From: Candidatus Latescibacterota bacterium
Lineage (GTDB): Bacteria; Latescibacterota; UBA2968
Reading direction: 5' to 3'
Assembly (NCBI GenBank): GCA_021295695.1
Contig: JAGWBW010000031.1
Location: forward strand, 1 to 35,626
Length of the DNA: 35,626 bases
Under the pieces are notes generated by a model, which was given only the letters and a program-made list of their open reading frames with translations, was not told where the DNA came from and searched no databases. Position numbers and translations under genes: made by a program. How positions within the stretch are numbered: the stretch's first letter is position 1; every line of letters starts with the position of its first letter. Positions 1 through 35,626 of this stretch are shown in pieces.

Positions 1-1340
1 GTTATAACAGTCGGATTAACGAAACGCCCAATCTGGACCGCATCGCTGAAGGTGGGATGCGCTTTAACAACTGCTTTTGCACCAACTCGATCTGCGCGCC
101 GAGCCGGGCAGTAATCTTAACCGGAACCTACAACCACATCAACGGCGTAACCACATTGCGCACAAACCTGGACGGGCGCCAGGTCACATTCCCCAAACTG
201 CTACAAGCCGCGGGATACCAGACCGCAATGGTGGGCAAATGGCATCTCGGGCACGGCGGACACAACGACCCCACCGGATTTGACTACTGGAACGTACTAC
301 CCGGACAAGGCGCGTATCACAACCCCATGATGTACGACATGGGCAAAGAAGTACATTACGAAGGATACACCACAGACATCATAACCGACCTCGCACTGGA
401 CTGGTTGCAAGACCGCGACAAAAACAAACCATTCATGCTCATGTATCACCACAAAGCGCCCCATCGCCCCTGGGAACCAGATGACAAACACGCGGACATG
501 TATGAAGACATCGACATCCCAGAACCAGAAACACTATGGGACGACTACAGCAACCGCGCCACAGCGGCATCTCAGGCTGAAATGCGCGTCAACCGCGACC
601 TGAACCCCCGCGACCTGAAACAACCCGTCCCCGAAGGCCTGAGTCCCGAAGAAGACATGCGATGGAAATACCAGCGCTACATCAAAGACTACTTGCGCTG
701 CGTGGCATCTGTCGATGACAATGTCGGCCGCGTACTGGACTACCTGGACGAAGAAGGACTAACCGACAACACCATCGTCGTCTATACATCGGACCAGGGC
801 TTTTACCTGGGCGACCACGGCTGGTACGACAAACGCTTTATGTACGAAGAATCCCTCCGCATGCCATTCCTCATCCGGTACCCCAAAGAAATCAAAGCTG
901 GCAGTGTTTGCGACGACATGATCCTCAACGTAGATTTCGCATCCACATTCTTGGACTACGCCGGCATAAACATCCCCAGCCATTTTCAAGGACACAGCAT
1001 GCGCCCCCTGTTAAACGGCGACCGACCCGCCTACTGGCGCACCTCGATGTATTACCGGTACTGGATGCACCTGAACGGGCATAATATCTACGCGCATTAC
1101 GGAGTCAGAACGCATCGGCACAAACTCATCTACTACTACGCCGACGGATGTGGGCAAGAAGGCGCCTCGGACGACGCCCGAGAACCAGAGTGGGAATTAT
1201 TTGACCTGGACAAAGACCCGTATGAATTGAACAGCGTCTATCACAACCCGGAATACGCAGAAATAGTCGCCGAACTAAAAGACGAACTCCACCGCTTGCA
1301 GGATGAAGTGGGAGACGAGCGATATGAGAAAGACGTGTAA
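1..1340 (+). CDS. Cys-type sulfatase (5' end cut off by window)
   Basis: Type I sulfatase of the alkaline phosphatase superfamily, hydrolysing sulfate esters, probably on polysaccharides or glycans. The reading frame is open from base 3, where it already encodes the [10 protein letters not shown] stretch that normally lies before the active site, so the true start is upstream of the window and the first visible ATG (57) is internal. The signature CAPSR follows about 25 residues later. Its Cys would be converted to formylglycine and its Arg is part of the active site. Downstream are the usual GKWHLG motif, a [14 protein letters not shown] metal-binding block and a C-terminal [11 protein letters not shown] block. 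It lies 163 bases before a second sulfatase in the same orientation. No signal peptide can be judged because the N-terminus is missing. Substrate is not predictable from the sequence alone. Confidence 0.93.
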
Positions 1341-1403
1341 GTAGCAGCCTATGAGTGTTATGGTAAAAAAATCTCCTGGATTACTGGCGTTGTGCTGCGC
1401 GTG

Positions 1404-1422
1404 GCGGCTAACCCCCTGCCGC
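1404..1422. repeat. Small GCGGC/GCCGC hairpin in sulfatase spacer
   Basis: Five-base-pair stem (GCGGC / GCCGC) with a nine-base loop, followed by AATGAC, in the 163-base gap between the two sulfatases. The hairpin at 32401-32425 has the same core, the same loop length and is followed by GATGAC, suggesting a dispersed palindromic repeat. Similarity was judged by eye on two copies only. Confidence 0.4.
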
Positions 1423-1503
1423 AATGACAGAGGGTGTAGCATCAGATCGCTTTTTGATGCCGATCTCATTCGCTCAGAAATGACTACTTAAGAGGAATCT
1501 TTA

Positions 1504-2850
1504 ATGTCTAACGTAGTATTCATCATGACCGACAACCAGGGAGCCTGGACCCTGGGCTGTTATGGAAACCCGGATATTCGAACCCCCAACATCGACAGAC
1601 TTGCAAATGAAGGGATTCGATTTTCAAACGCCTACTGCGTAAACTCGGTCTGCTCGCCCAGCCGCGCCACATTTATGACCGGACTGATCCCCTCCCAACA
1701 CGGCGTACACTGTTACCTCGGCGGAGAAAGACCAGATGCACAGATGGGACCAGACGCATACTGCACCATTCGGGAATTTGCAAACCTCCCCCGCGTCATG
1801 GCAGACGCGGGCTACGTATGCGGACTGAGCGGAAAATGGCACCTGGGAGACAGCCTGCGGCCCCAGGAAGGATTTTCATACTGGTTTACCCGCCCGAGAG
1901 GACATACCACCACATTTTACGACGACGAATTGATCTGGCGGAACGGGGTTTACACCGAACCCCGATACACAACCGAAGTCATAACAGAACACGCCCTGGA
2001 ATTTTTACGGCAAAACCACCATCAGCCATTTTTTCTCTACGTAGCGTACAACGGTCCATACGGCCTGGGAAAAAGCATGCTGGAAACACATCTCAACCGG
2101 CATACCGAATATTACGCGGATAAGGAACTGCCGAGTTTCCCCAGGGAACCCGTGCATCCCTGGCTACGCAGCAATCGGGACATGATCAACAACCCGGTGA
2201 GCATTCGCGGATATGCCGCTGCCGTGAGCGGAGTAGATGATGGGATAGGCGAAATAACAAACGCCTTAAAAGAATACGGATTGGAAGAAGACACCCTGGT
2301 AATTTTCACAGCAGATCAGGGCTGGTGTGGCGGGCATCACGGAATGTGGGGCATGGGAGACCACTCCCGGCCGCTGCATACTTATGAAGAAACCATTCAC
2401 ATCCCGCTGATATTTTACCAGCCCGGGCGGATACCGACGGGCGGGATATTTGAAGGACGAACATGCAATTACGATTTTCTCCCATCCGTACTGGACTATC
2501 TGGAATTGCGGGAACGGATTGCCGACAACCCCAATCTCCCGGGCATGAGCTATGCCCCAGCACTTATGGGAGAGGTAATGGCGTGGGATAATGAGATATT
2601 CCACGAATTTGAAAACACGCGCATGGTGCGAAATGACCGCTGGAAATACACCTGGCGGCATCCAGATGGCCCGGATGAGCTATACGACATGCAGGCAGAC
2701 CCAGAAGAACGCAACAACCTGGCGAATGATTCCCACGCAACAGTCATCAACGAATGTCGCAACCGCATCCAGAACTTCTTTGACCAGTACGCAGACCCCC
2801 AGTACGACCTGTGGCGCGGGGGACGCTCCAAAGCGGGGCGAATCGGATAA
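1504..2850 (+). CDS. Cys-type sulfatase
   Basis: Complete 448-residue sulfatase. The N-terminus NVVFIMTDNQG carries the first metal-binding Asp pair region. RTPNIDRLANEG leads into the CSPSR signature (Cys to formylglycine), then SGKWHLG. FTADQGWCGGHHGMWG is the second metal-binding block, and a typical ELYDMQADPEERNNL segment closes the protein. There is no hydrophobic N-terminal leader, so it is predicted cytoplasmic unless the start is misplaced. The ATG is preceded by AAGAGGAAT, a reasonable ribosome-binding site. It follows another sulfatase with a 163-base gap, so it may be co-transcribed or separately expressed. It ends ten bases before the convergent FIST gene. Family assignment is firm; substrate is unknown. 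Confidence 0.95.
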   Translation: MSNVVFIMTDNQGAWTLGCYGNPDIRTPNIDRLANEGIRFSNAYCVNSVCSPSRATFMTGLIPSQHGVHCYLGGERPDAQMGPDAYCTIREFANLPRVMADAGYVCGLSGKWHLGDSLRPQEGFSYWFTRPRGHTTTFYDDELIWRNGVYTEPRYTTEVITEHALEFLRQNHHQPFFLYVAYNGPYGLGKSMLETHLNRHTEYYADKELPSFPREPVHPWLRSNRDMINNPVSIRGYAAAVSGVDDGIGEITNALKEYGLEEDTLVIFTADQGWCGGHHGMWGMGDHSRPLHTYEETIHIPLIFYQPGRIPTGGIFEGRTCNYDFLPSVLDYLELRERIADNPNLPGMSYAPALMGEVMAWDNEIFHEFENTRMVRNDRWKYTWRHPDGPDELYDMQADPEERNNLANDSHATVINECRNRIQNFFDQYADPQYDLWRGGRSKAGRIG

Positions 2851-2859
2851 CGGACCGCC

Positions 2860-4029
2860 CTACGCCTCCCAAATCAGTGCCAACGCGCCTGTATAACTAT
2901 GTACAAAATTGCGCCCGCTCACAGGTGCCAGCTCCGAGGTGCCGAAAAAACCAGCCATTGGAAAAGCGCCCAGATGTTTTCGAATCACCAGAACATCGTG
3001 ATCTGGCTGTCCGTAAAGCCCAAATCCACGTCCCATACAGTTAAAATACAAACCACATGTATTGGACGGGCGCCCGACAGACTGCCGCAACGCCTGCATC
3101 ACCTCTACCATATCTTCATGTCCCGCCTGGGGCGTGCGCCGATTAAATTGAATCGTCTGCCCCACAGACACGCGTTCATTAACCGCAATCGCACCCGACT
3201 GCTCGTCAATATGCGTCAAACTGCGAATCAAAAAATCGCCGCGCCCCCGTTCAATTGCGTATTCATCCATCGCCAGCCCCACAAAAATATTGTAGCGCAA
3301 ATCGGCCTTTTCCTCTGCCGAAAGCGTATTGATAGCCTCCTTGAGCGCATCGACAGCGGGGCCAAATGCAATCTGCTGAATCACATTCCCCTCCGCTTTG
3401 GTAATCGCATAAGCCTGCCCAAACGGTTGGCAACCTTGCGCCACCCCCGTAGCCACCTGTATCCCGGACAACAACGCCCCTACCACGCCGTGTTCGCCAA
3501 TCCACCTGCCACACCATTGCAATGTCTGCGGCGACGCTGAACCCCACGGATTACCCGATGCGACGCCCCCCACAACAGGCACATCGCCAGCCATCTCGGC
3601 AATCTGTTCCAGACAAGTCGCCGGATTGGAATAAATCCCACACATAAGCACCAGCAACGCATCCTCTGTTCCCTGGGCTGCCACGCGCTCGCCAATAATA
3701 ACCCCCGCATCGTCACCCTCTGCCACCAGAGGTGTCACCTCGATATGATCTCCGCCCAAAACCAGCACTGCCACCCCAGGCTCGCGATCATTTTCTCGGG
3801 CATCCGTCAAAACCCCCATGCCACTACATCCAAATACAGCCTCTGTCTCTACACGATCAATAACAACATCAACCATAGCTGCCGCATCGCCCATGTGGTG
3901 ATAGGTCAAAAAAAGAAATGCAGCATCAACCGCAACCTCGCCCAGCCCCTTCATAGCTTCTGACAAAGCGGCTTCAACAGCGAACATGCCATCGGCTTCA
4001 TTTGAATGTCCAGCCCCGGATCGCAGCAT
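2860..4029 (-). CDS. FIST domain protein (putative sensory protein)
   Basis: A 389-residue protein recognised as a stand-alone FIST_N plus FIST_C protein. The N-terminal half has the AFLFLTYHH and EAVFGCSGMGVL strands, and VPVVGGVASGNPW lies in the middle. The C-terminal half contains VFVGLAMDEY, the FLIRSLTHID segment, and CGLYFNCMGRG with ending FGTSELAPV typical of FIST_C. FIST domains occur in signal-transduction proteins and are thought to bind small ligands such as amino acids; here no kinase or cyclase output domain is attached. It diverges from the CBS-korA-korB operon across a 230-base AT-rich spacer, so a shared regulatory region is possible. The start ATG follows GGGGAAGAT, an acceptable ribosome-binding site. 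No signal peptide or membrane segment is seen. Confidence 0.85.
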   Translation of the reverse strand: MLRSGAGHSNEADGMFAVEAALSEAMKGLGEVAVDAAFLFLTYHHMGDAAAMVDVVIDRVETEAVFGCSGMGVLTDARENDREPGVAVLVLGGDHIEVTPLVAEGDDAGVIIGERVAAQGTEDALLVLMCGIYSNPATCLEQIAEMAGDVPVVGGVASGNPWGSASPQTLQWCGRWIGEHGVVGALLSGIQVATGVAQGCQPFGQAYAITKAEGNVIQQIAFGPAVDALKEAINTLSAEEKADLRYNIFVGLAMDEYAIERGRGDFLIRSLTHIDEQSGAIAVNERVSVGQTIQFNRRTPQAGHEDMVEVMQALRQSVGRPSNTCGLYFNCMGRGFGLYGQPDHDVLVIRKHLGAFPMAGFFGTSELAPVSGRNFVHSYTGALALIWEA

Positions 4030-4151
4030 ATCTTCCCCACAGCAAAAACGAATCTAAAAAATATTGACAAGCAATATAGAGGGAAAAAATCGCAGATCAA
4101 ACATTTTCCGAACCGACCTTTTTGCGCGGTTTGCTACCTGATATATATTTA

Positions 4152-4169
4152 TATTGTTCCCGAACAATA
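4152..4169. promoter_or_regulatory. Perfect 8+8 palindrome, candidate operator
   Basis: TATTGTTC and GAACAATA form a perfect inverted repeat around a CC centre. It lies one base upstream of the -35 hexamer of the promoter at 4171-4199 and within the divergent spacer between the FIST gene and the CBS-kor operon. Position suggests a dimeric regulator binding site; the regulator is not identified in this window. Confidence 0.5.
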
Positions 4170-4170
4170 C

Positions 4171-4199
4171 TTGCCACATATATGTAAATACATTATATT
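4171..4199 (+). promoter_or_regulatory. Sigma-70-type promoter for CBS-korA-korB
   Basis: TTGCCA (4171-4176), a 17-base spacer, then TATATT (4194-4199) matches the housekeeping promoter pattern well. It sits 60 bases before the CBS gene start, in a strongly AT-rich stretch. It is the only clear plus-strand promoter in the spacer. Confidence 0.6.
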
Positions 4200-4259
4200 A
4201 AATTGCTCTGAAATTATAGCTTTATTCCCCCTCTAAAATCACCCCAAAGAGCCTTCCCA

Positions 4260-4727
4260 ATGAATCTGAATTACAGTCTCCACAACGACACAGTAAAACA
4301 CGTTGATCTCTCCTTTTACGTCGAAGTACAAAAAGACAATCGCGTTAATCAAGTCATCGCCAAAATGCAGACCAGCCAGCGCAAATGCGCGCTGGTCATG
4401 GATCAGGGCAAACTAATCGGTATCTTTACAGCGCACGATATTGCCCGCCGCGTGATCGATCAATCCGAAGCACTCAACGAGCCTATAGAAACGATCATGA
4501 CCCCCGATCCGCTCACCCTTAAATCGGATATCACACTGATCGAAGCCATCCGATTTATGAGCGACAAACCCCACCGCTACATGCCCGTTGTAGATGCAGA
4601 AGGGCGCGTATTGGGCACACTGACACACTATGCCATCATCAAATACATGAGCGATCACTTCCCAGAAGAAATCTACAACTTACCGCCAACGCCCGACCAT
4701 TTTGCCAGCACTCGGGATGGTGCCTAA
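4260..4727 (+). CDS. CBS-domain pair protein
   Basis: A 155-residue protein made almost entirely of two CBS motifs. The first half has QRKCALVMDQGKLIGIFTAHDIARRV. The second has IMTPDPLTLKSD, a helix with IEAIRFMSDKPHRYMPVVDAEG and LGTLTHYAIIKYM. CBS pairs bind adenosine nucleotides or related ligands and usually regulate a partner enzyme. It is the first gene of a cluster with the 2-oxoacid:ferredoxin oxidoreductase, 18 bases ahead of korA. The korB product carries a second CBS pair at its C-terminus, so this protein probably acts as a regulatory subunit or nucleotide sensor for that enzyme (inference from order). The ATG lacks a strong ribosome-binding site. Confidence 0.88.
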   Translation: MNLNYSLHNDTVKHVDLSFYVEVQKDNRVNQVIAKMQTSQRKCALVMDQGKLIGIFTAHDIARRVIDQSEALNEPIETIMTPDPLTLKSDITLIEAIRFMSDKPHRYMPVVDAEGRVLGTLTHYAIIKYMSDHFPEEIYNLPPTPDHFASTRDGA

Positions 4728-4745
4728 AAAACTCCAGGAGGATTT

Positions 4746-6629
4746 ATGGCCGAAATAGACATCGAAGAAACGGCCGAATCGGCGCTTTTTGAACTGTCCG
4801 AAATCGAATCCATTGCCATTCGCTTTGCAGGTGATTCCGGCGATGGCAGTCAGCTCATCGGCAAAGAATTTGCCAACACCTCGGCAATTGTCGGCAATGA
4901 CATCAGCACCCTGCCGGACTTTCCCGCTGAAATCCGCGCACCTGCCGGCACATTACCCGGCGTTAGCGGATTTCAAATCCACATATCCAGCGAAGACATA
5001 TACACGCCCGGCGATGAGCCACAAGTCCTCGTGGCAATGAACCCGGCAGCACTCAAAGCCAATGTCAACGATCTACCAGACGGCGGCATCATCATTGCCA
5101 ACACCGACAACTTCACGCGCAACAACCTGCGCAAAGCCGGATACGACAGCGACCCCCTCGAAGGCAATAACCTCTCCAACTACCGCGTGGTCAAAGTTCC
5201 CCTCACCACACTGCACAAAGCAGCCGTCGCACACGTTGAGGGCCTGACCAATCGCCAGATTGACATGATGAAAAACTTCTTCGCACTGGGCCTGTCATAC
5301 TGGATTTTTGACCGCCCGATCGAGCCGACCATTCGCATGCTCGAAAAGAAATTTCAGGGCAAAGACGAAATCATCGATGGCAACGTTAGCACCCTGAAAG
5401 CCGGCTACAACTTTGGTGAAACAGTCGAAGAATTTCAAGTTCAGTACCAGGTCAAAAAAGCCGTTGTAGCACCGGGCACTTATCGCGCCGTCACGGGGAC
5501 ACAAGCCACGGCAATAGGCATGGTCACCGCGGCTCACAAAGCGGGTAAAACCCTCTTTTACGGCAGCTACCCCATCACGCCGGCCAGCGCGGTGCTCGAA
5601 GAATTGGCCGCATTGAAAAATTTTGACGTGCGAACCTTTCAGGCAGAAGATGAAATTTCCGCACTTGGCTCGGTCATTGGCGCTGCTTTTGGGGGCGCGT
5701 TTGCCGCCACGGGCACCAGTGGCCCCGGCATCGCACTGAAAAGCGAAGCCATGAACCTCGCCCTGATGATGGAATTACCCCTCGTTATCTGCAACTTTCA
5801 GCGCGGCGGACCCAGCACGGGCATGCCCACCAAAACAGAACAATCGGACCTGCTCCAATGCATGTTTGGTCGCAATGGCGACAGTCCCATCCCCATTGTC
5901 TCACCGGCCACGCCCTCAGACTGCTTTGACATGATCATCGAAGCGTTTCGCATCGCCGTTGAAACCATGAGTCCCGTCATCTTCCTCTCCGATGGATACC
6001 TCAACACCAGCGCTGAACCGTGGAAAATTCCCGATCCAGATGATATTCCGACCATTTCAGTCGAGCACAGAATCGATCCCGAGGGCTTCTTGCCCTATCT
6101 GCGAGATCCAAAAACTCTATCTCGTCCCTGGGTATTGCCGGGCACGCCGGGCCTTGAACACAGGCTTGGTGGACTGGGCAAAGAAGACGGCACGGGCAAT
6201 GTGTCCTACGACCCGGATGACAACCAGCACATGGCCAACATACGCGTCGAACGCCTGGCGCGAATCGCCGACCGCATTCCGCTCCAGCATGTCATGGGTC
6301 CCAAATCGGGGGATTTGCTCGTCCTGGGCTGGGGATGTACTTATGGCGCGATCCGTTCGGGAGTGCGTAGAATGCGACAGCAAGGCTATTCGGTTGCCGC
6401 AGCGCATCTGCGCTATCTCAACCCATTCCCCAAAAATCTGGGCGCAATACTATCGAGTTACAAAACCATACTCGTGCCCGAACTCAACATGGGACAATTG
6501 TCTTTGCTGCTCCAGGCCAAATATCCTTCACAGGTCATCGTTCCCTTCAATAAAGTTCAGGGATTGCCTTTCAAAATTACAGAAATATCCGGCAAAATTG
6601 CCGAAATACTGGGTAATCCCTCGTCCTAA
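4746..6629 (+). CDS. korA: 2-oxoacid:ferredoxin oxidoreductase, fused gamma-alpha subunit
   Basis: A 627-residue KorA-type subunit. Residues about 20-220 form the gamma domain, with FAGDSGDGSQLIGKEFA and LPDFPAEIRAPAGT. Residues about 250-620 form the pyrimidine-binding alpha part, with GSYPITPASAVLEEL, QAEDEISALGSVIGAAFGGA, ATGTSGPGIALKSEA and the RGGPSTGMPTKTEQSDL motif. With the beta subunit it oxidatively decarboxylates a 2-oxoacid to acyl-CoA while reducing ferredoxin, or runs in reverse. The fused architecture is the usual one for 2-oxoglutarate:ferredoxin oxidoreductase, hence the symbol, but pyruvate or branched-chain substrates cannot be excluded. The start is secured by an AGGAGG five bases upstream. 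korB follows after 12 bases, so the two are certainly co-expressed. No iron-sulfur subunit gene is adjacent. Confidence 0.93.
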   Translation: MAEIDIEETAESALFELSEIESIAIRFAGDSGDGSQLIGKEFANTSAIVGNDISTLPDFPAEIRAPAGTLPGVSGFQIHISSEDIYTPGDEPQVLVAMNPAALKANVNDLPDGGIIIANTDNFTRNNLRKAGYDSDPLEGNNLSNYRVVKVPLTTLHKAAVAHVEGLTNRQIDMMKNFFALGLSYWIFDRPIEPTIRMLEKKFQGKDEIIDGNVSTLKAGYNFGETVEEFQVQYQVKKAVVAPGTYRAVTGTQATAIGMVTAAHKAGKTLFYGSYPITPASAVLEELAALKNFDVRTFQAEDEISALGSVIGAAFGGAFAATGTSGPGIALKSEAMNLALMMELPLVICNFQRGGPSTGMPTKTEQSDLLQCMFGRNGDSPIPIVSPATPSDCFDMIIEAFRIAVETMSPVIFLSDGYLNTSAEPWKIPDPDDIPTISVEHRIDPEGFLPYLRDPKTLSRPWVLPGTPGLEHRLGGLGKEDGTGNVSYDPDDNQHMANIRVERLARIADRIPLQHVMGPKSGDLLVLGWGCTYGAIRSGVRRMRQQGYSVAAAHLRYLNPFPKNLGAILSSYKTILVPELNMGQLSLLLQAKYPSQVIVPFNKVQGLPFKITEISGKIAEILGNPSS

Positions 6630-6641
6630 AGGAATCCAAAC

Positions 6642-8183
6642 ATGGCAGACGCTATTGAAACACTGACGCGAAAAGACTTCGTATCCGACCAGGAAGTGCG
6701 CTGGTGCCCTGGTTGTGGTGATTACGCCATCCTCGCACAGATGCAGCGCGTGTTGCCCGAGATGGGCATTGCGCGGGAAGATATGGTCTTTATATCGGGC
6801 ATTGGTTGCTCCAGCCGGTTCCCCTATTATATGAACACGTACGGTCTGCACACCATTCACGGTCGCGCGGCAACCGTGGCGACTGGACTCAAAGTAGCCA
6901 ATCCCGACCTGCATGTGTGGGTAATCACCGGCGATGGCGACAGCCTATCCATAGGTGGCAATCACCTGTTGCATGTACTACGTCGCAATGTCGATCTCAA
7001 CATCATACTCTTCAACAATGCGATCTACGGCCTCACCAAAGGGCAATATTCACCCACATCGCCGCCGGGTACGCGCACCTATTCGTCGCCCATGGGCTCT
7101 GTGGAGCAGGACTTCAATGCCATATCCGTTGCCCTGGCAGCCGAAGCCACCTTTGTCGCCCGCAGCGTTGACCGCAACACCAAACACATGGCCGAGATCC
7201 TCAAACGCGCCACCGAACATCGCGGCACGTCCTTTGTCGAAATTTATCAGAACTGCAACATCTACAACGACGGTGCCTGGTTTTTTGCCACCCAGGCGGA
7301 TGTCAAAGACGATCAGACCGTGATTTTGGAACACGGCCAACCCATCATTTTTGGCAAAGATCGCGACAAAGGCATCCGTATCAACGGGCTCTCGCCCGAA
7401 GTCGTAACCCTGGGCAATGGCGTGTCGGAAAGCGACTTGCTCGCACACGACGAAACCCTGGATAACCCAGCCCATGCGTATTTGCTCAGCCGCCTCACAC
7501 ATCCGGATTATCCGGTGCCATTCGGCGTATTTCGCTGTGTCGAACGTCCAATTTACGAAGAGCAGATCGTCGCACAGGGTCGCCAGGCGGTTGAAGAACG
7601 CGGCGCAGGGGATCTCAATGCCCTGTATCACGCGACAGATACCTGGATTGTTCCCGAAGGTCCCGACGCCGAGACCGTGCAAGAAATCCACGAAGAATTG
7701 CCCACATCGAATATCATTCCCGATATCGATCAAGAAGACCCCATGGCACCGCGCACCGCGCTTCAGCAACTGCTCTACGATCCGATCTCATCGCTCGATC
7801 TGCCAGCACCCGAATGCGTATCCGCCGATACTTCGGTAGCAGATGCCGTCGAGACCATGCGCAGCAAAAATATGGGCTGTTTGCTGGTCGTTGACAAACA
7901 AGGCTTGTTGCGCGGCATATTCGCACAGGGCGATCTCTTTGAAAAAGTTGCCGGGCGCGATATAGACCTCAAAAAAATAACGATCGATAGCCTGATGACC
8001 AAAGACCCCACCGCATTGAAAACATCTGATCCCATCGGTCATCTCCTGCACCTGATGTCTCTGCACGGCTTCCGCCACATACCCATTGTAGATCCCGATG
8101 GGCGTCCCGTGGGCCTGGCATCCTTCAAAGTCATGCTCAAGTTCACCGGCGGCCTCTTCTCAGACGACATATCGCCCAACTAA
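6642..8183 (+). CDS. korB: 2-oxoacid:ferredoxin oxidoreductase beta subunit with C-terminal CBS pair
   Basis: A 513-residue protein, about 170 longer than usual KorB subunits. The N-terminal part holds WCPGCGDYAILAQMQ, the GIGCSSRFPYY segment and the thiamine diphosphate/Mg motif beginning ITGDGDSLSIGGNH, with FNNAIYGLTKGQ after it. Together these define the catalytic beta subunit. After a linker (about 355-380), residues about 385-510 form a CBS pair, with VADAVETMRSKNMGCLLVV, a LMTKDPTALKTSD start of the second motif and FRHIPIVDPDGRPVG. The fusion suggests adenylate-type allosteric control of the enzyme, in line with the CBS gene heading the operon. The gene starts 12 bases after korA, with AAAGGAAT upstream, and is followed by a strong terminator. 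Catalytic assignment is firm; the effector is unknown. Confidence 0.93.
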   Translation: MADAIETLTRKDFVSDQEVRWCPGCGDYAILAQMQRVLPEMGIAREDMVFISGIGCSSRFPYYMNTYGLHTIHGRAATVATGLKVANPDLHVWVITGDGDSLSIGGNHLLHVLRRNVDLNIILFNNAIYGLTKGQYSPTSPPGTRTYSSPMGSVEQDFNAISVALAAEATFVARSVDRNTKHMAEILKRATEHRGTSFVEIYQNCNIYNDGAWFFATQADVKDDQTVILEHGQPIIFGKDRDKGIRINGLSPEVVTLGNGVSESDLLAHDETLDNPAHAYLLSRLTHPDYPVPFGVFRCVERPIYEEQIVAQGRQAVEERGAGDLNALYHATDTWIVPEGPDAETVQEIHEELPTSNIIPDIDQEDPMAPRTALQQLLYDPISSLDLPAPECVSADTSVADAVETMRSKNMGCLLVVDKQGLLRGIFAQGDLFEKVAGRDIDLKKITIDSLMTKDPTALKTSDPIGHLLHLMSLHGFRHIPIVDPDGRPVGLASFKVMLKFTGGLFSDDISPN

Positions 8184-8204
8184 CGCGCGTCAATACGACC
8201 GCGC

Positions 8205-8241
8205 AAAAAGAGTCCGCGAAGTTGCTTGCGGACTCTTTTTT
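8205..8241 (+). terminator. Rho-independent terminator after korB
   Basis: A 13-base-pair perfect stem (left arm 8205-8217, right arm 8228-8240) with a ten-base loop and a T-run inside and after the right arm. It ends the CBS-kor operon. The ribosome-binding site of the next gene starts only a few bases after it. Confidence 0.85.
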
Positions 8242-8253
8242 ATTGGAGAAAAA

Positions 8254-9228
8254 ATGAAAAATATTCGCATTGGCATTATCGGCTCAGGCGGTATGGCGAG
8301 TCGCCACGCCCAGAACTTTTCCCAAACAGATGGCTTTGAACTCATTGCCATTGCTGCACGAAACTCAGCAACCGGACCAGCACTCGCCAACAAGCACGGC
8401 GTAGATTACCTGCCGACCTATCGGGATATATTCAAACGCGACGACATCGACGCCATCGCAATATGCACCTACAACGACACCCACAGTGAAATCGCCCTTG
8501 CCGCGCTCGATTCAAACAAACACGTTTTTACCGAATATCCCGCGGCGCGCAATATCGATGAAGCGCGGCAATTGCTTTCCAGAATCGACCAGTCGTCTCA
8601 CGTCCTCCGCGTGGGCCACAACGAAGTCCTCTCGCCATCTCACCGGGCACTCAAACAACAAACAGCTCAAACGGGAAACCTCATAACCGCACTTTTCACC
8701 CGCCTCACCCCGGGTCGCGGTCAACGTCCTGAAATCCTCTTTAATATTTCCATATCGGGTCCCCCAGCCCTCTTTTTTGTCTATAATATCTATCCACTCG
8801 TCGATTGTTTTGGTCCCGCCACCTGGGTTGAAGCCGCTGCCCACTACGAAAATCTGCGCGATGACAGCACCTATGATAGCTTTGCAAATTCCGTCACAGT
8901 CGGTTTTGAAAGCGGCGGTATTGGGCAATGGAACTGGACCGGTGGCATCGAAATCTCCCATGCCGAAGAATATCGCCACATCGTCATGACAAACGGGACA
9001 CTCATCAACAGAGGCGATGGCTGGTGCCTATCGACAAAATCAGGCGAACGCGACCTGCCCGCTGCCGAACCATCGGACATCACAATCCAAACCCAATTCC
9101 TCAACGACATCCACAATGGCAACTGGCAAACCGACGCCCTCACAGCCATCAACGCCGCGCTAATCGGTCTCACAGCCGAACGATCAATGGAAGAAAAACG
9201 CCGCGTGACCCTCTCAGAATTTCTGTAG
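8254..9228 (+). CDS. Gfo/Idh/MocA family oxidoreductase
   Basis: A 324-residue NAD(P)-dependent sugar or inositol dehydrogenase-like protein. The N-terminal Rossmann motif is GIIGSGGMASRHAQNF. IDAIAICTYNDTHSEIALAAL and a NKHVFTEYPAARNIDEA stretch replace the common EKP motif region with EYP. The C-terminal Gfo/Idh/MocA domain holds GGIGQWNWTGGIEI. The frame is open further upstream to 8098, but that would run through korB and its terminator. The ATG at 8254 is preceded by TTGGAGAA and begins exactly at the dinucleotide-binding strand, so it is chosen. The EKP lysine used for catalysis in many family members appears to be replaced by Tyr, so activity on a standard polyol is uncertain. A PhyH-type dioxygenase follows. 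Confidence 0.9.
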   Translation: MKNIRIGIIGSGGMASRHAQNFSQTDGFELIAIAARNSATGPALANKHGVDYLPTYRDIFKRDDIDAIAICTYNDTHSEIALAALDSNKHVFTEYPAARNIDEARQLLSRIDQSSHVLRVGHNEVLSPSHRALKQQTAQTGNLITALFTRLTPGRGQRPEILFNISISGPPALFFVYNIYPLVDCFGPATWVEAAAHYENLRDDSTYDSFANSVTVGFESGGIGQWNWTGGIEISHAEEYRHIVMTNGTLINRGDGWCLSTKSGERDLPAAEPSDITIQTQFLNDIHNGNWQTDALTAINAALIGLTAERSMEEKRRVTLSEFL

Positions 9229-9245
9229 ATAAGCACAGAATATGC

Positions 9246-9274
9246 GTGACAGTTTGATTCGCTTCGTGTATCAT
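9246..9274 (+). promoter_or_regulatory. Possible promoter for PhyH-type gene
   Basis: GTGACA, a 17-base spacer and TATCAT form a plausible sigma-70 promoter just after the Gfo/Idh/MocA gene. If used, transcription would start near 9281, downstream of the ATG at 9242, which favours the ATG at 9314 as the true start of the next gene. Confidence 0.45.
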
Positions 9275-9313
9275 GAAGACCAAAGCGTCTTCTCCAATAA
9301 CTTTGAAAAAATC

Positions 9314-10180
9314 ATGCCCCAAACTATTTCTCTAAGCGACCTGGACTTCCAGTCCGAAGACATCGACATACAGCGCGCAGCCGAGGCATTCAAAACGCAT
9401 GGCGCGATAGTCGTGCGGGGATTGCTCCGCGAATACATCGCCGCGCTTCACCGCGACATCAAAGCCACAGCCAGACAATCTCTCGCCCTCCTCGAACAAG
9501 CCACGGCAATCCCCGAAGGATGGCGCACGCCCAACAACACCCTCTTTATACCCGCGCCGGCAAATTACGAACGCGACCGGCAAATCATGGTCCTGGGCAT
9601 CAACTACAACACCAGTGCCACCTTCTTCCGCTCGGCATTTCACGCGCCCACCCTCGACATCGTCGAAGCCATACTCGGTCCCAACATCGAACTCTACGGC
9701 AACGGGCAATGCCTGTACAAAGAACCCGTTGGAGGCCATCCCAAACACCTGCACCAGGACTCGGCGTATTTTGAACACCGATACGAAGGACCCGTTGGCA
9801 TCCTCACCTACGTCGTACCTACCGACCTCAAAAACGGCGCCCTCCACGTCGTACCCGGCTCTCACAAACTGGGGCAACTCGACCACATCGACACCTTCTC
9901 GCACCTGGGACTTTCAGACCACGAATGGCCCTGGAAACGCGCCCTCCCAATACCCGGTCAACCCGGCGACGCCATCTTCTTCCACGTCAAAACCGTTCAT
10001 GGCTCCAAACAAAACCACTCGGACAAATCCCGCCCCGTCGTCATACACCGCTACCGCAGAGCCGATGATTACGTCGTCATACGCGGCACCACCACAAAAA
10101 ACCGCGCAGAATCATCAAAGCGTCCGATAGAAGAAAAAAAAGAAAATGGATTCATGGTACGCGGTTTTCGTCCATACTAA
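9314..10180 (+). CDS. Phytanoyl-CoA dioxygenase (PhyH) family protein
   Basis: Fe(II)/2-oxoglutarate-dependent oxygenase-like protein of 288 residues from this start. The iron ligands are visible as the HLHQDSAYF motif (His-x-Asp) and the distal His in KTVHGSKQNHS. An Arg in SDKSRPVVIHRY fits 2-oxoglutarate binding. GALHVVPGSHKLGQ is typical of the family. An in-frame ATG at 9242 would add 24 residues that do not resemble the family; neither start has a strong ribosome-binding site. I prefer 9314 because a promoter-like sequence lies between them. The gene sits behind a Gfo/Idh/MocA oxidoreductase and is closed by a terminator. PhyH proteins hydroxylate diverse small molecules, and the substrate here cannot be read from sequence. 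Confidence 0.88.
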   Translation: MPQTISLSDLDFQSEDIDIQRAAEAFKTHGAIVVRGLLREYIAALHRDIKATARQSLALLEQATAIPEGWRTPNNTLFIPAPANYERDRQIMVLGINYNTSATFFRSAFHAPTLDIVEAILGPNIELYGNGQCLYKEPVGGHPKHLHQDSAYFEHRYEGPVGILTYVVPTDLKNGALHVVPGSHKLGQLDHIDTFSHLGLSDHEWPWKRALPIPGQPGDAIFFHVKTVHGSKQNHSDKSRPVVIHRYRRADDYVVIRGTTTKNRAESSKRPIEEKKENGFMVRGFRPY

Positions 10181-10211
10181 AAAAGCGCGGGATATAATCC
10201 CACGCTTTTTT
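10179..10211. terminator. Bidirectional terminator
   Basis: Hairpin with A-rich left flank and T-rich right flank: AAAAAAGCG and GGGAT pair with ATCCC and CGCTTTTTT across one C/A mismatch and a three-base loop. It lies between the convergent PhyH gene and the M14-type gene, so it can serve both strands. Confidence 0.85.
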
Positions 10212-10235
10212 CAATAATTAGTATTCTGAGCTTCC

Positions 10236-10961
10236 CTAAACCTGCGCCTCCACCATCACCTCAACAGCCGCCAGATGCGCTGCAACGCGCACATCCATCG
10301 GCTGCGCAGTCGGGCTTTCTGACGTCACCAGATGCCCCGTATGCCCTCTCTGATACAAAGCAATGGGAATACCCTCCCCGTACTTCCGCCTCGCCACATC
10401 CATATTGGGATGAATCACCCCATCGACTGCAATCTCGCCCTCAATCTCGGTCTGTTTATTAATCGGACACACCTGTGCCACCCGCGCCACCATCGCCCGC
10501 CCCAGAGATTCTCGGACTCCAAACATCTCGTACAAATAAAAACCCGGACTCTCCCAATCCTCGTGCAAATCGATCACACCCGCAAAAACTCGTCCTTCTA
10601 AAAACCCCTTCAAAATTTCAATCTCGGGCACATCATCGCGCAAAAACGCCCAATTCACATCCACCTCCTGTGCATTGAGCCGCGCATTGTGAACATAGCT
10701 CCACGGGCACAAACACGGAATAACCTCAAAACGCACCCTATCAGCCCAGCGCTCCCATCCCTCCTCCAAAAAAGCCAGCGCGGCCTCCACGCCAGCCGGT
10801 TCATCGCCGTGCGTCCCCCCATTGATATAAACAACAGGCGCGTCCCCCTTGCCAGCAGACACGCGCAAAACCGGCAAACCTTCAACCTCCCCCAACTCAT
10901 ACACATCAACACCAGACACCGCTTCCACGCGCTTAACAACAGCATCGTAATCCCGTCCCAT
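10236..10961 (-). CDS. M14-type zinc peptidase / AstE-AspA-like hydrolase
   Basis: A 241-residue protein of the carboxypeptidase A / succinylglutamate desuccinylase-aspartoacylase fold. The zinc motif HxxE is seen in NGGTHGDEPAG. The later IDLHEDWESPGFYLYEM segment supplies the third ligand His, and VHNARLNAQEVDVNWAF carries the substrate-binding Asn-Arg region. It has no signal peptide, so it likely acts in the cytoplasm on a small peptide or N-acyl amino acid. The start is ATG 10961, whose A is shared with the TGA stop of the upstream gene (TGATG junction), implying translational coupling; a GTG at 10964 is an alternative. It is the last gene of a minus-strand run and ends at the bidirectional terminator. 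The short length fits the minimal catalytic domain. Confidence 0.82.
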   Translation of the reverse strand: MGRDYDAVVKRVEAVSGVDVYELGEVEGLPVLRVSAGKGDAPVVYINGGTHGDEPAGVEAALAFLEEGWERWADRVRFEVIPCLCPWSYVHNARLNAQEVDVNWAFLRDDVPEIEILKGFLEGRVFAGVIDLHEDWESPGFYLYEMFGVRESLGRAMVARVAQVCPINKQTEIEGEIAVDGVIHPNMDVARRKYGEGIPIALYQRGHTGHLVTSESPTAQPMDVRVAAHLAAVEVMVEAQV

Positions 10962-11920
10962 CACATCTCCCGAAGCGCGTCAATCACCCGTGCGTGAACC
11001 TCGCGGGCACTCACCACCACCCCGCGATTGTCTTCCATCTGCGCCGCAGACACAAAATCCAGCGGCCTGCCAAACATATCGCTCACCTGTCCCCCGGCTT
11101 CCTCCACAATAAGAGCACCCGCGGCGTGATCCCAGATATTCTCGCGATAATCCGGATATTTTGGTGACGGCAACCTCAAATACAACGCCGCATCGCCGCG
11201 CGCCACCGCGCCGTATTTCACCTGACTATCCATCCTGAGCGACGGCGACTCAATACCAACCGCACGCGCCACTGCTTTGTGTGCATCGTGATCGCCGTGT
11301 GAAGACTCCACACTCTCCGCAAATCGCCACACAGGCCCATCAATCCGAACATCGGCAACATCGCCACCCCCAAGAGGCACCGCCCAGGTACCCTCCCCCC
11401 GCACCGCCACAAATAACACCCCACAATCGCCCTCTACCTCCTCCATATCCACCGGCAGAGCTGGACACGCCAGCGCGGCAACCTTCACCTCACCGCAATC
11501 GACGAGTGCCAACGCCACCGCATATTGATCCCCGCGCAAAAAACCCTTTGTACCATCGATGGGATCGAGCGTCCAGAAACGCTCTGCAACATCCCCATTG
11601 CCCGCGTCAATCCAATCGCAAACCGCATCCTCATCCGCCTGTGCATACGCCCGAACAAACTCGCACACAGTCTTCCGCATCGCAGATTGCTCCGCACCCC
11701 GAAGCACCGACGCATCTTCCTCTCCTACAATCGGATCATTGGGAAAAACCGACTTTAATCGCTGGCACACAAGCGCCTGCGAGCCAAAATCCGCAACCGT
11801 CACCGGACTGCGATCCTCCTTCTCCATCGCCCCAACAAGTGATTTCCGCACATCCACACAAAGCCGAGCCGCCTCTCGAACAGCCTCAACAGCGACCTCG
11901 CGCTCTCGATCATATCCCAT
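10961..11920 (-). CDS. cysQ: 3'(2'),5'-bisphosphate nucleotidase, inositol monophosphatase family
   Basis: A 319-residue Mg-dependent, lithium-sensitive-type phosphatase. Visible family motifs are VGEED (first metal site), WTLDPIDGTKGFLRG (central DPIDGT motif) and IWDHAAGALIVEEAGG (third metal Asp). The length and the FLRGDQYAVALAL sequence after the DPIDGT motif resemble the HAL2/SAL1-type 3'-phosphoadenosine 5'-phosphate phosphatases more than inositol monophosphatases. It would remove PAP formed during sulfate activation. ATG 11920 is chosen with AGGGG just upstream; a GTG at 11926 would add two residues. The gene starts eight bases after the stop of the secreted P1-like gene and overlaps the M14-type gene, so it is in an operon. 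Inositol phosphatase activity is an alternative. Confidence 0.85.
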   Translation of the reverse strand: MGYDREREVAVEAVREAARLCVDVRKSLVGAMEKEDRSPVTVADFGSQALVCQRLKSVFPNDPIVGEEDASVLRGAEQSAMRKTVCEFVRAYAQADEDAVCDWIDAGNGDVAERFWTLDPIDGTKGFLRGDQYAVALALVDCGEVKVAALACPALPVDMEEVEGDCGVLFVAVRGEGTWAVPLGGGDVADVRIDGPVWRFAESVESSHGDHDAHKAVARAVGIESPSLRMDSQVKYGAVARGDAALYLRLPSPKYPDYRENIWDHAAGALIVEEAGGQVSDMFGRPLDFVSAAQMEDNRGVVVSAREVHARVIDALREM

Positions 11921-11928
11921 AAACACCC

Positions 11929-12828
11929 CTATTTCTTTATCGCACCAAAATGATCCATCTCGCCGCGATCAATCCAACCCGGCAATCTGATCTTCTCTGA
12001 CATCTTCCACGCCGTCAAATAAAGCGAAACCGTAAAACGCGCGGCCTCTCTTGCATGCTTCTCCGCAAAAGCGCGCACCGCAGGCTCATTCTTCCAATCC
12101 ACATCTTTTGGAACGAGATACTGCTCCATTGACAGCGCGGACTCAACCTCTCCGAAGCTCCTGTGCATCTGTGCCACAATACCCGCCATCAAACTATCCA
12201 CGGGCGCAGCAGCCAAGCCCTCGGCAATCTCTTCGGGTTTCAAATCCAAATTCTGAAGCAACCCATCAATCTTTTCGTGAATGCGCGTCCTCGACGACTT
12301 GCCATCTACAACGCGACCATTCCAGTGAATCGTCAGATTCAGAGGTTGACAAACTTCCTGAGCAAAATGCGCCACATACCCGGCGTATATCAAACACTTA
12401 TTCTGAACAAACGGACTATCGGGCCACTTGCGAAACTCCGCAAAAGCCAGAGCGAGTTGCTCGGTATATTCCGCTGTTACGTAAGGCAACAACCCCACCT
12501 GCTCTGGCCTCTTTTCCAACTCTGCACAGCGCCTTCCAAACGCGTACCGAGACGCGGGCAAATCCCCTGCCTCAAACAACTCCATATTAAAATAATGAAC
12601 CGGATGACCAGCCTTCTCCAGATGAAGCGTACCGCGATTCTTTGCAACATCCGGATCAACAGCCGCATGAGCCACCATACCTTCACCAGCCCTGAGAAAA
12701 TCAGGCGCATCTGCCGGAAGAGCTTGAACAGCCGCCCTTGTCAAAATGCTATGACCTCGCGGCCACCAGCCCCATGCCGAAGACCCAAAAACAAATAGTG
12801 CCAATAATACTATGCTCAATCGACGCAT
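11929..12828 (-). CDS. Secreted P1 nuclease / zinc phospholipase C-like protein, copy 1
   Basis: A 299-residue protein with a signal peptide (about residues 1-20, cleavage likely after AWG) leaving an N-terminal Trp, as in S1/P1 nucleases and bacterial zinc phospholipases C. Candidate metal ligands are His26, Asp58, His78, His154, His184 and Asp188 (IHEKID). In the central motif the family pattern H-x3-D-x5-H reads H-x3-E-x5-N here (His154, Glu158, Asn164). Two ligands therefore differ from the norm, while the neighbouring paralogue keeps all three. Activity may be altered or lost. It is 23 bases downstream of that paralogue with AAGGAG before the ATG. Expected location is periplasmic or extracellular; phosphodiester substrates (nucleic acid, lipid) are both possible. 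Confidence 0.82.
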   Translation of the reverse strand: MRRLSIVLLALFVFGSSAWGWWPRGHSILTRAAVQALPADAPDFLRAGEGMVAHAAVDPDVAKNRGTLHLEKAGHPVHYFNMELFEAGDLPASRYAFGRRCAELEKRPEQVGLLPYVTAEYTEQLALAFAEFRKWPDSPFVQNKCLIYAGYVAHFAQEVCQPLNLTIHWNGRVVDGKSSRTRIHEKIDGLLQNLDLKPEEIAEGLAAAPVDSLMAGIVAQMHRSFGEVESALSMEQYLVPKDVDWKNEPAVRAFAEKHAREAARFTVSLYLTAWKMSEKIRLPGWIDRGEMDHFGAIKK

Positions 12829-12851
12829 CGATAATCTCCTTTAACGATAAA

Positions 12852-13745
12852 TTACTCCCCGTCCCAAACCTCTCGCTTCACAAAATCTGCAATCTCCAAA
12901 CGCTCGGACAACCGCCAGGCAGTCAAATAAAGCCGCGCGGTAAATCGCGTCGCAGCGCGGGCACGATCCTCTGCAAAAGCGATCACCTCGGCATTCGGTA
13001 CCCAATTCTCCTCATCATATCTGGGAATATTCGGTCCCAATTCATAAACCCGATCAATTAGAGCAAACCCCTTCTCAAACTCCCGCATAATTTCAACCAT
13101 CGCATTTTCAAAAGGCGTCACATCCTGATCGCGCGACAAATCCCCTGGCTCCATCTTCAAAAACTGCACCAGACCATCCACCTTCTGGTGAATACCCTTC
13201 TGCAACTTCTCGCCCCCCTCCTGCACGCGCCCATCATAGTGAATCGTCAAATGCAAAGGCTGACACAGATCCTCGGCATAATGCGCGAGAAAACCCGCAT
13301 AAATCAGACACTTACTCTGAATATGCGGATTATCGGGCCACTTGCGAAACTCTGCAAAAGCCACCGCCAGCCGCTCTGTCCACTCATTCACCGCATAAGG
13401 CACAAAACCCATCTTCTCGGGCGACACCCCATGCTCATAACACAACTTGACAAACGCGTAGCGACTATCGGGCAGCGTCTCCACATCGAGCATCTCGCGA
13501 TCCAAAAAATGCTCGGGATACTCTGCCCCTCGCACCTGCGGCGTCCCCCGGTTCTTGCCCATATCGGGATCAATACTCAAATGCGCCACCGTCTTTGCCC
13601 CCTGCCTGAAAAACGCCGGAACCTCATCGGGCAAAGCCGCCACAGCGGACAAAGTCAGAATATGATGCCCTTCCAGCAACCAGCCCCGAGCGGGGGAACA
13701 CAACCCTGCGAGGAGTAAAACGGCAATAGCAAATCGTTTGATCAT
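12852..13745 (-). CDS. Secreted P1 nuclease / zinc phospholipase C-like protein, copy 2
   Basis: A 297-residue paralogue of the adjacent gene. The signal peptide spans roughly residues 1-21 (hydrophobic AIAVLLLAGLCSPARG) and cleavage would leave Trp22 as the mature N-terminus, which in this family coordinates zinc. The central motif is HYAEDLCQPLH (His155, Asp159, His165), matching H-x3-D-x5-H exactly; IHQKVD gives His186 and Asp190, and PEHF supplies another His. All expected ligands appear present, so this copy is likely active. CAGGAGG seven bases before the ATG is a strong ribosome-binding site. It lies downstream of selC but behind a hairpin, so it probably has its own promoter. Family is clear; whether nuclease or phospholipase is not. 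Confidence 0.85.
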   Translation of the reverse strand: MIKRFAIAVLLLAGLCSPARGWLLEGHHILTLSAVAALPDEVPAFFRQGAKTVAHLSIDPDMGKNRGTPQVRGAEYPEHFLDREMLDVETLPDSRYAFVKLCYEHGVSPEKMGFVPYAVNEWTERLAVAFAEFRKWPDNPHIQSKCLIYAGFLAHYAEDLCQPLHLTIHYDGRVQEGGEKLQKGIHQKVDGLVQFLKMEPGDLSRDQDVTPFENAMVEIMREFEKGFALIDRVYELGPNIPRYDEENWVPNAEVIAFAEDRARAATRFTARLYLTAWRLSERLEIADFVKREVWDGE

Positions 13746-13774
13746 TAATACCTCCTGAAGTCACACATAAAGAC

Positions 13775-13803
13775 AGCGGAGAAACTCAGAAAGTTTCTCC
13801 GCT
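13775..13803 (-). terminator. Hairpin downstream of selC
   Basis: Perfect 12-base-pair stem (AGCGGAGAAACT / AGTTTCTCCGCT) with a five-base loop, starting eight bases after the CCA end of the tRNA gene on the minus strand. Only a short T-run follows (GTCTTTATG), so it may terminate inefficiently or mark a processing end of the redoxin-selD-selC transcript. Confidence 0.6.
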
Positions 13804-13811
13804 ATCAAAAA

Positions 13812-13909
13812 TGGCGGGAATGTGTGGGAATCGAACCCACCTAGCGTGGGGTTAGCACGCAACAACGGGTTTGAAGCCCGCGGGGGACACCAGTTCCCCA
13901 TCCACTCCC
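13812..13909 (-). tRNA. selC: tRNA-Sec (anticodon UCA)
   Basis: A 98-base tRNA gene with encoded CCA. The 5' acceptor strand is GGGAGTGG and the 3' strand is ACATTCCC with discriminator G. The D arm is long (GGGGA / TCCCC), and the anticodon stem GGG/CCC region encloses CTTCAAA, giving anticodon TCA. There is an extended variable arm (GCGTG / CACGC) and a T arm GTGGG-TTCGATT-CCCAC. The long acceptor plus long variable arm and UCA anticodon identify selenocysteine tRNA rather than a suppressor; the eighth acceptor pair looks like a G-A mismatch. The gene begins two bases after the selD stop codon, so it is co-transcribed with selD and must be cut out of that transcript. It decodes the UGA codons in selD and the redoxin gene next door. 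Confidence 0.96.
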
Positions 13910-13911
13910 AA

Positions 13912-14955
13912 TCACGCTCGTACCTCAATTTCACCGGGATGCTCTGCAACCACCTCGCCAATATCTCGAGCCATCACACCGCGCTCAATCAGTGCCTCAA
14001 GAAAAGCATCAGCCGCATCAGATGCAAGTGCAATCAGCAAGCCACCAGAAGTCTGCGGATCAAAAAACAAACGCCTCAAAGACTCGTCAACATCTTCGGC
14101 AAACCTCACCGCATGCCCTCGCGCCGCCCGATTGCGCCGCAAACCACCGCCCTCGCGCTCCTCTGCAATTTGCAAAGCAAGATCAAAACGCGGCACATCA
14201 GAAGCTCGAATGCAAAACCCTACCCCACTCGCCTGCGCCATCTCCAACCCGTGACCGAGCAACCCAAACCCGGTAATATCCGTACATCCACCCGCTTTGT
14301 ATGCAACCATCTCCTCGGCTGCGATGCGATTCAATTGCACCATAGAATCCACCGCAATCTGCAAATCACCTTCATCAATCTCACCATTTTGAAAGGCATC
14401 CGACATCAAACCCGTACCCAGCGGCTTCGTCAAAATGAGACAATCGCCCACCCGCGCACCCGCATTGGTCTTCACATCAATTGGATGCACAACCCCCGTA
14501 ACAGACAACCCGAACTTGGGTTCCACATCCTCCACAGAATGCCCACCGACCAAAACCGCGCCGGACTCCGCCACCTTCTCCTGGGCACCTTTTAAAACCT
14601 CTGCAATCACCTCTGGATCGACATCATCACTCGGAAACCCACAAATATTCAGCGCAGTAATCGGACGCCCCCCCATCGCATACACATCGCTCAGCGAATT
14701 CGCTGCGGCAATCTGCCCATACGCATGCGGATCATCGACAATAGGCGTAAAAAAATCCACCGTCTGAATCAGCGCCGTATCCTCAGAAATCCGAAACACA
14801 CCGGCATCATCAGCCGTATTCATCCCCACCATCAAATCGGGATGCGCCACCTGCGGCAACTTTTTCAAAATCACATCCAGCACCGCTGGATCGAGTTTCG
14901 ATGCTCAACCACCGCAACTGACGAGCTGAGTCAATCTTTTAGCGCGATACTTCAT
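13912..14955 (-). CDS. selD: Selenide, water dikinase; itself a selenoprotein
   Basis: SelD makes selenophosphate from selenide and ATP for selenocysteine synthesis. The frame from GTG 14883 alone lacks the catalytic N-terminus. Reading through one in-frame TGA (14905-14907) restores it: ATG 14955, then LTQLVSCGGU, where U (residue 17) takes the place of the catalytic Cys and is followed by the ASKLDPAVL stretch. This is the established Sec form of SelD. Later blocks include NTADDAGVF, the VDFFTPIVDDP motif, AAANSLSDVYAMGG and GGHSVEDVEPKFG. Total length is 347 residues including Sec, normal for SelD. The ATG overlaps the stop of the upstream redoxin gene (ATGA), indicating translational coupling. 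selC follows directly. An automatic annotation would truncate this gene. Confidence 0.95.
14875..14907 (-). promoter_or_regulatory. SECIS-like element of selD
   Basis: The Sec codon TGA (14907-14905) is followed by a 13-base spacer and a perfect seven-pair hairpin, ATCCAGC / GCTGGAT, with the three-base loop GGT (hairpin 14891-14875). Bacterial SECIS elements lie just after the UGA, inside the coding region, with a G/U-containing loop that binds SelB. Position and loop fit this. Confidence 0.75.
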
Positions 14956-15785
14956 TTTTTTAATTCCTCATTTTCTCTCGCCATCTGTTCCTTTTGCCAG
15001 CGATAATCAACCTTGCCATCGTAAAACATCCCGGGATTCTCTATCGCCCACAACTGCTTTCGAATCAACCAATTTTTGGGATCCAGAACATAAGCGCGCT
15101 TTAATTCTGCAATCGCATCTTCGCGCTTACCCTGTTTCAGCAACACAATAGCGCGCTGAAATTTTGTATCTGCCTCCTGCTCATCCGCAGTCAGCACGCG
15201 GGGTTTCGCACCCTTATCCGCATCGCGCCAAGCACTGGGAACAGCTCCCGATGTGATCCACTCGACCAGTTCTTCACGCAGAGTCCCATTGTCAATATTA
15301 ACGCTACCAACACTGCGGACAAGCCGTCCTTCCTCATCCACAAATATCCCAACCGGCACAAATTTCACGTTATACGCTTTGCCAATCGCATTGTGCTGAT
15401 CCAGCAATGCGCGATACGTGCCACCAGCTTTTTCAACCCAGGGACTGGCAACCTCGGCACCCTGTGCATCCTGGGCAATGACCACCACCCCAACCTGCTC
15501 ACCGTACTCCTGATAAAACTGTTGCCATCCAGGCAACTGAGCGCGGCACCCTCACCAGGACGCCCACATAAAAAACGCCGTCTTTTTCCCGAGAAAATCA
15601 CTCAGCGAAACCAATTCCCCAGTGTACAAATCCGGCAGTATAAACGCAGGTGGCACCTGCCCAATACTCAGACCAACATCATTCACTTCAGGCTCCAAAG
15701 TCTTCACAGAATCCTCCCCTGACAGGATATGAGTTGGGATGAGTACACTTGCCAATAGAATTAATACAAGTGTTGTTTTGCCCAT
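14952..15785 (-). CDS. Secreted redoxin-domain selenoprotein (UGA = Sec)
   Basis: Thioredoxin-fold protein related to TlpA/ResA-type redoxins, 277 residues including selenocysteine. A signal peptide occupies about residues 1-23, followed by VPPAFILPDLYTGE (redoxin start) and FFMWASW. Next comes in-frame TGA (15552-15554), decoded as Sec78, then G79-C80-R81. The familiar CxxCR motif thus reads U-G-C-R, one residue shorter than usual. The frame continues without break to GVVVIAQDAQG, a YNVKFVPVGIFVDEEG segment (cis-Pro region) and a C-terminal TPR-like helix pair (FQRAIVLLKQGKREDAIAEL). GGAG lies before the ATG. Evidence for Sec rather than a pseudogene: an intact frame on both sides, a hairpin after the UGA, and selD plus selC in the same operon. 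Predicted periplasmic thiol-selenol redox role; partner unknown. Confidence 0.9.
15521..15554 (-). promoter_or_regulatory. SECIS-like element of redoxin gene
   Basis: After the TGA (15554-15552) a 14-base spacer leads to a perfect six-pair hairpin GTTGCC / GGCAAC with loop TGGAT (15537-15521). Spacing and a GG in the loop match the element in selD next door, supporting selenocysteine insertion. Confidence 0.72.
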
Positions 15786-15865
15786 CTTGTCTCCAATCTA
15801 ACAGAATTTGAACAATGTGCAACACACAAGCCCGTTTTCATCTCGTATTCAAATCCGTGAACACC

Positions 15866-15898
15866 AAACCGCTCGGCAATCATCTCACCGAGCGGTTT
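15866..15898. terminator. Inverted repeat between msrP and redoxin gene
   Basis: Perfect 11-base-pair stem (AAACCGCTCGG / CCGAGCGGTTT) with an 11-base loop, 25 bases after the msrP stop on the minus strand. No T-run follows, so it may be a factor-assisted terminator, an attenuator or an RNA-stabilising hairpin separating msrP from the selenoprotein operon. Confidence 0.55.
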
Positions 15899-15922
15899 GA
15901 CATACAACGGACATTATTTTCG

Positions 15923-16882
15923 CTACCCGTACAGATGCGCCACATAATCGCCATACCCATTGTACATTCGGGTGGGCACGCGCTCCATCGTCCCGATCAA
16001 CCGCTCCGTTGCCTGTGACCAGCGCGGATGTGGCACCTTGGGATTTACATTTGCCCAAAAATCGTACTCAGCAGGTGCCAGCTTGTTCCAGAAGGTAGGC
16101 GGTCGCTGTTTGGTAAACTCAATCTTCACAATGGACTTAATACTCTTAAACCCGTATTTCCACGGCGTAATCAACCGAATGGGTGCCCCGTGCTGTTTGG
16201 GCAATGCATGACCGTAAATACCCGTCCCAAGCATCGTCAGTTCATTCGTCGCCTCTTCCATTGTCAAGCCCTCAAAATAAGGCCACGGATACCAGGACTG
16301 CGTCTTAATACCCGGCGCCTGATCCGGGCGATTGAACGTCACCATCCGCACGTATTTTGCAGACGACTGGGGCTGCACATAATCGATCAACGCCTTCATC
16401 GGAAAGCCCGTCCATGGCACCGTCATCGCCCATGCTTCCACGCACCGAAATCGATACACGCGCTCTTCCAGCGCGAATCGCTTGAGCAAATCATCCAGAT
16501 CATACGTTCCGGGTTTCTCCACAAAACCCGAAATCTCCACCTCCCAGGGGCGCACCTCAAACTTATCCGTCAACTCGTGGACCTTGCCCTTATTCGTGGT
16601 AAATTCGTAAAAATTATTGTACCGCGCGGCAACCTTCTCCCGCGTCAATTCCCGCTCCACCGTGTAAATTTCATTGCGCTTTGCAGGATACAAACCCGGC
16701 AGTGATGGGGGAACTTCCACCTCAAACTCATCTTCTGCAGTCGCACAGCCCGCGCCAATCACCGCACTCGCGCCCGCAACACCCATCGCCTGCATAAAGC
16801 GCCGACGATTCATGTAAATGTCTTCGGGCGTAACCTCGCCTTCGGGCAACTGCCAGCCTTTGGGAATATGAATAAAAGCCAT
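15923..16882 (-). CDS. msrP: Protein-methionine-sulfoxide reductase catalytic subunit, MsrP/YedY type
   Basis: A 319-residue molybdopterin enzyme exported by Tat. Arg26-Arg27-Arg28-Phe29 begin the twin-arginine signal (NRRRFMQAMGVAGASAVIG). The mature domain has FYEFTTNKGKVHELTDKF, PWEVEISGFVEKPGTYDL and YRFRCVEAWAMTVPW, whose Cys147 is the expected molybdenum ligand. PWPYFEGLTMEEA and HALPKQHGAPIRL follow. The enzyme repairs oxidised methionines in periplasmic proteins. The usual heme-containing membrane partner msrQ is not next to it, so the electron donor is unclear. It lies 32 bases after gltA with GGAGG before the ATG, and 137 bases ahead of a secreted selenoredoxin. A functional link between the two periplasmic redox proteins is speculation. 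Confidence 0.93.
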   Translation of the reverse strand: MAFIHIPKGWQLPEGEVTPEDIYMNRRRFMQAMGVAGASAVIGAGCATAEDEFEVEVPPSLPGLYPAKRNEIYTVERELTREKVAARYNNFYEFTTNKGKVHELTDKFEVRPWEVEISGFVEKPGTYDLDDLLKRFALEERVYRFRCVEAWAMTVPWTGFPMKALIDYVQPQSSAKYVRMVTFNRPDQAPGIKTQSWYPWPYFEGLTMEEATNELTMLGTGIYGHALPKQHGAPIRLITPWKYGFKSIKSIVKIEFTKQRPPTFWNKLAPAEYDFWANVNPKVPHPRWSQATERLIGTMERVPTRMYNGYGDYVAHLYG

Positions 16883-16914
16883 CGCCTGCCTCCAATTCTT
16901 GTTACAACGAGAAA

Positions 16915-18222
16915 TTACCGCTGACCCATCGCCACGTAATCGCGTTTATCTGCTCCGGTATAAATCTGGCGCGGTCGGGCGATTTTCTGTTCGCTATCCC
17001 CCAGCATCTCTTTCCACTGCGCCAGCCAGCCACACGACCGTCCCACCGCAAATAACACCGTCATCATCCGCGTGGGCAATCCAATAGCCTGATAAATAAT
17101 ACCCGAATAAAAATCCACATTGGGATACAATTGCCGCGAAATAAAATACTCATCCTGAAGAGCAATCCGCTCCAATTCCAGCGCAATATCAATCAAGGGA
17201 TTCTTACCCGTCACTTCAAACACACTATATGCGGTCTCTTTGACAATCGCCGCCCTGGGATCGTAATTCTTATAGACCCGATGCCCAAACCCCTGCAACA
17301 CCACCTCTTTATTTTCCACCCGCTCGATATAAGCCGGCACCTTATCCACCGAGCCGATCTCATTGAGCATATTGAGCACAGCTTCATTCGCGCCCCCGTG
17401 TGCCGGACCGTAAAGCGCCGCTGCTGCGCCAGCCATAGACGAATACGGATCTGCCCCCCCACTGGCAACGCCCCGCATAATGCTGGTAGATAAATTCTGA
17501 CCGTGATCGGCGTGCAAAATAAGCAACACTTCCAGCGCGCGCTCAAGCACCGGATCAGCCTGATATGCCTCGCCCTCTGTGCCAAACAACATATTCAAAA
17601 AATTGCCGTAAAACCCCAACCCGGGATCTGCCGACACATAGGGCAAGCCCGCACTGCGGCGATGCACCGCAGCACCTATTGCCGCAACATTGCCGACCAG
17701 ACGACAAATATGACGAAGTTGTGCCTCTTCGGTTCCAAAATCTCGCTCATCGTCGTAAAATACCGACATCCCGCCCAGCGCGCCCACCAGCATCCCCATT
17801 GTATGAGATCCTTTGGGAAAACCATCAATAAAAGACAAAATATCGTCTGAAACCACAGTCTGAGAATTTACCTGCTCGGAAAACCCGGACAATTGATCGC
17901 AACTGGGCAACTCGCCATAAACCAGCAAATAGGCCACTTCGAGATAAGAAGACTCCGCCACCAACTGCTCAATGGGATATCCGCGATAGCGCAAGATCCC
18001 CTTCGCACCATCGATATACGTAACCGAACTGCTACAAGATGCCGTATTGATATACGCCGGGTCGTATCCCAACAGGCCAAAGTCATTATCCGAACCCTTA
18101 ATTTGGTTCAAATCTGCCGAACGCACATGCGCTCCGTCCTCAGAATATATGCCATAAGTAATAGGCAAATCATAAGTATTTCCATTTCGATTATCAGTTA
18201 CTGTAAGTGAATCCTTGCTCAT
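16915..18222 (-). CDS. gltA: Citrate synthase
   Basis: Condenses acetyl-CoA and oxaloacetate to citrate. The 435-residue product begins MSKDSLTVTDN; an open frame extends to 18312, but that region has no family similarity and would come within 39 bases of overlapping the upstream gene. Family blocks are present in order: ILRYRGYPIEQLV, LHADHGQNLSTS, GPAHGGANEAVLNML (catalytic His), GFGHRVYKNYDPRA (second His) and NVDFYSGIIY (catalytic Asp). Length and the N-terminal beta-rich segment match the longer, NADH-sensitive type II group found in many Gram-negatives. Oligomer type is inferred, not visible. It sits between a spermidine-synthase-like gene and msrP, all minus strand, with short gaps. 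Together with korAB it supplies central-metabolism steps, but the genes are not in one operon. Confidence 0.95.
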   Translation of the reverse strand: MSKDSLTVTDNRNGNTYDLPITYGIYSEDGAHVRSADLNQIKGSDNDFGLLGYDPAYINTASCSSSVTYIDGAKGILRYRGYPIEQLVAESSYLEVAYLLVYGELPSCDQLSGFSEQVNSQTVVSDDILSFIDGFPKGSHTMGMLVGALGGMSVFYDDERDFGTEEAQLRHICRLVGNVAAIGAAVHRRSAGLPYVSADPGLGFYGNFLNMLFGTEGEAYQADPVLERALEVLLILHADHGQNLSTSIMRGVASGGADPYSSMAGAAAALYGPAHGGANEAVLNMLNEIGSVDKVPAYIERVENKEVVLQGFGHRVYKNYDPRAAIVKETAYSVFEVTGKNPLIDIALELERIALQDEYFISRQLYPNVDFYSGIIYQAIGLPTRMMTVLFAVGRSCGWLAQWKEMLGDSEQKIARPRQIYTGADKRDYVAMGQR

Positions 18223-18272
18223 CACAAGCCCCTTTCTCATAATCCGCCCATTTTTGGAGGAGATTTGTTCTA

Positions 18273-18938
18273 CTACTGTGCTATTACCTGATAAATTGTA
18301 CACGATCTGCATTGATCTGCAGAATCGGACTGCATAGAAACCGCATTAAAAACGCGCTGTAGTGCCCGTTCATAAGATGACCCACCCGCACAAATCGCAA
18401 GTGCCCCGCCCGCCCGAAGTCGCATTTGCAACACGCGCAACATCGACAAACTATAAGCCTGGCGATTCTCCACTCGCGCCACCTGATCTGGCCCAACATC
18501 AATATGCATTGCAATACCGTGATAATTGCGTGGTGTACCCTGCACATAAGAACAAAAATCGCCCACAACAAGCTCAACCCGTGCGTCATTCAGCAAATCG
18601 GCATTGGTCAAAAAAGTGCGATTCCATTCTACAATTTGCGGCTCAATTTCCACCACACAAACGGACTGCACAGCCCTATGCTTCAGCACCTGTCTCAGCG
18701 TCACGCCCAATCCAAGCCCACCGATCAACACATCGGCATGTCTCTGATCTGGAGAAATACCAGCCAGCGCGAGGTCGGCAAGTGCGATCTCCAAATCGGA
18801 ACTGCTACTCGCAATCGCACACCCATTTATAGAAAGCACATGATACCACTGCCCGTCAACCATTGCCTCATCAAGCCGAAAATTTCCATTTTGCGTCTCG
18901 ACCGATGCCACGTGACTTAGCGTGCTATCGCTCTGCAT
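18273..18938 (-). CDS. Spermidine synthase-like methyltransferase-fold protein
   Basis: A 221-residue class I SAM-fold protein. DVLIGGLGLGVTLRQVL is the glycine-rich nucleotide-binding loop, and VCVVEIEPQIVEWNR supplies the acidic ribose-binding residue. VVGDFCSYV and HIDVGPDQ follow, the latter where spermidine synthases have the catalytic Asp. The N-terminal beta segment is shorter than in true spermidine synthases (usually about 280-300 residues), so this is better called spermidine-synthase-like; polyamine formation is not assured. The protein contains four Ser in a row near residue 45 and a Cys pair region near the C-terminus, with no clear role. The gene ends 50 bases before the chosen gltA start and may be co-transcribed with it. 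Confidence 0.75.
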   Translation of the reverse strand: MQSDSTLSHVASVETQNGNFRLDEAMVDGQWYHVLSINGCAIASSSSDLEIALADLALAGISPDQRHADVLIGGLGLGVTLRQVLKHRAVQSVCVVEIEPQIVEWNRTFLTNADLLNDARVELVVGDFCSYVQGTPRNYHGIAMHIDVGPDQVARVENRQAYSLSMLRVLQMRLRAGGALAICAGGSSYERALQRVFNAVSMQSDSADQCRSCTIYQVIAQ

Positions 18939-19100
18939 TCATCGCGCCTTTTTTGTTAAAAATCCAGTTTGAGCCAGTATTACAATATATAGGAGATTCC
19001 AAATTTTTCAAACACATTTGGTCGGGAACAGGATAATTACCCACTTGATTTTTGAAGCGCGAATCCCTTTATTGACGCACCGTCTAACAGGAATAAATTT

Positions 19101-19922
19101 ATGAGTCAACAAATCGGCAACATTGAAATCATTGCAACACATATCCCCCGGGGGCATTATCGCTCAGTGCTCTTTGATTTTGATGGCACATTGTCGCTCG
19201 TTCGCCAGGGCTGGCGCGAAATCATGATCCCCATGATGGTCGAAGTACTCTCCGAATTCAACACCGGCGAAACCGAAGCGGAACATCGCGCTCTGGTCAC
19301 CGAATTTATCGACCGCCTCACCGGCAAGCAAACCATCTACCAGATGATTCAGTTATGCGAAGAAATCCAAAAACGCGGTGGCATACCAGACGATCCCCTC
19401 ACCTACAAACAGCGTTTTAACGACCTGCTCAACGCCCACATAGCCCATCGCATTCGCGGCCTCGAAACAGGTGAGATCGCCCCAGACGATCTCATGCTAC
19501 CCCATACCCGCGCCCTGCTCGACAACCTGTCCAACCGCGGCCTGGTACTTTATTTAGCCAGCGGCACCGATCTCGTCTTTGTCCGCCGCGAAGTCGAATT
19601 ATTGTGCCTTACAGCCTACTTTGAAAATCGCGTCTTTGGCGCATTGGACCAGCACGAAAACTTTTCCAAAGCCATGGTCATACAAAACATGCTCGAAACC
19701 CATGCTATAGACGGCTCCGAACTGCTGGGATTTGGCGATGGATACGTCGAAATCGAAAACGTAAAAGCCGTGGGCGGCACTGCTATCGGTGTCGCATCAG
19801 ACGAAGTTGAGCGCGAAGGCATCAATGCCTGGAAGCGAAACCGCCTCGTCGAAGTCGGTGCAGATATTATCATCCCGGAATACCGGGAACAAGAAACTCT
19901 CATCGCATATTTGTGTGATTGA
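19101..19922 (+). CDS. HAD superfamily hydrolase
   Basis: A 273-residue phosphatase-like protein. Motif I is VLFDFDGTLSLV, with the nucleophile and acid/base Asp pair. Motif II is in LYLASGTDLV, and motif IV appears as GFGDGYVEIEN, where the usual GDxxxD becomes GDGxxE. A helical cap sits between motifs I and II (about residues 50-150), fitting subclass C1. Substrate is likely a small phosphorylated sugar or sugar acid, but nothing specific can be read. It is 19 bases ahead of a galactonate dehydratase-like gene, which suggests the two act on the same sugar-acid route. AGGAATAAATTT precedes the ATG. No signal peptide. Confidence 0.85.
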   Translation: MSQQIGNIEIIATHIPRGHYRSVLFDFDGTLSLVRQGWREIMIPMMVEVLSEFNTGETEAEHRALVTEFIDRLTGKQTIYQMIQLCEEIQKRGGIPDDPLTYKQRFNDLLNAHIAHRIRGLETGEIAPDDLMLPHTRALLDNLSNRGLVLYLASGTDLVFVRREVELLCLTAYFENRVFGALDQHENFSKAMVIQNMLETHAIDGSELLGFGDGYVEIENVKAVGGTAIGVASDEVEREGINAWKRNRLVEVGADIIIPEYREQETLIAYLCD

Positions 19923-19941
19923 CCACCCTAAAGGAGTTACC

Positions 19942-21066
19942 ATGAAAATCACCAAACTCGAAACTTTTCTCGTCAAACCGCGCTGGCTCTTTCTCAAAAT
20001 GCACACAGACGAGGGCCTCGTTGGCCTTGGCGAACCCATCCTGGAAGGACGCGCCCTCACCTGCGCTCAAGCCGTGGCCGAACTCGAACCCTATCTCATC
20101 GGCAAAGACCCCCGTCGCGTGGTACATCACTGGCAGGCCATGTATCGCCATGCTTTTTATCGCGGCGGACCCATTCTCACCAGCGCCCTATCCGGTGTTG
20201 AACAAGCACTTTGGGACCTCGCCGGGAAAGCCGCAAACATGCCCGTCTATGAAATGCTCGGCGGTCCCCTGCGCGACCGCATCAAAATGTACAAAGGTAC
20301 GGGAGGAGGAGGCACACCCGAACAGGCTGCTGCCGCAGTAAAAGAGCGCAAAGAACAGGGATTTATCGCCATAAAGACCGGCCCAGCCAAAATTCGCCCG
20401 GCGCGCATCGTCGAAAACCCGGCCTTTATCGATCACGCAGTCGAAACATTTGCCGCCATGCGCGAAGCGGGCGGACCGGACTTTGACATCGCCATCGACT
20501 TTCACGGCGCCATATCACCTCAAACCGCCGCCATCCTCATCAAAGCACTCGAACCCTACCAACCGATGTTTGTCGAAGAACCCATCCAGTGTCAAGACAT
20601 AGAAGGCATGGCAGAACTCGCACGCAAAACCCACTTACCCATCGCAACAGGCGAACGCATCTTCACCAAATGGGGCTTCCGCGACCTCCTCGAAAAACGC
20701 GCCTGTTCCATCATACAACCCGACCTGTCACACGCTGGCGGCATCTTCGAGACCCGTCTAATCGCAGGCATGGCAGAATCCTATTACGCAGCCGTTGCCC
20801 CGCACTGTCCGCTCGGTCCCATCTCCCTGGCCGCCTGCATCCAACTCGACGCCAGCATCCCCAACTTCCTCGCTCAGGAACATACCATGTTTGGCGAAGA
20901 CTATCTCAAAGAACCGTTCCAATTCAAAGACGGCTACGTCGAATTGCCCAAAGGTCCCGGCCTTGGCATTGAACTGGACGACGACAAAATGGAAGACAAA
21001 ATTGGCCACGACTGGAACAATCAAAGATCCCTTCATCCCGACGACGGATCAGTCGTTGATTGGTAA
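19942..21066 (+). CDS. dgoD: Mandelate racemase/enolase superfamily dehydratase, D-galactonate dehydratase-like
   Basis: A 374-residue enolase-superfamily protein whose N-terminus (MKITKLETFLVKPRW, then FLKMHTDEGLVGLGEP) and FYRGGPIL segment closely match E. coli DgoD as I recall it. Metal and catalytic blocks are DFDIAIDFHG, MFVEEPIQ, IATGERIFTKW and VAPHCPLGPISLAA. DgoD dehydrates D-galactonate to 2-dehydro-3-deoxygalactonate. The ATG at 19942 is chosen because AAGGAG lies seven bases upstream and the family N-terminus starts there; the frame is open to 19789, overlapping the HAD gene. The gene follows the HAD phosphatase and precedes a broken SDR, probably one sugar-acid operon. Other acid-sugar dehydratases of the group remain possible. 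Confidence 0.85.
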   Translation: MKITKLETFLVKPRWLFLKMHTDEGLVGLGEPILEGRALTCAQAVAELEPYLIGKDPRRVVHHWQAMYRHAFYRGGPILTSALSGVEQALWDLAGKAANMPVYEMLGGPLRDRIKMYKGTGGGGTPEQAAAAVKERKEQGFIAIKTGPAKIRPARIVENPAFIDHAVETFAAMREAGGPDFDIAIDFHGAISPQTAAILIKALEPYQPMFVEEPIQCQDIEGMAELARKTHLPIATGERIFTKWGFRDLLEKRACSIIQPDLSHAGGIFETRLIAGMAESYYAAVAPHCPLGPISLAACIQLDASIPNFLAQEHTMFGEDYLKEPFQFKDGYVELPKGPGLGIELDDDKMEDKIGHDWNNQRSLHPDDGSVVDW

Positions 21067-21087
21067 AATAGCTTTTAAGGAGACCGT

Positions 21088-21784
21088 ATGTCACAACTCA
21101 CCGGAAAAGTCGCGCTCGTCACCGGCAGTGGGCGGGGTATTGGTCGCGCCATTGCCATCGCCTTTGCCACAGAAGGAGCCGAACCGCAGAACAACTCGAT
21201 GCCGTTGCCGCAGAAATTCGCGCCCTCGGTCGCAAAGTCCTGTCCGTACCCACCGATGTCACCAACCGCCAGAGCGTTGATGCACTATCAGAAAAAGTTC
21301 GCGGAGAATTTGGCCGTTTGGACATCCTCGTCAACAACGCGGGCGGTGGCATAGAGCGCAACAGCATCCTCGACAGCGATCCCGATGTCTGGATCGAAGA
21401 CGTTACGGTAAACTGCATCAGCGCCTACCTCGTCTCGCACGCCCTGCTCCCCCTCATGATTGAATCCGGCGGTGGCAGAGTCATCAACGTGGGATCGGGC
21501 ATGGGCCATCGCCCCAGAGCGGGCGGTTCTGCGTATCAAGTCGGCACCAATGCCTATCAGAAGAAGTCTGGGAAAACAACATCACAGTCAACGAACTCAT
21601 CCCCGGCCCGGTAGCCACACATCTTACCGGCGGTCGCATGAGAGTGGGCGGTCCACCGCCCTTCGCGCCCAGCGAAGTCGTCAAAGCACCCGAAGATGTC
21701 GTCCCACTCGCGCTCTTCTTAGCCACCCAACCCGACGGGGGACCAACCGCTCAAACCTTCAGTCTCACGCGACGTCCTATTTAG
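21088..21784 (+). pseudogene. SDR family oxidoreductase broken by two frameshifts
   Basis: The gene starts well (TTAAGGAGACC before ATG 21088) and encodes [21 protein letters not shown], the Rossmann start of a short-chain dehydrogenase. Near 21180 the frame changes; the expected second beta strand (about six residues after EGA) is missing, and the next frame gives [14 protein letters not shown], then [16 protein letters not shown] and GRVINVGSGMGH. At about 21545-21555 the frame changes again. The segment that should carry the active-site Lys and helix after AYQVG is lost, and ENNITVNELIPGPVATHLT plus a normal C-terminus follow to the TAG at 21784. Both lesions look like small deletions. Either a true pseudogene or assembly error; the former is favoured by two independent lesions next to an AT-rich insert. 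Confidence 0.82.
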
Positions 21785-21953
21785 AAACTGTCTCATTCTC
21801 TGGTTGGATTCTATTTCTTATTCTGCTTGCTTTTTAAGGGGTTGGATGCTACTTTTTTCCAAATCCTATCTGTATTTGGATATTATGTATCTTTAGACAA
21901 AAAGTTTTGAAGATAAATGACTTACAAGCGATAAACAGGATGAAGGAAAAAAT

Positions 21954-23468
21954 ATGCTAAAGAAATTGCGAATCCAAAACTTCAAGGTTTGGAAGGATAC
22001 TGGCGAAATTGACCTTGCCCCTATTACTCTTTTCTTTGGTGCCAACAGTTCCGGTAAGTCCAGTATTGGTCAGTTCCTGATGATGCTCAAGCAGACGATT
22101 GAATCACCTGCTCAGACAGCGGTATTTTATTCAGGTGAGAGAAATTCGGCAGTTCAACTGGGCTCGTACGAAGAAATGGTCTTTGGGCGAAAACCAAAAG
22201 GAATTAACATTAATTTTAAGTACCAGTGGTCACGAAATAGTTCGCGTGCTACATCTTATGATCATCTTCATAAGATGTCTTCCTATAATGATTTGGCCTT
22301 TCAAGCAGAAATCGTTCCCCAAGGAGAGACTCAATACACTACTAATCTGAAGTCTGCACCTGAGACTTCTTATCTTCCAGTCACCCGGGGTTTTAAATAT
22401 ACTTTGTTCAAAAATGGGGAAATCCAGTGTTCCCTTGGGATGAAGCGAAAGCCCCATACATCCTCAAAGTATGAAATTGAATCTTCTAACTTCAAGTTAG
22501 AAAAGCAGAAGTCAGAGCAAGAGGATGTGAATTTGGGTACTCCTGTCCATTTTTACGGTTTCCCTCCTGAGGTTTTTACCGCCTATGCAAACATCTATGA
22601 TTTTGTCACAGGGGTCCATTATCTGCATGAAGAACTGTTTAGAGATCTTTTTTATCTTAGCCCACTTCGTGTGAAAGCGGATCGTTCGTCGTATTACTAT
22701 ACCGATCCAGAAAGTGTGGGATACCAAGGCGAAGATACTGTCGCAGCAATTGTGGCGGCTCGAGACCGTGAAATTGTGCTCCCCCCCATAGAAAAAATTC
22801 AGAAAAGGTCATTTGAGGAGGTCATTGCTTATGAACTCCAAAAGATGGGCTTAATTGAGCAATTCAGGGTACAACAAATTACTAAGCAGGTTTATGGCGT
22901 CCAGATACGTACTAAAGGATCAAAGACCTGGGTGGAACTTCCAGATGTTGGGTTCGGTATCTCGCAAGTGCTACCGGTGCTCGTGCAGTGTTTCTATGCA
23001 CCTGAAGGATCTATCATCCTAATAGACCAACCAGAAGTTCACCTTCATCCCTATGCACAGGCGGCTTTAGCCGATGTAATGATTGATGTCATCAATTCCA
23101 GATTGATTTTTGAAAAAACGTACGAAGAGAGATTCGGTACCCAAGTTAAAAGATCTCTCAGAACAGATTACAAAAAAAGAAATATCCAGTTGATCATTGA
23201 AACCCACTCTGAACATTTCCTCCGGCGATTGCAAAGACGAATAGCCGAGGGCCGCTTGTCTGAAGATAAAGTATCAGCCTACTTCGCCAATATCAATGCT
23301 CCCCCAGCTAAGCTGGAGCGTTTAAAAATAGACGAGTTTGGCAATATACAGAACTGGCCGGAAAACTTTTTTGGCGATGAGATGGGAGACATTCTCGAGC
23401 AAGCCAAGGCGGCGACAAAAAAGAGGAGGCAACAAAACATTCAGGGCTATGGGGAGACAAATGAATAA
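21954..23468 (+). CDS. AAA family ATPase with DUF3696-like C-terminus
   Basis: A 504-residue RecF/OLD-like ABC-type ATPase. It begins with LRIQNFKVWKDTGEIDL, then Walker A GANSSGKSS (about residues 29-37). A large insert with mixed helices covers about residues 60-300. DVGFGISQVLPVL (about 330) plays the signature-motif role, ILIDQPEVHLHP (about 355-366) is Walker B, and ETHSEHFLRRLQ (about 417) is the switch-histidine region. The tail FGNIQNWPENFFGDEM is typical of DUF3696 proteins. No TOPRIM nuclease domain is evident, unlike OLD proteins. Base composition is more AT-rich than the genes before 21.8 kb. The stop overlaps the PIN gene start by eight bases, so the two are coupled. Likely a nucleotide-driven regulator or sensor of the neighbouring nuclease; this role is inference. 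Confidence 0.88.
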   Translation: MLKKLRIQNFKVWKDTGEIDLAPITLFFGANSSGKSSIGQFLMMLKQTIESPAQTAVFYSGERNSAVQLGSYEEMVFGRKPKGININFKYQWSRNSSRATSYDHLHKMSSYNDLAFQAEIVPQGETQYTTNLKSAPETSYLPVTRGFKYTLFKNGEIQCSLGMKRKPHTSSKYEIESSNFKLEKQKSEQEDVNLGTPVHFYGFPPEVFTAYANIYDFVTGVHYLHEELFRDLFYLSPLRVKADRSSYYYTDPESVGYQGEDTVAAIVAARDREIVLPPIEKIQKRSFEEVIAYELQKMGLIEQFRVQQITKQVYGVQIRTKGSKTWVELPDVGFGISQVLPVLVQCFYAPEGSIILIDQPEVHLHPYAQAALADVMIDVINSRLIFEKTYEERFGTQVKRSLRTDYKKRNIQLIIETHSEHFLRRLQRRIAEGRLSEDKVSAYFANINAPPAKLERLKIDEFGNIQNWPENFFGDEMGDILEQAKAATKKRRQQNIQGYGETNE

Positions 23469-23976
23469 CTTACCTAAGAAGAATGTTGTTATAGATACTA
23501 ATGTCGCCCTTGTGGCGAACCGCAAGGCAATTCATGCAGACGAAGATTGTATAGATACCTGTATCCAGGTAATTGAAGACATTAGGGATAGATGCTGCGT
23601 AGTGGTGGATAATCAGTGGGCCATTATGAGAGAGTATGAGGGGCAATTAAACTCGTCCGACCAACCCGGGGTAGGCGACGCCTTTCTCAAGTGGCTCTTG
23701 ACACATCTATGGAATCCAAGCTATTGCTTACAGGTTGAGATTACTCCCCACGCTGTACGTGGATTCCAGGAATTTCCAGATGACCCTGCACTTGGCGGTT
23801 TTGATCGGAGTGATCGCAAATTTGTCGCTGTCGCACGAGCAGCAGGTCTGGACTCGCCTCCGCCGATTCTCAACGCTTCCGATACGGACTGGTGGGATCA
23901 TCGTGCCGCGCTTAACGCCCACGGCATACAGATCAAATTCCTGTGTCCCCAACTCATGCCCCATGAAGAAAGATGA
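23461..23976 (+). CDS. PIN-like nuclease
   Basis: A 171-residue protein beginning MNNLPKKNVVIDTNV. Asp12 in the IDTN motif, Glu58 or Glu60 in MREYEG, Asp115/Asp118 in GFDRSDRKFVAVA and Asp141/Asp143 in NASDTDWW reproduce the acidic set of PIN-domain ribonucleases in the correct order, so the active site looks complete. PIN nucleases cut single-stranded RNA, leaving 5'-phosphate and 3'-OH. ATG 23461 overlaps the end of the ATPase gene by eight bases; the frame is open to 23338, but that part lies inside the ATPase gene. An RNA ligase follows 25 bases later. It is longer than typical VapC toxins (about 130-140 residues) and no VapB-like antitoxin is adjacent; the ATPase may control it instead. 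Confidence 0.82.
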   Translation: MNNLPKKNVVIDTNVALVANRKAIHADEDCIDTCIQVIEDIRDRCCVVVDNQWAIMREYEGQLNSSDQPGVGDAFLKWLLTHLWNPSYCLQVEITPHAVRGFQEFPDDPALGGFDRSDRKFVAVARAAGLDSPPPILNASDTDWWDHRAALNAHGIQIKFLCPQLMPHEER

Positions 23977-24001
23977 GAGCAAAATACGAGGAGAAAGGTC
24001 T

Positions 24002-24715
24002 GTGAGAGACAATTTCTTCAAATTCCCTTCTACGCCACATCTGGCACTCCCTGGTGATGTAGATATCCGGGGCGATAAGGTCATGTCGGAGCCTGAACGC
24101 GATGCGTTCTTGGGACATAAACTTGTCGTAGAAGAAAAGGTTGACGGGGCGAATCTTGGTATCTCGTTTGACTCCAATGGAAATATCCGTGCTCAAAATC
24201 GGGGGGCGTACTTATCCCTTCCAAGTTTGGGACAATGGAAAAAATTATTAGAGTGGCTATCCCCGAAAGAGGACATTCTTTTTGATCATTTGATTGACCG
24301 CTATATCCTTTTTGGCGAATGGTGCTATGCTCAGCATTCGGTCTTTTATGACCGATTACCAGATTGGTTTCTCGGTTTCGACATCTATGACAAACAAGTT
24401 GGTCACTTCTTGTCAACAGATAAACGCGATGCATTTTTTCGGGAGATGGAAATAAGTAAAGTCCCATTCATTGCACATGGTCATTTCACGTTTTCAGATC
24501 TAAAGGAATTTCTGTCATTTTCAAGATTAGGCGATCAATTAGCAGAGGGTCTTTATCTTAGATTTGATCAGGACAATCGGCTTGTACAAAGTACCAAATT
24601 GGTGCGATCAGACTTTATCCAATCAATAGAACAGCACTGGTCGCGATCAGGTATTAAAAAAAATCAGGTGATATGGGAGTCATATACTACGCCTTCCAAA
24701 AGCGTTGTTATATGA
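24002..24715 (+). CDS. ATP-dependent RNA ligase family protein
   Basis: A 237-residue nucleotidyltransferase. Motif I is VEEKVDGANLG, with Lys46 the expected adenylylated residue. Motif III/IIIa corresponds to ILFGEWCYAQHSVFYDRLPD and FLGFDIYD, motif IV to EGLYLRFD (Glu182) and motif V to STKLVRSDF (Lys199). All core motifs are therefore present; a large C-terminal domain is absent, as in small Rnl2-like ligases. It would join 3'-OH and 5'-phosphate RNA ends using ATP. The GTG at 24002 has AGGAG about nine bases upstream and is preferred; ATG 23963 in the same frame overlaps the PIN gene and has no ribosome-binding site. It is the last gene of the ATPase-PIN-ligase cassette. A DNA ligase role is less likely given the size and lack of OB-fold. 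Confidence 0.85.
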   Translation: MRDNFFKFPSTPHLALPGDVDIRGDKVMSEPERDAFLGHKLVVEEKVDGANLGISFDSNGNIRAQNRGAYLSLPSLGQWKKLLEWLSPKEDILFDHLIDRYILFGEWCYAQHSVFYDRLPDWFLGFDIYDKQVGHFLSTDKRDAFFREMEISKVPFIAHGHFTFSDLKEFLSFSRLGDQLAEGLYLRFDQDNRLVQSTKLVRSDFIQSIEQHWSRSGIKKNQVIWESYTTPSKSVVI

Positions 24716-24841
24716 ACACAAGAGCATTGTTGTCGTTTGTCTGTTTGATGCAACGCTGGATGCTGGCCTATATTAGGCTCGGGGAAAAACCTGGGGCGAG
24801 GTCCCTGCTGAGAAGTTGAATAGCATGGAAGGAAAATGAAG

Positions 24842-24876
24842 AAGCACTCCAACAATATTTGTGGAGTGCTTTTTTT
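24842..24876 (+). terminator. Rho-independent terminator after RNA ligase cassette
   Basis: AAGCACTCCA pairs with TGGAGTGCTT across a ten-base loop and runs into a stretch of T (24870-24876). It closes the ATPase-PIN-ligase cassette about 127 bases after the ligase stop. The hairpin also overlaps an in-frame upstream ATG (24836) of the next gene. Confidence 0.8.
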
Positions 24877-24949
24877 AGTTTTTGCACTATCTTTAACAAT
24901 TCATCTCGTAAACGAGAAAACCCAATTAACCTCTAACAAAGGAATTCTC

Positions 24950-26902
24950 ATGTCAAAAAAAATTATCGCCTACGGCATGGACGGATTCATCACTCCCATG
25001 ATGAAATACTTTGCCGACGAAGGCGTTATCCCAACTTTTAAACGCATGCTCGACGAAGGCGCAATCAACGAAACCTTTCCCTCCTTCCCGGTCTGGACAC
25101 CCACCAACTGGGCAACTCTCTCCACTGGCGCGCACACCGGCACACACAGCGTCTCGCGCTGGCGCGTCGAAGTAGGTCCTGACGAACGCGTCAACTCTTT
25201 TGACGGCCGCGCCAACAATGCCCAACGCCTGTGGAACGCCCTCGAGCGCGAAGGACTCAAAGGCGTTGCCCTGCACTATCCGGCAGCGCATCCATCGGGC
25301 GTGGAAAAAGGATATGTAATTGACGGATTTGGTCACCCCGGACACGCCAGCACCGACTATGAAATCGCCGCAGCACAGGCTTATACCACCGCCGAACACG
25401 TCGAAGAAATCGTACAAATGGACCACGACGGCACAGCCGTGCGCCGAAGACAGCGAAGCATAGAACCCATCCCAGCACTATCGCCTGCGAATGGCTGGAC
25501 CAATCTCCCACAAAGTGCTGCCCCACCCCTTGCCTCCGCCATTGCAATTCACGCGCGCCTCGGCGGCGACATCAACCGATTTCACCTGCTCGTCTTTGCC
25601 AGCACCAATAACGGATACGACACCCTGCGCGTCTGCCGATCCCAGAATGGCAACGATCACATCGCCGAAGCCAGCACGGGATCGTGGAGCAACTGGGCCA
25701 TCGAACCCTTCTGTATTGAAAGCCGCGAACAACGCGCCTCTGTGCGTTTCAAACTCCTCGAACTCGAACCCGATGGCTCCCATCTCAAGCTCTACCGCTC
25801 TCAGATCACATATAGCGATGGCTTCACATATCCAGATGACCTCTCCGACGAAATCATCCAGCGATTTGGTCCCTATCAAGAACACGCCTCCATGACCCCC
25901 TACACGTCTGGCATGACCGACTTTGACACCGCCCTTGAAGAATGCGAATATCAGGGCCTCTGGTTTGCCGACGTAGCCAACTATATGCTCCACGAAAAAG
26001 ATGCCAGTTTTTTTATCTGTCACTGGCATCTCTACGACTACATCAACCACATCCACCTCGACGGCGTCGATCCGGTTTGCCCGGCTTACGACCCCGACAA
26101 AGCCGACGATATCATGCACCTCTTCCGCAAAGCCTATATTGTTGGCGACAAAATTTTAAAACGCATGTGGGACGCCGCCGATGACACCACTTATGTCGGC
26201 GTGCTTTCCGATCACGGTGCTTCGCCAGATGTGCGCATCGCCAATATCCGAAAATTCCTGCACGACAGTGGATTCACCGTTCTAAAAGAAGACGCCAGCG
26301 ACGGCGTCGAGCGCGATGAAGTCCTCGAAAGAGAGGTCGACTTTGAAAAAACCCGCGCCTACCTCAAAGACGACAAGGGATTCGACATCTGGATCAACGC
26401 CGAACCCGGTCCCAAATTCGACGAAATCGAACGCGATGTCCTCCTCGCCCTTCGCACCTGGGTCGATGAAGAAATCGGTCGCAATGTCGTTGCCATCGCC
26501 CTGCCCAGGCGCGACGCGTACATACTCGGGCAATGGGGCGACCAGTGCGGCGACGTCATCTTCGCCTGGGATCACGGGTTCGTCAGCGGATACTACGGCC
26601 AGTGGAAAGGCATTGTGGGTGGCGGTTGCGTAGGCGCGCCAGAAGTCTTCGGCGCACACCACGGCGGCTTTATCCCCACGCGCAGCGACATCTCATCGAG
26701 CTTTGGTTCTTTTTTTCTCTCAGGTCCTGGTATCAAACAAGGCTACGAGCGTCCCACCGACAAACTCGGCTACATCCACGCCGCCGACGTCGTTCCCACG
26801 CTTTGTCACATCTTCGGCATCGCCCCACCCGACCAGAGCCAGGGCGCGGTTGCCTATGATATTCTCGAAGGGCATGAGATGGTGCGGGAACGACCTGAAT
26901 AA
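24950..26902 (+). CDS. Alkaline phosphatase-fold phosphodiesterase / nucleotide pyrophosphatase-like protein
   Basis: A 650-residue enzyme of the type I phosphodiesterase group. IIAYGMDGF supplies the first metal Asp, and FPVWTPTNWATLSTG holds the Thr nucleophile region. HWHLYDYINHIHLDG gives an Asp/His pair and VGVLSDHGASP the second metal Asp-His. GAHHGGFIPTRSD and DVVPTLCHIFGIAPP complete the fold. It would hydrolyse phosphate mono- or diesters; substrate is unknown. ATG 24950 with AAGGA upstream is chosen because the protein family begins at the first strand. An upstream ATG (24836, with GGAAGGAAA before it) would add 38 residues resembling a membrane anchor or signal peptide but reads through a terminator, so it is less likely yet not excluded. 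GC-rich codon use matches the chromosome rather than the AT-rich cassettes around it. Confidence 0.82.
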   Translation: MSKKIIAYGMDGFITPMMKYFADEGVIPTFKRMLDEGAINETFPSFPVWTPTNWATLSTGAHTGTHSVSRWRVEVGPDERVNSFDGRANNAQRLWNALEREGLKGVALHYPAAHPSGVEKGYVIDGFGHPGHASTDYEIAAAQAYTTAEHVEEIVQMDHDGTAVRRRQRSIEPIPALSPANGWTNLPQSAAPPLASAIAIHARLGGDINRFHLLVFASTNNGYDTLRVCRSQNGNDHIAEASTGSWSNWAIEPFCIESREQRASVRFKLLELEPDGSHLKLYRSQITYSDGFTYPDDLSDEIIQRFGPYQEHASMTPYTSGMTDFDTALEECEYQGLWFADVANYMLHEKDASFFICHWHLYDYINHIHLDGVDPVCPAYDPDKADDIMHLFRKAYIVGDKILKRMWDAADDTTYVGVLSDHGASPDVRIANIRKFLHDSGFTVLKEDASDGVERDEVLEREVDFEKTRAYLKDDKGFDIWINAEPGPKFDEIERDVLLALRTWVDEEIGRNVVAIALPRRDAYILGQWGDQCGDVIFAWDHGFVSGYYGQWKGIVGGGCVGAPEVFGAHHGGFIPTRSDISSSFGSFFLSGPGIKQGYERPTDKLGYIHAADVVPTLCHIFGIAPPDQSQGAVAYDILEGHEMVRERPE

Positions 26903-26930
26903 AGAAAATATGACACGACAATTTGCCCTT
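26902..26930. repeat. Start-region repeat M, copy 1
   Basis: 29 bases spanning the ribosome-binding site and first codons of the lipoprotein gene; 26 of 29 positions match copy 2 at 28950-28978. After these bases the two genes are unrelated. Confidence 0.6.
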
Positions 26931-27653
26931 GTTCTTATCGCCTGCCTGACGATTACATCCTGTACCTCCATGCAGGGCGCAACCGAGGCTGAGTTCAGCT
27001 TTACTTTTCAAAGCGATGCCGAAGGCTGGACAGCCGGATTTGCCGATCTTCCCGCCGACTTCGAGCCATTGATCTACGAACTCGACTCTGGTTATCGCCC
27101 TCTGCCATCAGGTCTCGACGGCAATGGTCTCTATATACAAGGACATAATCGCAGCGATGACCTTTTCATGTTTTTCAAGAGGCGGATTGACGGGCTTAAG
27201 ACAGATGCGACCTACGAGATATTCGCGTCCCTCGACCTGGCGACCAATGTCCCGTCCAACACCTTTGGCATCGGTGGCTCTCCTGGCGAGAGCGTGTACG
27301 TAAAAGCAGGCGCATCTACCGTTGAACCCGTAGCAGAGGGGGAAAACCTCAGACTGAACATCGACAAAGGAAACCAGTCCAACGGCGGTGAGTCAATGGT
27401 CGTTATAGGAAATGTCGCCCATCCCGAGGTTAGCGGCGAAGAGTTTCGGATCAAGTCTCTTGACAACGCCGACAATCCAGTGAATGTCACCACTGACAGC
27501 CAGGGCGTGCTCTGGCTGATCGTCGGCACCGACTCTGGCTTTGAGGGACTGAGCACTTTCTACTACGCCCGCATTGCCTACACACTCAAAGTCGTGGAAT
27601 CCCCTAACTCGGAGGCTTCACTTCTCGGACCGAGTAACCGGAGTGTGGATTAG
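26910..27653 (+). CDS. Hypothetical lipoprotein
   Basis: A 247-residue protein with a lipoprotein signal: a short charged start, a hydrophobic core (FALVLIACL) and the lipobox ITSC, giving lipidation of Cys18. The mature part looks like an all-beta domain: it opens with EFSFTFQSDAEGWTAGFADLP, contains YEIFASLDLATNVPS and ends with STFYYARIAYTLKVVE. This resembles carbohydrate-binding or discoidin-like beta sandwiches, but I cannot assign a family. It begins seven bases after the phosphodiesterase gene, so it may be co-expressed. Its first 29 bases around the start are nearly identical to those of the small gene at 28958 although the proteins differ thereafter. Predicted membrane-anchored, periplasm-facing or surface-exposed. 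Confidence 0.8.
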   Translation: MTRQFALVLIACLTITSCTSMQGATEAEFSFTFQSDAEGWTAGFADLPADFEPLIYELDSGYRPLPSGLDGNGLYIQGHNRSDDLFMFFKRRIDGLKTDATYEIFASLDLATNVPSNTFGIGGSPGESVYVKAGASTVEPVAEGENLRLNIDKGNQSNGGESMVVIGNVAHPEVSGEEFRIKSLDNADNPVNVTTDSQGVLWLIVGTDSGFEGLSTFYYARIAYTLKVVESPNSEASLLGPSNRSVD

Positions 27654-27675
27654 GAATCCACAACCCCTTATGATC

Positions 27676-27702
27676 GAGGTTCAGAATGAAAACAGGATGT
27701 GC
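27676..27702. repeat. Start-region repeat K, copy 1 (gene-start fragment)
   Basis: GAGGTTCAGA followed by ATGAAAACAGGATGTGC; 25 of 27 positions match the ribosome-binding site and first codons of the YgiT-type gene at 28662-28688. Here the frame stops after the codon for Ala (TAA), so this is a fragment, not a gene. Confidence 0.65.
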
Positions 27703-27790
27703 ATAATTTATTTGTTGTAATGCAACAGCTTATAAAGCTTTTTTTAACTTTTCATGCGTGTGGCTGCGCCATGCCTGCGGCGTGCGGCGA

Positions 27791-27822
27791 CTTACTTTTT
27801 TTCTGCAGCAAAAAAAAGTAAG
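27791..27822. repeat. 12-bp perfect hairpin with T7/A7 arms
   Basis: Left arm 27791-27802, loop CTGCAGCA, right arm 27811-27822. Similar CTTAC-T-run / A-run-GTAAG palindromes are, from memory, found as dispersed repeats in several bacterial genomes. On either strand the arm includes a T-run, so it could also terminate transcription. Confidence 0.6.
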
Positions 27823-27860
27823 CGAGCGGGGTACAACTGACCGTTTCTCAGGTCAGTTCA
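27822..27860. repeat. Hairpin repeat R, copy 1
   Basis: 39-base unit starting GCGAGCGGGGTACAACTGAC. AACTGACC (27835-27842) pairs with GGTCAGTT (27851-27858) across an eight-base loop. 36 of 39 bases match copy 2, which begins 76 bases later. Confidence 0.75.
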
Positions 27861-27897
27861 AAAATGCCGCTCTCAAACGCCGAGGGGCTGGCACAGC

Positions 27898-27936
27898 GCG
27901 AGCGGGGTACAACTGGCCGTCTCTCAGGCCAGTTCA
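27898..27936. repeat. Hairpin repeat R, copy 2
   Basis: Same 39-base unit with AACTGGCC (27911-27918) pairing with GGCCAGTT (27927-27934). Compared with copy 1 an A-T pair has become G-C through two matched changes, so pairing is preserved; the third difference is in the loop. Confidence 0.75.
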
Positions 27937-28099
27937 ACCGTTTTTGTGGTAATACGACATGCCGTGGCCTGCACAGATGGGATACCATAAAAATGTCCGC
28001 TGCGAAACGGACTCACGCGCTGTGCGTGATAGCTTGAGGCGATAAAGATGCTGATGGCTTATTCTTCTCATTTATGCACATTCCCGAAAAAAGAATGAT

Positions 28100-28663
28100 A
28101 TGCTTGATATTCACAACCTTATGGCGGACCTATCCCAACACCGCCCGATATTCCATTCAGAAGCGGATTTCCAGCACGCTCTCGTTCAGCAGATTCGCAA
28201 GGCGATGCCAAATAGTGAGCCTCACTTGGAGCATTACATGAAAAATATGCGTCTGGACATCTATCTTCCGACTGAGAGAATTGCAATGGAGTTAAAGTGC
28301 CGACTCAGTCATCGAGGAGTGCGTGTAGGGCGATACGATTTCCTTAAAGACATCCAAAAGCTTGAACGGGTGGTGAGAGAAGGGAAAGCCGAGTCAGGAT
28401 TTGCAGTTCTACTGACAAATGTTCATCGCTTCTGGTGTCCACCTCAGAGGGGGTGGGAAACTACCAGCGATGCCGCCTTTCGCCTTCATGAAGGCAGGCC
28501 GGTAACGGGCGCGCTGACTTGGGCAGATTGGGCTAAGCCAATAAAGGACAGGAAAAAGCCGATTTGTCTAAAAAGTTCTTATCGCTTACAGTGGCGGGAT
28601 TACTCAAGTCTCGGAACGGACAAGAACCAACAGTTCCGATATCTCTCAGTCTCGGTTAAATGA
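28100..28663 (+). CDS. PD-(D/E)XK-like nuclease domain protein
   Basis: A 187-residue protein. FHSEADFQHALVQQIR near the N-terminus and the core NMRLDIYLPTERIAMELKCR give the pattern D-x(n)-E-x-K (Asp in RLDIYL, Glu and Lys in MELKC) of restriction-endonuclease-like folds, with an upstream Glu/Asp helix. RYDFLKDIQKLERVV follows as the next conserved-looking helix. Such proteins cut DNA or act in defence, repair or mobile elements; target and partner are unknown. There is no good ribosome-binding site before ATG 28100; ATG 28121 is an alternative start. A structured non-coding element lies immediately upstream and a YgiT-type gene starts eight bases after its stop. Base composition is AT-richer than the core genes. 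Confidence 0.72.
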   Translation: MLDIHNLMADLSQHRPIFHSEADFQHALVQQIRKAMPNSEPHLEHYMKNMRLDIYLPTERIAMELKCRLSHRGVRVGRYDFLKDIQKLERVVREGKAESGFAVLLTNVHRFWCPPQRGWETTSDAAFRLHEGRPVTGALTWADWAKPIKDRKKPICLKSSYRLQWRDYSSLGTDKNQQFRYLSVSVK

Positions 28664-28671
28664 GGTCCATA

Positions 28672-28932
28672 ATGAAAACAGGATGTGCTTTTTGTGGTCA
28701 TAAAGAACTCCGGTCTTGCCAAACACAATATATTTACCGGTACGATGGCAAATTCCTTATTGTGGATGATGTGCCCTGTCTCCAGTGCGTGTATTGCGGC
28801 GAGCAATATTTTGAAGGCCAGGTATTGCGAGATATTGAAAAACGATTCAACGAACTTCATGTTCAGGGTCAAAAAGCAAGCACAGAAGTTCAGATTCCCG
28901 TAGAACACTTCACGGACCTTTGCCAGGCCTAA
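28672..28932 (+). CDS. YgiT-type zinc finger protein
   Basis: An 86-residue protein with two CxxC pairs, CAFCGH near the start and CVYCGEQYFEG about 35 residues later (preceded by another Cys in PCLQC). This is the pattern of the YgiT/MqsA N-terminal zinc finger, found in antitoxins and related small proteins. The DNA-binding helix-turn-helix half of MqsA is absent. ATG 28672 is chosen because GAGG lies upstream at the right distance; ATG 28660 would overlap the nuclease stop. A toxin partner of the usual MqsR or DUF4258 type is not seen; the PD-(D/E)XK gene just upstream occupies the place where one would be expected. A copy of its start region occurs at 27676-27702. Confidence 0.82.
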   Translation: MKTGCAFCGHKELRSCQTQYIYRYDGKFLIVDDVPCLQCVYCGEQYFEGQVLRDIEKRFNELHVQGQKASTEVQIPVEHFTDLCQA

Positions 28933-28949
28933 GTGGTCGGCAGCAAAAA

Positions 28950-28978
28950 AAGAGAACATGACACAACAATTTGCCCTC
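28950..28978. repeat. Start-region repeat M, copy 2
   Basis: AAAGAGAAC followed by ATGACACAACAATTTGCCCT; 26 of 29 bases match 26902-26930. Confidence 0.6.
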
Positions 28979-29182
28979 TGCATCAATAACGAGGGATACG
29001 AGGCGTCTCTTGAAGTGGGTAAGGTTTATCGCATCATTCCTGATGAAGAAGCCTCTGCTCATGGCTATATTCGCATCATTGATGAAAGCGGTGAAGATTA
29101 TGCTTTTGATGACGGTCGCTTTCATCGTGTTGACCTGCCCGATGCTGTTGGTGAGATGTTGTCATCTGCACAGCAGGTATAG
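28958..29182 (+). CDS. Small conserved-type hypothetical protein
   Basis: A 74-residue acidic protein. Segments such as GYEASLEVGKVYRIIPD and GYIRIIDESGEDYAFD read like a small beta-barrel, and the C-terminus FHRVDLPDAVGEML is helical. I recall similar small proteins in other bacteria without assigned function, so it is probably a real gene. The ribosome-binding region is AAAAGAGAAC before ATG 28958, and its start region nearly repeats that of the lipoprotein gene at 26910. It lies 25 bases after the YgiT-type gene in the same orientation and is followed by a hairpin terminator. Confidence 0.7.
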   Translation: MTQQFALCINNEGYEASLEVGKVYRIIPDEEASAHGYIRIIDESGEDYAFDDGRFHRVDLPDAVGEMLSSAQQV

Positions 29183-29203
29183 TTCATACAATCATAAGAC
29201 AAA

Positions 29204-29234
29204 AAGGGCGTGCGATGTCAAATCACACGCCCTT
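29204..29234. terminator. Terminator between convergent small genes
   Basis: Nine-pair stem AAGGGCGTG / CACGCCCTT with an extra inner GAT/ATC pairing. On the minus strand it is followed by TTTTTGTC, making it a good terminator for the gene at 29264; on the plus strand there is no T-run. Confidence 0.72.
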
Positions 29235-29263
29235 GTGTATTGAAATAGAACTGTCTCTTAAGA

Positions 29264-29470
29264 TCATGACGCCCACTTGAGCTTTTTCTTTGTCTGGACG
29301 CAATCTCTGAGATACAGATTGATCAGGCTCTGGTATGGAATACCCGTTTCGTCTGCCAAATCCTTAAAATACGCAATCACATCCGTCCCCAAACGAAGTG
29401 TAACCTGCTTCGTAAGATGTTTTGCATAGGGATTCTTGATGGATTTAGAAAAGTCGTATTCTATTTTCAT
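29264..29470 (-). CDS. BrnA/CopG-like antitoxin family protein
   Basis: A 68-residue protein beginning MKIEYDFSKSIKNPY, then KQVTLRLGTDVIAYFKDLADETGIPYQSLINLYLRDC. The beta strand followed by two helices is the ribbon-helix-helix fold of BrnA/CopG-type antitoxins and small repressors. Such proteins dimerise, bind operator DNA and often neutralise a toxin. No BrnT-like toxin is found on either side, so it looks orphaned. In-frame alternatives are ATG 29473 and GTG 29482; the family start MKIEYDF argues for 29470. It ends at the terminator hairpin at 29204-29234. Confidence 0.78.
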   Translation of the reverse strand: MKIEYDFSKSIKNPYAKHLTKQVTLRLGTDVIAYFKDLADETGIPYQSLINLYLRDCVQTKKKLKWAS

Positions 29471-29580
29471 CATATGTAACACACAGCCTCATCGGATATC
29501 TCAACCCCGATCTCTTTTCCAAAGCCGCATCAAATACGTATGACACTCTTCGACTCTCTTAGAGATTCGGCATCTCGAAA

Positions 29581-29754
29581 TTACTCACTTTTGGTTTCTG
29601 GCAACTTGTAATCCGTTTTTTCCATTCGGTCACGACCGCGGATCAGAGCACCATAGATATTGTCGATAAATTTATTCTTTTTTGCTTCAATCCTATCCCG
29701 CCCCCTGATTAATTGCTCTCCTAACGAGGTGGTTGCAGTGCGTCTAGAAGCCAT
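29581..29754 (-). CDS. 57-residue protein with duplicated LIRGRDR motif
   Basis: A short frame with a strong ribosome-binding site (AAAGGAGACAAG before ATG 29754). The product has LGEQLIRGRDRIEAKKNKF and then IYGALIRGRDRMEKTDYK: two similar basic helices about 21 residues apart, overall highly charged. I do not recognise a family. It lies 50 bases downstream of the GAF membrane protein on the same strand, so it could be co-transcribed with it, and 98-110 bases ahead of the antitoxin-like gene. The internal duplication and good start signal favour a real gene, perhaps an RNA- or DNA-binding or regulatory peptide. Confidence 0.6.
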   Translation of the reverse strand: MASRRTATTSLGEQLIRGRDRIEAKKNKFIDNIYGALIRGRDRMEKTDYKLPETKSE

Positions 29755-29804
29755 CTTGTCTCCTTTCCTTAATGTGGCCTTAATACAACAATAGGATACG
29801 GTAT

Positions 29805-30620
29805 TTAATTTTGGGCGTCAAGTTTGTTTTCCAAATCCAAAGCGTATTCCTCTAATTCCAACTTGTAATTGAATAACTGAATCACAAGTGCCAGAGTATC
29901 TGCCGCGGCCTGGACCAGTAATTTTATTTCTTCTGGCTTAAAAGCGTTCTTATCCTCACAATCGATATTCACAACGCCTGATGTAATTCCATTTACTTGA
30001 TAAGGACAAGAAATTACACTTTTGTAAGAAACCATTTCCTTACCTGGCACAGTTAGAAAATCGGGATGCCCTTCTATATCATTAACAATTTCGACTTGCA
30101 GTTCGGAAAAAGCCCTACCGGCTACTCCATAACCTATAGGAATTTCTGTAATTGGATTCCTGGTTCGCCTATCTGGAGGCGTATTTGACGACCAAAGTAT
30201 AGAGATGAGCTTTCCAGAATTTGCTGGATACTCCGCCATAAGATTTGCATAGCATGGGATGCCAATGATTCGGGTAAACAGATTTGCTGATACATCCAAA
30301 ACCTTACTTGCAGAAGCCACCAAAAGAGTTTCATGGATCTCTGGCTCACGATAGCTCGCAACCAATGTCTCCGAGATGAGAATATCTCGAAGGTCATGAG
30401 GTAATTGATGAACGTGCCTGAATGCAGAGAGTAATCGTCTATAAGCCTGTCGCTCTCTCAGAAAACGAAACGCCAAATACCCCAATACTCCAAGACTGCA
30501 TCCAAGCACCAGATAGCTTGCCACCACCCAATGGTCAAGCAACAAAGATAGAAAAGACGCAATCCCACAAACGATACCCAACCAGAATCCAACCTCGTTT
30601 CTCAGTGATCTTTCATCCAT
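29805..30620 (-). CDS. Membrane-anchored GAF-domain protein
   Basis: A 271-residue protein with two N-terminal transmembrane segments (about residues 10-28, FWLGIVCGIASFLSLLL, and 33-52, VASYLVLGCSLGVLGYLAF), a linker helix, then a GAF domain from about residue 95 to 250. GAF features include LFTRIIGIPCYANLM, IPIGYGVAGRAF, KSVISCPYQVNGITSGVVNID and FKPEEIKLLVQAAADTLAL. A short coiled coil ends the protein. GAF domains bind small ligands or sense redox state; no output domain is attached, so signalling must go to another protein. AGGGG precedes the ATG. The downstream 57-residue gene may be in the same unit. No close functional assignment possible. Confidence 0.8.
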   Translation of the reverse strand: MDERSLRNEVGFWLGIVCGIASFLSLLLDHWVVASYLVLGCSLGVLGYLAFRFLRERQAYRRLLSAFRHVHQLPHDLRDILISETLVASYREPEIHETLLVASASKVLDVSANLFTRIIGIPCYANLMAEYPANSGKLISILWSSNTPPDRRTRNPITEIPIGYGVAGRAFSELQVEIVNDIEGHPDFLTVPGKEMVSYKSVISCPYQVNGITSGVVNIDCEDKNAFKPEEIKLLVQAAADTLALVIQLFNYKLELEEYALDLENKLDAQN

Positions 30621-30651
30621 TCAACCCCTCGCTGTAAAGTCATCCGCTACG

Positions 30652-30888
30652 CTATAATTTATCATATTCTTCCGGCTCTACATCCGGCACATTTGCCAAA
30701 ACAGCTTCAAACTTCTGGCGGCTACCTCGCTTAACACGCTCTTCCAGATACTCAACCGTCGCCAGAGCCGACATCTTCTCCGCTATAGCCAGGGTGATAA
30801 ACTGATTCATAGAAATCCCCTCCACCGCCGCCATTTGCTTGATCCGCTTATGCAGTGAGTCGGGCAATCGAATGCTCAACGTTCTCAT
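30652..30888 (-). CDS. Ribbon-helix-helix (HicB/Arc-type) protein
   Basis: A 78-residue protein: RTLSIRLPDSLHKRIKQMAAVEG gives the DNA-binding strand and first helix, ISMNQFITLAIAEKMSAL the second helix. A charged C-terminal tail ends in EPEEYDKL. This is the pattern of HicB C-terminal, Arc or CopG-type regulators, commonly antitoxins. The N-terminal HicB ligand-like domain is absent and no HicA or other toxin gene lies next to it, so it may be an orphan antitoxin or a stand-alone repressor. It is 31 bases upstream of the GAF protein gene in the same direction and might regulate it. Confidence 0.8.
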   Translation of the reverse strand: MRTLSIRLPDSLHKRIKQMAAVEGISMNQFITLAIAEKMSALATVEYLEERVKRGSRQKFEAVLANVPDVEPEEYDKL

Positions 30889-30988
30889 GATAAAGCTCTA
30901 TCCTTAATTTATACATAATACCAAACATCTTGGCAATAGGCAGAACTCACTCCTCCCTCAACGAGAGAAACGAAGCAGCCCTATCACA

Positions 30989-31750
30989 TCACCGACAACA
31001 GCGAAACCCGATCGCCTTGCCCTGCCATACGGGACTCAGGCGTCCGCGCTCTTGCACCCGCACGGCTGGCGCACCATTTACCCAACTGCCGCCGCGCATC
31101 ACGCGCAAGCTCCCACTTTCTGGTCCCTGGGGATTTTCCCGCGGACTATTGCGATAATACGCCACGCGATACCAATCCGCCACCCACTCCCACACATTGC
31201 CCGACAAATCCGACACCTCAAAAGGACTCATACCATTGGGAAAACTACCCACAGTCGCGGGCTTGCCCACATGCCCATTAAAATTTAACCGCGTCGGATC
31301 GGGCTCCTCATTGCCCCAGGGATAAATACGCCCATCGCCGCCCGCGGCCTTTTCCCACTCCGCCTCGGAACACAACCGCTTGCCTGCCCACGCGCAAAAA
31401 TCCTGTGCATCAAACCAGGTCACACCAACAACCGGTTGCCGCGCAGCATTAAACCCCACGGAATCGGCACAAGCGGCAGGATCGCGTCCCGTTGTCGCAA
31501 CAAATAACCTGTAATCCGCGTTCACTACCTCAAAGCGATCAATCCAGAAAGCATCCAAAAACACCACATGCGCGGGACCTTCATCCCGTCCATATTCATT
31601 GGTACCCATCACAAATTCGCCCGCTGGAATTTGAACCATCTCCTCAACCAACTCACCCTCTGATCCGGGCTGAACGGGATAATCATCGCCACAATTAGCT
31701 ATCAACCCCATCCCAATGAGCACGCACAAAAATTTGAGAATATCGTCCAT
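30989..31750 (-). CDS. SUMF1/FGE-like domain lipoprotein (not a formylglycine-generating enzyme)
   Basis: A 253-residue protein with a lipoprotein signal (hydrophobic LCVLIGMGLIAN, lipobox Cys20). The SUMF1-type fold is evident from VQIPAGEFVMGTNEYGRDEGP, PVVGVTWFDAQDFCAWAG, LCSEAEWEKAAGG, YPWGNEEPDP, DLSGNVWEWVADWY and VMRGGSWVNG. True formylglycine-generating enzymes carry two active Cys shortly after the RGGS motif; here the region reads RGGSWVNGAPAVRVQ with no Cys, so it should not mature sulfatases. Such proteins often act as binding modules or in other modification systems. TTAGGAGG precedes the ATG. It is one of the few genes in the window that could be mistaken for sulfatase maturation machinery. 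Confidence 0.88.
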   Translation of the reverse strand: MDDILKFLCVLIGMGLIANCGDDYPVQPGSEGELVEEMVQIPAGEFVMGTNEYGRDEGPAHVVFLDAFWIDRFEVVNADYRLFVATTGRDPAACADSVGFNAARQPVVGVTWFDAQDFCAWAGKRLCSEAEWEKAAGGDGRIYPWGNEEPDPTRLNFNGHVGKPATVGSFPNGMSPFEVSDLSGNVWEWVADWYRVAYYRNSPRENPQGPESGSLRVMRGGSWVNGAPAVRVQERGRLSPVWQGKAIGFRCCR

Positions 31751-31880
31751 CGTAGCCTCCTAAATGACACCGCTAAAACAGCGGCATCCGAAAGAGGTTG
31801 TTTATCCTTAATATCGCATGTATTTTTGCAATCTACAACCTGGATAGCAAAACAAACTGAATTACTACGTTGGAGAAACC

Positions 31881-32381
31881 ATGAACGAAGTCACCACATA
31901 TTACCTCGAAATGAAATCGCCTTCTTCGCTAAAAGAAAAAACCGAATCAAACGGACTGCACGTACACGAATGCGAAATCAAACAATTTCAAGTTAACAGA
32001 TTCTTCTATCAACTTGTAGGCGGACCCTGGGAATGGACAAACAAACTCTCATGGCCAGATGAACAATGGAAAGCACATGTAGAAACCGACAATCTGAGAA
32101 CATGGTTTGCGCATTACAAAGGCTCGCCTGCAGGATACTACGAACTTCAACAGCAAGAGGGCGGCAATGTCGAAATCGTCAACTTCGGTCTGGCTCCCAA
32201 ATTCATCGGACAGGGCTTTGGAGGTTATCTCTTATCTCAGGCAATAAAATCTGCCTGGGAATGGGGACAAACAAAAAGAGTATGGGTACACACCTGTACC
32301 CTTGACCATCCATATGCACTGCAAAATTACAAATCGCGGGGCATGGAAGTCTATCGCGTGGAGACTGGTGACCATGAGTAA
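31881..32381 (+). CDS. GNAT family N-acetyltransferase
   Basis: A 166-residue acetyltransferase. VEIVNFGLAPKFIGQGFGGYLLSQAI contains the beta-4 strand and the Q/R-x-x-G-x-G/A acetyl-CoA loop (GQGFGG). The region VWVHTCTLDHPYALQNYKSRGM forms the C-terminal strand-helix-strand with the Tyr often used as general acid. The N-terminal part is mostly helical with two Trp-rich stretches (GGPWEWTNKLSWPDEQW), probably acceptor binding. The acceptor is unknown. TTGGAGAAACC before the ATG supports the start. It stands alone, with a palindromic hairpin 20 bases after its stop and an SDR gene further on. Confidence 0.85.
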   Translation: MNEVTTYYLEMKSPSSLKEKTESNGLHVHECEIKQFQVNRFFYQLVGGPWEWTNKLSWPDEQWKAHVETDNLRTWFAHYKGSPAGYYELQQQEGGNVEIVNFGLAPKFIGQGFGGYLLSQAIKSAWEWGQTKRVWVHTCTLDHPYALQNYKSRGMEVYRVETGDHE

Positions 32382-32400
32382 TGACATCAAAACCTTCTGG

Positions 32401-32425
32401 ATCGCGGCTTAAACCATGCCGCGAT
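32401..32425. repeat. ATCGCGGC / GCCGCGAT palindrome
   Basis: Perfect eight-pair stem with a nine-base loop, flanked by CTGG on the left and GACGG on the right. Ends of this form (GATCCAG...CGTCAT on the opposite strand) are typical of dispersed intergenic palindromic repeats. No T-run follows, so it is not a standard terminator. A related hairpin lies at 1404-1422. Confidence 0.55.
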
Positions 32426-32489
32426 GACGGCTCTATTGACAAGATTAATTGATGCATAAGGTCACAACCACGAACCTTAAGGAGAACCC

Positions 32490-33224
32490 ATGAGACTACA
32501 AAACAAAAACATCGTCGTAACGGGCGGTGCATCGGGAATAGGACAGGCAGCAGCGAGATGTTGTGCCCGGGAAGGTGCGCGCGTAGCCGTTGTAGATCTG
32601 GACGGAGCGGGCGTGGAACGCACAGTTCGGGAAATCGAAAACGCGGGTGGGAATGCAGCGGGATATCACGCAGACATAAAAGAAGAAAATCAGGTACGCG
32701 CACTCTTTGAAAACATCGGCAACGCCTTCGGACACATCAATGGCTTAATCAACGCCGCCGGTATCCTCGAAGGCGCGTTCGTACCCGTTGATGAATTTGA
32801 TGAATTCACCTGGGACAGAGTCATAGACATCAATCTAAAAGGAAGCTTTCTCGTCTCAAAATACACCGTGCCACTAATGGAAAAAGCCGGCAAAGGCGTC
32901 ATCGTACTCATCGCCTCTGGCGCAGGCGTCAAAGGTGGCAGCTCATCCATCGCTTATGGCTCCAGCAAAGGCGGTGCCCACGGCCTCTCCCTCGTATTGG
33001 CAGCCCAATTGGGCAATCGCAACATCCGCGTCCACGGCGTATGCCCGGGCGGTATTGAAACACCGCTCAAAATGCGCGTCGTACAAAAACAAGCCGACGC
33101 CTCAGGGCGCGACATCACAAAAATGGCAGCCGGACTCGGCGATCCCGAAGGCGTGGGCAAAATACTGTCCTTCCTCGTATCTGACGAAGCCGATTATCTT
33201 CGCGGCAGCATCTTCACGCGATAG
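32490..33224 (+). CDS. SDR family NAD(P)-dependent oxidoreductase
   Basis: A 244-residue classical short-chain dehydrogenase. VTGGASGIGQAAARCC is the glycine-rich cofactor loop, and Asp in VAVVDLDGAG suggests NAD preference. INGLINAAGILEG holds the NAG motif equivalent, IVLIASGAGVKG the catalytic Ser region and AYGSSKGGAHGLSL the YxxxK pair. The protein stops soon after DYLRGSIFTR, a little short of the usual C-terminal glycine-rich end, which may remove part of the substrate lid or tetramer contact. TTAAGGAGAACCC precedes the ATG. The isomerase-like gene begins 11 bases later, so the two form an operon, likely for sugar or polyol breakdown. Substrate unknown. Confidence 0.9.
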   Translation: MRLQNKNIVVTGGASGIGQAAARCCAREGARVAVVDLDGAGVERTVREIENAGGNAAGYHADIKEENQVRALFENIGNAFGHINGLINAAGILEGAFVPVDEFDEFTWDRVIDINLKGSFLVSKYTVPLMEKAGKGVIVLIASGAGVKGGSSSIAYGSSKGGAHGLSLVLAAQLGNRNIRVHGVCPGGIETPLKMRVVQKQADASGRDITKMAAGLGDPEGVGKILSFLVSDEADYLRGSIFTR

Positions 33225-33235
33225 GAGACCAGACC

Positions 33236-34099
33236 ATGCGCTTAGGTGTAGTTGGCCTTTTGCCCCGGGACTTTCGCACCCTGCAATCGCCACATCTTCA
33301 AACCATCCAAAACCTCGGATTCACCGGCGGTGCATTTCACTTTCCCGCAGAACTATGCGAAGAAATCACAACCGCCGACACAGACAGATGCCGAACACTC
33401 TTTGCCGAACACGACCTCGACCTCGCACAATTCTCCATCACATATCCCGAATGCCTCTTTGATCCCGACCCCGAAATCCGAAACACAATCATCCGCAAAA
33501 TCAAAAAAGGAACAGAAATCGCCGCGGGCCTATCCGCACAAACTTACCTCCTGCGCCCCGGCAGCCGAAACCCCGCCGGAAGCTGGACACCCCATCGCCA
33601 CAACCACACGCAAGAAGCATGGGATCGCCTCATCGAAACCCTGCGAGAAATCACCCCCACCCTCGAACAAAACGGCGTCACAGTCGTCATGGAAACCCAC
33701 CTCGTCTCCATCCTCAAAAACCCGGAAACCTGCCGCCAAATGGTCGAAAGCGTCGGATCGCCCAACCTGCGCCTGGTCATGGACTACGTCAACCACTTTG
33801 AAACCTTAAGCCAGGTCTATGATAGCACCGACCGCCTGGACCACATCTTTTCCCAAATGGGTGCTTACTCCCCGGTCATGCACATCAAAGACATATCCAT
33901 CGGCAAAGGGCTTGTCATCCACCTCGACGAAACCGTACCCGGCAATGGCGAACTCGACCTCGCCCACTGCTTCCGGCATTTCCAGAACCACCACCCCAAC
34001 AACTACGGCCTCATCGAACACCTCAAACCCGACCTCATACCCGAAGCCGCATCCAACACACGCGCCATCGCCACCCGCGCTGGTGTTCCGATAACATAA
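33236..34099 (+). CDS. Sugar phosphate isomerase/epimerase-like TIM barrel
   Basis: A 287-residue protein of the xylose isomerase-like/AP endonuclease 2 fold. Metal ligands are placed as expected: Glu in VVMETHLVS, Asp in LVMDYVNH, His in VMHIKDI and Glu in GLIEHLKP. No signal peptide. Members of this group isomerise or epimerise keto-sugars, inosose or related compounds; the exact reaction cannot be told. It follows the SDR by 11 bases with AGGAGACC before the ATG, so both act in the same pathway. It ends beside the terminator shared with the convergent sulfatase unit. Confidence 0.88.
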   Translation: MRLGVVGLLPRDFRTLQSPHLQTIQNLGFTGGAFHFPAELCEEITTADTDRCRTLFAEHDLDLAQFSITYPECLFDPDPEIRNTIIRKIKKGTEIAAGLSAQTYLLRPGSRNPAGSWTPHRHNHTQEAWDRLIETLREITPTLEQNGVTVVMETHLVSILKNPETCRQMVESVGSPNLRLVMDYVNHFETLSQVYDSTDRLDHIFSQMGAYSPVMHIKDISIGKGLVIHLDETVPGNGELDLAHCFRHFQNHHPNNYGLIEHLKPDLIPEAASNTRAIATRAGVPIT

Positions 34100-34131
34100 A
34101 AAACGGCGTCCGACTCATTGATCGGACGCCG
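34098..34131 (-). terminator. Terminator of sulfatase / small-protein unit
   Basis: Ten-pair stem CGGCGTCCGA / TCGGACGCCG with an eight-base loop. Read on the minus strand it is followed by six T, so it ends the transcript of the minus-strand sulfatase and the 40-residue gene. It may also stop the plus-strand isomerase transcript, though less well. Confidence 0.82.
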
Positions 34132-34142
34132 CAAGAAACAAG

Positions 34143-34265
34143 TCAATTCGGACGAATCCAGCGTTTTTTCCACTCCCGCATCATGTGAAAATGCTGTTGC
34201 ACCTTGCTATAACGGCGCAAAATCTCGATCACCTTTAACTGCAAAATATACTTTTCCCGTTCCAT
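34143..34265 (-). CDS. 40-residue basic small protein
   Basis: A short frame with a very good ribosome-binding site (GAGAGGAGGCGTT before ATG 34265). The product is 40 residues: MEREKYILQLKVIEILRRYS, then a basic, aromatic tail with MMREWKKRWIRPN. It is predicted as one long helix with a basic end. I do not recognise it. It lies 11 bases after the sulfatase stop and just before the terminator, so it is the last gene of that transcript. The strong start signal and placement between a gene and its terminator argue that it is translated. It could bind membrane or nucleic acid, but no function is claimed. Confidence 0.6.
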   Translation of the reverse strand: MEREKYILQLKVIEILRRYSKVQQHFHMMREWKKRWIRPN

Positions 34266-34276
34266 AACGCCTCCTC

Positions 34277-35626
34277 TCACGTACTCCTATCGCCTTCCCG
34301 ATACCGATCCAAAATCCCCAGCAATTCCTCTGCCATCTCTGATTTTTCACAGTACAAATTATTCTGCTCCTCGGGATCAGAAGCCATATCGTAAAGCTGC
34401 ATCGGCGGCGCATCCGCCGGCACATCTGCCTCTCTCAAACTCCAGCCCCCCGAACCGCGACACGCCACCAGCTTCCACTGATCCTTGCGAATCGCGAACT
34501 CCCCACTAATCGAATGATGCACCGTCGCCTCCCGAATCGTCTTTTCCTGATCACCCCTCATATACGGCAAAATATTATAACTATCCTCTCCCGCATCCCT
34601 CGGCAAATCCACATCGCAAATCCCGGCTACGGTCGCCAGCAAATCCGTCAAACACACCGTCTTGTCGCAACGCGACCCCGGTTCAATCACCCCCGGCCAC
34701 GAAGCAATAAACGGAATGCGATGCCCGCCATCCCACGCATCGGACTTTTGCCCCCGATAAATGTAATTCCCCAGATGATCGTACTTCTCCTTCAGCCTTA
34801 TCGGCTCTTCATGACAACCATTATCACTCGTCACAATAATCAGCGTATCATCCGCCAACCCATTGCGCTTAACCGCCGCCAAAATGCGTCCAACGCTCCA
34901 ATCGTGCTCCGTCACATAATCCCCGTATTCCCCCGCCTGGCTTCGCCCTGCAAATCGCCCGCGCGCAAAATGCGGCGTATGCGGCGAAGGTGCTGGGAGA
35001 TACAAAAAGAACGGCTTATCCCCATTCTCCTTCGCGTGCTGATTGATAAACCCCTCGGTGCGAATCGTCAACTCCAGCAAACACGTATCATGCATAAACC
35101 CGGGCGCACACGCACCCCCGCGCCAAAATTCTGGCCTCGGCGAATCCGCAGTCTCCTCAACCGGTTGCTCCACCACCACCCCATCCTCAATATAACAATA
35201 CGGAGCCATATCCAGCGACGCCGGAATAATAAACGAATAATCAAAACCCACCGTATGTGGTCCGTCCGTCAACGGCGCGGAAAAATCCACCGTCTCTCCA
35301 TTAGCTCGCTCAGCCCCATTACTCACCTGCCAACCCAACCCCAAATGCCACTTGCCCACACAAGCCGTCGTATAGTCCTCATCGCGCAACAGCGATGGCA
35401 CAGTCATCCGTCCATCTTCAATCAACGGCTCAGAATACCCATTCAAAACCCCGCGCTTTAACCGCGACCGCCAGCAATAGCGCCCCGTCATCACCCCATA
35501 CCGCGTGGGTGTACACACCGCAGAATTGCTATGTGCATCCGTAAAAATCATCCCCTCAGACGCGAGTTGATCCGTATGCGGCGTTGGAATCTTCGAATCG
35601 GGATTCAAACAACTCACATCTCCATA
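34277..35626 (-). CDS. Cys-type sulfatase (5' end beyond window)
   Basis: Sulfatase reading toward lower coordinates, open to the window edge; the first bases still encode YGDVSCLNPDSK, a segment that follows the N-terminal metal site, so the start lies outside. The signature is CTPTR (Cys to formylglycine), followed by VGKWHLGLGWQ. FLYLPAPSPHTPHF and IIVTSDNGCHEEP give further active-site residues, and LYDMASDPEEQNNLY closes the protein. At least 449 residues. It appears more closely related to arylsulfatase A-like enzymes (TPTR, long insert rich in aromatic residues) than to the two plus-strand sulfatases at the window start. A 40-residue gene and a terminator follow. Substrate unknown; a signal peptide cannot be checked. 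Confidence 0.93.
   Translation of the reverse strand, partial: YGDVSCLNPDSKIPTPHTDQLASEGMIFTDAHSNSAVCTPTRYGVMTGRYCWRSRLKRGVLNGYSEPLIEDGRMTVPSLLRDEDYTTACVGKWHLGLGWQVSNGAERANGETVDFSAPLTDGPHTVGFDYSFIIPASLDMAPYCYIEDGVVVEQPVEETADSPRPEFWRGGACAPGFMHDTCLLELTIRTEGFINQHAKENGDKPFFLYLPAPSPHTPHFARGRFAGRSQAGEYGDYVTEHDWSVGRILAAVKRNGLADDTLIIVTSDNGCHEEPIRLKEKYDHLGNYIYRGQKSDAWDGGHRIPFIASWPGVIEPGSRCDKTVCLTDLLATVAGICDVDLPRDAGEDSYNILPYMRGDQEKTIREATVHHSISGEFAIRKDQWKLVACRGSGGWSLREADVPADAPPMQLYDMASDPEEQNNLYCEKSEMAEELLGILDRYREGDRST

Follow-up and report, generated by a model that had tools for sequence, protein, structure and literature searches.

The window, by which we mean the whole stretch of 35,626 nucleotides analyzed, contains three co-directional genes encoding an ATPase, a PIN-like protein, and an RNA ligase (Table 1). 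The initial annotation had given the first two genes an overlap of 8 bases, placed the third gene 25 bases farther on, and noted a terminator downstream, and we found the genes, both spacings, and the terminator as described; the terminator was also found in a congener (genome G037). We assigned the ligase a GTG start codon at position 24002, which is where its relatives start. An alternative ATG upstream, at position 23963, would overlap the PIN gene, and it is from this ATG that the ligase residue numbers used below are counted.

Table 1. Features of the cassette and its flanks (window coordinates)
Feature	Coordinates	Strand	Evidence and remarks
Left flank, short-chain dehydrogenase (SDR) gene	21088..21786	+	Window copy carries a frameshift; G037 copy intact at 245 aa
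Cassette-bearing insert	21787..24931		SDR stop codon to ribosome-binding region of phosphodiesterase-like gene; empty-site comparison
ATPase, AAA_15/AAA_21 plus C-terminal DUF3696, HEC-03B-like	21954..23468	+	Pfam, PADLOC
PIN-like nuclease (putative), HEC-03A-like	23461..23976	+	PADLOC, AlphaFold2 model, residue conservation
RNA ligase, adenylyltransferase domain only	24002..24715	+	PF09414, structural matches
Rho-independent terminator of the cassette	24842..24876	+	Hairpin with T run, -15.7 kcal/mol
Right flank, phosphodiesterase/alkaline-phosphatase-like gene	24950..26902	+	Homologous start at 24950

The edges of the insert are approximate, being the points at which homology with empty sites ends. 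The frameshift in the SDR gene could represent either real decay or an assembly error. To the right, the first ATG of the flanking gene (position 24836) falls inside the insert, upstream of the homologous start codon. The cassette is AT-richer than its surroundings, as had been claimed, with a GC content of ~42 to 47% compared with ~52 to 57% on both sides. No Rfam families were found between positions 21000 and 25500, and a promoter scan gave a result no better than that obtained with shuffled sequence. The immediate neighbors of the window cassette are metabolic genes, with no defense genes among them. Elsewhere in the window, a tRNA-Sec gene adjoins a selD-like gene (positions 13812 to 14883), and a capacity to make selenoproteins is likely.

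The three proteins

The ATPase matched the Pfam families AAA_15 (85.9 bits), AAA_21, and DUF3696 (38.9 bits), and its Walker A, ABC signature, and Walker B motifs were all present and conserved. Its score was 343.5 bits with the PADLOC model HEC-03B and 97 bits with the PADLOC AriA profile. The protein belongs with the OLD, PtuA, and AriA ATPases and is related also to Rad50. The window ATPase has an insertion of its own at about residues 382 to 407; reading of the G037 ATPase sequence (L022:6478-8055) brought out a helix-hairpin-helix-like insertion near the C terminus that is absent from the window protein.

The second gene had been annotated as encoding a PIN nuclease, an identification that we retain in a more cautious form. 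Its product matched the PADLOC model HEC-03A with 126 bits (residues 8 to 164 on profile positions 2 to 153 of 159), and the acidic set of residues was conserved, with D12, N14, D50, D118, and D141 invariant in 73 of 73 sequences and E58 present in 72 of 73. A Pfam search with the window protein returned no match, and weak matches to PIN_3 appeared in 10 of 57 relatives (best value, 0.0022). When the AlphaFold2 model (pLDDT, 93.8) was used in a fold search, the best matches were mostly PIN domains (SMG6, VapC, and PRORP), although at E values above 0.02, which are not significant. The model, the motifs, and the weak profile matches suggest a PIN-like nuclease, less firmly than had been stated. 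PIN nucleases are metal-ion dependent and leave 5'-phosphate and 3'-hydroxyl ends, which are the substrates of ATP-dependent RNA ligases and need no healing enzymes. The PIN gene has the ATPase and ligase genes as its partners and not a small DNA-binding antitoxin gene such as accompanies the toxin in VapBC, for which there is no room between the three genes.

The third protein matched PF09414 (RNA_ligase) with 111.3 bits and none of the PADLOC models. T4 Rnl2, Naegleria Rnl, and REL1 were among the top structural matches of its model (best E value, about 1e-7). It shares the adenylyltransferase fold and motifs with T4 Rnl2 and Naegleria Rnl but is 16 to 17% identical to them and lacks their second domain: no T4 Rnl2-type C-terminal domain was recognizable in the window ligase, which stops ~40 residues past motif V, and the family, at about 225 to 250 amino acids, corresponds to the adenylyltransferase domain alone. 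T4 Rnl2 requires its C-terminal domain for sealing 5'-phosphate ends.

Motifs I to IV of PF09414 are present in the window ligase. The K59-x-D-G motif (K59, D61, and G62), R80, E119, D140, and E195 were invariant in 71 of 71 sequences, and the motif V lysine, K212, was kept in every readable sequence, that of the window included. Two residues before this lysine, however, position 210 is a serine in the window and an arginine in all 68 of the other readable relatives, so that the R-x-K of this subfamily's motif V region is broken in the window copy. Because of this R210S change, the claim that all of the cassette's catalytic motifs are intact, which holds for Walker A and B, the PIN acidic set, ligase motifs I to IV, and K212, is not strictly true of the window copy. 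The ligase dN/dS ratio of about 0.2 indicates purifying selection. A test for relaxed constraint in the window copy lent that idea no support, since the two branches had accumulated changes evenly (10 and 11).

These assignments bear on the nature of the substrate. It is very improbable, in our estimation, that the PIN-like protein cuts DNA in an OLD- or Septu-like manner and that the ligase closes nicks in DNA or in hybrids of RNA and DNA. DNA is indeed what OLD, Rad50, and PtuA, the kin of the ATPase, act on or work with, the G037 protein has its helix-hairpin-helix-like insert, and the PIN assignment is not statistically firm, but the profile and fold of the ligase are those of RNA ligases, and the weak PIN_3 matches and PIN-like best structural matches of the second protein likewise argue for an RNA substrate.

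Conservation and genomic context of the trio

Using a ligase alignment to scan one genome per species, we obtained 580 confirmed relatives and retained the best 80. Intact ATPase and PIN genes lay upstream of the ligase gene in 69 of these best 80 of 580 relatives, bearing out the expectation that the three genes would recur in fixed order; the other 11 comprised 6 with partial or disrupted partners, 2 cut by contig ends, and 3 without partners. Overlaps of 4 bases at both joints were typical of the 69 intact loci, and among the best 80 relatives the trio spans at least 16 bacterial phyla. The catalytic residues of the PIN protein and the ligase were kept in relatives, as had also been anticipated. 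Furthermore, pairwise identities were correlated among the three proteins (r = 0.88 for ATPase-PIN, 0.75 for ATPase-ligase, and 0.72 for PIN-ligase), far exceeding permutation, with shared ancestry contributing to the correlations. The ATPase-PIN-ligase trio is a real, ordered unit across phyla.

The distribution of the cassette is patchy, covering a few percent of genomes. Within the window's phylum, the ligase was found in 4 of 64 genomes: that of the window, those of two congeners, and a fourth in which the match was weak and partial. When we searched six phyla in the reverse direction with the HEC-03A model, a ligase adjoined 26 of 41 PIN genes. The remaining 15 HEC-03 loci, 1 of which stops at a contig edge, lacked the ligase, implying that the ATPase-PIN pair does not generally need it. 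Ten of these 15 cluster together on the ATPase tree, but we rejected a clean split of ligase-bearing and ligase-less systems into two clades, since that tree requires six changes or more. The ligase was present in 9 of 12 plasmid PIN records, and the trio was carried on conjugative plasmids of Aeromonas and Rhodococcus. A comparison of the Aeromonas operon with E. coli DNA gave no match.

A PglXI gene lay upstream of the trio in 13 loci. In most of them, only a few bases separated the end of that gene from the start of the ATPase gene, and many of the 13 also had BrxHII, PglZ, and BrxA on the far side, which together make up a BREX type III operon. Other trio loci adjoined type I restriction genes. 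In a nonexhaustive sample of 138 flank proteins, PADLOC matches at E ≤ 1e-30 included PglZ (9), BrxC (4), and BrxA (4), whereas a small control of 129 proteins from random regions of the same phyla contained one BREX gene (BrxD), the rest of its matches being mostly to PD-T4-6 models and probably representing unrelated kinases. BREX genes were commoner in the cassette flanks than in these control regions. Ligase-less pairs also occurred among BREX-like and restriction-like genes, judged by reading the neighboring ORFs, and one such pair on an Acinetobacter plasmid lay within a restriction island. Many relatives of the cassette are thus found inside or beside another defense system, whereas the window's own site is metabolic.

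The HEC-03 match, the embedding in BREX type III operons, the type I restriction neighbors, and the plasmid carriage all agree with the defense role first proposed, and the identification of the cassette as a defense system is well supported by these comparisons of sequence and gene neighborhood. That the genes instead make up an RNA-processing operon with a housekeeping role and no connection to phages is extremely improbable: the metabolic genes flanking the window cassette would suit such an operon, but the patchy distribution, the empty sites, the embedding among defense genes, and the occurrence on plasmids would not.

We found no PIN relatives in viral contigs and phage records, and the trio is therefore not phage cargo in those collections. 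Stand-alone relatives of the ligase (L012 to L021, 25 to 38% identity) occur on large phage contigs and are possible counter-repair enzymes. These phage ligases had no ATPase or PIN neighbor, and scanning their surroundings for tRNA genes turned up a single doubtful candidate.

History of the site and exchange of the nuclease

The cassette site was empty in 8 of the 11 genomes of the genus, with the SDR and phosphodiesterase genes lying ~24 or 95 bases apart. G037 has a complete trio at the same chromosomal site as the window, and G038 has retained an open ligase gene beside a broken ATPase gene, with the PIN gene absent. A transposase-like ORF is inserted in the G038 ATPase gene (L023:9350-10063). 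The ligase has a synonymous divergence of 0.81 from its G038 counterpart, in keeping with the 0.87 of the flanking gene; the ligase is therefore old at the site, and loss probably accounts for the empty sites. The transfer that had been suggested from base composition is upheld as mobility, for which the empty sites speak, but not as a simple recent event, given the age of the ligase.

Between the window and G037, the ligases were 89% identical and the flanking DNA about 95%, and the identities fell to 38% for the PIN proteins and about 25% for the middle of the ATPase. The closest relative of the window PIN (53%) was the ligase-less PIN of congener G032. From these comparisons, the window PIN looks as if it was swapped in, its nearest kin being PINs of ligase-less systems. 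The same pattern of a similar ligase beside a divergent PIN was seen in Myxococcota (L152 and L159; ligase 85% identical, PIN 30%) and in the L102 group; the reverse pattern, a divergent ligase with a similar PIN, was also seen in less extreme form. The conservation of the ligase beside divergent PINs implies that it is compatible with different nucleases, as expected of a general end-sealing enzyme. For the window copy, the case for a repair step is weakened by the R210S change, which is unique among 69 readable sequences, together with a PIN of the ligase-less type.

The same genomes speak to whether the trio might be a toxin-antitoxin-like addiction module, with a PIN toxin, the ATPase as regulator, and the ligase as antidote, serving mainly in replicon maintenance and secondarily in phage defense. 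PIN domains are common as toxins (VapC), the cassette is carried on plasmids, and a ligase would fit as an antidote. We nevertheless consider such a module quite unlikely, in view of the embedding of the cassette between BREX genes and its restriction neighbors, the occurrence of ligase-free versions, the absence of the cassette from most of the genus, and the retention of the ligase in G038 although the PIN gene is gone.

Proposed mechanism and relation to known systems

In the reading that we favor, whose chances we place just above even, the cassette is a mobile operon that protects against phages: the ATPase would control a PIN protein that cuts RNA, and the ligase would reseal the cuts. 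The ABC/OLD-type ATPase, with its DUF3696 domain, would be the sensor and gate, and the PIN-like effector would act as a metal-dependent RNase, its target probably being tRNA or some other RNA with structure. The ligase, small and Rnl2-like, would then reseal the 5'-phosphate and 3'-hydroxyl ends left by the PIN protein, and this resealing would limit leaky self-damage or reverse the response. The phage trigger, the RNA target, and the resealing role of the ligase are the elements of this scheme that we infer. Weighing against it are the absence of a recognizable C-terminal domain from the ligase, the third or so of HEC-03 loci that do without a ligase, the R210S change, the limited firmness of the PIN assignment, and the metabolic neighbors of the window cassette.

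The ligase of an anti-phage system might also do something other than mend PIN cuts: it could attack, by misjoining, circularizing, or adenylylating RNA ends, or it could repair the damage done by another nuclease, such as a ribonuclease of the phage or host. Such a role would suit an enzyme reduced to its adenylyltransferase domain, tolerant of very different PIN partners, and often missing from the pair, but we regard it as fairly unlikely, since the end chemistry expected of a PIN nuclease suits the ligase without healing enzymes and its near-constant adjacency to the nuclease is most simply explained by cutting and sealing.

If the ligase does reseal PIN cuts, the operon may represent self-reversing immunity, in which gated RNA cleavage and resealing are combined and cells survive activation instead of dying. 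The ligase would then be the fixed component, and the nuclease and the variable part of the ATPase would be the ones exchanged. We advance this broader proposal tentatively, as somewhat short of an even bet. Most RNA-cutting defenses are regarded as leading to a dormant or dead cell, with repair coming from the phage or from general host pathways, and a widespread defense operon with its own RNA ligase would make the reversibility of RNA-cutting immunity directly testable. A further outcome is a suggested chemistry for the effector of HEC-03, a candidate already catalogued, and the ligase is offered as a third gene for detection tools to seek.

The initial annotation knew of no described system with this set of genes. 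That view stands for the ligase, which is an unlisted part, but not for the ATPase-PIN pair: HEC-03 (Hma-embedded candidate 3, PADLOC) has the same adjacent PIN-like protein and ATPase as the window. PADLOC has no ligase model for HEC-03, whereas the window cassette and most related loci have a ligase. Several HECs are active, HEC-06 being the only one named (PMC12988326). In the open-licence literature, which we covered incompletely, we found neither an experimental test of HEC-03 nor an account of the complete trio, although the trio may be mentioned in a survey of RNA repair in biological conflicts that appeared in 2016.

PARIS (AriA-AriB) similarly joins an ABC-type ATPase to an effector nuclease, and AriB cuts tRNA to leave 5'-phosphate and 3'-hydroxyl ends (PMC12409363). 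AriB, however, is a Toprim nuclease, whereas the cassette effector is PIN-like (neither the second nor the third cassette protein had a Toprim match), and a ligase is undescribed in PARIS. Septu and retron PtuA-PtuB systems have an ATPase related to that of the cassette, and tRNA cleavage is reported for Septu (PMC13096335), but they use an HNH nuclease and are not known to include a ligase. With PrrC and T4 Pnkp-Rnl1, a defense nuclease cuts RNA and an ATP-dependent ligase reseals it (cited in PMC12409363). In that case the two enzymes come from opposing sides and a kinase is required as well, whereas the cassette unites nuclease and ligase in one operon that includes no kinase. Pnkp1-Rnl-Hen1 and RtcAB also carry out bacterial RNA repair (PMC4411300 and PMC7790460) but include end-processing enzymes, and their operons are not known to encode a nuclease paired with an ABC ATPase.

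Variant arrangements were observed on two plasmids. On an Acinetobacter soli plasmid (L126:7992-9287), the HEC-03 pair is followed by an HNH endonuclease in the place of the ligase, adjoining restriction-modification genes, and on a Pseudomonas aeruginosa plasmid (L127:5956-7974), a related ligase gene precedes that of a different AAA ATPase, in an arrangement that lies between two copies of IS21.
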